A stretch of 64,000 nucleotides of DNA from an uncultured Spirochaetota bacterium (GTDB lineage: Bacteria > Spirochaetota > UBA4802 > UBA5550), in assembly GCA_937872225.1 (NCBI GenBank), contig CALMRZ010000032.1, positions 1-64,000 of the forward strand. The letters run 5' to 3'. The position numbers were made by a program, and so were the translations under genes. The notes beneath the pieces are model-generated. The model saw nothing but the letters and a program-made list of their open reading frames with translations, had not been told where the DNA came from and did no database searches. This document shows, in pieces, positions 1 through 64,000 of this stretch. The stretch's first letter is position 1, and each line of letters opens with the position of its first letter.

Positions 1-1158
1 AAAGAATGGTTCTACTATTTCTACCAGTGCACCGAGTGCCGCCGCTGCGCGGTCTACTGCCCCTACGGCATCGACACCGCGGAGATAACCATGATGGGGC
101 GCGAGCTCCTGAACCTGGTCGGGGTGAACATCAACTGGATCGTGGAGCCCGCGTCGAACTGCTTCCGCACCGGGAACCACCTGGGCCTGCAGCCCCACAC
201 CTTCCGCGACAACATCGACTTCGCCGTTGAAGAGATACGGGAGCTCACCGGCATCACGGTCGAGCCCGCCATAAACCGGAAGGGGGCCGAGGTGCTCTTC
301 ATCATACCTTCGGCGGATGTCTTCGCCGACCCGCACATCTTCACCTTCTACGGCTACCTGATGCTGCTGCACGAACTGGGGATCGATTACACCTTCAGCG
401 CCTTCGCCTCCGAGGGAGGGAACTTCGGCCTGTTCCACTCAAACGAGCTCATGAAGCGGTTGAACGCCAAGATCTACGCAGAGGCGAAGCGCCTGGGAGT
501 GAAGTGGATCATGGGCGGTGAGTGCGGCCACATGTGGCGCGTCATCCACCAGTACATGGACACCATGAACGGCCCGGCGGACTTCCTGGAAACGCCCCGG
601 TCGCCGGTCACCGGCACGGTCTTCGGCCACGTCCGGTCGACCAGGATGCTCCACATCTGCGAGTTCACCGCGGACGCGCTTCAGCACGGGAAGCTTGCCC
701 TGGACCCGTCCCGGAACGACGCGTATCGCGTGACCTTCCACGACTCGTGCAACCCGGCCCGCTCCATGGGCCTCTTCGACGAGCCCCGCGCGGTCATCCG
801 CGCCTCGTGCAGCCATTTCCACGAGATGCCGGAGGAGACCATCCGCGAGCACACCTTCTGCTGCGGCAGCGGCGCCGGCATCGGCACGGACGAGAACCTT
901 GAGGCTCGCCTGCGCGGCGGCCTCCCCCGCGCCCAGGCCGTGCGCCGCGTGCGCGAGCGCCACGGCGTGAACATGCTCGCCTGCATCTGCGCCATAGACA
1001 AGGCCACGCTCCCCACCCTGATGAACTTCTGGGTCCCCGGCGTGGACGTGTGCGGCGTGCACGAGCTCCTGGGCAACGCCCTGGTCATGAAGGGCGAATC
1101 GCCCCGGACGAAAAACCTGAGGGGAGAGCCCCTGGCGGAGGAAGCCCATGGCGGGTAA
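1..1158 (+). CDS. dsrK: DsrK/HdrD-like iron-sulfur protein (5' end cut by window)
   Basis: This is the catalytic-type subunit of a membrane redox complex, expected on the cytoplasmic face, where DsrK-type proteins link the quinone pool to sulfite reduction through DsrC. The frame is open from base 1. The first residues contain a [4Fe-4S] motif, CTECRRCAVYCP. A CCG domain follows: CNP near base 750, then CCGSGAG near base 861, the spacing expected for a non-cubane cluster site, and CIC further downstream. About 385 residues are visible and the N-terminus is missing. The stop overlaps the start of the triheme cytochrome gene by 11 bp, and the order K-J-O-P is that of dsrMKJOP. A TmcB or HmcF-type protein is the alternative; the J-O-P neighbours favour DsrK. 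Confidence 0.82.
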   Translation, partial: KEWFYYFYQCTECRRCAVYCPYGIDTAEITMMGRELLNLVGVNINWIVEPASNCFRTGNHLGLQPHTFRDNIDFAVEEIRELTGITVEPAINRKGAEVLFIIPSADVFADPHIFTFYGYLMLLHELGIDYTFSAFASEGGNFGLFHSNELMKRLNAKIYAEAKRLGVKWIMGGECGHMWRVIHQYMDTMNGPADFLETPRSPVTGTVFGHVRSTRMLHICEFTADALQHGKLALDPSRNDAYRVTFHDSCNPARSMGLFDEPRAVIRASCSHFHEMPEETIREHTFCCGSGAGIGTDENLEARLRGGLPRAQAVRRVRERHGVNMLACICAIDKATLPTLMNFWVPGVDVCGVHELLGNALVMKGESPRTKNLRGEPLAEEAHGG

Positions 1159-1546
1159 CAGGATCGTGAAGACCGCCGCTGCCCTGGCCCTGGCCGCCGC
1201 AATCTTCGGCGCCCCCTTCTGGTGGAGCGCCCTGCGCGGCATGAAGCAGAAAGCGCCGGCGCCGGAAAAGCCGGCCGCTGAAAAGGAATGCGTGCTTCCG
1301 GCAACGGAGATGCGGGCCGGCCACATGACGCTCCTCTTTCAATGGCGGGACGACGCGGTGCGCAGGGGAGACCGCGCGCCGGTCGCCGTGGGCGGCAAAA
1401 AATACGAAAAGAGCCTGACCGGCTCCTGCCTCACATGCCATGTTAAAAAAGAAAATTTCTGCGACCGCTGCCACGGCTCCATCGCCTCGGCGCCGGCCTG
1501 CTTTGACTGCCATATCGACACATCGGAGCGCGGACCATGGAAATGA
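1148..1546 (+). CDS. dsrJ: DsrJ-like triheme cytochrome c
   Basis: This is a small membrane-anchored periplasmic cytochrome of 132 residues. A hydrophobic segment covers about residues 8-28. Three CxxCH haem-binding motifs (CLTCH, CDRCH, CFDCH) lie in the C-terminal third, matching DsrJ in size and haem number. The start is supported by GGAGG a few bases upstream, inside the end of the dsrK-like gene. The stop overlaps the next start, so the three reading frames are translationally coupled. In the Dsr complex this subunit is thought to mediate electron or sulfur-related chemistry on the periplasmic side. The role here is inferred from gene order and haem content. Confidence 0.82.
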   Translation: MAGNRIVKTAAALALAAAIFGAPFWWSALRGMKQKAPAPEKPAAEKECVLPATEMRAGHMTLLFQWRDDAVRRGDRAPVAVGGKKYEKSLTGSCLTCHVKKENFCDRCHGSIASAPACFDCHIDTSERGPWK

Positions 1547-2307
1547 CACGGCTCGATTTCCTGAAAAAAGCGTGGCGCACCGGCCTCGTCCTCTTCGGCG
1601 GCGCGTCCTTCGAAGTTGTATCCGGTTCCGCGCTGCTGGCGGCTGACGGCAAGCCGTCCGGCAGGCGCATGGCCATGGCAATCGACATCCGCGCCTGCGT
1701 GAAAGACGCGGGGTGCGTGAAGTGCATCAGCGCCTGCCACAGGGGCCATAACGTACCCGTGATCCCCGACGCGAAGCGGGCCATTACCTGGATATGGAAA
1801 GATACCATCGACCGCGCCATGCCCGGCGTGCTGGACCCCTATTCCGGCGCTGACCTGCGCGGCGCGAATACGCTTCTCCTGTGCAACCAGTGCGCGAACC
1901 CGCCCTGCGTGCGGGTGTGCCCCACCGGCGCCACCTGGAAAAGGGAGGACGGCATCGTCATGATGGACCAGCACCGCTGCATCGGCTGCCGTTACTGCAT
2001 GGCGGCGTGCCCCTACGGCTCGCGGAGCTTCAACTGGGGCGACCCGCGCAGATATCTGGACAAGGGTTCGGTCGCCAGGGACTATCCCACCCGCACGAAA
2101 GGGACCGTGGAGAAGTGCGAGTTCTGCGCGGAGCGCGTTGACCGCGGCCTCGGGCCCCTGTGCGCAGGGGCCTGCGCTGAAAAAGCGATACTGTTTGGCG
2201 ACCTGAACGCGCCCGGCTCCGCGGTGCGGAAGGCGCTGGCGGGACGCATCGCCCTGCGGCGGAAGCCGGAACTGGGGACCGATCCCTCGGTATATTATCT
2301 CCTGTGA
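1537..2307 (+). CDS. dsrO: DsrO-like periplasmic ferredoxin subunit
   Basis: This 256-residue iron-sulfur protein is of the type that carries electrons between the periplasmic cytochrome and an NrfD-type membrane subunit. Four cysteine groups are visible, enough for four [4Fe-4S] clusters: CVKDAGCVKCISAC, CNQCANPPCVRVCP, CIGCRYCMAACP and CEFCAE with CAGAC. The N-terminus resembles a Tat signal (TRLDFLKKAW followed by a hydrophobic stretch), but the usual second arginine is leucine, so it is a one-arginine variant. The gene overlaps dsrJ-like and is 7 bp from dsrP-like. The fold and position are clear; the export route is the uncertain point. Confidence 0.82.
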   Translation: MEMTRLDFLKKAWRTGLVLFGGASFEVVSGSALLAADGKPSGRRMAMAIDIRACVKDAGCVKCISACHRGHNVPVIPDAKRAITWIWKDTIDRAMPGVLDPYSGADLRGANTLLLCNQCANPPCVRVCPTGATWKREDGIVMMDQHRCIGCRYCMAACPYGSRSFNWGDPRRYLDKGSVARDYPTRTKGTVEKCEFCAERVDRGLGPLCAGACAEKAILFGDLNAPGSAVRKALAGRIALRRKPELGTDPSVYYLL

Positions 2308-2314
2308 GGACGCC

Positions 2315-3469
2315 ATGATAGAAAAAGTATTCCACGGATCCCGGCGCTACTGGCTGCTTCTCCTCGTGCTGGGCGCCCTCATCGCAACAGGGATATTCTT
2401 CTACCTGAGGCAGACCTCCGAGGGCCTGGCCGTGACCGGCATGTCGCGGAGCGTGTCCTGGGGACTCTACATCGCGCAGTTCACTTTTTTCGTCGGCGTG
2501 GCGGCCTCGGCCGTGACGGTGGTGCTCCCCTATTATCTCCATGATTACAAGGCCTTCGGCAAAATAACGATCCTGGGGGAATTCCTGGCGGTGTCATCGG
2601 TCATCATGTGCCTCCTCTTCATCTTCGTAGACCTGGGCCAGCCGTTCCGGATACTGCACGTCATACTCTATCCTTCGCCGACGTCTCCCATGTTCTGGGA
2701 CACGGTGGTGCTTTTCATCTACCTGGTGCTGAACCTGGTCATCGGGTGGACGGTCCTGACGGCGGAGTACCGGGGGACGCCGCCGCCGTCCTGGGTGAAG
2801 CCCCTCATCATTCTTTCAATTCCCTGGGCGATCAGCATCCACACGGTCACGGCCTTCCTGTACGCGGGACTGCCGGGCCGGCACCTCTGGCTTTCGGCCA
2901 TCACCGCCGCGCGCTTCCTGGCATCGGCCTTTTCCTCGGGCCCTGCTTTACTCATAATCCTCTGCCGCGTCGCGCGCAGGTACACGGATTTCGATCCGGG
3001 CGAAAAGCCGGAGCGCGCCCTGGGCCTGATCATCACCTACGCCTTCAGCGCGCACATATTTTTCATCCTCCTCGAAGTGTTCACCGCCTTCTACAGCGGC
3101 ATACCGTCGCACCGGGCGTCCCTGGAGCGGCTCTTCTGGGGATGGGGCGATCCCGCGTCCCTCACGCCTTTCATGTGGTTATCCATGATGCTGGCCGCGG
3201 CAGCGCTGTTTCTACTGTACACCCCGGCCCGTCGCCGTGACGCCGGGCTTCTGATCGCGTCTATCGCCGTGTTCGCCTCTGTATGGATAGAGAAGGGCCT
3301 CGGCTTCGTGGTGGGGGGCTTCAATCCCGACCCGATGGAGTACGTGCCGGCGTACCGGCCCACGGTGCCGGAATCATTCATCACCGCCGGCGTGTGGGCA
3401 ACGGGGCTCTATATCCTGGCCCTGCTCTTCAAGATAACCGCGGCGGTGCGGGCGAGGTCATCGGAATGA
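2315..3469 (+). CDS. dsrP: DsrP/NrfD-like integral membrane quinone-reactive subunit
   Basis: This 384-residue polytopic membrane protein has about ten hydrophobic segments and belongs to the NrfD/PsrC superfamily, which exchanges electrons between quinones and the associated ferredoxin subunit. Family-like stretches include MSRSVSWGLYIAQFTFFVGVAASAV at the start of the membrane core (cited in part) and SIHTVTAFLYAGLPGR. It completes a K-J-O-P set. Its stop codon overlaps the next gene as ATGA at 3466-3469. No b-type haem ligand pattern is needed for this family. Confidence 0.85.
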   Translation: MIEKVFHGSRRYWLLLLVLGALIATGIFFYLRQTSEGLAVTGMSRSVSWGLYIAQFTFFVGVAASAVTVVLPYYLHDYKAFGKITILGEFLAVSSVIMCLLFIFVDLGQPFRILHVILYPSPTSPMFWDTVVLFIYLVLNLVIGWTVLTAEYRGTPPPSWVKPLIILSIPWAISIHTVTAFLYAGLPGRHLWLSAITAARFLASAFSSGPALLIILCRVARRYTDFDPGEKPERALGLIITYAFSAHIFFILLEVFTAFYSGIPSHRASLERLFWGWGDPASLTPFMWLSMMLAAAALFLLYTPARRRDAGLLIASIAVFASVWIEKGLGFVVGGFNPDPMEYVPAYRPTVPESFITAGVWATGLYILALLFKITAAVRARSSE

Positions 3470-4818
3470 CCGGGGAAAAGAGGCCGCATCCCTTTACCAT
3501 GGAACGCCCGCCGGCGGAGGGACGGGCAGCGGCGTTCATGTCCGCCTTTGCTGGTATCCTCCGCGCGTCAAGCTACCGTCCGATTCTGGACCTGTACTCC
3601 CGGATCACCCTGCACTGCTCACGGTGCTCCGCCGAATGCATGCTCTTCGAGGCTTCCGGCGATCCCGTCGACAATCCCTGTTACCGGAGCTCGATACTGC
3701 TGCGGATATACCGCCGCCATTTCACTCCCGGCGGCCGTTTGCGCGCGAAACTGACGGGGGGCATGGCCCGTACGGAGCGAGACATTGATGAAATGACGGA
3801 ATCGTATTATCACTGCACCACCTGCGGCCGGTGCACACGCTACTGTCCCTTCGGTATTGACCACCGGTTGATCGTCAGGCTGGGCAGATATATCCTTTCG
3901 GAAATCGGCATTGTCCCGAAAAACCTCAGCGTCTCCACAAGAGAACAGCTGGAAGGATCGACGCGCAACACCTCGGGGCTGCCCCTGAAAGTCCTCCGCG
4001 ACAACCTCGCCTTTCTGGAGGAGGAAATCAGGGAAACAAAGGGGGTTTCCGTGCGCTTCCCGATGGATGTACCGGACGCCGAGTACGTGTTCTTCGCGCC
4101 GGTGAGCGATTACATCATGGAGGCCGACACCCTCATGGGGATCGCCTGCGTGCTCCACGAGGCGGGGATCAGCTGGACCATCGCGTCAGGCGACTATGAC
4201 GCGATCAATTACGGCCTCTTCTACAATGATGCACGCCTTGGCGAAATAATACAAAACATGATCAGGGAAGTCCGCCGGCTGAACGGAAAAAAAATATTAA
4301 TGGGCGAATGCGGCCACGCGTACCGGAGCATGCGCGGTTTTTTATCGACCTACGATGACGGCGCCGCTCTGCCGGTGGTGCACGTACTGGAGCTGACATC
4401 CCGGCTGATCGAAGAAAACCGGATCGAACTCGACCGCGAGGCCATAAGCGAAAAAGTTACATATCATGACCCGTGCAACATCGCGCGGTCCGGCTGGATC
4501 GTCGATCAACCGAGAAAAATAATCCGCTCATTCATACGCAATTTTAGGGAAATGGACCACCCCGGCAGAGACAACTACTGCTGTGGCGGGGGCGGCGGCA
4601 CGGTCACGGTGGGCGAACTGAAGCCGTACCGGATGGATATAGCGGGGAAAAGGAAAGCGGAACAGCTTAAGCAGACGGGCGCCGACACCGTCATTGCCCC
4701 CTGCGCGAACTGCAAAAAACAGATAAGGGAGCTCATCACGCATTATAAGCTCCCCATGAACCTGGCCGGCATGCACGACCTGATATTCACGGCGATAAAG
4801 ATGAAACGGACGGAATGA
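3466..4818 (+). CDS. HdrD/TmcB-like iron-sulfur protein, second copy
   Basis: This is a second HdrD-family protein, 450 residues. An N-terminal cysteine pair (CSRCSAEC) precedes a ferredoxin motif CTTCGRCTRYCPFG near residue 120. A complete CCG domain follows: CNIAR, CCGGGGG, then a CANC pair. The ATG at 3466 was chosen because it makes an ATGA overlap with the dsrP-like stop. A longer in-frame start at 3283 lies wholly inside dsrP and is unlikely. With the cytochrome b and hexahaem cytochrome that follow, the set resembles a Tmc-type transmembrane complex that moves electrons between periplasmic cytochromes and a cytoplasmic thiol or disulfide partner. The paralogue at the window start suggests parallel modules. 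Confidence 0.8.
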   Translation: MTGEKRPHPFTMERPPAEGRAAAFMSAFAGILRASSYRPILDLYSRITLHCSRCSAECMLFEASGDPVDNPCYRSSILLRIYRRHFTPGGRLRAKLTGGMARTERDIDEMTESYYHCTTCGRCTRYCPFGIDHRLIVRLGRYILSEIGIVPKNLSVSTREQLEGSTRNTSGLPLKVLRDNLAFLEEEIRETKGVSVRFPMDVPDAEYVFFAPVSDYIMEADTLMGIACVLHEAGISWTIASGDYDAINYGLFYNDARLGEIIQNMIREVRRLNGKKILMGECGHAYRSMRGFLSTYDDGAALPVVHVLELTSRLIEENRIELDREAISEKVTYHDPCNIARSGWIVDQPRKIIRSFIRNFREMDHPGRDNYCCGGGGGTVTVGELKPYRMDIAGKRKAEQLKQTGADTVIAPCANCKKQIRELITHYKLPMNLAGMHDLIFTAIKMKRTE

Positions 4819-4819
4819 C

Positions 4820-5524
4820 ATGAACGAGATTCTCGATTTTCTCACGGGTCCCGGCGCCAGGTTCAGCCTGACGATCCTGGCCCTCGGCGCCGCGCGGCTT
4901 CTCATCCTCACCGCCGCAGACTTCGTCAATGTCGTCCGTCGCGCCGGCGACAAAAACATCGAATACGGCGAGGCCCTTGCGTCGACCCTGTCATGGGCAG
5001 TACCGGTCAGACATATCACACACACCCGGCCTCTCTTCAGCGCGGTATCGTTCCTATTCCACCTCGGGCTGATCATCACGCCGCTCTTTCTCCTGGAACA
5101 TATCATGCTCTGGGAGCTCGGCACCGGGTACGGATGGGCGGCGCTCCCCGGGGCCGTTGCCGACGGCATGACGCTCCTGGTTATCCTCGCCGGCATGTTC
5201 CTCATCACCTGCCGTGCCGCTGACCGCCTGCGCCGCTTCATCAGCACGCCCTCACATTATGTCCTCACGGGCCTCATTGTGACGGTCTTCGCGAGCGGGT
5301 TCCTGGCGCACCAGTCCTGGAATCCCCTGACGCGTACGCCGATTATGATCATCCACACCCTGACGGGAAACATCCTGTTGATACTGATACCCTTTACGCG
5401 CCTGTCGCACGCGATACTGTTCCCGCTTGCGAGAATAGCGACCGCCTGCGCGTGGCATTTCCGGGCCGAACCGCCGCTATTGTCCCGCGCGGTGACACCG
5501 GGAGAGGAGCCGGACAAAAAATGA
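4820..5524 (+). CDS. NarI/DsrM/TmcC-like cytochrome b membrane subunit
   Basis: This 234-residue protein has about five to six hydrophobic helices. Several histidines lie in or beside helices (HITHTR, FHLG, LEHIM, SHYVL, IHTLTG, LSHA), as in b-haem subunits of the nitrate reductase gamma/DsrM/TmcC type. It would pass electrons across the membrane between the HdrD-like partner and the quinone pool or periplasmic cytochrome. The gene starts 1 bp after the HdrD-like stop and its own stop forms an ATGA overlap with the next gene. The family assignment is good; the DsrM versus TmcC distinction is not resolved. Confidence 0.75.
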   Translation: MNEILDFLTGPGARFSLTILALGAARLLILTAADFVNVVRRAGDKNIEYGEALASTLSWAVPVRHITHTRPLFSAVSFLFHLGLIITPLFLLEHIMLWELGTGYGWAALPGAVADGMTLLVILAGMFLITCRAADRLRRFISTPSHYVLTGLIVTVFASGFLAHQSWNPLTRTPIMIIHTLTGNILLILIPFTRLSHAILFPLARIATACAWHFRAEPPLLSRAVTPGEEPDKK

Positions 5525-6192
5525 CCGTACCAACCGAACCCACGCCCACAGGGGATGCCGGTGCGCGGCGCCCCGAAGCTGAATTATTCCCGCCTTCACG
5601 CCGGCGGCCACTCCTGTCCTGCCGGGATGCAGTATCAGCCATCTCCCTGGTCTTCATCATTGCTGCGGCCGCCCTGTACGCCTTCCGGGACGCCGACAAT
5701 CCCTTCCCCCGGAAAAACCCGGTCCATGGCCCGCAGGACCGGGACATCATGACGATAGACGGCAACAGGAACGGGAACCGTGCGGTCTTCTCGCACCGGG
5801 CCCATCTCTCCTATGCCGCACCGGGGCGGGATGGGTGCGTCATGTGCCATCATCTCGCGAGGCCCGGCAAGGGGCCATCGTCCTGTTCCGGTTGTCATCG
5901 CGACATGAACAGAAAAAACAGATTCTTTGACCATGACGGCCATATCGGCCTCCTGGCTGAGAGCGGTTCCTGCTCCGCCTGCCATATAGGCGACAGGTCA
6001 GGAAAAAACATCAGGCCCTGCGGCGACTGTCATGAGGGTTACACGAAAAAAATCGGGGATTACCGGTCGGCTTCGGGGTACAGGGACGCCCTGCACGGGC
6101 TCTGTTACCGGTGCCATGATCGCGCGGGGACAAGTACTGGTGAACGGGAGTATTGCGCGACCTGTCATCGGAAAGGGGATGTTCCGCGATGA
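5521..6192 (+). CDS. Hexahaem class III-like cytochrome c
   Basis: This 223-residue protein has a proline-rich cytoplasmic leader, one hydrophobic anchor at about residues 38-57, and six CxxCH motifs: CVMCH, CSGCH, CSACH, CGDCH, CYRCH and CATCH. Extra histidines (FSHRAHLSY, FFDHDGHIGL) are spaced like distal ligands in cytochrome c3/c7 proteins. The start at 5521 gives an ATGA overlap with the cytochrome b gene, which decides against the upstream ATG at 5452. It is probably the periplasmic electron entry or exit point of the second module, analogous to TmcA or QrcA. It differs from both in being anchored by an uncleaved N-terminal segment. Confidence 0.8.
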   Translation: MTVPTEPTPTGDAGARRPEAELFPPSRRRPLLSCRDAVSAISLVFIIAAAALYAFRDADNPFPRKNPVHGPQDRDIMTIDGNRNGNRAVFSHRAHLSYAAPGRDGCVMCHHLARPGKGPSSCSGCHRDMNRKNRFFDHDGHIGLLAESGSCSACHIGDRSGKNIRPCGDCHEGYTKKIGDYRSASGYRDALHGLCYRCHDRAGTSTGEREYCATCHRKGDVPR

Positions 6193-6213
6193 GGCTGACG
6201 TAACGGCGGGACG

Positions 6214-6840
6214 TCACTTATCGGCGACGAGGGTCTTCAGGTAATTCTCGAGGGCGTACTGGACCAGCGTCCCGTAGCTCTCCTTCTGGAGGATGGTCTT
6301 TTCCATTTTCCGGAACTGGATGAGGCCGTGGAGCATCCCCCAGAGCCAGATGGTATGGCGCCGCGCGTTGACCTTCCTGAAATCGCCCGACCTTATCCCC
6401 GCCTCGATCGCCTCGATGCAGAAGCCGAGGATCTTCCCGCCGGTCCTGTCGACCCTGTTCTTCAGGCGCGGGGGAAAGAGCTGTTCCGGGGTCGACAAAA
6501 AATAGGTGATGATGTCGTAGTAGTTCTTCTGCTTTTCGCTGAACTCGAGATACCCCAGGGCGACCGCCCTGATCTTGTCCTTCGGGGATGACGCGGCCGC
6601 CACGGCCTTCGCGATCCGGTCGTTCAGCATGGTCAGCCCCTCCTCCTGGAGAGCGGCAAAGATGTCTTCCTTATTGTGATAGTAGAGGTAGATGGTCCCC
6701 ACGCTCAGCTCGGACAGCTTGGCTATCTGGTTGACCGTTGTCGCGTGCAGTCCCTTTTTAAGAAGGAGGGTCCTGGCCGCCTTGAGGATATGGTCCTTTC
6801 TCGCTTCCTTTTCCCGTTCCCTGCGTTCCTGTGATCCCAT
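6214..6840 (-). CDS. TetR/AcrR-family regulator
   Basis: This 208-residue regulator has an N-terminal helix-turn-helix with the family signature TTVNQIAKLSELSVGTIYLYYHNKEDI (residues about 34-58, shown for identification of the recognition helix GTIYLYYHNKEDI). The C-terminal ligand-binding domain is typical in length. It is transcribed 15 bp after the SDR gene, so the two probably share an mRNA. As the last gene of the sulfonate-type cluster it is the best local candidate to bind the WTGAAT-N3-ATTCAW palindromes upstream of xsc and of the SDR at 11078. Its recognition region resembles Bacillus FadR, which recognises TGAATGA-type half-sites. The link is inference. Confidence 0.85.
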   Translation of the reverse strand: MGSQERREREKEARKDHILKAARTLLLKKGLHATTVNQIAKLSELSVGTIYLYYHNKEDIFAALQEEGLTMLNDRIAKAVAAASSPKDKIRAVALGYLEFSEKQKNYYDIITYFLSTPEQLFPPRLKNRVDRTGGKILGFCIEAIEAGIRSGDFRKVNARRHTIWLWGMLHGLIQFRKMEKTILQKESYGTLVQYALENYLKTLVADK

Positions 6841-6855
6841 GGTTACCGCTCTCGG

Positions 6856-7671
6856 TTATCGTTCAATTTCAGAACGTAATTTTTCAGCCATCCGCCTTTC
6901 ATAGAGCGCCGGCGCCAGCCGGTGGAGATAATAGGTGAGCTTCCCCACCGCCGTCAGCACGATGATGTTCTTTCGCTTCACGGCCCCCCGGAACACCGCC
7001 TCCGCCACATGGTCGGGGGTGTCCTGCCTGCCCACGGTCGACTGCGGGTGCTTCGTCACCTTCCCGTCTGAACCGAGGGCCCGTGTCTGCAGATTGGTCT
7101 TCGTGAAGCCGGGGCAGACCATCATGACATGGACGCCCAGGGGCCTCACCTCGGTCCGCAGGCTCTCGAAGAGCCCGTGCAGGGCGTGCTTGCTGGCGCT
7201 GTATCCGGTCCTTCCGAGCAGGGGGCTGTAGCCGGCATGGCTTGAGGTCACCACTATCATACCCTTTTTGTCTATCAAGCTTTTTATGGCCGCCCTGGCG
7301 CAATACAGGGCGCCGAAGAAATTGATGTCCATGACCCTCCGGTAAACGGACGGGTCCGTATCGATGAAGGGGCTCCGCTGGGTGATCCCGGCGTTCAAAG
7401 CCAGCACGTCAATGCCGCCCCAGCGCCGGATGATCTTCCCGATGACCGCCTCGCACTCCTTCTGCTTGGCGACGTCGCAGGCATACGCGGCCGCCTCTAC
7501 GCCGTCCGCCGCGAGCTCCCGGGCGAACCGCTGCGCCCCCTTCCGGTCCATGTCGATGACCGCTATCCGCGCCCCCGCCTTACCGAACCTGCGGCACAGG
7601 GCCGCGCCGATGCCGCTGGCCCCGCCGGTAACGGCCGCGACCTTGTTCTTGAAATCATAGTTTTGTTTCAT
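6856..7671 (-). CDS. Short-chain dehydrogenase/reductase (SDR)
   Basis: This 271-residue classical SDR has the nucleotide-binding motif TGGASGIGAAL near residue 16, NAG at about residue 93, and the catalytic pair YSASK near residue 155 preceded by a serine pair. The short extension at the C-terminus is basic and may touch the membrane. AAAGGA upstream supports the start. It lies between the MFS transporter and TetR, all on the same strand. The substrate is unknown; oxidation or reduction of a hydroxyl or keto group is all the family tells. In context it could act on a sulfonated alcohol or on a fatty acid derivative. Confidence 0.85.
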   Translation of the reverse strand: MKQNYDFKNKVAAVTGGASGIGAALCRRFGKAGARIAVIDMDRKGAQRFARELAADGVEAAAYACDVAKQKECEAVIGKIIRRWGGIDVLALNAGITQRSPFIDTDPSVYRRVMDINFFGALYCARAAIKSLIDKKGMIVVTSSHAGYSPLLGRTGYSASKHALHGLFESLRTEVRPLGVHVMMVCPGFTKTNLQTRALGSDGKVTKHPQSTVGRQDTPDHVAEAVFRGAVKRKNIIVLTAVGKLTYYLHRLAPALYERRMAEKLRSEIER

Positions 7672-7689
7672 GTCATGATTCCTTTCGTT

Positions 7690-7834
7690 TGCCCCTCGCC
7701 CCCCCGACCCCCTCTCCCTTTAAAAATTAAAAAAAGGAAAGGGGGAGCACCGGCAGTTCTCTTATTACGGTAACCCTCTCCTCTCTTCCACGCTCAAGGG
7801 GAGAGGGTGCGCAGAGCGCCGGTGAGGGTATTCC
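7690..7834. repeat. C/G-rich palindromic intergenic repeat
   Basis: The spacer between the SDR and MFS genes contains CCCCCCGACCCCCTCTCCC-type runs, an A/T centre, a reversed GGAAAGGGGGAG, and then CCCTCTCC...GGGGAGAGGG with a GAGGGT flank. These arms can fold into stem-loops. Similar runs occur near 10980, 25305 and 51345, so it looks like a dispersed non-coding repeat family. Part of it may act as a terminator or attenuator for the MFS transcript. No coding frame was found. Confidence 0.5.
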
Positions 7835-7838
7835 GCCT

Positions 7839-9137
7839 CTAGCTCTCCGCCTCCAGCACCACCTTCTCCACCTTATCCAGGTCCCGCTCGTAGAAAAACG
7901 AGCCGATGAAGAAAAGCACGGCAGCCACGACCAGGAAAGCGGGGAGGACCAACAGCGCGGTCTGTATGTCGTAATTATCCGACAGCGAGCCGACCACAAT
8001 GGGGCCCAGCGACGAGCCCAGGATGTTCTGCACGATGACGCACAGGGCGTAGGATATGGCCCGGAGCCCCGGGTGCACCACGTCCTGCGTGACAGCCGCC
8101 GCGGCCGGCACGAAAGCCACCACCACCAGGCCCATGAGCAGGATAAAAATATACTGCGCATTGCCATTGAAAAAGACAAGACCGGTCGCGAGGAAAATCG
8201 CGGAGAGCAGCGCGACGATGACGGAAAACAGGAGGCGCGCGTTTTTCCTCTTTTTCAGCCACAGATCGGCGAGGAGCCCGCCGACCGGCGCCCCTACCAG
8301 GGCCAGGAGCATGACCGAGCCGCCCTTCATGCCAGCCTGGTCCATCGGGATGTTGTGCACGCGGTTGAAGAAGGTCGGGAGCCAGGTGATGAGCGACGTG
8401 GTCACGAAGGTCATGGCGGCAAACCCAAAATAGGTGAAGATCAGCGACGGCGTGTGAATGAACTCCCGGAAAACATCCATCTTGTTCATCCTGACCTTCG
8501 GCTTGCCCTCGTCACCGGCCTTCACGGTCTTGACCAGATCCACGGTCTTATAATCCTTGACGAAGAAAAAAAGGATGGCGACGATCAGCCCGGGAAGGGC
8601 GACCAGGCCGAAGGCGTGGCGCCATCCGAACTCCTTGGCTATGATGCCCCCCAGGGCTATCCCCACCGCGCTTCCCAGCGGTATGGAGGCGTTCCAGATC
8701 CCCATCATGCGGGAGCGCTTCTCCTCCGGGTAGAGGCCGGCGAGCATGGCCGTGCCGCCCGGCGCGTACCCGGCCTCGCCGATGCCGATGACGCAGCGGG
8801 CGGCGAAAAGCTGGCCGAAATTCTTCGTGAGGGCGCACACCGCGGTGGCGATGCTCCAGACGACCGCCATGAGGCCGATCGTCTTCTTGCGGCTCCAGCG
8901 GTCGACGAGCACCGAGGCGGGTATGGTAAACAGGACAATGGACCAGTAGATGGCGGAAACCAGCATGCCGCACTGGGCGTCGGTTATGCCCCACTCCTCC
9001 TTTATGTGGGGGAAGAGGGACGTGACCACCATGCGGTCCACGTAGTCAAAGAAATAGAGGAGGAACAGCAGGATGAAGATGTAGTTGGTATACCCCCTGG
9101 AGAGCTTGTATTCACGGGTCCCGCTTTGATCGTTCAT
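7839..9137 (-). CDS. MFS transporter
   Basis: This 432-residue major facilitator has about twelve transmembrane helices. The loop 2-3 signature DRWSRKKTIG and the repeat-half signature GEAGYAPGG resemble anion:cation symporter and spinster-type organic acid carriers. The start at 9137 is fixed by AGGAGGT about 6 bp upstream; the frame continues upstream to 9380 but only as an overlap with the neighbouring gene. It sits among the ThDP enzyme, the SDRs and xsc-ackA, so uptake of an organic sulfonate or carboxylate is the reasonable guess. Substrate specificity cannot be read from the sequence. Confidence 0.88.
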   Translation of the reverse strand: MNDQSGTREYKLSRGYTNYIFILLFLLYFFDYVDRMVVTSLFPHIKEEWGITDAQCGMLVSAIYWSIVLFTIPASVLVDRWSRKKTIGLMAVVWSIATAVCALTKNFGQLFAARCVIGIGEAGYAPGGTAMLAGLYPEEKRSRMMGIWNASIPLGSAVGIALGGIIAKEFGWRHAFGLVALPGLIVAILFFFVKDYKTVDLVKTVKAGDEGKPKVRMNKMDVFREFIHTPSLIFTYFGFAAMTFVTTSLITWLPTFFNRVHNIPMDQAGMKGGSVMLLALVGAPVGGLLADLWLKKRKNARLLFSVIVALLSAIFLATGLVFFNGNAQYIFILLMGLVVVAFVPAAAAVTQDVVHPGLRAISYALCVIVQNILGSSLGPIVVGSLSDNYDIQTALLVLPAFLVVAAVLFFIGSFFYERDLDKVEKVVLEAES

Positions 9138-9178
9138 CGTAATACCTCCTGTGGGATTTATGAAAAAATGCCTGTGCC

Positions 9179-9200
9179 GGCGGGGTCGCGCGACCCCGCC
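9179..9200 (-). terminator. Perfect palindrome, likely terminator of the ThDP-enzyme gene
   Basis: An 11-bp arm beginning GGCGGGGTCGC is followed directly by its exact complement. On the minus strand a T-rich run follows about 10 bases later. It lies 17 bp after the stop of the ThDP-enzyme gene and upstream of the MFS ribosome-binding site, so it may partly separate the two transcripts. Confidence 0.6.
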
Positions 9201-9216
9201 CTCAGTGTATATTTTT

Positions 9217-10911
9217 TTACGCCTTGTACGCCCCCAGGTTGGCCAGGGCGACGCTGCCCGGGCTGATCGTCGCGGGGTCCACCATGACATTGATGCACGC
9301 GGTCCTGCCCGACTTGAAGGCCGCCTCCAGGGCCGGCCTGATGTCCTCGGGCTTCTCAACCAAAGCGCCGAACCCGCCAAGGGCCTCCACCATCTTCTCG
9401 TAATGGACCATGCCCAGCTCGGTGCCGTCCTTGATGGCGTGGCCCAGCCGTATCTGCTGGCTGTGGGCGATCATGCCGAAGAGGGTGTCGTTGGCCACGA
9501 CGGCGACAATGGGCAGGTTGTTCCGGACCGCGGTCTGGAACTCCATGAAGTTGAATCCCGCCGCGCCGTCTCCGATGACCAGAAGGACCCGCTTGTCCGG
9601 GTGCAAGAGCTTTGCCGCGTTGGCATACGGGATTCCCACGGCCAGGCAGCCGTAGAGGCCGTAATCGAGATAGCACCCGGCCTTCCGTACGGTGCGGGTC
9701 ATCCCCATCCAGGTGGTGGTGTCGCCTCCGTCGGCCACGACGATGTCGTCCTCGCGGTCCATGAAGTCGTTGATCTCCCGTGCCAGCCGCATCGGGTGTA
9801 TGGGAACGCCCTCCTTCTCCCACATCGGCTTCGCCTGGGCCTTGCCCGCGGCGTCGGCGGCCCTGACGGTCTCGACCCATTCGCCGTACTGTTTCGTGAG
9901 CTTCGCCCCGATCTTCCGCTCGTCGACGATGCGCGCCAGCTCCGCCACCATGGCCTTGATGTCGCTCACCACGCCCAGGTCCACGGAGCGGTTCCGGCCG
10001 ATCTCCTCGGCCTCGATATCGACCTGGATGAACTTCGCGTTCGCGTTGAAAATATTGCCGAATATAAAGAAGAGAGTCAAGCGCGATCCGAGGAAGAGCA
10101 CCAGGTCAGCCTGCGTATTGGCCACCAGGGACGCCCCGGGCCTGATGGCCAGGGCCGATTCAAAGCAGAGTGGGTGCGTGTCGGGAATGAGGCCCCGGGC
10201 CCCCGCCATGGTCATGGCCGGTATGCCGGTCTTTTCCACAAAGGATATGAGCTCCGGGCCGGCGTCGGCGTACCAGGCGCCGCTCCCGGCGATGAGGATC
10301 GGCTTTTTCGCCTGTTCGAGGAGGTCAACGATCTTCGACGCGCCCTCCGCGTCGACGGCCTTTGACACGACCGTGCTCTTGTATGTTTTCACTTTGGCCA
10401 TGTCCGGTTTCGCGTTCAGCACGTCCACGGGGATCTCAAGGTACACCGGGCCGGGACGTCCCTGCATGGCGTAGCGGAAGGCCATGTCGATAAATTCCGG
10501 TATCCGCTCCACGTTGTGGCAGACCAGCGCCTTTTTGACCATCGGCTGTATGACGGGCAGCTGGACCATGTCCTGGAGGTCAAGCTTTTCCGACATCTCG
10601 AGGCCCACGATGCCGGAGATGAGGATCACCGGCGCGTTGGCCAGACGGGCGCTCGCGATGCCCGTGAGGGCGTTGGTGAACCCCGGCCCGGCCGTCACCA
10701 TGGCCACCGCGGGCTGACGCGTCATGCGCGCCATTGCCTCGGCCATGAAGACCGCCGCCTGCTCGTGGCGCACGCAGAAAAGCTTTACGCCGGTGTTTTC
10801 CAGAAACTCATAAATCGGGGTTATATGGCCGCCGCTTATGGTAAAAATATGCTTCACGCCGCGTTCTACAAGGGCTTCCGCGGCAAGTCTTCCGCCGATC
10901 ATCTTGTCCAT
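9217..10911 (-). CDS. Thiamine-diphosphate-dependent enzyme, acetolactate synthase-like
   Basis: This 564-residue enzyme has the three-domain layout of the acetolactate synthase/oxalyl-CoA decarboxylase/benzoylformate decarboxylase superfamily. The activating glutamate is in VRHEQAAV near residue 50. A central FAD/nucleotide-type domain begins around residue 190. The ThDP-Mg motif is GDGAAGFNF with the conserved asparagine of VANDT about 28 residues later. TAGGAG precedes the ATG. Its neighbours are an SDR upstream and an MFS carrier downstream, with xsc-ackA beyond. No small regulatory subunit gene is present, which argues against a biosynthetic acetolactate synthase. A decarboxylase or lyase acting on a sulfonated 2-oxo acid is possible but unproven. 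Confidence 0.82.
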   Translation of the reverse strand: MDKMIGGRLAAEALVERGVKHIFTISGGHITPIYEFLENTGVKLFCVRHEQAAVFMAEAMARMTRQPAVAMVTAGPGFTNALTGIASARLANAPVILISGIVGLEMSEKLDLQDMVQLPVIQPMVKKALVCHNVERIPEFIDMAFRYAMQGRPGPVYLEIPVDVLNAKPDMAKVKTYKSTVVSKAVDAEGASKIVDLLEQAKKPILIAGSGAWYADAGPELISFVEKTGIPAMTMAGARGLIPDTHPLCFESALAIRPGASLVANTQADLVLFLGSRLTLFFIFGNIFNANAKFIQVDIEAEEIGRNRSVDLGVVSDIKAMVAELARIVDERKIGAKLTKQYGEWVETVRAADAAGKAQAKPMWEKEGVPIHPMRLAREINDFMDREDDIVVADGGDTTTWMGMTRTVRKAGCYLDYGLYGCLAVGIPYANAAKLLHPDKRVLLVIGDGAAGFNFMEFQTAVRNNLPIVAVVANDTLFGMIAHSQQIRLGHAIKDGTELGMVHYEKMVEALGGFGALVEKPEDIRPALEAAFKSGRTACINVMVDPATISPGSVALANLGAYKA

Positions 10912-10974
10912 GTATATACTCCTAAAAATAATTTAAAATTACCGATCATTTCTATCGTTCCTTGGGCTCTCCTG

Positions 10975-11060
10975 AATGCCCCCTGAATCCCCCGGAGGGG
11001 GGCTTGTATTATAAGAACCAACCTTGAAGCCCCCCGCTGGGGGGCTGGGGGGCGTTTTGA
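10975..11060. repeat. C/G-rich inverted repeat in ThDP/SDR spacer
   Basis: Two stem-loop-forming tracts lie back to back: GAATCCCCC-GGAGGGGGGCTT near 10986-11005, and AAGCCCCCC-GCT-GGGGGGCT near 11030-11050 with a further GGGGGG. The composition matches the other C/G-rich repeats in the window. They sit in the 166-bp gap between the SDR stop and the ThDP-enzyme start. No gene is visible. Confidence 0.5.
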
Positions 11061-11077
11061 GACAACCCTTCATAATC

Positions 11078-11914
11078 TCACAATTCCATCAGCTGGCCGC
11101 CGGTTATATTGATCGCCTGACCGGTCATGTACGAAGACGCGTCCGACGCCAGAAAGGCGACCAGGTTCGCCACCTCCTCCGGCGTTCCGATGCGCCCCAG
11201 GGGGATCGTCTTGCACATCTCCTTCTCTCGCTCCTCCACGGTCGTCTGGAACACCTTCGCCTCCAGTCCGAAGCGCCACCGCTCCAGGTCGGTCATGATC
11301 TGCCCGGGGCAGATGGCGTTCACGCGCACGCCGGCCCCGGCCAGCTCCTTCGCCATCACCTTGGTGAGCATGATGACCCCCGCCTTGGCCACCGCGTAGG
11401 CGCCGTTCATGACCGGCGGGAACTTGCCGGCGCGGGAGGCGTTGTTCACGATGCTGGCCGGTTTCCCCAGCATGTGGGGGAGCATCGCCTTTGACACCCT
11501 GAAGACGCCGTGGAGGTTGACGTCCACGGTCCTCATCCACGCCGTTTCGTCATAGGTGTGGACAGCGGCGGGGACCCCGAAGGAGGCTCCCGCGTTGTTG
11601 CAGAGGACGTCCAGGCGGTCAAAGCCCTTCTTCACCGCTTCGGCCATGGCAGCCACCGATTCCGCGCTTGAAACATCGACCGGCACTGCCAGGGTGCGGA
11701 CCCCGAATTCCTTCCCGAGGGAACCGGCAATCTCCTGCATTTCCGCGGAGCCGCCCGTGGCGACCTGGCTGCCCGGGATTGACGCGGCGCCCAGGTCCGC
11801 GATTATGACATTGGCTCCGCACGAAGCCAGTTTCCGCGCCATGGCGTATCCCATGCCGGTCTTTTTCCCGGACCCGGTGATGAGGGCCGTTTTGCCTTTC
11901 AGATCGCTTACCAT
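11078..11914 (-). CDS. Short-chain dehydrogenase/reductase heading the ThDP/MFS unit
   Basis: This 278-residue SDR has the variant cofactor motif TGSGKKTGMG near residue 13, NNAG near residue 100 and the catalytic YAVAK near residue 168, with the serine in NNASRAG. The C-terminal GQAINITGGQ motif is typical of classical SDRs. The start at 11914 has AGGGAG just upstream; the longer frame to 12004 lacks this. It is the first gene after the palindrome-bearing promoter at 12043-12057. Sulfoacetaldehyde reductases of the IsfD type are SDRs, and sulfolactate-like substrates are also conceivable. The actual substrate is unknown. Confidence 0.85.
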   Translation of the reverse strand: MVSDLKGKTALITGSGKKTGMGYAMARKLASCGANVIIADLGAASIPGSQVATGGSAEMQEIAGSLGKEFGVRTLAVPVDVSSAESVAAMAEAVKKGFDRLDVLCNNAGASFGVPAAVHTYDETAWMRTVDVNLHGVFRVSKAMLPHMLGKPASIVNNASRAGKFPPVMNGAYAVAKAGVIMLTKVMAKELAGAGVRVNAICPGQIMTDLERWRFGLEAKVFQTTVEEREKEMCKTIPLGRIGTPEEVANLVAFLASDASSYMTGQAINITGGQLMEL

Positions 11915-12042
11915 TTTCTTTCTCCCTGCGGGATGCCGCGCGGCGCTTTCCGGGCGGGGATCCATCCGGTCCGCTCCCCGGCCGGAAAGCGGTTTTTCCG
12001 GCAAGCCGCAATAAAGTGCTTGAAATAAGTTGTATTCATATT

Positions 12043-12057
12043 ATGAATAATATTCAT
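12043..12057. promoter_or_regulatory. Putative operator ATGAAT-N3-ATTCAT upstream of the SDR
   Basis: This is a perfect 6-bp inverted repeat with a 3-bp centre in an AT-rich stretch about 130 bp upstream of the SDR start. An overlapping ATTCAT-ATT-ATGAAT arrangement begins at 12034. The same half-site and spacing occur upstream of xsc at 15341-15361, which suggests one regulator binds both. The TetR protein at 6214-6840 is the local candidate. Confidence 0.55.
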
Positions 12058-12150
12058 TATTTGAGAATATATCGGGAACGGTCCCCCCTGTCAATCCAAA
12101 AAGGCCGGGGGGACAATAAAAGGAAGCGGCAAGGACGGGGTCGACCGCAC

Positions 12151-12384
12151 ATGCAGGAACGGTACGAGCTGATATACGGCTACAAGCACTGTAAAAAAGA
12201 AATAGAGTACAGCGCCGGCTTCGTTGATTCAGAGGAAGAGGCCGCTGAATGGGCGCGCAGAATGAGCGATGGGGCCGGTCCGGCGGAGCCCCTGGCGGCG
12301 GACCCGCTCTGCGACTGCGAGGTTTCCTTCTGCCCGATGAAATTTCAAAGACCGTGGTATTCGTACCGCAAGGTCTCAGCCTAG
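12151..12384 (+). CDS. Small hypothetical protein, 77 residues
   Basis: This short frame lies on the plus strand between the SDR promoter and the convergent ackA gene. From the ATG at 12151 the product is acidic overall with five cysteines, including a CDCEVSFC motif, and ends in basic residues. The frame continues upstream to 12016, but that part overlaps the operator region and is less likely to be translated. No strong ribosome-binding site is seen. The composition is protein-like (YELIYGYKHCKKEIEYS, ADPLCDCEV), and the cysteines could bind metal. No family is recognised. Confidence 0.45.
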   Translation: MQERYELIYGYKHCKKEIEYSAGFVDSEEEAAEWARRMSDGAGPAEPLAADPLCDCEVSFCPMKFQRPWYSYRKVSA

Positions 12385-12398
12385 CGTATTCTATCCTT

Positions 12399-13580
12399 TC
12401 ACGCCCCTGCCGCCTCCCTGACCTCCCGGGCGATCTGGAGCTCCTCGTTTGCCGGGATGACCAGGGCCCGGACCGGACTGCCCGGCGCTGTTATCGTTTC
12501 CGCGTGGCGGCTGTTGGCCGCCCCATCAAGGACCGCTCCCGCGTGGGCCAGGCCCTCCAGGACGCCCCCGCGCAGATACGCCGAATTCTCCCCGATGCCG
12601 CCGGTGAAGACGACGGCGTCGACCCCGCCCATTTCCGCCGCATAGGCGCCTATGGTGCAGATGATCCGGTTGACCAGAATGTCGCTGGCGAGCTTCGAGG
12701 CCGCGTCGCCTGAGCGCGCTTTATCCTCGATCGTTTTGTAATGGCTGTCGACGCCCGACAGGCCCAGGAGGCCGGAGCGCTTGTTGACCAAGGTCCTGAT
12801 CTCGCCGGGGGCGTACCCGCGGTCCATGAGAAAAAATATTATTTCGGGGTCAAATGACCCGCTCCGGGTCCCCATCGGCAGGCCCTCCAGGGGGGTGAAT
12901 CCCATGGAGGTGTCGACGCTTTTCCCGTGCTTCACCGCGCAGATGCTCTGGCCGTTTCCCAGGTGGCAGGTGACGATCTTAAGCGACCGGATGTCGCGGC
13001 CCATGACCTCCGCGGCCCGGTGCGCGACGTACTTGTGATTGGTGCCGTGGAACCCGTATTTCCTGATGCCGTGTTTCCTGTACAGCTCCAGGGGCAGGCC
13101 GTAGAGGTAGACCGCCTCGGGCAGGGTCCGGTGGAATGCCGTGTCGAAGACGGCGTACTGCGGCAGTTCCGGGAGAGCGGCCCCGAGCTCGTCGACGCAG
13201 GCAAGGGCGACGGGATTATGGAGCGGGGCGAGGACGGAGATCTCGTCGAGGTATTCCAGCACCTCAGGCGTCAGCAGCGTCGCCCGGTCGTACCGCTCGC
13301 CGCCGTGGACGATGCGGTGGCCGATGACGGCGCCGCCGCCCAGCAGGTTGTCCCCGCGGAGCAGGCCCAGCACGTCGCCGATGGCGGAACGGTGGTCCCT
13401 CACCGTCAGCTCCGTCTTTTCCACCGTGCCGCGGCGGGTGATTATCCGCGCGCCCGCGGCTTTTCCCGCCGTTTCGCCGATATCGATATAATGGCCGGCC
13501 ATTACGACGTCCGCGCCGTCCCCGCCAAAGAGCTTGAACTTAAGCGAGCTGCTGCCCGCGTTGATGACCAGGACGTTCAT
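12399..13580 (-). CDS. ackA: Acetate kinase
   Basis: This enzyme transfers phosphate between acetyl phosphate and ADP, giving acetate and ATP. The 393-residue protein opens with NAGSSSLKFKLF and contains GHRIVHGG, FDTAFHRTLPE, CHLGNGQSICA and GTRSG, all signatures of acetate kinase. It starts 14 bp after the xsc stop on the same strand, so the two are almost certainly one operon. No phosphotransacetylase gene is near, which fits acetyl phosphate being delivered directly by Xsc. The longer frame to 13895 lies inside xsc and is not used. Confidence 0.95.
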   Translation of the reverse strand: MNVLVINAGSSSLKFKLFGGDGADVVMAGHYIDIGETAGKAAGARIITRRGTVEKTELTVRDHRSAIGDVLGLLRGDNLLGGGAVIGHRIVHGGERYDRATLLTPEVLEYLDEISVLAPLHNPVALACVDELGAALPELPQYAVFDTAFHRTLPEAVYLYGLPLELYRKHGIRKYGFHGTNHKYVAHRAAEVMGRDIRSLKIVTCHLGNGQSICAVKHGKSVDTSMGFTPLEGLPMGTRSGSFDPEIIFFLMDRGYAPGEIRTLVNKRSGLLGLSGVDSHYKTIEDKARSGDAASKLASDILVNRIICTIGAYAAEMGGVDAVVFTGGIGENSAYLRGGVLEGLAHAGAVLDGAANSRHAETITAPGSPVRALVIPANEELQIAREVREAAGA

Positions 13581-13594
13581 CGCCGCGCCGGCGC

Positions 13595-15319
13595 CTACAC
13601 CGCGCTCAGGTGCCGGTACTTCGGCAGGTGCCTCACCGCGGGCTTGAAGGCGTCGCGGCGGAAGGGCTCCGCCAGCACCTTCTCGCCGCCCTCGATGACC
13701 GCGTTGATGACCGCGGCCTTGCCGCACTTCACCGCCTCGCGGACGACGTCCTTCACGTCGGCGTAGTTCTCCACCTTGAATCCCACCGCGCCCATGTCCT
13801 TCGCCAGCTGGGCGTAGTCCGGGTTCGTGAGGAGGTCGGCGCCGACGAAGCGGCTCTTGAAGAAGTCGATCTGGTTCTTCTTCTCCGCGCCCCACTCGTG
13901 GTTGTTGAACACCACGGCTATGACGGGGATGTCCTCGCGCACAGCGGTCATCACCTCCGAGAGACCGCTGATGCCGTAGGCGCCGTCCCCCTGGAGGGCG
14001 AAGACCGGCGTGTCCGGCGCGCCGACCTTCGCGCCCATGGCGGCGCCGTAGGCGAAGCCGCAGTTGCCCCAGGAGAGGGCCGACAGGTGCTGGCGCGGGC
14101 CGGTGAACCTCAGGTAGCTGTTGCAGATCGATGAGTTATTGCCGATGTCGGTGGCGACGATGGAGCCGTCGGGGATGGCGTCGGCGAGTTCCTTGATGAA
14201 GCGTCGGGGATGCATCAGCTTGTTCACGGATGATGACCATCCGTCGAGCTCCTCCTTCCACACCGCCTTTTCCTTCGCGATATCGGCCAGGCGCGCCGCG
14301 TCCTTCTTCCGGCCCCCGTCAACGGCCATCAGCGCCTTCAGGAGCTGCAGCGCGAATTCCCTGGCGTCAGCGACGATGCCCAGGTCAATCTTCTTCGAGA
14401 CGCCCAGCTGGGTGCCGTCGATGTCGACCTGGATCAGTTTCGCCGATGTGGGCCAGTAGTCGATATCGTACTGCGGCAGGGTGCCGAAGGGTCCCAGGCG
14501 CGTCCCCAGGGCGAGGACCGCGTCCGCCTTCGCGATGGAGCGCATCGCGGCCTTGGAGCCGCAGTAGCCGATGGGGCCGACGGCCAACTCGTGGCCGGCC
14601 GGGAAGGTGTCATTGTGGAGATAGGTGTTCACCACCGGGGCGGTGAGGAACTCCGCCAGGGCCTTGACCTCTTCGATGGCGTCGGCCATGGAAACGCCGC
14701 CCCCGGCGAGGACGACCGGGTTCTTGGCCCGGGCGAGAATCTCGGCCGCTTTTTTGATCAGCCCTTCAGGGCCGCTGCCGTAATTCACGTCGCCCGATCT
14801 GTATATCTCGCAGTCGATGTCGCCGTAGAAGAAGTCCCGGGGGATGTTGAGCTGCGCCGGGCCGGAAAGGAGCTTCGCCATGTAAAAGCACCTGCGCGTC
14901 AGCTCCGCCATGCGCTCGGGCCGGTTGACCCGCACCTGGAACTTCGTGCACTTTTCAAACCAGGGCATCTGGTCCAGTTCCTGGAACCCGCCGGTGCCGA
15001 TGCCCATGCTCCCGGTCTCCGGCGTGATGGCCACGACCGGGGAATGGGCCCAGAAGGCGGCGGTGATGGCGGATATGAAGTTGGCCGCACCGGGACCGTT
15101 CTGGGCGATGCAGGTCTGCGGCCGCCCCGTTACCCGGGCATACCCGTCGGCCGCGTGGGCCGCCGCCTGCTCGTGTGCCACGGAAATGAAGCGTATCCCC
15201 GCTGTCGGGAAAAGGTCAAGGGCGTCCATGTAGGCGCTGCCGACGATCCCGAAGGTGTTGGTTATCCCCTCGGCGACCAGTGTTTCAACGAAAGCTTCGG
15301 ACGGGGTCATTTTTGTCAT
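13595..15319 (-). CDS. xsc: Sulfoacetaldehyde acetyltransferase
   Basis: This ThDP-dependent enzyme converts sulfoacetaldehyde and phosphate to sulfite and acetyl phosphate. The 574-residue product matches Xsc along its length: FGIVGSAYMD near residue 23, the activating glutamate in VAHEQ (residue 50), QNGPGAANF, GGFQELDQM, LNIPRDFF, HNDTFPAGH, YDIDYWPT, DIGNNSSICN, the ThDP motif GDGAYG with NNHEWGAEKKN, and the terminal GEPFRRDAF-type block. GGAGG about 6 bp upstream fixes the start at 15319. With ackA immediately downstream, cleavage would yield ATP by substrate-level phosphorylation. The released sulfite could feed the Dsr-type system encoded at the window start. Confidence 0.93.
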   Translation of the reverse strand: MTKMTPSEAFVETLVAEGITNTFGIVGSAYMDALDLFPTAGIRFISVAHEQAAAHAADGYARVTGRPQTCIAQNGPGAANFISAITAAFWAHSPVVAITPETGSMGIGTGGFQELDQMPWFEKCTKFQVRVNRPERMAELTRRCFYMAKLLSGPAQLNIPRDFFYGDIDCEIYRSGDVNYGSGPEGLIKKAAEILARAKNPVVLAGGGVSMADAIEEVKALAEFLTAPVVNTYLHNDTFPAGHELAVGPIGYCGSKAAMRSIAKADAVLALGTRLGPFGTLPQYDIDYWPTSAKLIQVDIDGTQLGVSKKIDLGIVADAREFALQLLKALMAVDGGRKKDAARLADIAKEKAVWKEELDGWSSSVNKLMHPRRFIKELADAIPDGSIVATDIGNNSSICNSYLRFTGPRQHLSALSWGNCGFAYGAAMGAKVGAPDTPVFALQGDGAYGISGLSEVMTAVREDIPVIAVVFNNHEWGAEKKNQIDFFKSRFVGADLLTNPDYAQLAKDMGAVGFKVENYADVKDVVREAVKCGKAAVINAVIEGGEKVLAEPFRRDAFKPAVRHLPKYRHLSAV

Positions 15320-15340
15320 ATCAGCCTCCAGCGGGATGAA

Positions 15341-15361
15341 ATATTGAATTATATTCAATAT
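15341..15361. promoter_or_regulatory. Putative operator ATATTGAAT-N3-ATTCAATAT upstream of xsc
   Basis: Two exact 9-bp arms are separated by TAT, beginning 22 bp upstream of the xsc start. A second, weaker TGAA-N5-TTCA site follows at about 15363-15375. The core matches the palindrome upstream of the SDR at 12043-12057. Its position close to the start codon suits a repressor that blocks transcription. Confidence 0.6.
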
Positions 15362-15482
15362 GTGAACTATATTCAGTAAGCTTGTGGTGTCAATGACTTT
15401 TTTGATTTATTTTATTCTCGACTTCCCATGATCAGGCCGGCATAATCACCTATGATAGATTTTCGATCGTACAGGAGATATC

Positions 15483-16556
15483 ATGCCAAAAACAGCAAAA
15501 AGTAAATCGTTCTATAAGCGGGACATTCTTCCTGCACCGGAAAGCCTTGTCGAAGGGGGGAAAATCAACTTCGGCACCTTCAATGCCCCCTTCAGGAACG
15601 TCAATCCCCTTGACGCTGCCCGGGTCTTCGGCTTTCCCCTTCCGCGATTTCTGAAAAACATGCGCCTGAAGGAATGGGAGGCCTTCCAGCTGGGGAACGA
15701 CGATTTCTTTATCCTTGCCGTCATTTACAACCAGAAGGTGGGGACCCTGGTCCAGTTCATTCTCTGCGACAAAAAAAAGAACCGCATGACCAAATACGAA
15801 AAAAAAGTGCCGTCATGGCGGACCCGCGTCCCCTCGTCCCTCGGCCACACCCGGGCCCGCTATGTCTCGGACAACTTCCGCCTGGACATCCACAACAGGC
15901 TGGACCGGGGAAGGATCTTCATCGATGTCGCCATAGACGGCGACAGGGAGCTGCCGCCGCTGTACGGGCACTTCGAAGCGTTCCATGAGGCGGGATCGGC
16001 CAGGCCCCTGGTGGTGAGCCTCCCCTTCGCCTCTAACCGCGGCATGTACTCCCACAAGTGCCTGATGCCGATGGAGGGCGTCCTGTTCACGGGGGGACAG
16101 CGCATCGATTTCGCGCGCAGGAGCAGCTTTGCCATCGTCGACGACCACAAGGGATACTATCCCTACATATTACAATACGACTGGGTCACGGGGGCGGGTT
16201 TCACCGCGAAGGGCCTCACCGGCTTCAACCTGACCGACAACCAGGTCACGGACAGGGAACGCTACAACGAGAACTGCCTCTGGCTGGGAAAGGAGCTGCA
16301 CCTCCTGCCCCCGGTGGCCTTCTCCAGGCCCAACGGGGTCCATGACAGATGGTCCGTCAAGGACGAATACGGGATGGTGGACATCACCTTCACGCCGGTC
16401 TTCGACAACCCCCTGAAAATGAACCTGGTCGCGATCAGGACCGACTACCACGGCCCCTTCGGCCATTATGACGGCGTCATACGGACATCAAAGGGCGGGA
16501 AGATCTCCGTGAAGGGATTGTACGGCATGGGGGAGAAAAAGTACTTCCGCGGGTAG
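15483..16556 (+). CDS. DUF2804 family protein
   Basis: This 357-residue protein resembles the DUF2804 family, whose members have no established biochemical role. Recognisable stretches are the N-terminal GTFNAPFRNVNP, the central LPFASNRGMYSHKCLMPMEG, DDHKGYYPY followed by WVTGAG, and GFNLTDNQ. No signal peptide or membrane helix is seen, and the length is usual for the family. AGGAGA lies just upstream of the ATG. It is transcribed away from xsc and appears to be a single-gene unit followed by a 227-bp spacer in which nothing else is seen. Confidence 0.75.
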   Translation: MPKTAKSKSFYKRDILPAPESLVEGGKINFGTFNAPFRNVNPLDAARVFGFPLPRFLKNMRLKEWEAFQLGNDDFFILAVIYNQKVGTLVQFILCDKKKNRMTKYEKKVPSWRTRVPSSLGHTRARYVSDNFRLDIHNRLDRGRIFIDVAIDGDRELPPLYGHFEAFHEAGSARPLVVSLPFASNRGMYSHKCLMPMEGVLFTGGQRIDFARRSSFAIVDDHKGYYPYILQYDWVTGAGFTAKGLTGFNLTDNQVTDRERYNENCLWLGKELHLLPPVAFSRPNGVHDRWSVKDEYGMVDITFTPVFDNPLKMNLVAIRTDYHGPFGHYDGVIRTSKGGKISVKGLYGMGEKKYFRG

Positions 16557-16783
16557 CGGCCGAGCAGTTCCTTCAGCGCTTCTATTCTCATGACATTACG
16601 CCGGCGAACTGCGATTAAATCCAGTTCACCCTTTCATACAGCGAAACAAGTGTCGACTATTTTTTCCATGCCTGAGTGCGGCGGGGAACAGGCAAATAAA
16701 GCTTGATTTAAATTGATTACAATTTTTTCATATTAGAATACAAGATGTATCGCTTCGCCTGAAATGACAGCTCACAGACACAA

Positions 16784-19700
16784 ATGAAGACACTGAAACA
16801 GATCCTCCTGTCCGTATCGATCGCCGCCGCTGCCGCGGCGGCGCTGGCAGTGAACGTCATCATCCTTCTGAACACGGATATGGCGCAGAAAAAGGCCCGG
16901 CAGGCCATCAACGGCATGATACCCGGCTCGATAACATGGGATCACCTCAGCATCTCGCCGCTGACGGGAAGGGTCGAGATACGGAAGGCGGTCCTCGCCG
17001 GCACAGACCGCCGCGCAATAGCGCGGTTTGACCGTCTCACCGCGCGCCTGTGGGTCCCGTCGGCGCTGCGGGGAAAGCTGGACATCGTCGACGCCCGCCT
17101 TGAAAAACCGGAATGTTTCCTCGAACTGGACGGCGACGGAAGGCTGAACATCGTGAAGGCCCTGGGGATACAGCCGAAACAGAGAAAGACCGACAGCGCG
17201 CCGGGCCGTCTCCCGGGATTTCTTATGGTCAGGCGCTGCGTGCTGGTGCGGGGGCGCTTCGGCTTTGCCCGGCCCGCGGGGAATTTCGCCCTTGACGTCA
17301 GGGAAATCACGTGCACCGCTGGGCTCGATTTCGCCGACGAGACAGGCACGATAGACCTGGCCGTCGGCGGCGGCAGCTTCACGGTCAAAGGCCGGAGGAC
17401 GGACCTGAAACACCTGGCGCTGGAAAGCGGCGTCAGCAGGGGGATGGCGGAGCGGCTCCGCATCAAGCTGCAGACCACCGCGTCGGACATGGCGGTCAGG
17501 GGAGCAATTAAAGAGCTTTTCAGGAATCCGTCCTTTGACATCGGCGGGGAATTTTCCCTGTCGCTTTCGGAATTGCGCGACATCCTGAACGTTCAGCGCC
17601 CCCTGGACGGCACCGTGACCGGCTCCCTCACGGGACGCGGCACGGTGAACAATCCGTCCCTATCTTTTTCAGCGCGCTACTCCGGCGGAAGCATCCTCGG
17701 AAGCGCCACGGGCCCCATCAGCGCCGACCTGACCATGAAGGACCGGGTGGTCTCCATCAGCACCCTGCGGGCATACGCCGGCGCCGGTTATCTTGAACTT
17801 TACGGCTCATTGGACATGAGAAACGCCTTCCCCGACGGCTTCATCAGGCCCAACCGCGATAATGACAGGACAACATACAATCTCGCCGCGACGTCCCGGG
17901 GCTTCGATATCCGGGGCGTCCCCGGCATTGCCGGCGCGGCGCGGGGGCTTATCGATGCGGACTGCGCGCTGTCCGGCACCGGCTTCTCGCCCGGCGCCGC
18001 CTCGGTCGACCTGTCGGTGAAGGGCGCCATAGCGCGCTTTTCCCTCGCGGAAAATGCCGTGCCGACAACCCTGACCCTGAACGCCCGGGCCGTCATGAGG
18101 GATGGGGTCATCCAGGTCAGCGCCCTTGAAGCGCTCCTGGGGAACGCCCGCCTCCGGGCCGCGGGCTCCTTCACCGCGGCCGGGAAGGCGCTGCAGGCGT
18201 CTTTCTCATTGGAAAGCCCCGACATCGCCCCTGAAGCAGCGTCCCTGGGCCTGGGGGGCTGCGGCGGAAAGCTGACGGCCGGCGGAACCCTTTCCGGGAC
18301 CTTCCGGCGTCCCGCTATCATCGCCGCCCTGGCCGGGGGCGCGGTGCGGTTCAGGGACATCGCTGTCGGCGACATGACGGTGCGCGGGTCCCTTGATGAG
18401 ACCGGCACCGTGGCGATCGACACATTCCTTCTGACGAACGGCGAATCAAGGATATCCCTGACCGGCGGCGCCGGTATTTTCGACGAGGGATTTACGCCCA
18501 GGCGGGACCCCGCCTTGAACCTGAACATAGAAACATGCACGGTGAATGCCGGGGACTTCATCCCCGGCTACGCAGGCCGCATCTCCCTGACGGGCCGGCT
18601 GTCGGGGAGCGCCCTGAACCCGGCGGGCTCCCTTGCCATGACCGGCGAGGGCATCGACCTCGGATTCCAGAAATTCCAGGCATGCAATGGTTCAATCAGC
18701 TTCAGGGACGGGAAAGCCTGGATCGACCATCTGGCGTTCTCGATTTCCCCGGGAGAGGCGGTCCGGTGCAGCGGGTGGATCGGAACAGACCTTGCCTATG
18801 ACCTTTCCCTTGATTCGGACCCGGTCTCCCTTGCCGGCATACGGGCCGTCGACACCGGCGGCGGACTGCGGGGCCGCATCAGGCTTGACCTGAAGGGAAG
18901 CGGTTCGCTCCGCAATCCGTCGCTGGACGGATCGGTTTCGGTCACGCGCCTCGCCGTGAATGATTCCCCCTACGATGATATGGCCCTGAAACTGGCCGTG
19001 CGTGACCGCCGGATCACAGTCAGGGGGAAGTTGAACTTCGACGTTGAAGGGTCGTATAATTTCGCAAGCAGGCGGTTCACGGTCGCCGCTCTCTTCAACA
19101 AAACCGACCTGGCCCCGTACCTTTCGGCCGCGGGAAGAAAAAGCCTCGGCGGCACCGTGACGGGAACAATTCGTGCCGAGGGGAGCGTCCTCGCCCCGGA
19201 CAGGGCCACCCTGGACGTGCGCCTTTCCCAGCTTGAGCTGGTCAGCGCCGGTGAACGGCTGGTCACGTCCTCCCGGTTCGACGCGCGGGCGGCCGGGGGG
19301 ACACTGGTCATCCCCGGCATACGGCTGGCGCTTCTCGACGACGGCTGGGTCCGCATCAGCGGCGGGGGCGCCATTGACAGGGCGCTGAACATCAGCCTGG
19401 ACAGCGCCATCCCCCTCCACCTGGCCAACCGGTTCACGAACAACCTCACGAGTTTTTCGGGGACCCTCGCGGCAAAGGGCGGAATAACGGGGACCAGGTC
19501 CCATCCATACGTCAACGCCGATGCCAGGCTGGACAACATCGGGTTTTCCATTCCGTCAATAAGCAACGAGGTGCGGGAGCTGAACGGTACGCTATCCTTC
19601 ACGCCGGAGCGGATCACGCTTCATGACATCCGCGGTCTCATGGGCCAGGGACGGTTCCGGATAACGGGCGCCGCGGGGATCCGGGGCCTGAAACTCCGCG

Positions 19701-20659
19701 ATATCAGGATGGACGCCGCGGCCCGCAACATCTCGATCGAGATACCGGACACGATGCAGATGACCTTTGACGCCGACGCCGGGATCACCGGCACGTATCC
19801 CCGGATCAAGGTCAGGGGCAATTTCACCCTCCTGGACGGCATCTACTTTCAGGACCTGGTCCTGCGTCCCCTTGAAGATATCGGGACCATTGCCGGCCGC
19901 AGGGCGAAGGCCTCGCAGGACAGCACGGGAAAAACCCTGATGGACGCCATGGCCATGGACGTGGCCGTCATAAGCAGGCGCCCCTTTGCCGTTGACAACA
20001 ACATCGCCAGCCTGAGGATCACCACCGACCTGAGGATGGTCGGCACCCTGGCGAACCCCCTCCTGAGCGGCAGCGCCCGCGTCGAGAGCGGGGTGGTGCA
20101 TTACCTGGGAAGGGACTTCGACATCGTCAGGGGAAAACTGGACTTCATCAATCCCTACCGGAACGACCCGCTCATCAGCATCAACAGCAACGCCAGGATC
20201 CAGAAATGGCTGGTCTCGATAGCCATCACGGGAACCCCGGCCGCGCTCAAGTACGAACTGTCCTCAAGCCCGGTGCTGGACTCGAACAACATTCTCTCCC
20301 TGGTCATGCTCGGGAAAACCGCCGGCGGCTCCATGTCCTACACGCCCACCGACCTCCTCGGGCAGATGATCGCCTTCAATTACGGCGGGCAGATAAAGAA
20401 GACGACCGGCATCGACAGCATCGAGGTGAAGGCGCAGGATTCGCAGGACCGGGGCGCCTTCAAGGGGCAGGTCGTCACCATAGGCAAAAACCTGGACCGG
20501 CGGTTCAGCGTGTACTACTCCATCGGGAAAGACAGCCGCGAGATACGGACCGGCTCGGCGGTGAAATACAAACTGAGCGACGGCGTGCTGCTGAACCTGG
20601 ATTACGATTCCCGGGGCAAGGTGGGGATCGACATGCAGTACAACAAGGAATTCCGGTAA
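16784..20659 (+). CDS. tamB: TamB-like translocation/assembly protein
   Basis: This very large inner-membrane-anchored periplasmic protein of 1291 residues has a single N-terminal hydrophobic anchor (residues about 5-28). A long AsmA/TamB-type beta-rich body with many repeated G-x-L and S-x-S-G motifs follows, then a C-terminal DUF490 domain containing SGSARVESG and ending DMQYNKEFR. TamB proteins span the periplasm and are implicated in outer-membrane protein assembly and phospholipid transport. The Omp85 partner starts 7 bp after the stop. The size and domain order are as expected. Confidence 0.9.
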   Translation: MKTLKQILLSVSIAAAAAAALAVNVIILLNTDMAQKKARQAINGMIPGSITWDHLSISPLTGRVEIRKAVLAGTDRRAIARFDRLTARLWVPSALRGKLDIVDARLEKPECFLELDGDGRLNIVKALGIQPKQRKTDSAPGRLPGFLMVRRCVLVRGRFGFARPAGNFALDVREITCTAGLDFADETGTIDLAVGGGSFTVKGRRTDLKHLALESGVSRGMAERLRIKLQTTASDMAVRGAIKELFRNPSFDIGGEFSLSLSELRDILNVQRPLDGTVTGSLTGRGTVNNPSLSFSARYSGGSILGSATGPISADLTMKDRVVSISTLRAYAGAGYLELYGSLDMRNAFPDGFIRPNRDNDRTTYNLAATSRGFDIRGVPGIAGAARGLIDADCALSGTGFSPGAASVDLSVKGAIARFSLAENAVPTTLTLNARAVMRDGVIQVSALEALLGNARLRAAGSFTAAGKALQASFSLESPDIAPEAASLGLGGCGGKLTAGGTLSGTFRRPAIIAALAGGAVRFRDIAVGDMTVRGSLDETGTVAIDTFLLTNGESRISLTGGAGIFDEGFTPRRDPALNLNIETCTVNAGDFIPGYAGRISLTGRLSGSALNPAGSLAMTGEGIDLGFQKFQACNGSISFRDGKAWIDHLAFSISPGEAVRCSGWIGTDLAYDLSLDSDPVSLAGIRAVDTGGGLRGRIRLDLKGSGSLRNPSLDGSVSVTRLAVNDSPYDDMALKLAVRDRRITVRGKLNFDVEGSYNFASRRFTVAALFNKTDLAPYLSAAGRKSLGGTVTGTIRAEGSVLAPDRATLDVRLSQLELVSAGERLVTSSRFDARAAGGTLVIPGIRLALLDDGWVRISGGGAIDRALNISLDSAIPLHLANRFTNNLTSFSGTLAAKGGITGTRSHPYVNADARLDNIGFSIPSISNEVRELNGTLSFTPERITLHDIRGLMGQGRFRITGAAGIRGLKLRDIRMDAAARNISIEIPDTMQMTFDADAGITGTYPRIKVRGNFTLLDGIYFQDLVLRPLEDIGTIAGRRAKASQDSTGKTLMDAMAMDVAVISRRPFAVDNNIASLRITTDLRMVGTLANPLLSGSARVESGVVHYLGRDFDIVRGKLDFINPYRNDPLISINSNARIQKWLVSIAITGTPAALKYELSSSPVLDSNNILSLVMLGKTAGGSMSYTPTDLLGQMIAFNYGGQIKKTTGIDSIEVKAQDSQDRGAFKGQVVTIGKNLDRRFSVYYSIGKDSREIRTGSAVKYKLSDGVLLNLDYDSRGKVGIDMQYNKEFR

Positions 20660-20665
20660 GGCGCC

Positions 20666-23506
20666 ATGACATTTCGACACTGGACACAACCGAGCCGGGC
20701 CCGAACGCTCATTGCCGCCATCGCCCTTTTCCTGGCCGGATCCCCGCCCGTCCCGGGCGCGGCCGGGGCCGCCGGGGAAGAGACGTTGGCGCGGTTCCAG
20801 GGAGCCCGCGTCGGCTCCGTCGCCATTCGGTTCCATGATTTCAACGGCCGCGAGGACATCGGCGAATGGACGGCGGCGGCGAGAAACGCGGTCCGTCTAA
20901 AGGAAGGAGACATTTTCACCTCCTCACTGCTTGAAGACTCGAAGAAGTCCCTGGCGCTGATGAACCGGTTCTCGGCAATACGGGTCGACGCCCGTACCGA
21001 GAGGGGCCTGCTGGCCGTCGAATTTCACCTGACGCCGCACCGGTTCATCAGGAACATCGTCATACGGGGAAACGGACCGATCCTGGAAAACGAGATTACC
21101 GGCGTCATGTCCATCCATGAGGGCACCGTTTTCAGGCCGGAGCAGCTCCCCGAACAGGAAAGGCTGGTGAGGGAAAAGTTCATTGCCGAGGGATACATCG
21201 ATCCGGCGGTGACGGCACGGGGCGAACGGAGCGCAGGCGACGGCAATTACACAGTGCGGGTTGACATCCGTCCCGGTCCCTATTTTTCATACGGCGGCAT
21301 ACTCCTGCAGGGGAACCGGGCCATGTCAGACATCGAAATCAGATACCGGCTTTACTCCGAAACATTCCGCTTTATAGAATCCGAATTCAGGAAAAACATC
21401 GGCGCGATCAGGAAGGCCTACTGGGGCAGGGGCTATCCCGAAGCGGACATACGGTACACGTTGAACAGGGACAGGGCGAACGGCGTGGTGGACATCGGCA
21501 TCACCGTCCATGAGGGCCCGAAATACAGGATAGCCTTTTCAGGCAACAGGCGCTTCTGGGACATCACCCTAAGGAAGAGCCTCGTGCTGTCCGAGCGGGG
21601 CAATGCCGGCGATGCCGGCGCGAGAAAAAGCGCCCAGAATATAACGGCCCTGTACAAGACAAAGGGCTATCCCGGCGCGCGGGTCAAGCCGGACGTCAGG
21701 CCGAGCAGTGACGGGAAGATGGAACGGAAGGCCCTTACCTTCGTCATCGACGAAGGGCCCCGCGTCGACGTCGCGCGGCTCCAGGTCATCGGCAACGCCT
21801 CGTTCAGCGAAAAGACCATACTGGGCATGATGGGGACCGGGGAGTCGGGGAGGATAATAAAAAGGATCTTCGATGCCGATGTACTGGAAAATGACCTCCT
21901 CGTCATCAGGTCATTCTACCTCAAGAAGGGCTTTCTCGACGCCCGGGTCACGTCCCGCGTGCGGATGACGTCCGACCGAAAGCGGGCCCTGGTGCAGGTG
22001 AACATCTCCGAGGGGACCGCAACGGCCGTATCCTCCGTGTCGTTCAGCGGAAACCGCGCGGTCACCGATGAAGAGATGCGGAAAAAAATCTCCCTCGCGC
22101 CGGGGAACCCTTACCAGGAAGCCGACATGACCGCGGCTGAAAACCTGATATCCTCCCTTATTTCCGCAAAGGGGTATCCCTATGTCCAGGTGAAGGGGAC
22201 CGCCGTCATTTCCGCCGACCGCACGAAGGCGGACATCGTTTTCAGGATACACGAGGGAAGGCAGGTCAGACTCGGGACCGTCAATTTTTCAGGGAACATG
22301 CGGACCAGGACATCCTATCTGATGAAGCAGCTTTCACTCAAACCCGGCGATCCCCTGTCAATACAGCGGGTGCTGGAGGAATACAAGAACATCAGCGACA
22401 TCGACATATTCCAGACGGTCAACCTGACCACCTTCGGCATCGAGGAAAAGAGGGAGCGCGCCGACCTCTTCATAGACGTGATGGAGAAAAAGCCCTTCCT
22501 CCTCGGCTTCGGCGGCGGCTACAACTCGGAAAAGGGGCTTTTCGCCCACACCTCCTTCGAGGACCGGAACTTCCTGGGCAGGTACAAGTCGGCGTGGATC
22601 AGGGGCGAAGTCGCGGAGACCGGCTACAGGGCCTCTGCCGGATTGACCGAACCGAGGCTCATCGGCACGCGGGCCTCCGCCACGGTCAGCTTTTCCATCG
22701 AGAGGGAAAAAGAGTTCAACCAGAGTTTCGGCACCTTGGCCTACGGGCCCGCCTGCTCGATCAAGTCGGCATGGTTCGACGGCCTGACCGCCGGACTGGG
22801 CGCGAGCTACCAGGAACGGAAAATGACCGGATATTTTTCCGCCTCCGACTACACCGACCCGGACAAGACCAGCCAGTTCCATCTCAGGAGGATCCTCCTC
22901 CTCTCCGCCGCCCTCAATTACGACCGGAGGGATTCCTTCATCAGGCCCCGGAACGGTTTCCAGACATCGCTTAATGTCGATGTCTCCGTGGACCTGACCC
23001 GGCCGAAAAATCAATTTTTCACCCATGCGTATTCGGACAATTTCATCAAGTACCAGTACGGCCTCAAATTCTACGTCACACCCTGGTCGCGCCTCACCTT
23101 CGCCGCCCATGCCATGCTGGGCTATATCCTGCCATCTACCGGGGCGAAGGGGGTCATCAGCGACCAGCTCTTTTATCTCGGCGGCATCGGGGACGTCCGG
23201 GGGTTCAAGGAGAACATGCTCAAGCGGGACGAGTTCAACAAGCCGGTCGGGGGACGCGCGTCAGTGGCCGCCAGCGTTGAAGCGCGCCTGGACCTGGGGT
23301 TCAACTTCGAGTTGAGCGGCTTTTTCGACGCGGGAAGGATCGACAACTGCTTTTACGATTTCTACCGGATGCGCATGTCCGCCGGGGCCGGCCTGCGCTA
23401 CCTGACCCCCGTGGGCCCCATCGGCCTTCTCTACGGGTTCAAGATCCACAGGCTGAAGAGCGAGGACCTGGGAATGCTGCACGTGTCAATCGGCTACACC
23501 TTCTAG
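20666..23506 (+). CDS. Omp85-family outer membrane assembly protein (BamA/TamA-like)
   Basis: This 946-residue protein has a signal peptide (cleavage near the GAAGAAG region), an extended periplasmic part and a C-terminal beta-barrel ending in phenylalanine (IGYTF), the usual beta-signal. About seven POTRA-like repeats can be counted by their start motifs, among them IRNIVIRGN, YGGILLQGN, RIAFSGN, RLQVIGN, SVSFSGN and GTVNFSGN, plus a divergent first one. Standard BamA has five and TamA three. The barrel starts near residue 600 (FGGGYNSEKGLF) and includes a VRGF-type motif (GGIGDVRGF). Coupling to tamB suggests TamA-like function, but BamA itself is possible. Confidence 0.88.
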   Translation: MTFRHWTQPSRARTLIAAIALFLAGSPPVPGAAGAAGEETLARFQGARVGSVAIRFHDFNGREDIGEWTAAARNAVRLKEGDIFTSSLLEDSKKSLALMNRFSAIRVDARTERGLLAVEFHLTPHRFIRNIVIRGNGPILENEITGVMSIHEGTVFRPEQLPEQERLVREKFIAEGYIDPAVTARGERSAGDGNYTVRVDIRPGPYFSYGGILLQGNRAMSDIEIRYRLYSETFRFIESEFRKNIGAIRKAYWGRGYPEADIRYTLNRDRANGVVDIGITVHEGPKYRIAFSGNRRFWDITLRKSLVLSERGNAGDAGARKSAQNITALYKTKGYPGARVKPDVRPSSDGKMERKALTFVIDEGPRVDVARLQVIGNASFSEKTILGMMGTGESGRIIKRIFDADVLENDLLVIRSFYLKKGFLDARVTSRVRMTSDRKRALVQVNISEGTATAVSSVSFSGNRAVTDEEMRKKISLAPGNPYQEADMTAAENLISSLISAKGYPYVQVKGTAVISADRTKADIVFRIHEGRQVRLGTVNFSGNMRTRTSYLMKQLSLKPGDPLSIQRVLEEYKNISDIDIFQTVNLTTFGIEEKRERADLFIDVMEKKPFLLGFGGGYNSEKGLFAHTSFEDRNFLGRYKSAWIRGEVAETGYRASAGLTEPRLIGTRASATVSFSIEREKEFNQSFGTLAYGPACSIKSAWFDGLTAGLGASYQERKMTGYFSASDYTDPDKTSQFHLRRILLLSAALNYDRRDSFIRPRNGFQTSLNVDVSVDLTRPKNQFFTHAYSDNFIKYQYGLKFYVTPWSRLTFAAHAMLGYILPSTGAKGVISDQLFYLGGIGDVRGFKENMLKRDEFNKPVGGRASVAASVEARLDLGFNFELSGFFDAGRIDNCFYDFYRMRMSAGAGLRYLTPVGPIGLLYGFKIHRLKSEDLGMLHVSIGYTF

Positions 23507-23535
23507 CGGCCCCGCCTGCTGCCGGGGCGGGACAA
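23507..23535. terminator. Possible bidirectional terminator between convergent genes
   Basis: The short gap contains CCCCG and CGGGG arms around a CCTGCTGC loop. It lies between the stop codons of the Omp85 and TolC genes, where a shared hairpin terminator is expected. There is no long T-tract, so the call is weak. Confidence 0.35.
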
Positions 23536-25011
23536 TCACCTGAGCCCCCTGATTTTTTCGCCGGAGAATTCATTGATGGAAACGCCCAGCCGCACGCGGT
23601 TGAGCTTGAGCTGCAGCAGGGCCCTCTCGTAATCGTCCCGGGCGCCCTGCAGGCCGGTGAGGGACACCAGCACGTCCAGAATCGTCACCTGGTTCAGCCG
23701 GTATTCGTTCGACACGACCTGGTAGTTCTGCTCCGCCGACGCCAGGGCCTTGCGGTACGCGTCCATCTCGACCTTTGAGCCTTCCCACGTCTGGTAGGAG
23801 TCGAGGATGTCCTTCCGGGCGAGGCGCACGGCCTGGGAGAAGCCCAGGTCCGCCTGGCGCTTCTTTGAGTTGGCCTCCCTGACCTTCGCGAAGGTGATGT
23901 CCCCGCCGAAAATAGGAAGCTCCGCGCCGAGGGAGAAATAATAGTCCCGGGACTTGATCGGGTTGCCGTTGTTCAGCCGCGACCCCAGGAGCGAAGCGGC
24001 GGGATTTGACGACAGGGCCAGCTGCGTCATCTGCTTGCTCCTGTCAATCTTATACATCGAATCCTGCCACAGGAAATAACTCCCCTCAAAATAGACGCTG
24101 GGCAGGTGGGTCCCGTACGCCGCCAGGACCCCGGCCTTTGAATATTCAGTCTGCTCCTTGGCGGCCCTGACGTCCCAGCGGTCATCCACGATTTTTTCAG
24201 TGTCCTTCAGGGTGAAGTGCGGGTCATTCAGGTTAAGCGTGTCCGCGAGGACGTAGTCGGACTCGATCCCCGTCATCGCCGCGAATACAAGCCTCGCGTG
24301 CTCCAGGCCGGTGCGAATCGACTTTACGCGGGCCTGCAGTGAATAGATCTGGGCATTGGTCCTCAAAAGGTCGCTCTGCCTGCTCCGCCCTATCTCGACC
24401 CGCCGCCTGATTTCGGCCAGGGTCTTGTTGTGAAGCTCCAGCAGCTGCTCGTTGTTATTCAGGTCGTGCTCCATGAGCAGCACCGTGTAATAGGCGGTGC
24501 CGACGTCCATCAGCATCTGGTTCGCGTTATTATTGAGCTGGTACTCCCTGATCTTCCGATCCGACCACGCGGCCTTGATCTGGGAGGCCTCCCTGAGGCC
24601 GGTGACGATGGGCTGGCGCAGGTACAGGCTCACGGCTGACCGGGCCAGGTTGATATACCTGGTGTCCGGCTCCGGGAAGGCCTTGTTCGCCCGAAGGGAA
24701 AAATAGGGGAGGAAGGACTCGATGGCCTGGAGCTTCCGCTCCTCCGCCTGGATCGCGTTCTCGCCTTCAATGGCCATGCGCTCGGTTTTATGGACCGCCA
24801 GGGCGAAGGCGTCGAAAAGGGTTATTTCTTTTTTCGCTGCCGCGGCCCTGACGTCCTCGTCGGTGATGCCGGTGGCCCGGCGTATCACTTTTTTCACGTC
24901 ATCGTCCACGGCGTAGAGGGATGCGGCTATGGACGCGGCGGCCAGAAGCCCCAGCAGCATGGCTACCATGGGCCTGTTTTTAAAGAAATTGTTGGCTATT
25001 TGAAATTTCAT
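23536..25011 (-). CDS. TolC-family outer membrane efflux protein
   Basis: This 491-residue protein forms the outer-membrane and periplasmic channel of tripartite export systems. It has an N-terminal hydrophobic segment (residues about 15-33) and the two long helical repeats of the family. In the repeats, stretches such as YYTVLLMEHDLNNNEQLLELHNKTLAE and YQVVSNEYRLNQVTILDVL (quoted in part) precede glycine-containing hairpins. The conserved N-V-L-D-V-L-type turn appears in both halves. It is divergently placed from the RND pump gene, which is its probable partner. No periplasmic adaptor gene lies between. Confidence 0.87.
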   Translation of the reverse strand: MKFQIANNFFKNRPMVAMLLGLLAAASIAASLYAVDDDVKKVIRRATGITDEDVRAAAAKKEITLFDAFALAVHKTERMAIEGENAIQAEERKLQAIESFLPYFSLRANKAFPEPDTRYINLARSAVSLYLRQPIVTGLREASQIKAAWSDRKIREYQLNNNANQMLMDVGTAYYTVLLMEHDLNNNEQLLELHNKTLAEIRRRVEIGRSRQSDLLRTNAQIYSLQARVKSIRTGLEHARLVFAAMTGIESDYVLADTLNLNDPHFTLKDTEKIVDDRWDVRAAKEQTEYSKAGVLAAYGTHLPSVYFEGSYFLWQDSMYKIDRSKQMTQLALSSNPAASLLGSRLNNGNPIKSRDYYFSLGAELPIFGGDITFAKVREANSKKRQADLGFSQAVRLARKDILDSYQTWEGSKVEMDAYRKALASAEQNYQVVSNEYRLNQVTILDVLVSLTGLQGARDDYERALLQLKLNRVRLGVSINEFSGEKIRGLR

Positions 25012-25463
25012 AGGTACAACGTGTCGGATCCCATATAATCTTCGTAACTATTCAGCGAACAATCCTGCCCGATAATGAAAAAATATCAAGAAATTTACAT
25101 TTTTTAACGATATCACCAGGCACCCCCGACCTCCTGAGGGGCGCGAAAGATAACATTTTACGTCTGTCATCGCGAGGCGTAAACCGAAGAAGAAATATTG
25201 ATGACGGCAGCAAACAGGATACGAGGCCATATCATTTTTCATCTTATTATCATGATTGTTTCGCTGCGCTCGCAATGGCATGGTATACATCAATACCATT
25301 CCCGCGCGCCCCCCTCCGGGGGACGGGGTGGGGGGTAAATGGGAATAAATTATATATAACTTTTTTCAACATGGATACAGTATTTTATTTGCATCTCCCG
25401 AGCATTCGATACTATTATGCAACAGATAAGCACTTCACGGTAAAACCGGCGCCGGCAGCAATC
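25012..25463. repeat. 452-bp divergent spacer with REP-like inverted pair
   Basis: The spacer between tolC-like and RND genes holds two copies of a CGTCATTGCGAGG...GAAGCAATC-like repeat in opposite orientation: one near 25167-25195 (TGTCATCGCGAGGCG) and one near 25254-25280 (GATTGTTTCGCTGCGCTCGCAATGGCA). They form a long inverted repeat with an AT-rich centre. A C/G-rich stem follows at about 25303-25336. The arrangement looks like a MITE or REP-type element. Promoters for the two flanking genes must lie here but none is obvious. Confidence 0.5.
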
Positions 25464-28400
25464 ATGACCCTTTCAGACATATCGATAAAGAACACCGTTT
25501 TCGCCTGGATCCTCATGTTCGGCCTCATCATCTTCGGGGCCATCGGCTTCAGCCGCATGGGGATAAGCCAGATGCCCGACGTTGATTTCCCGGTCATCAC
25601 CGTCACCGTCAGCTGGGTGGGCGCCTCCCCGGAAACCATGGAATCCTCCATAGCCGACGTCCTGGAGGACTCCGTCATGACCATCGAGGGCATCAGGAAC
25701 ATAAGCTCGACCTCCATGGAGGGCCTGTCGAACATCACCATAGAATTCGAGCTGTCCCGCGACGTGGACACGGCCCTGCAGGAGGTCCAGACCAAGATCC
25801 TCCAGGCCCAGCGGAACCTGCCTACCGATATCGATCCGCCCATCGTGACCAAGTCGAACCCCGAGGACAATCCCATCATGTTCACGTCCCTGAGCGGAAC
25901 GGCGACCGCCAGAGAAAAAGTGCTTTTCATGCGCGACCGCCTGAAGGACGCCATAACCACCATCGAGGGGGTCGGCGACGTGCGCATGGGCGGCTACGTC
26001 GACCCCAACATGCGGATATGGCTCAACACCGACCGGATGGCCGGCCAGGAGATCACCGTCGACGACATCATCAATACCGTCACAAGCCAACATACCCTTA
26101 CCCCCTCCGGCTACATAGAAAGCGGCCCCCGGGAAGCCAACGTCCGGGTCATGAGCGAAGCGGGCACGCCGGAGGAATTCAAGCGGCTCATCATAACCCG
26201 GCGAGGCGGCGAGCCCATCTGGAAGCCGATACGGCTCGGCGACGTGGCCACCGTGGAGGAAGGGACCGCGGACGTCAGGCGGATGGCCCGCTTCAAGGGC
26301 GTGCCGGCGGTCGGCCTGGGCGTCATCAAGCAGCGGGGCTCCAACGCCGTGGCGGTCGCCCGCAAGGTAAAGGAAAAGATACAGGCCCTCAACCTCTCGG
26401 GCATGATCCCCAAGAACATGAAGATGAACATCTCCTTCGACAGCACCAAGTTCATCGAGGATTCCACCAACGAGCTCCTGTTCACCCTGACCATGTCGGT
26501 CATACTGACCTCGATCGTCTGCTGGCTCTTCCTCGGCTCCTGGAGTTCCGCCTTCAATGTCATACTGGCCATACCGACGTCACTTATCGGGTCCTTCATC
26601 GTGCTCTATTTCCTCGGCTTCACCCTCAACACCTTCACCCTGCTGGGGCTTTCCCTGGTCATCGGCATCGTCGTGGACGACGCCATCATGGTAATGGAAA
26701 ACATCGTGCGGTACTTCGAGGGAGGCATGAGCCGCGTCAAGGCGGCCATCGTGGGCGCCCGGGAAATCACCTCCGCGGCGGTTGCCGCCTCCCTTGCCAT
26801 CCTGGCCATCTTCATCCCGGTCGTCTTCATGAAGGGCATCATCGGAAAATTCTTCTTCCAGTTCGGTGTCACCATTTCCGTGGCAGTCATCCTGTCGCTC
26901 CTGGAGGCCCTGACCCTGGCGCCGATGCGCTGTTCCCAGATGCTCCAGACCGGCAAGGAAAACAGGCTCGGCCGGGCCATGGACGGCTTCATGGACTTCG
27001 TTGCCTCGAAATACCGGGGCGCCCTCGGGTGGTGCCTTGACAACCGGTGGAAGGTGCTGGGCGCCGCGTCGGCGGTCTTTGCCGTGTCACTGCTCCTCCT
27101 CCCGGGCATGCGCAAGGAATTCGTGCCGCCCCAGGACCAGGGGATTTTCATCGCCACCGTCAGGACCCCCCTCGGCTCGTCCCTCGAATTCACCGACTCG
27201 GTCGTCAGGAAAATCGAGGCCATGCTGAAGGAGCGGCCCGAGGTCGAGAAATACTTCGGCAACATCGGCGGCTTCCAGGGGGGACTGGTGAACCAGGGGA
27301 CGATCTTCATCACCCTGAAGGACTACCAGAAGCGTCCCGCCGTAGCGCCTTTCAAGAAGAAGCCCACGCAACAGCAATTCATGGGATTCATCAGGGAAAA
27401 GGTCAGGAAGATTCCCGGCGTCTATACCGCGAACATGATGGACCTGTCCCAGGCGGGCTTCACCGCCAAGCGCGGCTTCCCGATCCAGTTCTCCGTCCAG
27501 GGCCCGGACTGGGAAAAGCTCGCCGTCTACAGCAAGACGATGATGGAGCGGATGGATAAATCCGGCCTGGTCACCGACGTCGACACCGATTACCAGCTCG
27601 GCATGCCGGAGGTGCGGGTGACCCCGGACCGGGACCGCGCCCGGGACCGCGGCGTCACCATCACGAACATCGCCAACACCATCAGCGCCGCCGTGGGGAG
27701 CCTCCGCGTCGCGAAGTACACCGGCGAGTCGGGGCGGCGCGATGACGTGCGCATCAAGCTCCTTGACCGCTACAACCGCGCGCCCGGCGACATCAGCCGC
27801 ATCAAGGTGCGCAACATCCACGGCGAGATGGTACCCCTCTCCAGCGTTGTCCATATTACCGAGAGACCATCGTACCTGACCATCACGCGGTACAACCGGG
27901 AGCGTGCCATCAACGTATTCGCCAACATCGGCCCTGATAAGTCCCAGTCAGATATCCTGAATTTCATAGAGAAGACCGCCCGGCAGGTGCTCCCTCACGG
28001 TTATCACATCACCTTCTCGGGAAGCTCGGAGACCTTCAAGGAATCCTTCGAGAGCCTCATCTTCGCCCTGGCCCTGGGCATCGTCGTCGCCTACATGATC
28101 CTCGGGTCCCAGTACAACAGCTTCCTGCACCCGGTCATCATACTCCTTGCGCTCCCCTTCAGCGCGAGCGGCGCCTTCATAGCCATGCGCCTCACCGGGG
28201 TATCACTGAACATCTACAGCATGATCGGCCTGCTCCTCCTGATGGGCATCGTGAAAAAGAATTCCATCATGCTGGTCGATTTCACCAACGCGCGCCGCGT
28301 CGCCGGCATGGGCGTCCACGACGCCCTCCTCGACGCGTGCCCCGTCAGGCTGCGGCCCATCATGATGACATCGATAGCCACGATAGCCGCGGCGATACCG

Positions 28401-28598
28401 CCGGCCATGTCGCTGGGCCCCGGCGCGGAAACGACGCGGCCCATGGGCATCGTGGTCATCGGCGGCGTGTTCCTGTCGACCATGCTCACCCTCTTCGTGG
28501 TGCCCTGCGCCTACAGCCTGTTGAGCCGGTTTGAAAGCACCCGGCACCAGAAGGAGCTCCATGAGGCCCTTGAGTCCCTGGGCGAGATAAAGAACTAA
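25464..28598 (+). CDS. RND-family efflux pump, HAE1/AcrB type
   Basis: This inner-membrane proton-driven exporter has 1044 residues, the normal length. It opens with MTLSDISIKNTVFAW, the canonical start of AcrB/MdtC-type pumps. It has two halves of six transmembrane helices, with GLSLVIGIVVDDAIMVMEN in helix 4 supplying the proton-relay aspartates and GLLLLMGIVKKNSIMLVDF in the second half. Upstream in-frame ATGs at 25275 and 25371 lie in repeat-like sequence and would add an unusual extension. No adaptor (MFP) gene is adjacent, so it must borrow one or work in an unusual way with the divergent TolC-like protein. Confidence 0.92.
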   Translation: MTLSDISIKNTVFAWILMFGLIIFGAIGFSRMGISQMPDVDFPVITVTVSWVGASPETMESSIADVLEDSVMTIEGIRNISSTSMEGLSNITIEFELSRDVDTALQEVQTKILQAQRNLPTDIDPPIVTKSNPEDNPIMFTSLSGTATAREKVLFMRDRLKDAITTIEGVGDVRMGGYVDPNMRIWLNTDRMAGQEITVDDIINTVTSQHTLTPSGYIESGPREANVRVMSEAGTPEEFKRLIITRRGGEPIWKPIRLGDVATVEEGTADVRRMARFKGVPAVGLGVIKQRGSNAVAVARKVKEKIQALNLSGMIPKNMKMNISFDSTKFIEDSTNELLFTLTMSVILTSIVCWLFLGSWSSAFNVILAIPTSLIGSFIVLYFLGFTLNTFTLLGLSLVIGIVVDDAIMVMENIVRYFEGGMSRVKAAIVGAREITSAAVAASLAILAIFIPVVFMKGIIGKFFFQFGVTISVAVILSLLEALTLAPMRCSQMLQTGKENRLGRAMDGFMDFVASKYRGALGWCLDNRWKVLGAASAVFAVSLLLLPGMRKEFVPPQDQGIFIATVRTPLGSSLEFTDSVVRKIEAMLKERPEVEKYFGNIGGFQGGLVNQGTIFITLKDYQKRPAVAPFKKKPTQQQFMGFIREKVRKIPGVYTANMMDLSQAGFTAKRGFPIQFSVQGPDWEKLAVYSKTMMERMDKSGLVTDVDTDYQLGMPEVRVTPDRDRARDRGVTITNIANTISAAVGSLRVAKYTGESGRRDDVRIKLLDRYNRAPGDISRIKVRNIHGEMVPLSSVVHITERPSYLTITRYNRERAINVFANIGPDKSQSDILNFIEKTARQVLPHGYHITFSGSSETFKESFESLIFALALGIVVAYMILGSQYNSFLHPVIILLALPFSASGAFIAMRLTGVSLNIYSMIGLLLLMGIVKKNSIMLVDFTNARRVAGMGVHDALLDACPVRLRPIMMTSIATIAAAIPPAMSLGPGAETTRPMGIVVIGGVFLSTMLTLFVVPCAYSLLSRFESTRHQKELHEALESLGEIKN

Positions 28599-30397
28599 TC
28601 GGTGAAATGCCGCGGCTCTGCCGCGGTCGTGACGGCCTCGCCGCTCATGAGCCTAGCGCGGAGCCCTTCGATCTTCGGCAGTTCGTATTCAAAAAAGAAT
28701 TTCATGACAAGCAGCTTGCCTTCGAGGAAGTCCCGGTCGGCTTCCGAGCTGCCGGCAAGGGCCCTGACGGCCGCCATCCCCTGGAGGAGCCACTGCCACG
28801 CGATGCAGATGATCCCGGAGAATTCAAGGTACAGTGTCGCGTCCGCGAGAAAACGGTCGATCTCGCCCTTTACCGCAAAACCGACCAGGGCCCCGGTCAC
28901 CTGCCTCAGATGTTCCACGGCCGCCTTCAGTTTTTCCGCGTACGGCTTGAGGTCAGCGACGGCCCGGGCGGCCTCGATCGTCTTTCCCAGCTCTTCCAGG
29001 TAAATACCCGCGGCCCTACCCTTGTGCATGGTGACCTTCCTGCCCAGGAGGTCCATGGCCTGGATGCCGGTCGTGCCCTCGTGGATCGGGTGGATGCGCA
29101 TGTCCCGCAGGTACTGTTCCAGCGGGAACTCGTCGCTGTAGCCGTACCCGCCCAGGCACTGGAGGGCCAGGCTGGTTGAAATGACGCCCATTTCCGACGG
29201 ATAGGTCTTCACCATCGGCGTGATAAAATCAAGGAGCAGTTCAAGGCGCTCCTTCTCCTCCCCGGAGGCTATGCCCGCGGCATCGACGAGCCTGCCGGCG
29301 TACACGATGAGGGAGAGGCCGCCCTCCACGATGGCCCGCTGCTGCAGCAGCATCCGCTTCACGTCCGCGTGTTCGATGATGGGCACCGGGGGCTTCTCCG
29401 GGTCCTTTTCGGTTACTGACCGGCCCTGGAGCCGCTCGCGCGCGTACTCGAGGGCGGCGTGATAGGCGGCGGACGCTATGGCGGCGGCGCCCAGGCCTAC
29501 GTTTATTCGGGCCTCGTTCATCATCTGGAACATGCACGAGAGCCCCCTGTTCGGCTCGCCCACGAGCCAGCCGCGGCAGTCGCCGCTCTCGCCCATGCTG
29601 AGCTGGGCGATCGGCGCGCCCCGGTAGCCCATCTTGTGATAACACCCGGCGCAGCTGACGTCGTTGAACTCGAGCTGTTCCGCAGAGACGGGACGGTATT
29701 TGGGAACGACGAAGAGGGACAGTCCCTTGACGCCGGCCGGGGCGCCCTTGATGCGGGCCAACATCAGGTGCACGATATTTTCCGCCATGTCATGGTCGCC
29801 GGCCGATATGAAGGTCTTCTGGCCCCTGATCAGGTAGTAGCCTTTGTCCGTGGGCTCGGCGGAGGCGCGCACGTCGCCGAGGGAGCTCCCCGCCTCGGGT
29901 TCGGTGAGGGCCATCGTGCCCTGCCACCTTCCCTCGACCATCCGCTCGACATAGGTCTTGCGCAGTTCCTCGGACCCGAAGCTGAGAATGAGATTCACCG
30001 CCCCCGTGGTGAGGCCGGGGTACACGCTCAGGGAATAGTTCGCGGAGGCGAAGATGAACTGGCAGGCGTTGAACACTGACACGGGCATCTGCTGCCCTCC
30101 CCGGTCATAGGGGAAGATGGCGCTGATCCATCCCCCCTCCCCCGCCAGGGCCATGAACTCCTTCACTTTCGGGTGGACGCGGATAGTGCCGTCGACGTAC
30201 TTCGGCGGGTTTTTGTCCATTTCGGAAAAGACCGGAAACATGTGCTCCACGGCGATCTTCTTCGCCGTTCCCACGATCATGTCCACGCTCTCCCTGGTGT
30301 ATTCGCCGAAGCGTTCGGACGCGAGGAGTGACCCGATGTCATGGACGTTAAACAGGGTGAACGCAAGATTCTTCTCGCTGAAAAAACGCTCTGCCAT
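28595..30397 (-). CDS. Acyl-CoA dehydrogenase
   Basis: This FAD-dependent enzyme introduces a 2,3-double bond in an acyl-CoA. The 600-residue size and the C-terminal extension place it with the long FadE-like/DmdC-like group. Motifs are TMALTEPEAGSSLGDV, FISAGDHDMAENIVH, and the active-site region LGGYGYSDEFPLEQYLRD followed by HEGTTGIQAMDLLGRK. GGAGGT before the ATG at 30397 decides the start over 30460. It is the last gene of a minus-strand unit with the TetR regulator and the dienoyl-CoA-reductase-like flavoprotein. Fatty acid or aromatic acid breakdown is likely; the chain length is unknown. Its last 4 bases overlap the convergent RND gene. Confidence 0.88.
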   Translation of the reverse strand: MAERFFSEKNLAFTLFNVHDIGSLLASERFGEYTRESVDMIVGTAKKIAVEHMFPVFSEMDKNPPKYVDGTIRVHPKVKEFMALAGEGGWISAIFPYDRGGQQMPVSVFNACQFIFASANYSLSVYPGLTTGAVNLILSFGSEELRKTYVERMVEGRWQGTMALTEPEAGSSLGDVRASAEPTDKGYYLIRGQKTFISAGDHDMAENIVHLMLARIKGAPAGVKGLSLFVVPKYRPVSAEQLEFNDVSCAGCYHKMGYRGAPIAQLSMGESGDCRGWLVGEPNRGLSCMFQMMNEARINVGLGAAAIASAAYHAALEYARERLQGRSVTEKDPEKPPVPIIEHADVKRMLLQQRAIVEGGLSLIVYAGRLVDAAGIASGEEKERLELLLDFITPMVKTYPSEMGVISTSLALQCLGGYGYSDEFPLEQYLRDMRIHPIHEGTTGIQAMDLLGRKVTMHKGRAAGIYLEELGKTIEAARAVADLKPYAEKLKAAVEHLRQVTGALVGFAVKGEIDRFLADATLYLEFSGIICIAWQWLLQGMAAVRALAGSSEADRDFLEGKLLVMKFFFEYELPKIEGLRARLMSGEAVTTAAEPRHFTD

Positions 30398-30423
30398 ATC
30401 ATATACCTCCGATAATCTGATGA

Positions 30424-30460
30424 CGTCATTGCGAGGCATGCAACGACGAAACGCTCGCAA
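30424..30460 (+). repeat. REP-like CGTCATTGCGAGG repeat overlapping the tetR 3' end
   Basis: The sequence CGTCATTGCGAGGCATGCAA followed by CGACGAAACGCTCGCAA resembles the dispersed CGTCATTGCGAGG-type repeat also seen degenerately at 25167-25280. It supplies the stop codon and last codons of the TetR gene on the minus strand. Confidence 0.55.
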
Positions 30461-31052
30461 GCGCGGCCATGGTCGCTTCGATCATATCCTCGCGGAACTT
30501 CTCCGCATCTTCTTCATCGATATACAAGTGCTTGAAATGCCGGTATCCCTCGTACATGGCAATGATGATCTCCGCCGCGCGCTTCGGGTCGCGGATGCCG
30601 GCCCCGCCGGCGTCATGAATCTTCGCCATCTCTCCGATGATGAGCTTTTTCAGGATGGCATACATGTCCTTCAGCCTCGCATGTATGCGCGGCTCACGGC
30701 CGCTCATGGAAAGAATGGCAAAGTCGCCGCTCAGGTCGGACATGCCGTACCAGGCCTCGCTGAAGAATATCTCCACGAGGTTGCGCAGGCGCCTGCCGGG
30801 ATCGCCGGATTCAACGATAAGCTCATGGTAGATTTCACCCGCCCGCCGGATGACATAGTCAACGAGGGCGATGATCAGGTTTTCCCTGCTCTGAAAGTAG
30901 TGAATGATCAGGCTTGGATGGATATCCATCCGCTTCGCCACCTTGCCGATCGACGCGCCCTCGATACCCTCCTCAAGGATCACCTGGTAGAAATTCAAGA
31001 GGATATCCGGCTTCCTCACCTCGGCGTTCTGTCTTTTTTTTATGCCATCCAC
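30426..31052 (-). CDS. TetR-family regulator with repeat-derived C-terminus
   Basis: This 208-residue regulator has an N-terminal helix-turn-helix (IGKVAKRMDIHPSLIIHYFQSRENLI) and a helical effector domain. It is encoded 27 bp after the flavoprotein gene and 28 bp before the acyl-CoA dehydrogenase, so it probably regulates its own operon in response to an acyl-CoA or related ligand. The final codons (SVSSLHASQ) and the stop lie inside a CGTCATTGCGAGG...GACGAAACGCTCGCAA repeat at about 30424-30460. This means a REP-like element has supplied the protein's C-terminus. The loss or change of the native end is probably tolerated. Confidence 0.82.
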   Translation of the reverse strand: MDGIKKRQNAEVRKPDILLNFYQVILEEGIEGASIGKVAKRMDIHPSLIIHYFQSRENLIIALVDYVIRRAGEIYHELIVESGDPGRRLRNLVEIFFSEAWYGMSDLSGDFAILSMSGREPRIHARLKDMYAILKKLIIGEMAKIHDAGGAGIRDPKRAAEIIIAMYEGYRHFKHLYIDEEDAEKFREDMIEATMAALASVSSLHASQ

Positions 31053-31079
31053 GGCGCTACACCATCATGCCATCCGTAA

Positions 31080-33014
31080 TCATATCGACACGCCTGCCGC
31101 GTCCCCCTCATGGACCGCCTCGATGAGGCGGCGCGGCTTGATCACGTCGCCCGCTTCGGCAAAGGGGATGGCGAGCTTTTTCAGGACGCCCTCCAGATCG
31201 CGCTCCGGAGTCGATCCGAAGGCCTTGACGATCATCGCGGCGGGACCGATCCGCATCTCCTTCCCGTCCTGCTCGGCAACCACGGTATCGCCTTCGATGG
31301 CGGTGATCTTCGTGTTCAGGAGCAGCGCCCCGCCGCTCTTCTTGAGGCGGCGGTGGAGCCAGTAGCCGTGGGCGGGAAATGAGCTTACCGGCGGAAACTT
31401 CGCCATCTCCACGACCGTGACGCCGATGCCGCGATCGATACAGAAATCTGCGGTCTCCATCCCCACATAGCCGCCGCCCAGGATCACGGCGGGGCCCTTC
31501 ACCGGCACCTTTCCCGTAAGCACGTCCCGCGCCTCAACAATAGTGTTCCCGTCAATGCCCTTGATCGCCGGCGTCAGCGGCGCGGCCCCGGCGGCCAGGA
31601 CGACCGCATCGGGCCTGCTGTCGGCCAGCATCGTTTCCGTAACCGCCACTGACTCCTGCACGGCGACGCCCACCTGCTTCAGCTGCCGGACGATCCATTC
31701 CACCCACCGGTAGAACCCTTCCTTGTGGGGCGGCCTGCTCGCGGACACGAGCTGCCCGCCGATGACGGCCTCCCGTTCGAAGAGCGACACGGCGTGGCCC
31801 CGACGCGCAGCCGCCAGGGCCGCCGAGAGGCCGGCCGGCCCCCCGCCGATGACCCAGACCTTCTTCCGCGTGCCGGCTTTTGCATACAGGTCCTCGCACT
31901 CCCTGCCGCACTCGGCGTTGATGGAGCAGGCGGTGGGTTTGAACTCGAAGCTGAGGCGCTCGATGCAGCCCTGGTTGCACCCCAGGCACCAGCGCACGTC
32001 GTCCCATCTTCCCTCCTTCGCCTTTATCAAAACCTCCGGGTCGGCCAGGAGCTGGCGCCCCATGCTGACAAGGTCCGCGTCGCCCCGGGCGATGGCCTCG
32101 TCGGCCATGCGGGGGTCGATGATCCTCCCCACGCCGATGACCGGGACCGTCACGACCTGCTTGATCTCCCGCGCCCGGAACAGGTTGAACCCTTCCGGCG
32201 TGTCCGACGCCGCTATGGTGAGAAGGCCCGGCGTGGTGTACACGCCGACCGACGCGTGGATCGCGCTCGCTCCCGCGTCCGCCAGTCGCGGCGCGAGCCA
32301 TTTCGTGAACTCCAGCCCGAAGCCGCCCTTGATGCATTCCTCGATGGACAGCCTGGCGATTATGGGAAAATCGGGGCCGACCTTTTCCCGCGCCGCCTTC
32401 ACGATTTCGATGTAAAAGCGCGCCCGGTTCTCATCGCTCCCGCCGTACTCGTCCGTGCGCCTGTTGGAAAAAGGAGAAATGAACTGGTGCACCAGGTAGC
32501 CATGGGCGCCGTGGATCTCCACCGCGTCCATGCCCGCCGTCTTCGCCCGCAGCGCTCCCATGGCGTAGGCGCTGATAATTTCATGTATCCGGTCGATGGA
32601 CATCGCTTCCGTGGGCTGGTTGTAGATGAGGCTCGGCAGGTCGGAGGGCGCCTCCGGCTTGGCGCCGGTGACGGCTTCAATCGTTTCGCGGCCGGCGTGA
32701 TGGATCTGGAGAGCTATCTTAGATCCGTGGCGGTGGACCGCTTCGGCAAGGCGCGCCAGGCCCGGAACAAAGGAATCGTTCCAGACCCCGATCTCGCGGC
32801 CCATGTTTTTACCCCTGGGGTCGATGGCGCACTCCTCGGTAATAATGAGGCCGACGCCGCCCCGGGCCCTCCTTTCAAGGTAGGCGACGAGCTGATCGGT
32901 AACGGTGCTATCCTTGCCGCCATAACCGGTACCAATGGCGGGCATGACGGCACGGTTCTGCAGTTTAAGATTTTTGATGCCATAGGGGCTGAAGAGATGG
33001 GGCAGATTATTCAT
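31080..33014 (-). CDS. FadH/BaiCD-like NADH:flavin oxidoreductase (dienoyl-CoA reductase family)
   Basis: This 644-residue flavoprotein has an N-terminal old-yellow-enzyme barrel (residues about 1-370, with HHAGRE near 103 and HGAHGYLVHQFISPFSN), an iron-sulfur motif CLGCNQGC, and a C-terminal FAD/NAD-binding half (VIGGGPAGLSAALAA and VILGGGYVGMETADF). Members reduce 2,4-dienoyl-CoA or other enoates using FMN, [4Fe-4S] and FAD. It is the promoter-proximal gene of the unit that includes TetR and an acyl-CoA dehydrogenase, which favours a beta-oxidation accessory role. The exact substrate cannot be read. Confidence 0.88.
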   Translation of the reverse strand: MNNLPHLFSPYGIKNLKLQNRAVMPAIGTGYGGKDSTVTDQLVAYLERRARGGVGLIITEECAIDPRGKNMGREIGVWNDSFVPGLARLAEAVHRHGSKIALQIHHAGRETIEAVTGAKPEAPSDLPSLIYNQPTEAMSIDRIHEIISAYAMGALRAKTAGMDAVEIHGAHGYLVHQFISPFSNRRTDEYGGSDENRARFYIEIVKAAREKVGPDFPIIARLSIEECIKGGFGLEFTKWLAPRLADAGASAIHASVGVYTTPGLLTIAASDTPEGFNLFRAREIKQVVTVPVIGVGRIIDPRMADEAIARGDADLVSMGRQLLADPEVLIKAKEGRWDDVRWCLGCNQGCIERLSFEFKPTACSINAECGRECEDLYAKAGTRKKVWVIGGGPAGLSAALAAARRGHAVSLFEREAVIGGQLVSASRPPHKEGFYRWVEWIVRQLKQVGVAVQESVAVTETMLADSRPDAVVLAAGAAPLTPAIKGIDGNTIVEARDVLTGKVPVKGPAVILGGGYVGMETADFCIDRGIGVTVVEMAKFPPVSSFPAHGYWLHRRLKKSGGALLLNTKITAIEGDTVVAEQDGKEMRIGPAAMIVKAFGSTPERDLEGVLKKLAIPFAEAGDVIKPRRLIEAVHEGDAAGVSI

Positions 33015-33388
33015 TTTATACCCTCATATTTAATGTCATTGTGTCTTTTAAAAGTAAACCCTTAAATGACAATAGGATTATTAACTAAACATTCATTTAA
33101 TTAAGACTGTAATGTCAAGTGGAAAAGATGTGGGGTCAGAGTAAACTTTAAAATTATCGATAACTATCGGTCAGAATTGTTGTGTCAGAGCAAAACAGGG
33201 TTACGGTGATGTTACTCTAGGTTCACTTTGCCAGAAGAACATGTAAAAAACCATCCCCTTAAACATCACTTTATTTTTTAACATCTGGTCAATTATAGGC
33301 ATATCTGATTCTTGCCAGACAATGAGGCATATCTGTGTTACTCCCCTATTATACCTTATTCATGATACTATACTGGGGGGTATGTGAT
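33015..33388. other. 374-bp intergenic region with operator-like and repeat-like segments
   Basis: No gene is seen. Near the flavoprotein start an imperfect palindrome TTAAC-TAAAC-ATTCA-TTTAA-TTAA lies at 33081-33104, a plausible TetR-type operator. Further on, TGGGGTCAGAGTAAACTTTA at 33131-33150 and a TGTCAGAGCAAAAC block near 33182 resemble sequence flanking REP-associated transposase elements in other genomes. No transposase frame is present. Confidence 0.4.
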
Positions 33389-34924
33389 ATGGGCACAAAC
33401 GTTCTGATGGTGTATCCTGAAATTCCAACCACCTTCTGGAGTTTGAAACATGCGATCAAGCTTGCCGGATATAAATCGGTCATTCCGCCCCTGGGGCTCC
33501 TGACCGTCGCCGCGATGCTCCCGGAGAATTATACTGTAAAGTTAATCGACCTGGCAGTGTCCAGGCTTACCGGCAGGGACCTGGCCTGGGCGGACATAGT
33601 CTTCATATCCGCCATGCAGATACAGAAGAAATCCTTCGAAGCGGTCGTGGCCCTGTGCAACGAGTACAACGTTCCCATAGCGGCGGGAGGGCCCTACGCG
33701 TCGGCAAGCTTCAACGAGATCCGCGGGGTAAACTATTTCATCCTCAACGAGGCTGAAAACACCCTGCCCCGGTTCCTCCATGACTATGGGCGCGGCTGTC
33801 CGCAGAAGATATACGAGGATACCGCGAAACCGGACATCACCCTGACACCGCCCCCGCGGCTCGATCTGATCGATATAGCCGCTTACAGCAGCATGGCCCT
33901 GCAGTTTTCCCGGGGATGCCCCTTCAACTGCGAGTTCTGTGACATCATCAGGATGTTCGGCAGGGCGCCCCGGACCAAGCTCGTGGAGCAGTTCCTTCAC
34001 GAGATGGACCTGGTGTACGAGACCGGGTACCGGGGCTCCCTTTTTATCGTGGATGATAACTTTATCGGGAACAAGCCGAAGGTAAAGGCCCTGCTCCGGG
34101 CCATCGCGGTGTGGCAGAAAAAACGGGGTTATCCCTTCTACCTGTATACCGAAGCGAGCCTTGACCTGGCGCAGGACGGCGAATTGATGGACCTGATGCT
34201 CGATGCCGGTCTCGGCGACGTGTTCCTCGGCATAGAATCGCCGAACCCGGCCTCCCTGGCGGACATAGGGAAGATGCAGAACCTCAGGAACGACATGCAG
34301 GATAGCATCAGGAAAATGCACCGCAAGGGGATAGAAATCATGGGCGGCTTTATCGTCGGCTTCGACACGGACCTGGAAAATATATTCGACATGCAGGTCG
34401 ACTTCATCCAGAATGCGGGGATACCGAAGGCCATGGTGGGCCTCCTGTCCGTCATACCGAACACGCCCCTCTATGAACGACTGGAAAAGGAAAACCGCAT
34501 CATGGGGATCCCCACCGGGGACAACCTGGAGCTCGCCCTGAACTTCATCCCGAAAATGCCGGCGGAAAAACTCATCCAGGGATACAGGCACATCATCGAC
34601 ATGATCTACACGCCGAAAAACTACTTCAAGCGCTGCATGACCTTCATCAGGAACCTTCCGGAAAGCCATATCATCTGGGAGCTGAGGGAAAAAACACGGG
34701 ACGGTAATTATTACAAGACCGGGGACCACCGGATCCTGAGGCAGTTACGGGCCATGGTCAGCCTGATCATCAGGATGACCTTCTCGTATTACGGCTTCGA
34801 CTTCATCAGGTTCTTCTACAAGTCGATGAAATACAACCGCAGGTACTTTGTCTGCATCATGAACCTGCTGACCCACGGCTATCATTACTTCAAGATGAGG
34901 GAGATGATACTGAAGGGCAATTGA
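33389..34924 (+). CDS. B12-binding radical SAM protein (DUF4070 type)
   Basis: This 511-residue protein has an N-terminal cobalamin-binding-like Rossmann domain (residues about 1-140, IPPLGLLTVAAMLPENYTVKLIDL). The radical SAM core carries the cluster motif CPFNCEFC near residue 178, and a C-terminal DUF4070-like region follows. Relatives include methylases of hopanoids and other lipids. No canonical DxHxxG cobalamin motif is obvious. A G-rich tract just upstream supports the ATG at 33389. The gene stands alone, and the substrate is unknown; methylation or rearrangement of a lipid-like molecule is the family-level expectation. Confidence 0.82.
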   Translation: MGTNVLMVYPEIPTTFWSLKHAIKLAGYKSVIPPLGLLTVAAMLPENYTVKLIDLAVSRLTGRDLAWADIVFISAMQIQKKSFEAVVALCNEYNVPIAAGGPYASASFNEIRGVNYFILNEAENTLPRFLHDYGRGCPQKIYEDTAKPDITLTPPPRLDLIDIAAYSSMALQFSRGCPFNCEFCDIIRMFGRAPRTKLVEQFLHEMDLVYETGYRGSLFIVDDNFIGNKPKVKALLRAIAVWQKKRGYPFYLYTEASLDLAQDGELMDLMLDAGLGDVFLGIESPNPASLADIGKMQNLRNDMQDSIRKMHRKGIEIMGGFIVGFDTDLENIFDMQVDFIQNAGIPKAMVGLLSVIPNTPLYERLEKENRIMGIPTGDNLELALNFIPKMPAEKLIQGYRHIIDMIYTPKNYFKRCMTFIRNLPESHIIWELREKTRDGNYYKTGDHRILRQLRAMVSLIIRMTFSYYGFDFIRFFYKSMKYNRRYFVCIMNLLTHGYHYFKMREMILKGN

Positions 34925-34928
34925 TCCG

Positions 34929-36314
34929 TCAGGCCTCTGCGGCCGGCCCCGGCGCCGGACCCGCTGGCCGGTGGGGAGCCCTGCTCCTTCTCCGGCGGTT
35001 CCTGCCCCTTCCGCGGTTCTGGCCGCTTCCTTCCGGGCGCTGCGCTCCCCCCTCGGGGCGCTGCGCGGGCGCTTCCGGGCGCTGTCCCGCTTCACCGGCG
35101 GGACGCCTGCCCCCTTCGGGCAAGGTCCGCGCCGCGCGCTCCTTCCAGTACTTCAGCTCCTCCCGGTACGCCCCGGCGGCCTCGGTAAAGATCTCGAAAA
35201 ACATGAGGGAATTGGCGAAGTGCGCGTTACGCATGAAGCGCTTTTCGTAGCTCTTCCCCTTGGGCCCGCTGACGGGTCGGGTGAAGCTCGACTGGCGGGC
35301 GACGAGGTTGGTTATGGAGTCCCATTCGCGGCGCGGTATCCTGAGGCGCGTCACCAGGTCGGTGAAGCGCTGGTGCATCATGGCGAAAACGTCCTGAAAC
35401 CCGCGGCGGTCGCCCATGGCCTCGTCGAAAAGATCGTAGAACAGGGCCGCCAGGAGCACGGCGGCGGGGATATCCTCGCCAGCGGCGCGGCGGCGGTCAA
35501 CCGCCGCGAGACGCCTCAAGAGGTTCGGCTGCCTCTCCGGGTCGAGCTCCGGGAGCCAGTGCCTGAGGATCCGGAAATTCTTGAGGTTGCGGAACGTGCC
35601 CGCCGAGGCCCCGCATCGCAGTATCTTGTACAATTCCTCGAGCATGCGGTGGGCATTGGCCTGGGTGATGAGGTGCGCGCTGGCAATGGCCGCCTTGAAG
35701 TCCGTTTTCGACAAGGTGAAATCAAGCTGGGCACAGAAGCGCGCCGCCCGTATGATCCGCACCGGGTCCTCGGCGAAGCGCTTCGCCGGATCGCCGATGG
35801 AGCGGATCGTCTTTTTCTTCAGGTCTTCAAGGCCGCCGCTGTAATCGTGGATGGAGCCGTCGGCGCTGTCGTAGTAGAGGCCGTTCACGGTGAAATCGCG
35901 ACGGAGGGCGTCCTCCTCTATGGAGCCGTACACGTTGTTGGCGGCAAAGCGCCCCTCGCCGGCAACCTCCTCCGGGTCGACGGCGGCCCGGAAGGTGGCC
36001 ACCTCCACGAAGCGGTCGTGGCTGATGTACACGTGGGCCAGGCGGAAGCGCCTCCCGATCAGGAAGCAGCGCCGGAACAGGCGCTTGATCTGCTGCGGCC
36101 GGGCGTCGGTAACGATGTCGAAGTCCTTCGGCTTCTTGTCGAGGAGAAGGTCGCGCACGCACCCCCCGACCAGGAAGGCGTCAAAGCCGTTGCTTCTCAG
36201 CCGGTGCATGATGTCAAGGACGTTTCGCTCGACGTGTTTTCTGGACATGGCGTGCCGGGTCTGCGGCACGATGATCGGGTACTTTTTGCGGAATAGGGAA
36301 GGCAATAATTTCAT
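34929..36314 (-). CDS. pcnB: Poly(A) polymerase/CCA-adding-like nucleotidyltransferase
   Basis: This 461-residue class II nucleotidyltransferase adds nucleotides to RNA 3' ends. The head domain has LVGGCVRDLLLDKKPKDFDIVTD with the metal-binding DxD. The RNA-binding region carries RRDFTVNGLYYD and the family block AEDPVRIIRAARFCAQL. The length and the RRCFLIGRRFRLAHV stretch favour PcnB over a CCA enzyme. The final 60 or so residues are low-complexity repeats of RPEG/QRPE followed by an arginine-rich tail and an Ala/Pro end, probably an RNA- or RNase-E-binding extension. It is convergent with the radical SAM gene. Confidence 0.87.
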   Translation of the reverse strand: MKLLPSLFRKKYPIIVPQTRHAMSRKHVERNVLDIMHRLRSNGFDAFLVGGCVRDLLLDKKPKDFDIVTDARPQQIKRLFRRCFLIGRRFRLAHVYISHDRFVEVATFRAAVDPEEVAGEGRFAANNVYGSIEEDALRRDFTVNGLYYDSADGSIHDYSGGLEDLKKKTIRSIGDPAKRFAEDPVRIIRAARFCAQLDFTLSKTDFKAAIASAHLITQANAHRMLEELYKILRCGASAGTFRNLKNFRILRHWLPELDPERQPNLLRRLAAVDRRRAAGEDIPAAVLLAALFYDLFDEAMGDRRGFQDVFAMMHQRFTDLVTRLRIPRREWDSITNLVARQSSFTRPVSGPKGKSYEKRFMRNAHFANSLMFFEIFTEAAGAYREELKYWKERAARTLPEGGRRPAGEAGQRPEAPAQRPEGGAQRPEGSGQNRGRGRNRRRRSRAPHRPAGPAPGPAAEA

Positions 36315-36460
36315 ATATGGTAAAATCGCGATTTTTTTACATTCTACAATTTGCGGGCTTATTTGTCAATTAACGTTTCATTTAAATGTACGCTATACCT
36401 GCTCACATCCAGTCAAAACTGTCATTGACAAAGAGCAGGATACTGCATAGGATATGAACC

Positions 36461-36835
36461 ATGTCTCTCGCATCATCACTGAAACAAAAAGCCGCGGCAC
36501 TGAAAAAGGAGCTGTCGGCCCTTTACTACGCTTACCGGCACCCCCGGACCGGCATGGCGCCCCGCCTTATCATACTCTTCACCCTGGGCTATGCCCTGAG
36601 CCCCCTCGACCTCATCCCCGACTTCATTCCGGTCATAGGGCACCTGGACGACCTCATCATCATTCCGCTGCTGATCAGCCTGTCAGTCCGGCTGATTCCG
36701 CCGGAGGTCATGATTGAATGCAGGGAAAAGGCCGCAACAAATCCTGCCACATTGAAAAAAGATTGGAAATTCGCCGCTGGAATAATATTCGTATGGGTTT
36801 GTATAATTATCATTATAATTCGAAATGTAATATGA
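36461..36835 (+). CDS. YkvA-like DUF1232 membrane protein
   Basis: This 124-residue protein contains the DUF1232 core (YALSPLDLIPDFIPVIGHLDDLIIIPLLISLSVRLIP, residues about 45-80), which is strongly hydrophobic, and a C-terminal membrane helix. Family members are of unknown function. A weak AGGA site lies upstream. It is followed by a hairpin at 36880-36899 and is probably a single-gene transcript. Confidence 0.85.
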   Translation: MSLASSLKQKAAALKKELSALYYAYRHPRTGMAPRLIILFTLGYALSPLDLIPDFIPVIGHLDDLIIIPLLISLSVRLIPPEVMIECREKAATNPATLKKDWKFAAGIIFVWVCIIIIIIRNVI

Positions 36836-36879
36836 AAAAAAACTCTGAATGATAATCATTATATACTTCAAAAATACCC

Positions 36880-36899
36880 GGCATTTTTTGCAAAATGCC
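36880..36899 (+). terminator. Hairpin after the DUF1232 gene
   Basis: GGCATTTT and AAAATGCC are exact complementary arms around a TTGC loop, 44 bp after the stop codon. A T-rich tract follows about 13 bases later, so it may be a weak intrinsic terminator. Confidence 0.45.
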
Positions 36900-37007
36900 T
36901 GTTTAATTACATTTTTTTGAATTAATTAGTTGCAAAAGCCCCCATCTTTTTTAACATCAATCTCCAGTGCAGAAGATATCAGCACTATTTCTTGCAAAGG
37001 ACCCGAA

Positions 37008-37997
37008 ATGGATATTTATATCATCTTCCTTATTTTTCTCGCCCTCGTCTTTGATTTTATCAATGGCTTTCATGATTCAGCCAATTCCATCGCAACCGTT
37101 GTATCGACCCGGGTCTTATCCCCCCGTTATGCCGTCATGTGGGCCGCCTTTTTCAACTTCATCGCCTTCCTGTTCTTCGGCCTCCATGTTGCCGGCACTA
37201 TCGGAAAGGGAATCATTGACATTTCCATCATGGACAATGAGATCATTCTGGCCACCCTGACCGGGGCCATCACCTGGGACCTCATCACCTGGTACTTCGG
37301 ACTGCCCACCAGTTCCTCCCACGCCCTGATGGGGGGCCTCATCGGCGCGGCCCTGGTCAAGACGGGGACCAGCGCCCTGGTATGGAAAGGCATCATCAAG
37401 ACCGTGGCATTCATCTTCGTTTCGCCCATCCTTGGCCTGACACTGGGGTTGCTGATAGGTACTGCCGTATACCGGGCTTTCAGAAATAAAGCGCCGGGTC
37501 AAGTGGACCACCTCTTCCGGAAGGGCCAGCTCCTGTCCGCCGCCCTCTACAGCCTGGGCCATGGGGGCAATGACGCGCAGAAAACCATGGGGATCATCAC
37601 CGGCCTGCTCTTCAGCGCCGGGTTCCTGAAAGGGGAGTTCCACGTCCCCATCTGGGTCGTCCTTTCGTGCCATGGGGCCATAGCCCTGGGAACCATGTTC
37701 GGCGGGTGGAGGATCGTGAAGACCATGGGCCAGCGCGTGGCGAAGCTGAAGCCGGTGGACGGTTTCTGTGCGGAAACAAGCGCGGCAAGCACCCTCTTTT
37801 TCGCCTCTTTTCTCGGCATACCGGTGAGCACCACCCACACCATCACCGGGGCAATCATGGGCGTCGGTTCTCTCAGGCGGATGACCGCGGTTCGGTGGGG
37901 CGTGGCCGGACAGATCATATGGGCCTGGATATTTACCATACCGGCATCGGCACTTATCTCTGCCCTGGTATTTTATGCGTGTAAAATATTATTTTAA
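37008..37997 (+). CDS. pit: PiT-family inorganic phosphate transporter
   Basis: This low-affinity phosphate permease has 329 residues. About ten membrane helices are visible, with the duplicated PiT signatures FDFINGFHDSANSIATVVSTRVL and LSLGHGGNDAQKTMGI (written here as seen: SLGHGGNDAQKTMG). The ATG at 37008 has AAAGGA upstream; the longer frame from 36930 is less likely. Pit genes are usually paired with a DUF47 gene, but here the DUF47 gene lies 14.5 kb away at 51567, next to the Pho genes. No PHO-box-like repeat is seen upstream. Confidence 0.92.
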   Translation: MDIYIIFLIFLALVFDFINGFHDSANSIATVVSTRVLSPRYAVMWAAFFNFIAFLFFGLHVAGTIGKGIIDISIMDNEIILATLTGAITWDLITWYFGLPTSSSHALMGGLIGAALVKTGTSALVWKGIIKTVAFIFVSPILGLTLGLLIGTAVYRAFRNKAPGQVDHLFRKGQLLSAALYSLGHGGNDAQKTMGIITGLLFSAGFLKGEFHVPIWVVLSCHGAIALGTMFGGWRIVKTMGQRVAKLKPVDGFCAETSAASTLFFASFLGIPVSTTHTITGAIMGVGSLRRMTAVRWGVAGQIIWAWIFTIPASALISALVFYACKILF

Positions 37998-38123
37998 TTT
38001 CAGCACAACGACCCGAGCCCGGCCGGCATCATCCTAGATTCTTTTTTTCAGAATATTTATATTTTCTTCATGGCATCATTGCATATTATTCCCGCATTAC
38101 AGCAAGCAGGAGGCAGGACCGCC

Positions 38124-38282
38124 ATGGAAAAGAATAATTTCCTCTTCGCGCTTACAAGAACCGCCATGCGGTATGTCGATTATTCATGGCCGGTGGCCGT
38201 TTCCGGATTCATTTTCTGCATGACCATGCTATTGACCGGATTCAACATTCCGATGAGACGGTTAGCGACGGACAGGGTCTGA
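38124..38282 (+). CDS. Small membrane protein, 52 residues
   Basis: This short frame follows pit and precedes the convergent regulator gene. GGAGG lies about 11 bp before the ATG. The product has a single hydrophobic helix (PVAVSGFIFCMTMLLTGF) flanked by polar ends. No family is recognised. It might be a real small membrane protein or a chance frame; the ribosome-binding site and helix favour the former slightly. Confidence 0.4.
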   Translation: MEKNNFLFALTRTAMRYVDYSWPVAVSGFIFCMTMLLTGFNIPMRRLATDRV

Positions 38283-38302
38283 CACAAGGCCGCTGCGGCA
38301 GG

Positions 38303-39898
38303 TCATGTGCTCCGGAAGCGTTTCACCAGTAACACCTGGTTTCCCTTCGTGTTATACCGGACCTCGTCGAATATTTGCATGGTCATCTGGATGCCCCGGC
38401 CGTGGGGAAGCAATTCCTCACCGGCATTGTCTGGTTCTCTCTTCATCACCCAAGCGTGATCGAAACCGTTTCCTTCATCCGTAATCCGGTATATGACCCT
38501 GTCTTCTTTAATGGCATAATCGACGTACACTTTTTTATTGCGGCAGGCGTTTTCCTGCTGCCGCCGCGACAGCAGGTTGAAGTAATCATCAGCCGCCAGG
38601 GCTGCCGATTTTTCACTGAACGATATTCCCAGATTGCCGTGCTCGATGGCGTTGATGATGATCTCGCGAAGTGCAAGGCGTATCATTTTGCCTTCACCGC
38701 GCCCCAGCCGCCTGTCCAGGAGCTCGGTGATCCGAAACGCAGCCTCATCCGCCGCGAGGATGGAATTCCCGATCTCAATCGCAAGCCGCTCCCGCAGGAT
38801 GTATTTTTGTATCGAGTCCTCCGCGGCAATTGATGCTCTTCCCAGGATCTCCTGTATTCCCTCGACATCAAGGCACTCCAGCCTCATGTTCATTGTCCTG
38901 GATTCCTTCAGGTACGGCATCTTGAAATCAACCTTGAACTGCACCGGCGTCCGCTCCCTCGAAAAGCGCTCAAGATTTGATTTCACCAGTTCCTCGGTCA
39001 GGTCCTTGCCGTCCATGTCGTCACGTATAAAATCAAGGAGATACCGGCCCTGCAGTTTTTCCGGCGCCATATTGAAATGCTTTTTAACGGCGCTATTCAC
39101 CGTAACAATATTCCAGCCGTCATCGAGGGTAAAGATAATCTCATCTGAATTTTCCACTATCCGTCGGTATTTCTCCTCTGAAAGCCGGAGGGTCTTTCCC
39201 GTTTCGGCGAGGTCCCTGGATTTCTCGCGGATATTGCTCTCCAGCCTGGACCGCTCCACAATGATCCGCCGCGCCAGGTTGAAGCTGAAAACAGAAGCAA
39301 TCAGCAGCTGGACGACAAGGGCGCCCAGGAGCATATTCAGATAAAAGGTGTTGATGGTGCCCACCTTTGCCTCGGAGATGCTTTTTATGCCGGCGACTAT
39401 CTCATCTATCCCCCGGAGGATTCTTTCGTCCTTGCCTCCGGCGCGGTCGATGACGCGTTCCCTTCGGGCAAATCCCTTGTCATTCAGCTCAACCAGGAGC
39501 GTTATATATTCGGAGGATATGGCGGTATGCAGAGCCGCAAGGTCGCCGATCCTGAGGGTGATGCCGTTAAAATCCGAGCAGGTGGTTTTCAGGTTGAACA
39601 GCAGGTCCTGAATCATGGCGCTATACCTCGAAAAGAGCAGGTATTCCCTGCGATAAACCCCGGGATCGTCGCCCTCCATGACGATCCTCCGCCAGGTCTG
39701 GAACTGCTTCTGCATCAGGACCTGGACCTCCCGCGCATGGTCAACGGCATCAATATAATCCTTCGAGTCCTGGTTCGATTTATAAATCGAATAGAAACCC
39801 ATAACTCCCGTTGTGACTATTATCACGATGAGGAAGATTGCCCCGAAAATGATCTGCCGGTTCCTCCGGTACCCGCTCAGCCTTTCATTGATGGACAT
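38303..39898 (-). CDS. PAS sensor with RsbW-type HATPase domain
   Basis: This 531-residue membrane sensor has a helix near residues 14-36, an extracytoplasmic domain, and a second helix near 200. A PAS domain follows (EEKYRRIVENSDEIIFTLDDGW), then a C-terminal ATPase domain with the N-box ALREIIINAIEHGN and G-boxes ITDEGNGFDHAW and LLPHGRGIQM. No histidine-phosphorylation H-box (HExxP) precedes the ATPase domain, so it looks like an anti-sigma/RsbW-type kinase output and not a classical two-component kinase. This architecture is frequent in spirochaetes. A SpoIIE phosphatase at 44765 could be its functional counterpart. Confidence 0.78.
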   Translation of the reverse strand: MSINERLSGYRRNRQIIFGAIFLIVIIVTTGVMGFYSIYKSNQDSKDYIDAVDHAREVQVLMQKQFQTWRRIVMEGDDPGVYRREYLLFSRYSAMIQDLLFNLKTTCSDFNGITLRIGDLAALHTAISSEYITLLVELNDKGFARRERVIDRAGGKDERILRGIDEIVAGIKSISEAKVGTINTFYLNMLLGALVVQLLIASVFSFNLARRIIVERSRLESNIREKSRDLAETGKTLRLSEEKYRRIVENSDEIIFTLDDGWNIVTVNSAVKKHFNMAPEKLQGRYLLDFIRDDMDGKDLTEELVKSNLERFSRERTPVQFKVDFKMPYLKESRTMNMRLECLDVEGIQEILGRASIAAEDSIQKYILRERLAIEIGNSILAADEAAFRITELLDRRLGRGEGKMIRLALREIIINAIEHGNLGISFSEKSAALAADDYFNLLSRRQQENACRNKKVYVDYAIKEDRVIYRITDEGNGFDHAWVMKREPDNAGEELLPHGRGIQMTMQIFDEVRYNTKGNQVLLVKRFRST

Positions 39899-40199
39899 AG
39901 CCGTATACAATCCTGCTGAAAATTCAAAACCGGCCTTATCGTACGCACAATTGCATGAGGTATTTATGATTCTGATATTAAGATATCATGAATTTTTCCG
40001 GTGTTGAGCCGTCGGTTCCCCGGTTTGGGCGCCCCGGCCGGCACATATACCGCCCTATGCCGCCCATTTCTGATACCGCGGAGAGCCAGGGCTGCCACAA
40101 TTCATATTTTCTTTATATTCCCAAAACAATATCCAAACAGGTTTCGAATATGCTGACATTAAAAAAGATCGCACAAGGAGTGAATACACAGACGTCGTT
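39899..40199. promoter_or_regulatory. 301-bp divergent spacer with PHO-box-like repeats
   Basis: No gene is seen. Phased repeats TTCAT at 40101 and TTTAT at 40112, 11 bp apart, point towards the PHP gene and match the PHO-box pattern found at pstS, pstB and pstC. Only two good units are present, so this is the weakest of the series. Confidence 0.4.
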
Positions 40200-40952
40200 A
40201 TGCCGCAAACAACAATAAACCACCCTCAAACATTCACCAGTGAATTGCTGGGCGAGATCCAGGCTTTCCTGAAGCAGCAGGAAAAAAAGTTTCCCCGTGA
40301 CGAAACCCTTACCATCGACCTTCACTGTCACGATCACAACAGCAGCACGCCGGACGAGCTCCTGGGGCGCATCCTCAACATCCCGGAAACATGGCTTCCC
40401 AGCGAGGACCTGATCGAGATTCTCAAGGGCCACGGCTGCGACACCTTCACCGTGACCAACCACAACAACGCGCGGTCATGTTATGAGCTGCGCGAAAGGG
40501 GGGTGGACGTCCTCACCGGCGCGGAATTCACCTGCCAGGTGCCGGACTACCGCGTCGGCACACACGTCCTCGCCTACGGGTTCACGCCGAGCCAGGAGAC
40601 GATGCTGGAAAAACTGAGAAGCGACATCTACCGCTTCCAGGATTATGCGGCGGAGAATGACATCCCCACGATCTGGGCCCATCCCCTCTACCACTATCAC
40701 CGCGGCGAGATGCCGCCGATCGAATTCTTCGAGAAAATGGCCCTGGTGTTCGAGCGGTTCGATACCATCACCGTCCTTGTTGACGAATTCAATTGCGGCC
40801 CTGACCGCTTCGTTGAGATCGTAGACGGTCCCGATCATCCACCGGTAGTCGTTGGCGTGATTGGCCCAGTCTATGTCCCCTTGTTCGAACATGACGGAAA
40901 AGCCGTTTGGGTTCCCGCCCAGGGCCTGGAGGGTGGACTTCACCATTTCTGA
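40200..40952 (+). pseudogene. PHP-domain phosphoesterase, truncated at a rearrangement junction
   Basis: The first 190 or so residues are a recognisable PHP domain: TIDLHCHDHNSSTPDEL with metal-binding histidines, TVTNHNNARS, LTGAEFTC and IWAHPLYHYHRGE. After about base 40765 the frame reads antisense through the 3' part of the converging alkaline-phosphatase remnant, so the residues after ERFDTI are not native. The authentic C-terminus is missing. PHP proteins hydrolyse phosphate esters, which fits the phosphate-starvation setting. Whether the shortened protein is active is unknown. The ATG at 40200 has only a distant AAGGAG, so the start is uncertain. Confidence 0.7.
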
Positions 40953-41877
40953 AAGCTGGGGGTTCTCCTCATTCATCGTGAATTGTGGCTTTCCGGGATT
41001 GTCGGCCGGAACCGGAGGTTCCAACATGCCGCCGGATCCGCAGAAGAGGCCAAAGAGCTTCTTCCCCTTCTTCCTGGCTTCTTTTGCCGCCCTGGCCAGG
41101 GCCTTCCCGCCGTCAGAACCGGCCGTTCTTTCCACAAAGACATACTCACCCGATGTTTTCAGGGTACTGTAATCGGTTTCAGGCAGAAACTTGAATTTTC
41201 CCGGCTCCCAGTTCGGGTGGCCGGCGCCGACCACCACATCGGGCTTCACGACCGACGCGATCTCGTGCCCTATCTGGCCGTAGTTGTTGCGGCTCACGTT
41301 GTTGCTCGCGAAGCAGGCCGGCGTGGCATGTGAAAATTCCACGGTGCTGACGATCCCGAAGGAAAAACCGAGCCCGTGGCGGAGGTCTTCCGTGATGGCG
41401 CGCAGGGCGCCGTCCGCCGGGTCGCCGCTCTTCCAGTTTACCTTGCCGCCATCGGTCTGATAGCCCGTTGAGACCGCCGTTGCGGCGGACGCTGAACCAG
41501 TCGCCGAACCATGGGTGATGAAATATTCGAACTGAGTGTCGAGGTTTGCAAGCGGATACGGCCTGTCTCCCCCCAGTTCAGGATTGTAGCCGAGGACAGG
41601 ATCATAATTTTCAGGATCGTAGGTCCCGGCGCCGTTGAGCGTGGCGTAATGGTTATACGGCGACACGTCCCAGGTCGTGCAGTACCCCCCGGCAGGGGAA
41701 CCGGTGAAACACCAGACCGTTGTCCCAGCCGGTCAGACACCGGCTCGCGGCAATCTCCTGCTCCAGGTGCATCCCGTCGCCGATAAACAAGATCACGTGC
41801 TTCGTTCCTCCGCTGTCGTAACAGCCGATCATCAGGCCGATCAGGAGAACCGATAAAACGACTTCCAGTTTTTTCAT
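40768..41877 (-). pseudogene. phoA: Alkaline phosphatase lipoprotein, frameshifted and 3'-truncated
   Basis: The N-terminal part (41877 to about 41690) encodes a lipoprotein signal (LIGLMIGC) and the metal-site motif KHVILFIGDGMH of PhoA-like phosphatases. The frame then shifts at a C6 tract (41685-41690, G6 on the coding strand). Removing one G joins it to GYCTTWDVSPYNHY and the remaining body. The body includes the nucleophile region HGSATGSASAATA, the GGKVNW block and DIDWANHANDYRW. Similarity stops at VNKDGD near 40770, before the conserved C-terminal DHE-type metal ligands, where PHP-gene sequence begins. As it stands it cannot make a complete enzyme. Confidence 0.8.
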
Positions 41878-42112
41878 ACATCCCTCCACAAGGCTCCCGA
41901 AACGGCATGTCTCCGCTTCAGGAATAATCCAATATGGTTATACTAAAGCGGCAGGGTATGAAAAAACAATAAGGGCAGTGGGAATTAATAATGGAGTTGT
42001 TTAAAACCGCCCAATGCACCCGAGCGGCAGCTATCGCCGGCGGTCTTCCCGCCGCACGCCGGATCGTCACAAATGTATGGAAGATTAGGGCGGGGGAAAC
42101 GGCTTCGCCCCC

Positions 42113-42598
42113 TTATTTAAGGATACGGTCTATCCTGTCGGAAATTTTCCGCACAACCTCGGCGTCATCATTGACCTCCGACGCGCCGGTAATGCAATCG
42201 ACCCCGTAGACGCTGTAGTCGTCCCTCGGCTTGCCGGCTGAATAAAAAACCACGATCTTTTTCCGTTCATCCGGGTCCCTTAAACCGCCGATGAACCACC
42301 GTGTCCTCGCGTTGAACAGCTGCCACGCCAGCAGCGCGTCAATGATCACCAGGGCGTCGTATTTTTTTATTTCGAGCGAATGGAGCCTGTTGATGGGGAC
42401 CATCGTGACCCTCGTTGTGCCCTTGTACCTGTCAGCAAGGCCCTGCGTGATCCGGTCCTTGTACCCGCTGGAAAGGGTCGCGATCGCGATCTTTTTTTTC
42501 GCGTCAGCCGGACCGACCACCCGCATGTTTTTAGCGCACTGCGCAAGGAACGGCAGCGACATGCCCATAAGGGCGACGGCGCATACTGTTTTTTTCAA
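42113..42598 (-). CDS. Exported protein of unknown function (flavodoxin-like fold possible)
   Basis: This 161-residue protein reads best from a TTG at 42598 (LKKTVCAVALMG), preceded by AGAGGAA; an in-frame ATG at 42667 gives a polar, unlikely leader. A signal-like hydrophobic stretch ends at LAQC, a weak lipobox. The remainder has alternating hydrophobic strands such as KKIAIATLS, DALVIIDALLAW and KIVVFYSAGKP, resembling a Rossmann or flavodoxin-like domain. No family is recognised. It lies upstream of the phosphatase remnant on the same strand. Confidence 0.6.
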   Translation of the reverse strand: MKKTVCAVALMGMSLPFLAQCAKNMRVVGPADAKKKIAIATLSSGYKDRITQGLADRYKGTTRVTMVPINRLHSLEIKKYDALVIIDALLAWQLFNARTRWFIGGLRDPDERKKIVVFYSAGKPRDDYSVYGVDCITGASEVNDDAEVVRKISDRIDRILK

Positions 42599-42698
42599 TG
42601 CGTTTGTTCCTCTTTTTTGGTCACGGCACGATACGGAGTTTTTCTCACCGTTGACCGGCCGGTGCACTACCCGGACCGGTCCGCACCCCGGGCTCCGG

Positions 42699-43112
42699 CT
42701 ACTTCGTATCCGAAACCGAGCCGTAAACCTTGAAATACCGTGAATTCGCTCCCCAGTTCATGAAACGGGTGTACCCGGCCTTCTCGAGCTTCCGTATCAC
42801 CAGCTGAGCCCTGCCGCCGGTCTCGCAGGTCATGATAAGATACTGGGTCTTCGGAATCTCGCCGAGACGCTCCATGATCTCACCTGACGGGAAATTCTTT
42901 GCCGTGGGTATGTGCCCTTCTTTGAAGGCGCCGGCGGGACGCACATCCACGATCCAGATGTCCTTCCGGGGCTTGTCCACCAGTTCCTTCAGCTTCGCCG
43001 GCTCCAGGTACTGTTTCAGCATGGCGCCGTCGTTCCCAGTGTATCCCTCGTAACAGCCTGGGAGCAGGGCCGCGCACATAACCAGTATTGAGAGTAACAA
43101 TAATTCTCTCAT
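42699..43112 (-). CDS. Rhodanese-domain lipoprotein
   Basis: This 137-residue protein has a signal peptide with lipobox LLPGC and one rhodanese domain (WIVDVRPAGAFKEGHIPTAKN). The catalytic cysteine is in MTCETGGRAQ. Rhodaneses carry sulfane sulfur as a cysteine persulfide. The envelope location fits the sulfur-handling genes elsewhere in the window, though rhodanese domains also serve as regulators. The ATG at 43112 gives the better signal peptide than the frame start at 43154. Confidence 0.85.
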   Translation of the reverse strand: MRELLLLSILVMCAALLPGCYEGYTGNDGAMLKQYLEPAKLKELVDKPRKDIWIVDVRPAGAFKEGHIPTAKNFPSGEIMERLGEIPKTQYLIMTCETGGRAQLVIRKLEKAGYTRFMNWGANSRYFKVYGSVSDTK

Positions 43113-43222
43113 GATAAGCCACCCCCTTTGTCGTGAGAATTCAGACACTACCATAGAAGGCGATTTCCGTCAAGCACGAATGGGTCTTTAGGCGTGGACG
43201 AAAAACGGAGCGTCTTGCTGAA

Positions 43223-44551
43223 TCACAGCAGGTCGCTGGCGATCTCCGCGAGCTGGGAGCGCTCCCCCTTCTCCAGGGTCACGTGGGCGTAGATCTCCTG
43301 GCCCTTCATCTTGTCGATGAGGTAGGTGAGGCCGTTGGAGCGCGAGTCCAGGTAGGGCGTGTCGATCTGGTACGGGTCTCCGGTGAAGACGATCTTGGTG
43401 CCCTCGCCGGCGCGGGTGATGATGGTCTTCACCTCGTGGGGCGTGAGGTTCTGCGCCTCGTCCACGATGAAGAAGACCTTGGACAGGCTCCGGCCGCGGA
43501 TATAGGCCAGGGCCATGATGAGGAGCTTCTCGTTGTTCACCATGTCCGATATGCGGCGGTAGTCCTGGGTGTCCTCCTCGAACTGGTTCTTGATCACCGA
43601 CAGGTTGTCGAAGAGGGGCTGCATGTAGGGGTCGAGCTTGCTCTTGATGTCCCCGGGAAGGTAGCCGATGTCCCGGTTCGACAGGGGGATGATGGGCCGC
43701 GCCAGGAGTATCTGCTTGTAGTTGTTGCGCCGCTCCAGCGCGGCCGCCAGGGCCATCAGGGTCTTGCCCGTGCCGGACTTGCCGGCCAGGGTCACCAGCT
43801 TGATGTCGTTGTTCATGAGGGCGTCCAGGGAAAAGGTCTGCTCGGCGTTGCGCGGCTGGATCCCGTAGGCCTTCTTCTTCTCGACGACATGGAGATGGCC
43901 CGAGTGCTTCTGGTACGCGGTGAGGGCGCTCTTGGCGCCGTTCCGTATGATGAAATACTCGTTTGGATAAGGGTTCCGGCCGTCGAGGACCTCCGCCGAC
44001 GGGATGGATCCATCGCGGTATAAGCGGTCCACCAGGCCCGAATCAACGTTCTCGATCAGGTTCTTGCCGGTATAGAGCTCGCTGATGTCCTTGACCTTGC
44101 CGGTCTCATAGTCCTCGGCCTGCACGCCGATGCTCTTCGCCTTCATGCGCAGGTTGATGTCCTTCGACACCAGGAAAACCCGGTCCCTCCCGTGCTGGCC
44201 CGCAAGGTTTTTGGCCAGTGACAGGATACGGTGGTCCGAGTTGTCCTCCCAGAAAATTTCTTTCAGGTCCTTCCCCATCTTCACGTTGGTTTCCACGAAG
44301 AGAAAACCGCCCGTGCCCAGGGGCACGCCGGTGCCGGGAAGGTCGTAGCCGATGATGTTGTCCAGCTCCCGGGAAAACTCGCGGGCGTTATAGTTGATGA
44401 TCTCGTTGCCCCTCTTGAACTTGTCGATCTCTTCAAGCAGGGTTATGGGGATAACTACATTGTGTTCCTCAAAGGAGTAAATGCAGCGGTAATCATAGAG
44501 AACAACGTTGGTGTCGAGAACGAATATCTTGTTGGAGTTCGTGTCTAGCAT
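43223..44551 (-). CDS. phoH2: PhoH-family protein with N-terminal PIN domain
   Basis: This 442-residue protein fuses a PIN endoribonuclease-like domain (residues about 1-190; VLDTNVVLYD with conserved acidic residues) to a PhoH ATPase (Walker A GKSGTGKT near residue 257, Walker B FFIVDEAQNLTPHE). PhoH2-type proteins are RNA helicase/ribonucleases. It is the last gene of a minus-strand unit starting at about 46052 whose promoter carries PHO-box-like repeats, consistent with phosphate-starvation control of phoH genes in other bacteria. Confidence 0.92.
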   Translation of the reverse strand: MLDTNSNKIFVLDTNVVLYDYRCIYSFEEHNVVIPITLLEEIDKFKRGNEIINYNAREFSRELDNIIGYDLPGTGVPLGTGGFLFVETNVKMGKDLKEIFWEDNSDHRILSLAKNLAGQHGRDRVFLVSKDINLRMKAKSIGVQAEDYETGKVKDISELYTGKNLIENVDSGLVDRLYRDGSIPSAEVLDGRNPYPNEYFIIRNGAKSALTAYQKHSGHLHVVEKKKAYGIQPRNAEQTFSLDALMNNDIKLVTLAGKSGTGKTLMALAAALERRNNYKQILLARPIIPLSNRDIGYLPGDIKSKLDPYMQPLFDNLSVIKNQFEEDTQDYRRISDMVNNEKLLIMALAYIRGRSLSKVFFIVDEAQNLTPHEVKTIITRAGEGTKIVFTGDPYQIDTPYLDSRSNGLTYLIDKMKGQEIYAHVTLEKGERSQLAEIASDLL

Positions 44552-44667
44552 ACACTCTATGTGACATAATATTATAACATATCAAAATTGCAAGTGCAAA
44601 ATTCCAATAATTTTATCTTTTTTCAGATATTGCACTCTTACACGGGCAGGCGGCAAGCCCCCTCCGG

Positions 44668-44739
44668 TCAGGCCGGTAGAAGCATGATAAGCATTAAGGC
44701 GGTGACAACCAGGGTCACGACAATTATCGCGTTTTTCAT
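44668..44739 (-). CDS. Tiny hydrophobic peptide, 23 residues
   Basis: Between the SpoIIE phosphatase and PhoH genes, an ATG at 44739 preceded by AGAGAGG about 12 bp upstream opens a 23-codon frame. The product starts MKNAIIVVTLVV and is almost entirely hydrophobic, ending LLPA. It has the form of a single membrane helix. It may be a small membrane protein, a toxin-like peptide or a chance frame. No family is recognised. Confidence 0.35.
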   Translation of the reverse strand: MKNAIIVVTLVVTALMLIMLLPA

Positions 44740-44764
44740 TGCTTTAATAACCTCTCTGAAGATA

Positions 44765-45706
44765 CTATAATCTCAACATAATGGCAGAAGCGATACAATC
44801 CGCCCCCATTTCTTTGCTCATTTTAACAAATTCAAAATCCATGAATATGGGAAGGTTTTCCGCAATGTCGTCGAGGTGGATTATTCTTTTTTTCCGGAAC
44901 AGGAAAACGTAGGAGTGGCCTGAATCGATTATTTTCACATCCCCGGTCGCCTCATTGAAATCGGCAAAAAAGCCCGTTATGAATTTTTCCGATTTTAACG
45001 ACGTGTAAATATAATCGTTGAGCTTCACGACATACTGCCGCATCCCCCTCGTGAAATCGAAAACATGGGTCACGCCTCCCATTAGCACTGACAGGAGCGA
45101 GGCGGATATGCCTTTCCCGGCGACATCGCATACGGCGAAGAACCATCCTGTTTCATCATATCGATTCACCGTGTAATAATCCCCACCCACGTCCCTGGCC
45201 ATTTTTGTGGCCGCAAGCATCTCGCAGCGTTCGTTTTTTATCGCCATTTCCTCGTTGATGATGCATGACTGGATGCTCTTGGCAAACCCCAGGTCTCTGG
45301 TTGTCAGGCATGACAGATAACCCAGGAGGTCCCGGTTAGTGAAGACGCCGAAAAAAAGACCGGCCGGGTCCGTCAGCACGTAATGAATGTCCCTGGCTGC
45401 CGTCAGGTCGGATGAAATCTCTTCCGCGTCGTAAAAGATGCTGTCACCGCATTTAAACCGCCTTACGTCGACCATTATCGTGCGGATATGCCTGTTTTTG
45501 TAAAGATCCCTGCCGAAGGGCCGGCCGAGAATGTCGAAAAACATATCCCGGGTGATCACACCAAGTATGGTATTGTCCTGGTCAACCACTCCAACGGAAA
45601 AGACCGAGGGATTCCCGTTCAACTCTTTCAGGAGATCGTCCACCATCACATCGTCGCGTGTATAATAATGACTGCCCGCTATTCTCCCTATGACCTGTCC
45701 CTGCAT
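44765..45706 (-). CDS. CBS-like domains fused to a short SpoIIE-type phosphatase
   Basis: This 313-residue protein begins with two CBS-like units ([21 protein letters not shown], and [14 protein letters not shown]) that usually sense adenine nucleotides. A PP2C/SpoIIE domain follows ([32 protein letters not shown]). The end, after [15 protein letters not shown], is shorter than normal and lacks the terminal aspartate motif of the family (GDxxLLYTDG and DDxT). It would act on a phosphorylated anti-anti-sigma factor if active. The gene overlaps the phosphatase remnant upstream and shares its transcript. Confidence 0.72.
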
Positions 45707-45894
45707 TGATTCCGTCTCGCGGAAACGCAGAACGCCGGAAAGCGGCCGGCCGCGGGAAACGGCATGAGCCCCGGCTCCAGGCCGGCGCTTTCAACATCGA
45801 ACCGGTCCCCGCCAAGTCTCTTCAGCAGGGCTTCCGCCATCTGGCTCCGGGCGGAATTATGGCTGCATACGAACAATACCCTGATACGGTCCAT
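45688..45894 (-). pseudogene. Truncated low-molecular-weight phosphatase/ArsC-like gene
   Basis: The 68-codon frame starts with [21 protein letters not shown], carrying the CX5R phosphate-binding loop of low-molecular-weight tyrosine phosphatases and arsenate reductases, then AGLEPG. After that the sequence becomes unrelated ([19 protein letters not shown]) and stops inside the next gene. Family members are about 130-150 residues, so roughly half is missing, including the conserved DP acid. AGGAGG at the end of the upstream small gene is spaced properly for the ATG at 45894. Confidence 0.7.
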
Positions 45895-45902
45895 GGGCGC
45901 CA

Positions 45903-46052
45903 TTACCTCCTGCTGACGGCGGCGGAGGGCATTTCATAGTTGCTTTTTATAAGAGAGCTGAAAATCCTCCTGATGCGCTTTGATCGTGACAGACCAAAAT
46001 GGCGCTTTCGTATGCCGGTGCGCATCCTGTTCGGTCTGCTGTTTCTTTTCAT
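45903..46052 (-). CDS. Novel 49-residue arginine-rich small protein
   Basis: The frame begins [20 protein letters not shown] and ends AAVSRR. A very strong Shine-Dalgarno (GGGGAGGAGGAAC) lies immediately upstream of the ATG at 46052. About one third of the residues are arginine or lysine. The stop overlaps the ribosome-binding site of the phosphatase remnant, so translation is coupled. The unit is preceded by 11-bp-phased PHO-box-like repeats at 46101-46133. It has no recognised relatives; nucleic-acid binding is a reasonable guess from its charge. Confidence 0.6.
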
Positions 46053-46100
46053 ATGTTCCTCCTCCCCACATTATACTCAAAAATACGGCTCCCGCCTAAA

Positions 46101-46133
46101 ATATCCATGAAAGAAATATAAAGAAATTATGAA
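46101..46133 (-). promoter_or_regulatory. PHO-box-like repeats upstream of the small basic protein operon
   Basis: On the minus strand three 11-bp units follow one another, beginning TTCAT, TTTAT and TTCAT (ends at 46133, 46122 and 46111). Spacing and orientation match the units upstream of pstS and pstB. They lie about 50 bp upstream of the ATG at 46052. Confidence 0.55.
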
Positions 46134-46226
46134 TTTTGATATTCCCACCATACAGAATACGCTGCTGGCCGGTCATGGACGTTTCCGGATTTCCTTGAAA
46201 ATTGAAATCCCCAAATTCAGATAATC

Positions 46227-46259
46227 TTTAATAATGCTTCACAAATAATTTACAACAGC
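46227..46259 (+). promoter_or_regulatory. PHO-box-like repeats upstream of the acyltransferase gene
   Basis: Three 11-bp units begin TTTAA at 46227, TTCAC at 46238 and TTTAC at 46249, in the direction of the acyltransferase gene that starts at 46311. The period and TTxAx core equal those of the pst promoters. Confidence 0.55.
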
Positions 46260-46310
46260 ACGTTACGTTATCGATAAATTCTGGTGTTTATAGCTAAATC
46301 AGGAGGTCTC

Positions 46311-47120
46311 ATGGAAGATTGCACAATACAGTGGGACACATATCATGTTAATGATACGAAAAACCCTAAGCGGAGTGTGGCGCGCGCCCTGGTGAGACTT
46401 GTTCTCTATGTCCTGATAACAATGATCCATGTCATAGGCGCCTCGGTACGCAATCTCATCCATCGGCACACCGATTCAGGTTCGCAAAAGCGGGACATGG
46501 GCATTCTCCAGCGGTGGGCTCGGCACCTCAACCGCGCCCTGGGTCTCGAGGTATCCGTGAAGGGCGCGCCTCCCGAAGACGGCGTCCTCCTGGTGAGCAA
46601 CCACCGTTCTTACATGGACATCACCGCCATCGGAGAGCTGGCTCCCGTGACCTTTCTGGCCAAGCACGAGGTTTCCCGGTGGCCCGTGCTGGGGCACGGA
46701 TGCCGCCTGGTCGATGTCGTCTTCGTGGACCGTGAAAGCGCCGAAAGCAGGCGCCGCTCGAGGAACAGCGTCGCGAGCCGCCTCCGGCGGGGAATTTCCA
46801 TCGTGGTTTTTCCCGAGGGCACCTCCTACGAGGGGCCCGGGCTGCTGACCTTCAAGCCCGGCATCTTCCAGGTCGCCGCGCAAAACCGCTTTCCCGTCAT
46901 GCCCGTGGCCATATCGTACGAAGACCCCGATGACGCATGGGTGGGCGATGATACTTTTTTTCGCCACTTCATGCAAACCTTCTCAAAACGGCGTATCCCC
47001 GTGACCGTGCACTTCGGCCCCATCATGAAGGGAGACGATCCCGTCAGCCTGATGAAATCGTCATGGAAATGGGTCAGTTCCGCCCTTAGTCCCAATGATG
47101 AATACGGCAAGGTTTCATAA
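46311..47120 (+). CDS. PlsC/OlsA-like 1-acyl-glycerol-phosphate acyltransferase
   Basis: This 269-residue membrane acyltransferase has an N-terminal hydrophobic segment and the catalytic NHRSYMD (HX4D) near residue 98. The substrate motif FPEGTSYEGPG near residue 168 and the PVAISYE block are also present. AGGAGG right before the ATG at 46311 decides the start over 46284. PlsC-like proteins acylate lysophosphatidate or, as OlsA, lyso-ornithine lipid. Its PHO-box-like promoter and the GNAT-like gene 23 bp downstream favour a role in lipid remodelling under phosphate limitation. Confidence 0.87.
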   Translation: MEDCTIQWDTYHVNDTKNPKRSVARALVRLVLYVLITMIHVIGASVRNLIHRHTDSGSQKRDMGILQRWARHLNRALGLEVSVKGAPPEDGVLLVSNHRSYMDITAIGELAPVTFLAKHEVSRWPVLGHGCRLVDVVFVDRESAESRRRSRNSVASRLRRGISIVVFPEGTSYEGPGLLTFKPGIFQVAAQNRFPVMPVAISYEDPDDAWVGDDTFFRHFMQTFSKRRIPVTVHFGPIMKGDDPVSLMKSSWKWVSSALSPNDEYGKVS

Positions 47121-47143
47121 TAAAAAGCAAGGAAGGGTGTCTC

Positions 47144-48055
47144 ATGAAAAAAGAAAAAACAAAAAATGAAGTGCCATTCAGGCTGAAATTCTTTCCTCCT
47201 AACGGCAACGACAGAACGCGGAACAATAACGCCGGCAATGGAATGAAAAAGGCATCATACCGCTTTCAATTCCTCTACCGTCCGGGATTGCACCTGGATG
47301 ACGGCAAGCTCAGGCGAATTATCGATGAAATGCGCCGCGTGGCAGCCTCCTGTTTCGAGGAAATCCCCGAATATCAGGCAATGACCGGCTGCAGAAAAGA
47401 ACTGACGGATACGGTCATAGCCGTCGCCTGGCGGAGCGACGGGACCATGGCCGGTTTCTGTTCGACCGTCATTCTCCCTGTCACCGGCGTCGGCGACGTT
47501 CAGCACCTGGGACTCACCTGCGTGAGACCGGAGGACCGGAGCAACGGCCTGACCCATATCCTGACCCACAAGGCAGTTGCCGGATACCTGGTGCGGCACA
47601 AGCCGGTGGTCGGGAAGCTATGGGTCAGCAACTGCGCTGCGGTGCTTTCAAGCCTGGTCAACGTATCCCTCCATTTCGAGCAGGTGTACCCTTCGCCTTT
47701 TGGCGCAACGCGGCTTACCGAAAAACACCGCAAAATTGCCGAGGCCATCGACCGGCACTACCGCCATAAAATATATATCCACCGCGACGCGACTTTTGAT
47801 ACCGATGCTTTCGTTTTTCGGGGAAGCGTCAAGGGCACCATGTTCCAGAAAGATTCCGGTGAAACATGTTATTACCACCGCAATCGCGACCTTAACGAAT
47901 TTTACAAGGACCGCATGGTCTTCGAAAACGGCGACGAGGTTCTCCAGGTAGGATACGCCACAACCCTAGCTGCGGTCCGGCACATGCTCCGGAACATGCC
48001 CTTGCCGAAGCCAGGGATGAAGTCTAAAAATGAAAAGCGGATGCCTGCTGCTTGA
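47144..48055 (+). CDS. GNAT-like protein, possibly an N-acyltransferase
   Basis: This 303-residue protein has a GNAT-like centre: a strand-rich segment (DTVIAVAWRSDGTMAGFCSTVILP) followed by LGLTCVRPEDRSNGLTHILTHKAVAGYL, which resembles the acyl-CoA-binding motif R-x-x-G and its helix. The ends show no known domain. It is cotranscribed with the PlsC-like acyltransferase. The pairing recalls OlsB-OlsA of ornithine lipid synthesis, where OlsB is a GNAT-type N-acyltransferase, but the sequence lacks an OlsB signature that I can recognise. An unusual AAAAA-rich start region follows the GGAAGG ribosome-binding site. Confidence 0.55.
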   Translation: MKKEKTKNEVPFRLKFFPPNGNDRTRNNNAGNGMKKASYRFQFLYRPGLHLDDGKLRRIIDEMRRVAASCFEEIPEYQAMTGCRKELTDTVIAVAWRSDGTMAGFCSTVILPVTGVGDVQHLGLTCVRPEDRSNGLTHILTHKAVAGYLVRHKPVVGKLWVSNCAAVLSSLVNVSLHFEQVYPSPFGATRLTEKHRKIAEAIDRHYRHKIYIHRDATFDTDAFVFRGSVKGTMFQKDSGETCYYHRNRDLNEFYKDRMVFENGDEVLQVGYATTLAAVRHMLRNMPLPKPGMKSKNEKRMPAA

Positions 48056-48067
48056 TCAGTTTCATCC

Positions 48068-48109
48068 GGGATACCGGGAAACCCATAATCCGGGTTTTCC
48101 GGGCATCCC
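48068..48109 (+). terminator. Long hairpin after the GNAT-like gene
   Basis: GGGATACCGGGAAACCC and GGGTTTTCCGGGCATCCC pair with few mismatches around a 7-base loop. It lies just after the GNAT-like stop codon. There is no clear T-run, so Rho-independent termination is likely only in part. Confidence 0.5.
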
Positions 48110-48204
48110 AATGAAAATTACCACGCGTAAATCCTGTGCGGATAACGGCATTGTGCCGAAAATTCATGGATACAGCTTAAAAAAATTAAAAAACCCGATC
48201 CGTT

Positions 48205-48248
48205 TTTATTTTTTATTAATAATTCCTTTATAATTTCTTAATAATTTT
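48205..48248 (+). promoter_or_regulatory. PHO-box-like repeats upstream of pstC
   Basis: Four consecutive 11-bp units begin TTTAT at 48205, TTAAT at 48216, TTTAT at 48227 and TTAAT at 48238, pointing to pstC at 48267. The units share AATT(T/C)C-type second halves. This is the longest uninterrupted set on the plus strand, although the region is AT-rich. Confidence 0.6.
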
Positions 48249-48266
48249 TAACCATGTTAATTTCAA

Positions 48267-49220
48267 ATGGACGCGCGACGTATGCAACATCCGTCTGTTG
48301 AAACCGACATGACCGAAAAAGAAAAACGGAATACCCGCATAGGCATGAGCCTTGTTGCTGAGAATTTTTTCGAAAAATTCTTCATGATCATTGGATTATC
48401 ATGCCTGTTCGTCCTTCTCCTCATCATGATTTTCCTTTTTACCGAGGGAATCCCGATCCTGAAAGACGTGAGCATAACCGATTTCCTCCTCGGGACCCAG
48501 TGGTATCCCACCAGCGTCAATCCACGCTTCGGGATACTGCCCCTCATCGCCGCGTCCGTTGCAGTCACCCTCCTCGCTTCCTTCTTCGCGGTGCCCCTGT
48601 CCCTGGCGATAGCCGTGTACCTTGCCGAGCTGGCGTCTCCCCGGGTGAGGGAATTCGTGAAGCCCGCTGTCGAGGTGATCGCGTCAATACCGTCGGTCAT
48701 TATCGGCTTCTTCGGCATGGTGGTGGTGGCGCCCTTTCTCCAGCGTTATTGTAACATCGACACGGGCCTTAACCTCTTCAACGCGTCCCTGATGCTCGCC
48801 TTCATGGCCATACCGACCATCGCCAGCATCTCCGAGGACGCCATCTCCTCGGTGCCCATGTCCCTCAAGGAGGCGTCCTATGCCCTGGGGGCGGACCGGT
48901 GGGAGACGATCTTCCATATCACCATTCCCGCAGCCCTGTCCGGGATCTGGACCGCCATCATCCTGGGCATTTCGCGGGTCATCGGCGAAACCATGGTGGT
49001 CCTCATGGTGGCCGGCGGCGCCGCCGTTATGCCGGGGTCTCTCTTTGATCCGGTCAGGCCCCTCACCTCGAACATTGCGGCGGAAATGGCGGAGGCCCCC
49101 GTCGGCGGGAGCCACTACCACGCCCTCTTCGCCATTGGCATCATCCTTTTCATAATAACATTCTTCTTCAACTTAATTGCCGATTACCTTTCCAGCAAGT
49201 ATAAGTTCAAGGGAAACTGA
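48267..49220 (+). CDS. pstC: Phosphate ABC transporter permease PstC
   Basis: This 317-residue inner-membrane permease of the high-affinity phosphate importer has about six helices. It carries the PstC-type sequence LIAASVAVTLLASFFAVPLSLAIAVYLAE and the ABC-permease EAA loop (EASYALGADRWETIFHITIPAALSGI, cited in part). No clear ribosome-binding site precedes either candidate ATG (48267 or 48309), so the start is uncertain. pstA follows at 49222. Confidence 0.92.
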   Translation: MDARRMQHPSVETDMTEKEKRNTRIGMSLVAENFFEKFFMIIGLSCLFVLLLIMIFLFTEGIPILKDVSITDFLLGTQWYPTSVNPRFGILPLIAASVAVTLLASFFAVPLSLAIAVYLAELASPRVREFVKPAVEVIASIPSVIIGFFGMVVVAPFLQRYCNIDTGLNLFNASLMLAFMAIPTIASISEDAISSVPMSLKEASYALGADRWETIFHITIPAALSGIWTAIILGISRVIGETMVVLMVAGGAAVMPGSLFDPVRPLTSNIAAEMAEAPVGGSHYHALFAIGIILFIITFFFNLIADYLSSKYKFKGN

Positions 49221-49221
49221 T

Positions 49222-50088
49222 ATGATTTCACGGCATGCAAAATCCGAAGCGATCGAAAAGACCATGTTCGGGCTGATACGGGTGATGTCCTACGCGGTGC
49301 TGGGGGCCCTTGTCTTCATCGTCGGATTCATCGTCATGAAGGGCTATTCTGCCATATCCTGGGAATTCATTTCCGAAATGCCGATGAACGAGATGACCCG
49401 GGGAGGCATCTTCCCGGCGATACTCGGCACCTTTTATCTGATGATAGGTTCGGCCCTGGTGTCGATCCCCATAGGCATCATAACCGCGATCTATCTTACG
49501 GAATACGCAAAAAAACCGGCCCTGGTAAAGGTCATCCGCCTCGGGGTGAGCAACCTGGCCGGGGTCCCCTCCGTGGTATTCGGCCTCTTCGGCCTGGCCC
49601 TCTTCGTGGTGTTCCTCGACTTCGGCACCTCCATCATCGCCGGGTCCCTCACCCTGGGCGTTCTGAACCTGCCGGTGATCATCCGGGCCACGGAGGAGGC
49701 GCTGATGACGGTGCCCATGACCTACCGCGAGGCGTCCCTGTCCCTGGGGGCGACGCGGCTCCAGACCATTTTCAGGATCGTGCTTCCCAGCGCCCTGCCC
49801 GGCGTCCTCACCGGGGTGATGCTCTCCCTGGGACGCGCGGCGGGCGAGACCGCCCCCATCATGTTCACCGCCGCGTCCTACTACGCCCCGGACCTGCCCA
49901 ATTCGGTCTTCAGCGAGGTCATGGCCCTTCCCTACCACATCTACGTGATGGCAACGGCGGGAACGCACATCCAGGAGACGCGGCACCTCCAGTACGGCAC
50001 CGCCATAATCCTCATCATCCTCGTGCTGATGCTCAACTCGATCGGACTGGTGATGCGCTACCGCTTCAGGAAGCGCCTGAAGGGGTAA
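49222..50088 (+). CDS. pstA: Phosphate ABC transporter permease PstA
   Basis: This 288-residue partner permease has about six helices. The EAA-loop region YREASLSLGATRLQTIFRIVLPSA (in part) and GRAAGETAPIMFTAA mark it as PstA. The ATG at 49222 lies 1 bp after the pstC stop; the frame start at 49177 is inside pstC. The operon ends here, and the ATPase PstB and the binding protein PstS are encoded separately 6-7 kb away. Confidence 0.92.
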   Translation: MISRHAKSEAIEKTMFGLIRVMSYAVLGALVFIVGFIVMKGYSAISWEFISEMPMNEMTRGGIFPAILGTFYLMIGSALVSIPIGIITAIYLTEYAKKPALVKVIRLGVSNLAGVPSVVFGLFGLALFVVFLDFGTSIIAGSLTLGVLNLPVIIRATEEALMTVPMTYREASLSLGATRLQTIFRIVLPSALPGVLTGVMLSLGRAAGETAPIMFTAASYYAPDLPNSVFSEVMALPYHIYVMATAGTHIQETRHLQYGTAIILIILVLMLNSIGLVMRYRFRKRLKG

Positions 50089-50089
50089 A

Positions 50090-51142
50090 TCACCGGAACC
50101 ACTTCAGCGGCTCCCGCGGACCGGAGGCGAGTTTCCCGTCAAACCGGCATTGCAGGCGGGCCCAGGCAAGGCTTCCGCTGGTCAGGAGAGACCGCACCGG
50201 CGAAGGATATGAAGAGAACGTTTCCCTCCGGATGAACTTTTTGTCAAAACCGCGGTTGAACTGTTCGAACTCCCGCTCGGCCGCGCTCCTGTCCATGACG
50301 GCCCCGGCGGCGATCCTCCCGGAGATGATCGCCCCCACGATGCCGTACCCCCAGAAGGGCTCTATCATGCCGGAGAGTGTACCGGCAAGGATGACGTCGC
50401 CGGCGAACAGCCGCGCCGCCGCCGGCACCGCCATGGTCACCGGTTGCCAGGGATCGGGATAACCGGCGATGCCGATCTTTTTCAGCGTCGCCCGGTAGGC
50501 GGCCAGGTCGCCATCCTTCACCGGCCTGCGGGAAAAGAGAAGGTTGTAATCAAGGCCGTTGATCTGCGCCGTGTACCCGTAATCGGTGGAAAAAGGCCCC
50601 ATGTAAATGGTGCCGGTGGCCCTTAGGTCATCGATCTCCCGCGCGGACCAGGCGCCGTACACGAGGCGGCAGGGAATGCCGAAGGCCCCATAGCCCGCCG
50701 CGTCAAGGCCGGTGGCCACGATGGTTCCGGGACCCGTGAACTGGAAATCGTACTTTTTGCCGAATTCAAACCTGACCCCTTCCTTCACCGCAATCTTATA
50801 GAGGAAACTATCGATTGATGAAGGCCGCGGCCCTCGCTCTACGCAGTAGGCCCTGTTGTGCTTCACGTACGGGGGGAACGCGAGGCGCCCGGTCTTATTA
50901 TAGAAGACCGGGTAGGGATCACAGGGGACAAAGACGCCGGAGAAATCGATGCCGGTATAGTTATTCAGCTCCGGGAGCTGCGCCGGGGTGGTATGCACCG
51001 AGGGATGGAGCAGCGGCGACCCGCCGATCTTCTTCTGGGCGTCGGAAATGGTCACCCGGCAGCCTTCCCGCGCCAGGGTTATCCCCGCCACCATGCCGGA
51101 AAGACCGGCGCCGATAATATGGATGTGTCTGTTTTTTTTCAT
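50090..51142 (-). CDS. FAD-dependent oxidoreductase, geranylgeranyl-reductase-like
   Basis: This 350-residue flavoprotein has an N-terminal dinucleotide-binding motif (IHIIGAGLSGMVAGITLAREG) and a C-terminal FAD-contacting block (AGTLSGMIEPFWGYGIVGAIISGR) typical of the geranylgeranyl reductase and squalene-epoxidase-like group. It likely reduces or dehydrogenates an isoprenoid or other lipid. It faces the pst genes convergently, its stop lying 1 bp from pstA's. The GGAGGT site upstream supports the ATG at 51142. The substrate is unknown. Confidence 0.78.
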   Translation of the reverse strand: MKKNRHIHIIGAGLSGMVAGITLAREGCRVTISDAQKKIGGSPLLHPSVHTTPAQLPELNNYTGIDFSGVFVPCDPYPVFYNKTGRLAFPPYVKHNRAYCVERGPRPSSIDSFLYKIAVKEGVRFEFGKKYDFQFTGPGTIVATGLDAAGYGAFGIPCRLVYGAWSAREIDDLRATGTIYMGPFSTDYGYTAQINGLDYNLLFSRRPVKDGDLAAYRATLKKIGIAGYPDPWQPVTMAVPAAARLFAGDVILAGTLSGMIEPFWGYGIVGAIISGRIAAGAVMDRSAAEREFEQFNRGFDKKFIRRETFSSYPSPVRSLLTSGSLAWARLQCRFDGKLASGPREPLKWFR

Positions 51143-51566
51143 CGATAACCGTGCACCTCCCATGTCCGAAGGGGCATGCATCACTATCTTAAAGATGGTT
51201 TATTCGATCAATATCTGTATCCAGCTAATAATAGTAAAATATTGATTTCAATCTGAATTTTTCAAATATTTTATGCGCTGTATACTCAATAACAATCCAG
51301 TATCGTTGATGTATGGCACCATTCGCGGAAAAATACTTCCTTTTCGCCCCCTCGAGGGGACAGGGAGGGCATTACATTATATACCCGGTAATATTTGCCG
51401 GTGTTATATAATCCAATATACACAGTATTCATTTTTGTATATTTTTTTAATCCGACATATTAATTCTGAATTTGAACACATTAATATTGACGAAATCGGA
51501 CTGATATTAATATAATTCCACAACATCGCAAGTTAGCATTTCCGCCTCACAGAAGGAGACATCCAC
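51143..51566. other. 424-bp spacer with hairpin, no gene
   Basis: An imperfect inverted repeat with arms of 13-15 bases lies at 51376-51412 (ATTATATACCCGG against CCGGTGTTATATAAT) around a 9-base loop. A short C/G-rich run CCCCCTCGAGGGGACAGGGAGGG near 51347 belongs to the C/G repeat group. The rest is AT-rich and includes the promoter region of the DUF47 gene; no PHO-box series was found. Confidence 0.45.
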
Positions 51567-52193
51567 ATGGCATTTCGCTTTATTCCTCAGGAAGTTAAAT
51601 TTTTTGATATGTTCGACCAGCAAGCTGACAAGATCACCGCCGCGGCCCAAGCCTTCAAGGAACTGGCCGCCACGGGCAAATGGGACGACAAAGGAATAAC
51701 GATGCTGCGCGACCTGGAGCATGAAGGAGATTCCATTACCCACGACATCATCGACAAGCTGAACCGGACCTTTATAACCCCCTTCGACCGGGAAGACATC
51801 CACTCCCTGGCCCATGAGCTTGACAACGTTGTGGACATGCTCTACACCACGTCAAAGCGCCTGCGCCTCTACAAGCTCAATGTCGTCAACAATGACCTCA
51901 TACAATTTTCCGACCTGATCGTGCAGTCGGTCATGGCCCTGAGCCGCGGCATCAAGGCCATGCGGAACCACAAGAATCCCAAGGACATCTATGACGCCTG
52001 CATAGAAGTCAACCAGATTGAGAACATGGGGGACCAGCTCAGGGACGCCATTATTCTCAAGCTCTTCGACAAGACCAAGGACCCGATCAAGATCATCAAG
52101 TGGAAGGAGATTTTCGAAAGCGTCGAGACCGTCCTCGACATCTGCGAGGACATCGCCAACCTGGTGGAATCCATACTGGTCAAGCAGGGGTAG
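51567..52193 (+). CDS. DUF47/PhoU-like phosphate transport accessory protein
   Basis: This 208-residue helical protein has two PhoU-type repeats: DLEHEGDSITHDIIDKLNRTFITPFDREDI at about residues 48-77 (quoted in part) and IENMGDQLRDAIILKLF near residue 150. The acidic ExxGD and EDI motifs bind metal. AAGGAG lies upstream of the ATG. DUF47 proteins usually sit beside pit and modulate it; here the gene is between the pst and pho genes and pit is elsewhere. Confidence 0.9.
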   Translation: MAFRFIPQEVKFFDMFDQQADKITAAAQAFKELAATGKWDDKGITMLRDLEHEGDSITHDIIDKLNRTFITPFDREDIHSLAHELDNVVDMLYTTSKRLRLYKLNVVNNDLIQFSDLIVQSVMALSRGIKAMRNHKNPKDIYDACIEVNQIENMGDQLRDAIILKLFDKTKDPIKIIKWKEIFESVETVLDICEDIANLVESILVKQG

Positions 52194-52196
52194 CGG

Positions 52197-53930
52197 TCAT
52201 ATTCCAATAATGAACTTCGTTCCCGACGATGAAGAAGTCACGTTGATGCTCCATCCCAGTATCTCCGCCGCGTGCTTCACGATCGACAGCCCCAGGCCGG
52301 TCCCCCCGGTGGCGCGGGACCTGCTTTTGTCGACCCGGTAAAACCGCTCGAACACGCGGTCGAGGGATTCCTCGGGAATGCCGATGCCGGTATCAACAAT
52401 GGCAACGGTGACGCCCCCGCCGGATTTTTCCATGTCCACGGTGATCGACCCTCCCTCGACGTTATAATTGATGGCATTGTCAATTATGTTGAAAAAGATC
52501 TCCTCCGCTAAAAAACGATTACCGGCAATCCGGGCGTTCTGGCCGTCCGTGTTGAAGGTTATGGCGACATTCTTCTTCTGCGCCTTGGGTCCGAGGATAT
52601 CGATGCTGGTTCCTATTATCTCCCGCACGTCTATGTATTCCGTGGTGAATTCCCGCGATGTTTCAATACGGTTCAGCTTCAGTATATCGTTAATGAGGGA
52701 ACTCTGGCGGTCGACGTTCGCGAGGGCCTTCTGGAGAAGTTCTTTCGACATGACCGGGTCTGCAAGGTGCGGCTCCATGGTCTCAAGATAGCCTTTTAAA
52801 ATAGCGATAGGCGTTTTCAGTTCGTGGGACATGTTGCTTACCAGGTCCGTCTTCATCTGCTCGACCTTTTTCTTCTCGGTGGTGTCGTGAAGAACGATGA
52901 GTATCCCGCCGGGATTCTCATCGCCCGCGATGGGGTTGATAAAAACGTCGCAATGCCTGCCGCTGAGAAACGTCTCCTCAAAACTCATCGCGATGTTTGT
53001 TCCATGGGTCTGCTCGATCCGTGAATTCAGACTGCGATTGCGTATTGCTTCAAAAAAAAGCTTGCCCACCACTTCAGACTCGATACCCAGGAGCGACTTG
53101 AAAGCCCGGTTGGCGATCAGGATTGTCTTGTCACGTCCGACAACGGCAATGCCATCGTGAATGCTCTCGATGGTTATTTCCAGCTTGTTCTGCTCAAAGA
53201 GGAGCGAATTGATCTTTTCCACGACAGTATCCGCCAGACGGTTCAGCGCCTTCTGCAGGGTCCCGATCTCGTCATCGCTGTAATTGGAGATCCTCCGTGA
53301 AAATTCTCCGTTGGAAAAATCGCGGGCAAATCGCACGGTCTCATTGATGGGCCTGGTAATTCTCCGGGTCACCAGGATGACGATAAGCAGCGACAAGGCC
53401 AGGGCGATGCCGCCGGCCATCAGGATGTATCCCCGGAGCAGCGCGATGTTCTCATCCACTTCGCGCAGCGGCTTGGCAAGACGAATGATCTCGGCATCGA
53501 ATTTTTTCGCCATATACAGCATGTCGGTCCGGAGGGTGGAACTGTAGCGTATGCTTTCGCCCGTTCCCCGGTTTATTGCGTCCTTGATTTCAACCCGGTA
53601 ACGATGGTTGTCCATGCCGTCTATATTTTCATATTCCGAATCGGCAATGACCTTGCCGTTGAAGTCTACCAGCGTAATGCGCAGGTTGATTATGGCGGAA
53701 AGCTCCCGGATCCGCTTTTCCCGGAGGTCCGCGGTACCGGCCAGATAGCGTTGCGGCTGGTTGCGTATCTCCAATTCGATGAAGCTGATTTTTTCCGCCA
53801 TTTCGCGCTTGAGGATCGAATGATGGTAGTCCCTTATTTCGTCGATTATCAGCAGCAGAAGCACGGCCACAAGGGTGGCGATAAGGATCATGAACGAGAT
53901 AATGATGCGGTTGCTTATCCGTTTAAACAT
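52197..53930 (-). CDS. phoR: Phosphate-sensor histidine kinase PhoR
   Basis: This 577-residue membrane kinase has two transmembrane helices flanking a long periplasmic domain, and a HAMP-like segment (VTRRITRPINETVRFARDFSNGEF). A PAS domain follows (SIHDGIAVVGRDKTILIANRAF), then the phosphorylation site MSHELKTPIAIL and the ATPase boxes NIIDNAINYN and GTGLGLSIV. It ends the pstB-phoU-phoB-phoR unit and phosphorylates PhoB when phosphate is scarce. Confidence 0.9.
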   Translation of the reverse strand: MFKRISNRIIISFMILIATLVAVLLLLIIDEIRDYHHSILKREMAEKISFIELEIRNQPQRYLAGTADLREKRIRELSAIINLRITLVDFNGKVIADSEYENIDGMDNHRYRVEIKDAINRGTGESIRYSSTLRTDMLYMAKKFDAEIIRLAKPLREVDENIALLRGYILMAGGIALALSLLIVILVTRRITRPINETVRFARDFSNGEFSRRISNYSDDEIGTLQKALNRLADTVVEKINSLLFEQNKLEITIESIHDGIAVVGRDKTILIANRAFKSLLGIESEVVGKLFFEAIRNRSLNSRIEQTHGTNIAMSFEETFLSGRHCDVFINPIAGDENPGGILIVLHDTTEKKKVEQMKTDLVSNMSHELKTPIAILKGYLETMEPHLADPVMSKELLQKALANVDRQSSLINDILKLNRIETSREFTTEYIDVREIIGTSIDILGPKAQKKNVAITFNTDGQNARIAGNRFLAEEIFFNIIDNAINYNVEGGSITVDMEKSGGGVTVAIVDTGIGIPEESLDRVFERFYRVDKSRSRATGGTGLGLSIVKHAAEILGWSINVTSSSSGTKFIIGI

Positions 53931-53939
53931 AACCGGCCC

Positions 53940-54629
53940 TCATTTCTTGAATCCATACCCGACTCCGGAAAATGTCTTAATTACGTTTTTATACGGGCCC
54001 AGCTTTTTCCGGATATTCATCACATGGACATCTATGGTCCGGTCGATGACATACACATCCTGTCCCTTGATGCTGTCGATGATGTTGTCCCGGGTGAAGA
54101 CCTTACCCGGGTTTGCCAGGAGAAGACGGAGGATCTCGAATTCAGTCTTGGTCAGATCGACCCCTTTTCCGTCAACGCAGAGGCTGTAATGGTCGGGATC
54201 AAGCTCAATCCCTTCATGGACAATCGTTTTTGAAATGTGTTCACCGTTTTCCATCCGGGAAAGGCGCCTGAACATGGCCTTGACCCTGGACTTAAGCTCC
54301 TTAACGCTGAAAGGCTTGGTCATGTAATCGTCGCCGCCCAGCTCAAGCCCCAGGACCCGGTCGATCTCATCGGAGCGCGCCGAGAGAAATATGATGGGAA
54401 TACTTTTATAATGTTCCGAAGCGCGAACCCGACGGCAGAACTCGAAGCCGTCGATGCCGGGCATCATGATATCAAGAATAAACAGGTGGGGAACGTCGGT
54501 TTCAAGCGCCCTCAAGGCCTCCTCCGCCGACGAATAGCAATACACATCATACCCTTCAGCCCGCAGGTTTATCTTTATGATATCCTGGATGTCTTTTTCA
54601 TCATCAATGACGAATATCTTTTTTTGCAT
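53940..54629 (-). CDS. phoB: Phosphate response regulator PhoB
   Basis: This 229-residue OmpR-class regulator has a receiver domain with DDE near residue 9 and the phospho-acceptor aspartate in LFILDIMMPG, followed by a winged helix ending in the FSGVGYGFKK wing. Nine bases separate it from phoR. It is the expected binder of the 11-bp direct repeats found upstream of pstS, pstB, pstC, the porin and other genes in this window. Confidence 0.92.
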   Translation of the reverse strand: MQKKIFVIDDEKDIQDIIKINLRAEGYDVYCYSSAEEALRALETDVPHLFILDIMMPGIDGFEFCRRVRASEHYKSIPIIFLSARSDEIDRVLGLELGGDDYMTKPFSVKELKSRVKAMFRRLSRMENGEHISKTIVHEGIELDPDHYSLCVDGKGVDLTKTEFEILRLLLANPGKVFTRDNIIDSIKGQDVYVIDRTIDVHVMNIRKKLGPYKNVIKTFSGVGYGFKK

Positions 54630-54662
54630 GATTAACCCCGACGCCGGCGTTCAGCGCCTATA

Positions 54663-55319
54663 CTACTCGTCTGCGTGCCGGATGTCAACACCTTCGATAT
54701 AATAAATGGCCCGTTCCGCGATATTCGTGATATGGTCGCCGATGCGCTCCAGCGCTTTCGACACCATGATGAGGCCGAGAGCCTGGGATATATTGTGGGC
54801 GTTTTCGGCCATATAGGTAAAGAGCTCCCGGTAGACCTGCATGTTCAGGGTGTCGATGTCCCTGTCACGGCTTATAATTTCCCGCGCCTTTTCCGCTTTC
54901 CGTTCCGTGATCGCCGTAAAAACATCGCGGAGCATTGTTATCGCCAGATCCGCCATCCTCGGTATGTCCACCAGGGGCTTTAACGTCGGACGCCCGTGAA
55001 GATTGATGGCCTCGTTGGCTATGTTGGTCGCAAGGTCTCCGATTCGCTCCAGATCGGTGTTAATTTTCAGCATGGCCAGGACAAACCTGAGGTGCACGGC
55101 GGCCGGCTGACGGGTGACCAGGATCCTGATGCACTCGTTGTCTATTTCAACCTCCAGATCATCCAGCATGGAATCGTCCCGGATTACCTGCTCGGCCAGA
55201 TGGGAATCCGAATCCTTCAATGCCCGGACTGATTTCGCAATTGACTCAATGGCCAGATCGGCCATTTCAAACATTTTCGATTTTATTGCTTCGAGCTCCT
55301 GCTCAAGATGCGTGATCAT
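54663..55319 (-). CDS. phoU: Phosphate signalling protein PhoU
   Basis: This 218-residue all-helical PhoU has the two repeated metal-binding segments VEIDNECIRIL and ALERIGDHITNIAE, with LERIGDLATNIANEAI in the first half. The ATG at 55319 has GGGGGAG upstream, and the longer frame to 55343 overlaps pstB's end. It dampens PhoR-PhoB signalling when the Pst transporter is saturated. Confidence 0.92.
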   Translation of the reverse strand: MITHLEQELEAIKSKMFEMADLAIESIAKSVRALKDSDSHLAEQVIRDDSMLDDLEVEIDNECIRILVTRQPAAVHLRFVLAMLKINTDLERIGDLATNIANEAINLHGRPTLKPLVDIPRMADLAITMLRDVFTAITERKAEKAREIISRDRDIDTLNMQVYRELFTYMAENAHNISQALGLIMVSKALERIGDHITNIAERAIYYIEGVDIRHADE

Positions 55320-55335
55320 CCATGCTCCCCCTGTT

Positions 55336-56091
55336 TTATCCAAACTTACCCGTGATATAATTTTCGGTCATTTCTATGTCCGGCTTGGTGAATATCTTTT
55401 CCGTCGAATTAATTTCTATGAGATCGCCCAGGTAGAAAAATGCGGTTTCATCGCTTACCCGGGCCGCCTGCTGCATATTATGGGTGACGATAATGATGGT
55501 ATAATTCTTTTTGAGGTCCTGTATCAGCTCTTCTATCTTCTGCGTCGAAATGGGGTCCAGTGCCGACGCCGGTTCGTCCATGAGGATGACCTCAGGCTGA
55601 ACCGCGATGGTGCGGGCTATGCAGAGCCGCTGCTGCTGGCCCCCGGACAGGCCCAGGGCAGACTCGTCCAGCCGGTCCTTGACCTCGTCCCACAGGGCGG
55701 TGCTCTTCAGGGACTTTTCGACTATGCTCTCTATCTCGTACTTGTCCTTTATGCCGTTGATCTTCAGGCCGTAGGCAATGTTTTCAAAAATCGACTTCGG
55801 GAAAGGGTTCGATTTCTGGAACACCATACCGACCCTCCGTCGGAGAGACGTTACATTGAACCGGGGATGGTATATCGATTCATTGTCGATATTTATGTCC
55901 CCTTCCACTCTGGTGTTGGGAATGATATCATTCATCCGGTTAATGCACCTGAGAAAGGTGGACTTGCCGCAACCTGAAGGGCCGATAAGGGCCAGGACCG
56001 TGTTGCTCTTTACGGAGAGAGTCACATTTTTTATAGCCGCGGTGGCTCCATAATAAAATGTCAAATTCGAAGCGGTTAATTTTACGGTCAT
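55336..56091 (-). CDS. pstB: Phosphate ABC transporter ATP-binding protein PstB
   Basis: This 251-residue ATPase has Walker [10 protein letters not shown], the PstB-type sequence [17 protein letters not shown], the signature [16 protein letters not shown] and Walker [13 protein letters not shown]. It heads the minus-strand unit pstB-phoU-phoB-phoR and is divergent from pstS across a shared 277-bp promoter with repeats in both directions. Confidence 0.95.
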
Positions 56092-56170
56092 TTCAGCATG
56101 CCTGCGGGTTTATTTTTATCGCCTGGATTCTGGGCTCATAGTATACTTGATACCACGCTAGTTCCAGTTT

Positions 56171-56225
56171 GATAATTATAAAGATTTGTTAAATAATTAT
56201 AACAGAAATATGAAGATTTTGTTAA
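56171..56225 (-). promoter_or_regulatory. Five-unit PHO box upstream of pstB
   Basis: Five contiguous 11-bp units lie on the minus strand; read from 56225 down to 56171 they begin TTAAC, TTCAT, GTTAT, TTAAC and TTATA. Four of the five cores carry TTxAx, and the spacing is exact. It sits about 80 bp upstream of the pstB start and points towards it. This is the clearest PHO box in the window. Confidence 0.7.
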
Positions 56226-56275
56226 ATTCCTCGCCCTGTCGGGGGGGCATGGCCCCGTAAAGTCCCGGTTTACAA

Positions 56276-56319
56276 TTCATTTCATATTCATATTTTCTTC
56301 ATAATTTCTTTAAATATCA
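56276..56319 (+). promoter_or_regulatory. Four-unit PHO box upstream of pstS
   Basis: TTCAT occurs at 56276, 56287 and 56298, followed by TTTAA at 56309, each exactly 11 bp apart, on the coding strand of pstS. The last unit ends about 50 bp before the ATG at 56369. A spare TTCAT at 56281 is out of phase. Confidence 0.7.
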
Positions 56320-56368
56320 TCCTTAATGTTTTAAAGAAAAATAATTATCCATTCAGGAGGATGCATAC

Positions 56369-57196
56369 ATGAAAAAAATAATAATACTGGCGTGCGCGGC
56401 GGTGATTTCGTTCGCCATGACAGTATCACTGGTTTCCTGCAAGAAAGACAAGGGAAACCGCGTGGTGGTGAAAGGATCAACGACAGTTCTGCCCATAACC
56501 CAAAAGGCCGCTGAGGCTTTCAAGAAAACCGAGGGGATCAATGTGTTTGTCGAGGGAAGCGGTTCGGGAAACGGCATCAAGGCCCTCATTGAAGGGGGCT
56601 GCGACATAGCAAACTCGTCACGCGAAATGAAGGCCGAAGAGAAGGAATCCGCCAAAAAGAAAGGGATTGAGGTCAAGGAAATCCTGATCGCCTATGACAT
56701 GATCGTCCCCATCGTCCATCCGTCAAACCCGGTAAAGAACCTTTCCATGGACCAGCTTAAAGCAATCTATGACGGTTCAATCAAGAACTGGAAGGAACTG
56801 GGCGGCAAGGATGAGAACATTGTCGTTATTTCCCGTGATACCAGCTCCGGGACCTATGAGATCTGGCACGAAAAGGTCATGAAAAAAACAGACGTCCGCG
56901 GCGACGCATTACTCCAGGCCTCCAACGGCGCCATCATAACAACCGTGGCCGGGAATTCCAAGGCGATAGGGTATGTCGGGTTCGGCTATATCAATGACAC
57001 CGTGAAAGGCATTACGGTAAACGGTATCGACGTAACTATTGAGAACGGTAAAACCGGAAAATTTCTGATATCCCGCAAACTGTACATGTATGTCAATAAA
57101 AACAAGCTTTCGGATAAGGCACAAAAATTCATTGATTATCTGCTGAGCGCCGCGGGCCAGACGCTGGTGAGAGAGGCTGGTTATATTCCACTATAA
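56369..57196 (+). CDS. pstS: Phosphate-binding lipoprotein PstS
   Basis: This 275-residue periplasmic solute-binding protein is anchored by a lipobox (SLVSC near residue 28). It contains VVKGSTTVLPITQKAAEAF, GSGSGNGIKALIEG and SSGTYEIWHE, which form the phosphate pocket typical of the family. AGGAGG precedes the ATG. It is monocistronic, ending in a strong terminator, and is divergent from pstB. Confidence 0.93.
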   Translation: MKKIIILACAAVISFAMTVSLVSCKKDKGNRVVVKGSTTVLPITQKAAEAFKKTEGINVFVEGSGSGNGIKALIEGGCDIANSSREMKAEEKESAKKKGIEVKEILIAYDMIVPIVHPSNPVKNLSMDQLKAIYDGSIKNWKELGGKDENIVVISRDTSSGTYEIWHEKVMKKTDVRGDALLQASNGAIITTVAGNSKAIGYVGFGYINDTVKGITVNGIDVTIENGKTGKFLISRKLYMYVNKNKLSDKAQKFIDYLLSAAGQTLVREAGYIPL

Positions 57197-57216
57197 CCAG
57201 TCAGGAACACCGACAT

Positions 57217-57252
57217 AAAACCGGATCAATAAAGTATTGATCCGGTTTTTTA
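57217..57252 (+). terminator. Intrinsic terminator of pstS
   Basis: AAAACCGGATCAATA and its complement TATTGATCCGGTTTT form a perfect stem around an AAG loop, followed directly by T residues, 20 bp after the pstS stop. Confidence 0.92.
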
Positions 57253-57300
57253 GCGCAACTGTATTTCTCTAATAACTGGAATCCCTCCATCAGACAATTC

Positions 57301-57344
57301 TTAACAATATTTTTACCCGACCATAATTTTTTCTTCATCATCCT
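57301..57344 (+). promoter_or_regulatory. PHO-box-like repeats upstream of the porin gene
   Basis: Four 11-bp units begin TTAAC at 57301, TTTAC at 57312, ATAAT at 57323 and TTCAT at 57334, pointing to the porin start at 57437. Three of four match the core seen at pstS, so the porin is probably induced by phosphate starvation. Confidence 0.55.
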
Positions 57345-57436
57345 CTGATCATATTTCAAGTGAACTTCACAGTTCAAGCAAGGCTGCACCTTGTGCTGCT
57401 TTGATATGATGAACTCACTTTTATACGGAGGATTTT

Positions 57437-58837
57437 ATGAGATTCAAGATTCTGAGCCTGTTCATTGCACTGGTCGTTGCCGTGAACGGCGGGGTTGTCC
57501 TGGCCCAGCAAAAGCAGGACAGAAATGCGGCGAACCAGAAAGCATCCGCCGAAGAGAAAAAGGGAGAAGACAAGAAGGTCGAACAGAAAAGCGACGACAA
57601 GGCCCTCGAAGCCATCAAGGACATCTACCGCCGCCTCGACATCGGCGTCAAGATCTACATGGACTGGATCGGCCAGTGGGGCCACAAGGACCCGTCAACC
57701 TTTGACAGGGTCGGCGGCCAGAAGCAGGACCCCAGTTCCTACAAGGAAAAGAACAACAACGCCTTCAGGATCAACCGCGCCTACCTGGATGTCAGGTACA
57801 AGATCAACGACATCCTGAGCGCGCGGCTGACTTCGGATGTGGACGCTGCAGTAACGCCGGCAGCGGACAGCAACGCGGCCTTCCATCTGTACCTGAAGTA
57901 CGCCTACCTTGACGCGAAAAAAGACTTTGGGCCTGTGTGGATATCCGGGACGGCGGGCCTCATCGAAACGCCGACTGTCGGTCTGATAGACAAGATAAGC
58001 GATTACCGCTGGATCAGCCAGAACTATATCGACCAGTCGAAGAACATCATAGGCAAATCGATAGACAACTCGGCCGACCTGGGCATCAAGGCCTCCTTCG
58101 GCGTGATGAAGTACCTGACCCTGACCGGGTCCTTCACCAACGGCGGGGGCTACAAGAAGGACGAATCGAACTCCTACAAGGCCGTCACCTATCTCGCCCA
58201 GGTGAACCCGGTGAAGGAGCTGCACCTCCTCGGCTTCGGGAGAAACGAGATCACCGACAAGTATGATTACACCGGCAAGAAGGCCAAGCGCGAATACTAT
58301 GGCTACGGCGTCGTCTATTCCACCGATCTCATCAAGGCCGGCATGACCCACGTCTTCCCCTATTTCACCACCGTTGGCGTGGCGTCAAAGTTCAACACCG
58401 CCTACAAATGGAACGGCGCGGAGCTCTACTGCTATCCGAAGCAGCGGCGCGGCGCCATGATCATCGATGCATTCCTGAACTTCAACCTCGGTGCCGTTGT
58501 ACCGCAGGCGCCCCTCCTGGTCACCGGCCGCTTCGTGTACGGGCTCCAGAGGGCGACAGACCAGAAGTTCTACTATGACACCGAATATAAAAAGGAGCGC
58601 ACATCCCTCCTGTATGCCCTCGGCCTCGGGTGGCAGTTCAACAGGAACGTGCGCGTCCTCCTGGGCGGCGAGATACAGAAGTATATTGTCAGGAAAGCCC
58701 GGGAGCTCCGCTACCTTGAAAACACTTCTTCCGGCACCGACTGGTATGGAAATTCAACCGCCGGGTATGTATTTGCCGGGTCAAAGGATCCGAAAGACAC
58801 CAAGCGGGTTTATGTTAAGGCTGAGGTTACGTTCTAA
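57437..58837 (+). CDS. Outer membrane porin, probably phosphate-starvation-induced
   Basis: This 466-residue protein has a signal peptide (cleavage near VLAQQ), a short charged coiled-coil-like region (residues about 25-60, rich in K, E and D) and a beta-barrel body with alternating hydrophobic and aromatic residues, ending in TF. The charged N-terminal part may contact peptidoglycan. No signature for a named porin family is recognised with certainty, but phosphate-selective porins of the OprP/OprO type have this build. GGAGG precedes the ATG. Position and the upstream repeats support a role in phosphate or phosphate-ester uptake. Confidence 0.75.
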   Translation: MRFKILSLFIALVVAVNGGVVLAQQKQDRNAANQKASAEEKKGEDKKVEQKSDDKALEAIKDIYRRLDIGVKIYMDWIGQWGHKDPSTFDRVGGQKQDPSSYKEKNNNAFRINRAYLDVRYKINDILSARLTSDVDAAVTPAADSNAAFHLYLKYAYLDAKKDFGPVWISGTAGLIETPTVGLIDKISDYRWISQNYIDQSKNIIGKSIDNSADLGIKASFGVMKYLTLTGSFTNGGGYKKDESNSYKAVTYLAQVNPVKELHLLGFGRNEITDKYDYTGKKAKREYYGYGVVYSTDLIKAGMTHVFPYFTTVGVASKFNTAYKWNGAELYCYPKQRRGAMIIDAFLNFNLGAVVPQAPLLVTGRFVYGLQRATDQKFYYDTEYKKERTSLLYALGLGWQFNRNVRVLLGGEIQKYIVRKARELRYLENTSSGTDWYGNSTAGYVFAGSKDPKDTKRVYVKAEVTF

Positions 58838-58844
58838 CCAGCCG

Positions 58845-58878
58845 CATCCCCCTGCCGGCCATCGCCGGCAGGGGGATG
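58845..58878 (+). terminator. Terminator of the porin gene
   Basis: A perfect 15-bp stem (arm CATCCCCCTGCCGGC) with a CATC loop begins 7 bp after the stop codon. It is GC-rich; a short T-containing stretch follows. Confidence 0.85.
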
Positions 58879-59393
58879 GTATTATTGCCGAGTTATCGGT
58901 ACATGTAACCGTCTCAAAGCGAACCCCCGAGGGAAATTTAAAGACAACCCCTGTCCCGCACAACCCATGCTATCTAAAAAATCACCGTGCCATCGGCATG
59001 TCAACCTATCCAGTCCATGGGAAGATCTCCCGTGATCTTTTGTTCAGGGCCAACCGGTATTTGTACAGGCGCAGAGGTGAATCTTCGGATATGTATACAG
59101 TGTACGGGAACCATTGAGAAAATTTCTTACTCCCGTCAGAAAACCATAGAACCTCTGTCCCTGCCCTGGTGAAAAAAATATACCTCATATTAATAAAAAT
59201 CTGGACAATAATCCGGCTCGTCGGTTGCTATTTTCAGATGCAATCTGATTTTGACGAGACAGGGATTACCCAGCTGTTATAACATTGGCACACATCAGCA
59301 GTTGCAGCACATGCAGAAAGAACACCCTTTTCTATCCATCTGAAAAAAATATAAAGATGACGATGAAAAGAACAACTCTACATGGGGGTTTAT
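58879..59393. other. 515-bp intergenic region, nothing recognised
   Basis: No frame with protein-like character, no repeats matching other parts of the window and no clear operator were seen. A GGGGG tract close to its end acts as the ribosome-binding site of the amidohydrolase. Confidence 0.5.
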
Positions 59394-60956
59394 ATGGGTA
59401 ACACCACCGATAATCTGAGCAGAAAAGATTTCCTCAAGCTGACCGCGGCGTCCCTCGCCACCGCTGCCGTTGCCGGTTCCCAGACCGGATGCTCCACGCT
59501 TCAGGGGATGAAGCCGCCGTCAATGGAATCCAAAAAAGGGATGTTTCTGAAGAACTGCAGCATTGTCGATGTCGAGAAAGGCCTCGTCCTCAAGGGAAAA
59601 AGCATCACCATCGTCGACGAAAGGATCGTCAGGATCGACGACGCGAAGAACGCGCCGTCGCCGGACTTCGCGGTCATTGATGCCGACAACCGGTTCGTGA
59701 TCCCGGGCCTGATCGACGCCCACTGCCACTCGACGCTTCCCTGCATCAACGGCACCGACGTGAATCTCCTGAACGACGTGCTCATCCAGCTGGAGAGGAA
59801 CTATGTGCAGCAGATCCACGCGGGGGTGACCACGATCAGGGACACCGGGGCCGCTCCCAAGCTCCTTCCCAAGTACCTGGACAAGATCAGGAACGGGTCC
59901 ATCGCCGGGCCGCGGGTGTGCTACTGCACCAGGTTCATCAACATCGCCAACAGCCATCCCGACATAAATCTCCGGGATGTGAGCGCCTTCGGCGGCATGA
60001 TCCTCGCCTTTACCGGCGACCCGAACTGCAATTTCACCAGTATCGATGACCTGAAGGAAAAGCTCGAACTGAACTACGGGAGCAAACCCAACTTCATAAA
60101 GCTCACCATGGACAACGTTTCCCTCCTGTGCGGCAGGGATAAGCTGGACGCCTATTCCGATGAACACTTCAAGATTATCCTTGAATCGGCGGCGAAGCAT
60201 AACCTGCCGGTGGCCGCCCATGTCCACCACAAGTTCGGATTCGACCGGGCCATCAAGTACGGCATCAACCTCGAACACACCATCTGCGACGCCGTGATAC
60301 CCGACGGCCAGATCGCGCAGATGGCGGCCAAAAAACTGCACATCGTCCCCACCATGCTCTTGGGCCAGCTCCTCTCCCACGAAGAGAGCTACAGCGAGAT
60401 CCCGAAGGAATTCCGGAGCGACTTCATAGACAACGAGCTCAAACTGCGGCGGGAGTTCCTGTATAATTTCGACGAGAAGTACGCGCAGCCGGCCCTTCAC
60501 AGGGTCAACATGGAGCTGCTGAAGAACTACAAAAAATACCCGTGCAGCGAGCTCTACGGCCGCAAGATACTCCTCACCAGGTCCGAGGTCTACCTGGGCA
60601 TCCTGAAATACGGGCCCGGCAATGTCCGCAGGATGAAGCAGGCCGGGGTCCTGATCGGCTGCGGCACCGACGCCGGCGTCGGGTTCTCCTATCACGGCCT
60701 CATCTGGCGGGAAATGGAGATGCTGACGCGCATCGGCTTCACCAACCTCGAGGCGCTCCGCTGCGCCACCATCAACAACGCCAGAATTTTAAGGATGGAC
60801 GACAGCATCGGAACCGTGGCTGCCGGCAAGCTGGGCGACCTGGTGCTCCTCGACAGAGACCCGCTTAAGGACATCACCGCCTGCCGCGAGCCGCTCCTGG
60901 TCATCAAGGGGGGCAGGGTCATGTACCGGTCCCCTGCAGCTGAGCAGACGGGTTAA
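59394..60956 (+). CDS. Exported metal-dependent amidohydrolase lipoprotein
   Basis: This 520-residue protein has an N-terminal Tat-like signal (SRKDFLKLTAASLATAA) with a lipobox ending GSQTGC, so it is probably exported folded and lipid-anchored. The amidohydrolase barrel has metal ligands in DAHCHS, AAHVHHK and the GTDAG aspartate, and a C-terminal DLVLLDRDPL strand typical of imidazolonepropionase-like enzymes. The ATG at 59394 has GGGGG upstream. The substrate is unknown; cyclic amides or dipeptides are common for the group. Confidence 0.82.
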   Translation: MGNTTDNLSRKDFLKLTAASLATAAVAGSQTGCSTLQGMKPPSMESKKGMFLKNCSIVDVEKGLVLKGKSITIVDERIVRIDDAKNAPSPDFAVIDADNRFVIPGLIDAHCHSTLPCINGTDVNLLNDVLIQLERNYVQQIHAGVTTIRDTGAAPKLLPKYLDKIRNGSIAGPRVCYCTRFINIANSHPDINLRDVSAFGGMILAFTGDPNCNFTSIDDLKEKLELNYGSKPNFIKLTMDNVSLLCGRDKLDAYSDEHFKIILESAAKHNLPVAAHVHHKFGFDRAIKYGINLEHTICDAVIPDGQIAQMAAKKLHIVPTMLLGQLLSHEESYSEIPKEFRSDFIDNELKLRREFLYNFDEKYAQPALHRVNMELLKNYKKYPCSELYGRKILLTRSEVYLGILKYGPGNVRRMKQAGVLIGCGTDAGVGFSYHGLIWREMEMLTRIGFTNLEALRCATINNARILRMDDSIGTVAAGKLGDLVLLDRDPLKDITACREPLLVIKGGRVMYRSPAAEQTG

Positions 60957-60967
60957 ACGCTTACCCG

Positions 60968-61837
60968 TTACTTTTTCCTCAGGAGAAACCGGGCGTCGCC
61001 GATGTTGAGGTCGTTCCTTCCGGCGAACTTCTTGTTGATCCGGAAGGGCGGCACCTCGCGGGAGATGGTGTCTTCCCAGAGCAGCTCGAAGCCGCTGGCG
61101 GCAAACATGTCCCGGTACTCCCCGTACCGGACCCTGTTGGTGTAGGTCACGGCCTCATCGGTCAGGAAATGCTCCCAGGTGAAATCGGAGTATTTATAAA
61201 AGAGGAAGGGATTGCCGAAAAAATGGAGCTTGTCCTTGAGGTCGATGACATGGAACATCATGCCGCCGGGGTTGAGCAGCTCGTGCATACGCCGGATGTA
61301 CCGGTCAAGGCCCTTGATGTGGTGGAGCACGGCGATTGAATAAATGAAATCGACTTTCCCGTCAATATCGCATTCGCACAGGTCGCCGGCGATGAAGGTG
61401 ATGCACTCCGGGTTGAGGCAGCAGGTGGCTTCATCCACGTACTCGAACCGCTTCACCCCGTGCTTTGTCTGAAAATAAACGATCTCGTCCTTTATGTAGG
61501 ATTTCTGCCGCGCCGTGTCGGTGTAGCGGGGAAACTTGTCGACCAGGACGACCCCGCTGGCGCCGCTGCGAAGAAAATTATAGGCGTTGATATAGGAATT
61601 GCCGGGGCCCAGCTCGAGGACCCTCTTTCCCTTGATCTTGAATTTATGCTTTTTCAGGGCCCCTGCCATGATCTCGAAATAGCTGTTCAGCGATTCGTAA
61701 TTGCTGCTGTACAGCCGGGGCATGAGGAAATCAACGGCCCGGTAGAACTTCATCCTGCAGTAAAAAAACCGGAAAAGAAAATCGAACCTGCTGATCAGAA
61801 ACCGCACCAGCGGATTTCCTCTTGTGACGGCGCCCAT
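60968..61837 (-). CDS. SAM-dependent methyltransferase
   Basis: This 289-residue class I methyltransferase has the SAM-binding motif VLELGPGNSYINAYNF near residue 76, a second strand GVVLVDKFPR, and motif DFIYSIAVLHHIKGLDRYI with the typical post-motif helix. The acceptor is unknown; small molecules, lipids or sugar derivatives are possible. It is convergent with the amidohydrolase gene and lies 91 bp downstream of thiL on the same strand. Confidence 0.85.
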   Translation of the reverse strand: MGAVTRGNPLVRFLISRFDFLFRFFYCRMKFYRAVDFLMPRLYSSNYESLNSYFEIMAGALKKHKFKIKGKRVLELGPGNSYINAYNFLRSGASGVVLVDKFPRYTDTARQKSYIKDEIVYFQTKHGVKRFEYVDEATCCLNPECITFIAGDLCECDIDGKVDFIYSIAVLHHIKGLDRYIRRMHELLNPGGMMFHVIDLKDKLHFFGNPFLFYKYSDFTWEHFLTDEAVTYTNRVRYGEYRDMFAASGFELLWEDTISREVPPFRINKKFAGRNDLNIGDARFLLRKK

Positions 61838-61928
61838 GGATTACCTTCATCTTTATTGTGCAAACGATACATACCTATCCGGACGAGGAATTCCGTGTCA
61901 ACCATATTATACACTCCCCAATCCATCT

Positions 61929-62894
61929 CTATTCCCTGAAATGGTCATAGCCGCCTTTCAGCTCCAGCCTCTCTCCGTTCCTGCTTATGAAAATTCCCGC
62001 CTCTTTCGGGAGGATCTCCCCCACAACGGTAAAATCGGTGAAATCGTTTTTCAGTGCTCCGATGCTGTCAGGATGGATGGTAAAGACAAGCTCGAAGTCC
62101 TCGCCGCCGTAGAGGGCGTAGAGGCGCGGATCGCCGCCCACGGCACGGGCGGCCTCCACCGTTTGCGAAGAGAGGGGGATCCGATCCCAGTCGATGCGGG
62201 CGCCAGTGACGCTCTCCTCGCAGATATGGACCACTTCGCTCCCGAGACCGTCGCTCACGTCGATCATGGCCCGGGCATGGCGCGCTATCGCCTTCCCTTC
62301 CCGCTCGAGGCGGCATTTCGGCTCAAGGTACCCCGCCAGGTACCCTTCCCTCCTGCCGGCAAGAAGGAGCCGTAAGCCCGCCTCGCTTTTTCCCAGGGTG
62401 CCGGTGACGCAGATGAGGTCTCCCGGACCGGCCTGGGACCGGAGGCGCACCTGATCCCTGTCGACGTCGCCGATCAACGCCAGGTTGAGGACCAGCTCGC
62501 GGCCGTGGGTGGTGTCGCCGCCGACGAGGGCCACGCCGTGCTTCATCGCTGAATCGTAGAGGCCGCGGTAGAATTCGTCCATGAACTCGACCTCGGTGTC
62601 CCGGGTCAGGGCGAGGGATATGAAGGCCCACCGGGGGCTGCCCCCCATGGAGATGATGTCTGACACGTTCACCTCCATGAGCTTCATCCCCACCTGATAC
62701 GGCGTATACCAGTCAAGGGAAAAATGGCTGTTCTCCACCATCATGTCCACGGTGACGAGGAGATATTTATCGGAGGTGTATTCCAGCACGGCGCAGTCGT
62801 CGCCGATGCCCCGGATGATGGCCGGGTCGGGGTGCGATACGCCGGTTACCCTTTTTATGAAGGCGAACTCGCCGCCTATCTCCGATATTTTCAT
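61929..62894 (-). CDS. thiL: Thiamine-monophosphate kinase
   Basis: This 321-residue enzyme phosphorylates thiamine phosphate to ThDP, the last step of thiamine synthesis. It has the PurM/ThiL fold signatures GIGDDCAVLEY, VTVDMMVENSHF, GDTTHGRELVLN, and the glycine-rich VTGTLGKSEAGL, DVSDGLGSEV and YGGEDFELVFT. The start at 62894 gives an ATGA overlap with the thiC stop; the longer frame to 62951 lies inside thiC. ThDP is needed by Xsc and the ThDP enzyme encoded here. Confidence 0.92.
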   Translation of the reverse strand: MKISEIGGEFAFIKRVTGVSHPDPAIIRGIGDDCAVLEYTSDKYLLVTVDMMVENSHFSLDWYTPYQVGMKLMEVNVSDIISMGGSPRWAFISLALTRDTEVEFMDEFYRGLYDSAMKHGVALVGGDTTHGRELVLNLALIGDVDRDQVRLRSQAGPGDLICVTGTLGKSEAGLRLLLAGRREGYLAGYLEPKCRLEREGKAIARHARAMIDVSDGLGSEVVHICEESVTGARIDWDRIPLSSQTVEAARAVGGDPRLYALYGGEDFELVFTIHPDSIGALKNDFTDFTVVGEILPKEAGIFISRNGERLELKGGYDHFRE

Positions 62895-64000
62895 TTGTGA
62901 TACTGCGTCCTGCATTCCCTGTTGATCTTCGCGGAGCAGAAATCGCCGCACATGGTGCAGACGTCCGCCTCGTCATTCCCCGTCTCCTTGCGGACGGCGC
63001 GCGCCTTTTCCGGGTTCATGGAGATGCGGTACATGCTTTCCCAGTCGAGGTTGCTCCGCGCCCGGGACATGGCGTCGTCGCGGTCCCGCGCGCCCGGTAT
63101 CCCCCGGGCTATGTCGGCCGCGTGGGCCGCTATCTTCGAGGCGACCACGCCGTCGATGACGTCCTGTATGTCCGGGAGCCCCAGGTGCTCCTTCGGGGTG
63201 AGATAGCAGAGAAAATCGGCGCCGTAAAAGGCCGCCAGGGCGCCGCCGATGGCCCCGGTGAGGTGGTCGTATCCCGGGGAGCAGTCGGTCACCAGGGGGC
63301 CGAGGACGTAGAAGGGGGCGCCGTCGCAGTACTTCTTCTGCATTTCGATGTTTTCCTTTATAAGGTGGAGGGGCACGTGGCCCGGCCCCTCGATCATGAC
63401 CTGCACGTCCTTGGCCCGCGCCCGCGCCGCCAGCTCGCCCAGGGTCTTCAGCTCTTCGTACTGCGCCCTGTCGCTGGCATCGGCCAGGCACCCGGGGCGG
63501 AGGCCGTCGCCCAGGCTCAGGGTGACGTCATGCTCCCGGGCCATGTCCAGTATCTCGTCGTAGCGGGTGAAGAGGGGGTTCTCCCGGTCATGGTGGAGCA
63601 TCCACTTGATGAGGAAGCTCCCGCCCCGGGACACGACACCCATGATGCGCGAATCGAGGAGCGGCACGCACTTCCTCGTAACGCCGCAGTGGACGGTTAT
63701 GAAATCCACGCCGTCCTCGATGTGGGTCCGGATTGAATCAAGAAAATCGTCCTCGTTGAGGCCTGCCACGTCGGGACAGCGCACGATGGCTTCATATACC
63801 GGGACCGTGCCGACCGGCACCCTCGATTCGGCCACGATCTTCTTCCTCATGGCGCGGATGTCCCCGCCGGTGGAGAGGTCCATCACCGTGTCAGCGCCGT
63901 AGCGCACCGAGGCGGCGAGCTTTTCCAGTTCCATGGCCGGGTCGTTGTTGTACCCCGACGTGCCGATGTTGGCGTTGATCTTTATCTTCAGGCCGCGGCC
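62891..64000 (-). CDS. thiC: Phosphomethylpyrimidine synthase ThiC (5' end cut by window)
   Basis: This radical SAM enzyme converts aminoimidazole ribotide to the thiamine pyrimidine. The frame continues through the window edge: INANIGTSG is encoded just inside base 64000. Diagnostic stretches are GADTVMDLSTGGDI, VMIEGPGHVPLH, LGPLVTDCSPGYDHLTGAIGG, and the C-terminal cluster motif CTMCGDFC. The N-terminus and any upstream riboswitch lie outside. It overlaps thiL by 4 bp, so the two form an operon. Confidence 0.95.
   Translation of the reverse strand, partial: GRGLKIKINANIGTSGYNNDPAMELEKLAASVRYGADTVMDLSTGGDIRAMRKKIVAESRVPVGTVPVYEAIVRCPDVAGLNEDDFLDSIRTHIEDGVDFITVHCGVTRKCVPLLDSRIMGVVSRGGSFLIKWMLHHDRENPLFTRYDEILDMAREHDVTLSLGDGLRPGCLADASDRAQYEELKTLGELAARARAKDVQVMIEGPGHVPLHLIKENIEMQKKYCDGAPFYVLGPLVTDCSPGYDHLTGAIGGALAAFYGADFLCYLTPKEHLGLPDIQDVIDGVVASKIAAHAADIARGIPGARDRDDAMSRARSNLDWESMYRISMNPEKARAVRKETGNDEADVCTMCGDFCSAKINRECRTQYHK

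Follow-up and report, generated by a model that had tools for sequence, protein, structure and literature searches.

The window analyzed in the present study is a 64-kb stretch of DNA from the genome of an uncultured Spirochaetota bacterium. Within the pst/phoBR cluster of this genome lies a two-gene operon encoding a PlsC/OlsA-type O-acyltransferase and a protein with a predicted GNAT fold, both on the + strand with 23 nt between them. The cluster contains pstC, pstA, a phoU-like gene, phoR- and phoB-like genes, pstB, and pstS, and the main features are as follows.

46215..46258 (+), array of four 11-bp PHO units, found with a weight matrix whose training set was limited to three promoters (pstS, pstC, pstB)
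46311..47120 (+), PlsC/OlsA-type O-acyltransferase, 269 aa (PF01553, E 3e-28)
47144..48055 (+), GNAT-fold protein, 303 aa, a predicted amino-acid N-acyltransferase from a family for which neither Pfam nor NCBIfam has a model
48061..48115 (+), strong hairpin between the pair and pstC (-29.3 kcal/mol, z -4.6)
48215..48247 (+), PHO array of pstC, part of the matrix training set
48267-49220 (+), pstC (TIGR02138 1.8e-87, above cut-off)
49213-50088 (+), pstA (TIGR00974 2.4e-88, above cut-off)
52197-53930 (-), phoR-like sensor kinase (PhoR model 253 bits, below cut-off)
53940-54629 (-), phoB-like regulator (best PhoB models 254.7 bits, with a cut-off of 270, and 225 bits, both below cut-off)
55336-56091 (-), pstB (TIGR00972 2.1e-121)
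56369-57196 (+), pstS (TIGR02136 1.7e-81)

The strand, the spacing, and the PF01553 match bear out the original prediction that a PlsC/OlsA-like acyltransferase and a GNAT-like protein form an operon. For the acyltransferase, the ATG at 46311, with AGGAGGT upstream, is the preferred start, and a longer open reading frame begins with GTG at 46284. The hairpin that follows the pair was not selected in the terminator scan and lacks a T-run, and it is thus possibly a boundary and not a classical terminator. The array at 48215..48247 indicates that pstC has a Pho promoter of its own, and pstB and pstS carry divergent PHO arrays. Elsewhere in the window, an alkaline phosphatase gene at about 40476-41770 (-) is broken by frameshifts, reflecting either decay or an assembly error.

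Tandem 11-bp PHO units, by which a member of the Pho regulon is recognized, were observed in the promoter of the pair, in the order ATTCAGATAAT CTTTAATAATG CTTCACAAATA ATTTACAACAG (46215-46258). Only the window's own pstS, pstC, and pstB promoters served to train the matrix, because an E. coli-type PhoB matrix was not significant at the promoter of the pair (p 0.17); in a few Bdellovibrionota, the E. coli-type matrix gave borderline values (p 0.04-0.09). The three best units score 15.1, a value matched by 0 of 400 dinucleotide shuffles, and across the 64 kb, both strands included, the array ranks second outside the training promoters, with only that at 46134 (-) higher. Three PHO-box-like units had been claimed for this promoter; the array stands, and the count is corrected to four, the last three of which, from 46227, are those noted earlier. 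With the home matrix, arrays were also detected ahead of the orthologous operons in two genomes from another family within the same order, G034 (p 0.007) and G029 (p 0.003), where no pst gene was seen adjoining the pair. Arrays in such relatives, together with those in the window, strengthen the earlier proposal of Pho control, and PhoB-type control of the operon at low phosphate can be inferred from these promoters.

Links to phosphate were also observed in other genomes. In Desulfobacterales, the GNAT promoters have in common an array of three 11-bp units, and a matrix built on the remaining promoters recovers each array in turn (0 of 1000 shuffles). The matrix also finds the pstS promoter of the locus L170 (p 0.005) and does not find the L170 GNAT promoter (p 0.62). 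The p values of these arrays are optimistic, given that the units were selected by eye and that some of the genomes are closely related. Genes for the GNAT protein, the acyltransferase, alkaline phosphatase (phoA), and a YibE/F protein are co-directional in Desulfospira joergensenii (L016) and in G1279 (L166), and phoA and yibE/F adjoin a broken remnant of the pair in a Desulfotignum record. At L170 (5531-11663), a BtaA-type gene (DUF3419, 2e-108) and a methyltransferase gene come after a distant GNAT/acyltransferase pair, with pstS nearby, and this region is a candidate phosphorus-free lipid cluster. In two other Desulfobacterales (L015/L168 and L167), the surroundings of the pair include two glycosyltransferase genes, one of them for a PHP-domain glycosyltransferase.

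The acyltransferase of the window carries PF01553 with the HX4D motif (NHRSYMD) and an FPEG motif, as expected for OlsA, and reads FPEGTS in place of FPEGTR. It scores 116 and 106 bits on OlsA models, short of the 300-bit cut-off of the NCBIfam OlsA equivalog, versus 98 on the PlsC model; the three PlsC paralogues of the same genome score 113-121 on the PlsC model and 42-68 on the OlsA models. In the tree, 14 pair acyltransferases and two OlsB-partner acyltransferases form one clade apart from the PlsCs (100/98). Moreover, Arg159 of Thermotoga maritima PlsC (5KYM, FPEGTR) aligns with the Ser of the window enzyme, and both OlsB partners and those pair enzymes that were read have Ser or Thr at the position, with Arg in the genome's own PlsCs that were read. 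This Arg is thought to coordinate the phosphate of the acceptor (PMC8319176), and its loss fits an acceptor without phosphate. Judged by its sequence, the enzyme is OlsA-like rather than PlsC-like, and a housekeeping PlsC was rejected on the model scores, the tree, and the lost Arg159.

The second protein is more difficult to place. As a single query, it matched nothing in Pfam, including GH3, and nothing convincing in NCBIfam, where the OlsB models were unmatched; PDB sequence searches gave nothing useful, and a single-sequence scan of genome contigs found no relatives. Relatives were obtained through genome searches and one collection scan, in which an alignment query succeeded where the single sequence had failed. 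PF00583 was matched weakly (best 9e-5) by eight of 12 family members, and PF13444 by none of the 12 nor by the window protein in Pfam at E<=10. On these profiles the protein is neither OlsB nor OlsF, and the original prediction that it is not a standard OlsB holds both for the protein alone and for its relatives. The core of the AlphaFold model has pLDDT above 90, and Foldseek returned 248 PDB matches at E<=1e-3, with GNAT structures throughout the matches listed, among which the nearest by fold are acetyltransferases, e.g. NatD and Gcn5. The predicted fold is GNAT, an acyltransferase fold, and the concern raised earlier, that the protein might be unrelated to acyltransferases, is thereby answered at the level of the model.

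A profile search against OlsB had been suggested as a check. In a profile-profile comparison with 14 OlsB proteins, the GNAT family aligned over 79 columns, corresponding to the acyl-donor region of GNAT, with 89% probability (single-comparison P 2e-6). With profile A4, 14 of 14 single OlsB sequences score 23.8-48.7, the generic GNATs of the home genome at most 23.2, and shuffled or reversed OlsB controls (n=56) at most 19.8; two overlapping long open reading frames scored 22.0 and 24.1, outside the acyl-donor region. With the broader profile A7, the score ranges of OlsB and generic GNATs overlap, so the relation of the family to OlsB, which would be a distant one spanning only some 80 columns in the acyl-donor region, is suggestive. 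No reports of this GNAT family were found in the open-access literature.

The pairing of the GNAT protein with the same acyltransferase clade recurs, in both gene orders, in Spirochaetota (G034, G029), Desulfobacterales (L015, L016, L017, L162-L168), a Myxococcota record (L014), and Bdellovibrionota (L018, with one gene in between, L020, L021, L052-L054, L061, L062). The acyltransferase leads in spirochaetes and several Bdellovibrionota, the GNAT gene leads in Desulfobacterales, and the paired genes frequently overlap by 4 nt. Besides the acyltransferase, no recurrent neighbor of the pair hints at function or headgroup; occurrences of an M20 peptidase (L018), a decarboxylase-like reading frame (L019), and a GltS-like carrier (L013) were too few to be of use. 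The family itself is rare and patchy, occurring in 6 of 393 Spirochaetota (two being distant members), 1 of 297 Desulfobacterota, 24 of 241 Bdellovibrionota (some distant), and 13 of 389 genomes in the order of Desulfospira (some distant). Several pair-bearing genomes also contain a PF13444 protein. Some Bdellovibrionota members lack an adjoining acyltransferase, and a divergent branch (L063, L066-L069, L071, L072) adjoins ThiF/E1-like genes with no acyltransferase there, which suggests another use for that branch; thus, not all members of the family need N-acylate for an aminolipid.

The partners of the GNAT protein are shared with real OlsB. In eight genomes of the same order with a strong OlsB match (G023, G024, G027, G031, G033, G036, G040, G045), an alpha/beta-hydrolase is always present, adjoining OlsB in six and on a different contig in two. 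In G039, a gene of this same hydrolase family, whose product has 33% identity to the G027 hydrolase, overlaps the new GNAT gene instead, and the PF13444 protein of that genome (E 7e-15) lies elsewhere, beside a PF19576 gene. G049 is an exception, with the hydrolase present and PF13444 absent. The acyltransferase clade of the pair, in turn, adjoins OlsB in L040 and L100. As hydrolase and acyltransferase clade each occur beside either OlsB or the GNAT protein, all four of the four combinations of N- and O-acyltransferase are found, and this interchange places the GNAT protein at the N-acylation step. In planctomycetes, O-acylation of ornithine lipids by an alpha/beta-hydrolase, OlsI, has been proven (PMC12493201). 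As a separate observation, the neighboring PF13444 and PF19576 acyltransferase genes of G039 (L042) resemble the GlsB/GlsA glycine lipid pair.

The published routes are OlsBA, OlsF, and OlsHI (PMC12493201, PMC12186959, PMC11631085). According to a 2024 review, PF13444 is common to all aminolipid N-acylation enzymes (PMC11631085), GluB and GlsB being PF13444 relatives of OlsB; the GH3-type OlsH, published in 2025, is an exception to this rule (PMC12493201). The operon resembles OlsB/OlsA in having two genes for an N- and an O-acyltransferase, the latter a PF01553 protein of the OlsA type, in Pho control, as in several producers, and in partners that are interchangeable in related genomes, and differs in an N-acyltransferase without PF13444, whose profile similarity is remote and confined to the acyl-donor region. 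OlsF likewise performs two acyl transfers, is under phosphate control in Serratia, Vibrio, and Desulfovibrio, and its homologue is required for the phosphate-dependent ornithine lipid of a sulfate reducer (PMC5193443), but it is a single chain in which an OlsB-like PF13444 domain is fused to a PF19576 O-acyltransferase domain (PMC11631085), whereas the window has separate reading frames, PF01553, and no PF13444. A split OlsF was rejected, since OlsF has the PF13444 domain that the GNAT protein lacks; the NCBIfam OlsF model matches OlsB. The planctomycete OlsH/OlsI system (PMC12493201), a GH3-like enzyme with an alpha/beta-hydrolase, indicates that N-acylation arose more than once, and the hydrolase partner of the G039 GNAT protein can be likened to OlsI at the class level only. 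OlsH, however, is ATP-dependent, and the GH3/OlsH route was rejected for the home genome for want of a GH3 match. SalA, from the synthesis of a sulfur-containing aminolipid (PMC8319176), is also of the OlsA type, and its N-acyltransferase is apparently no OlsB homologue; its motif is HX5D versus HX4D in the window acyltransferase. The home genome (97.7% complete) has zero matches to PF13444 (OlsB) or GH3 (OlsH, PF03321), and the operon would therefore be the sole recognizable route of this kind there.

Considering the operon, the PHO units, the predicted GNAT fold, the OlsA-like clade, the conserved pairing, and the partner interchange with OlsB, all of which were obtained by computation, the best reading is that the pair works like OlsB plus OlsA, with a non-PF13444 GNAT protein for N-acylation. 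Under phosphate scarcity, the most likely product of the operon is an amino-acid membrane lipid free of phosphorus, and we hold it probable that this product is an acyloxyacyl aminolipid, with the GNAT protein as the N-acyltransferase and its partner as the O-acyltransferase. Upon low phosphate, PhoB-type regulation would turn the promoter on through the PHO units. The GNAT protein would then move a fatty acyl group, probably 3-hydroxyacyl, onto the amino group of an amino acid, and the OlsA-like enzyme, as its clade and the lost phosphate-binding Arg suggest, would acylate the hydroxyl of the lyso-lipid. The phosphorus-free lipid would take the place of phospholipid. Ornithine as the headgroup is a guess, possible though doubtful.

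In another explanation, which we consider unlikely, the target of the pair is a phosphorus-free lipid built on diacylglycerol: the acyltransferase would supply or remodel this lipid, and the GNAT protein would acylate an amino headgroup, e.g. that of a BtaA-type product. The L170 arrangement, with the BtaA-type and methyltransferase genes behind the distant pair and pstS nearby, and the glycosyltransferase genes near the pair in L015/L168 and L167 are consistent with this idea; however, BtaA was seen only at the divergent L170 pair and in none of the other loci read, the interchange of partners with OlsB better fits acylation of a free amino acid, and the loss of the phosphate-binding Arg speaks against lysophosphatidate as the acceptor. 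The same loss, together with that interchange, also weighs against two separate pathways co-regulated by phosphate, in which the GNAT protein would be an ordinary acetyltransferase of a headgroup, polyamine, or protein and its partner a stress-induced lysophospholipid acyltransferase.

This second explanation draws on the closest folds among the matches listed, which are acetyltransferases such as NatD and Gcn5, and on the credible Pfam matches, which are to generic GNATs only. We regard it as improbable all the same, considering that the pairing is kept in both gene orders across four phyla and that with profile A4 the OlsB scores exceed those of the genome's generic GNATs, even though the A7 ranges overlap. 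Less probable still is that the GNAT protein makes N-acyl amino acids as signals or surfactants and not a bulk membrane lipid: FeeM and other known synthases of N-acyl amino acids are of the GNAT type and related to the aminolipid enzymes (PMC11631085), and some members of the family lack an adjoining O-acyltransferase, but a membrane lipid with two chains is the better match to the recurrent O-acyltransferase partner and the phosphate control.

If the preferred reading, an aminolipid made by N- and then O-acylation, applies beyond this genome, a previously unrecognized N-acyltransferase family outside PF13444 and GH3 would start a further aminolipid route in Spirochaetota, Desulfobacterales, Bdellovibrionota, and Myxococcota, possibly with an undescribed headgroup, and would be exchangeable with OlsB before either of two unrelated O-acyltransferases. 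We propose this broader claim tentatively, giving it slightly less than an even chance. For want of PF13444 the GNAT protein is no member of OlsB, whereas its likeness to OlsB in working is supported; the family would be new in the role of aminolipid N-acylation, and the N- and O-acylation steps may be exchanged as modules. If the family does carry out this step, surveys based on OlsB and OlsF miss producers in these phyla. The idea is directly testable, since some carriers, Desulfospira joergensenii among them, are in culture.

Further PHO-like arrays were observed in the window. The strongest outside the pst promoters, at 46134-46102 (-), points leftward and is followed by TATAAT and a ribosome-binding site; behind it lies a 49-aa Arg-rich open reading frame (46052-45903, -), possibly a Pho-controlled small basic protein, and next to that a truncated ArsC/LMW-phosphatase-like reading frame. 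Others were located at 40100 (+), 39993 (-), and 38055 (+), one of them directly before a PHP-domain-like reading frame at 40200 and one before a kinase-like reading frame at 38303-39910.
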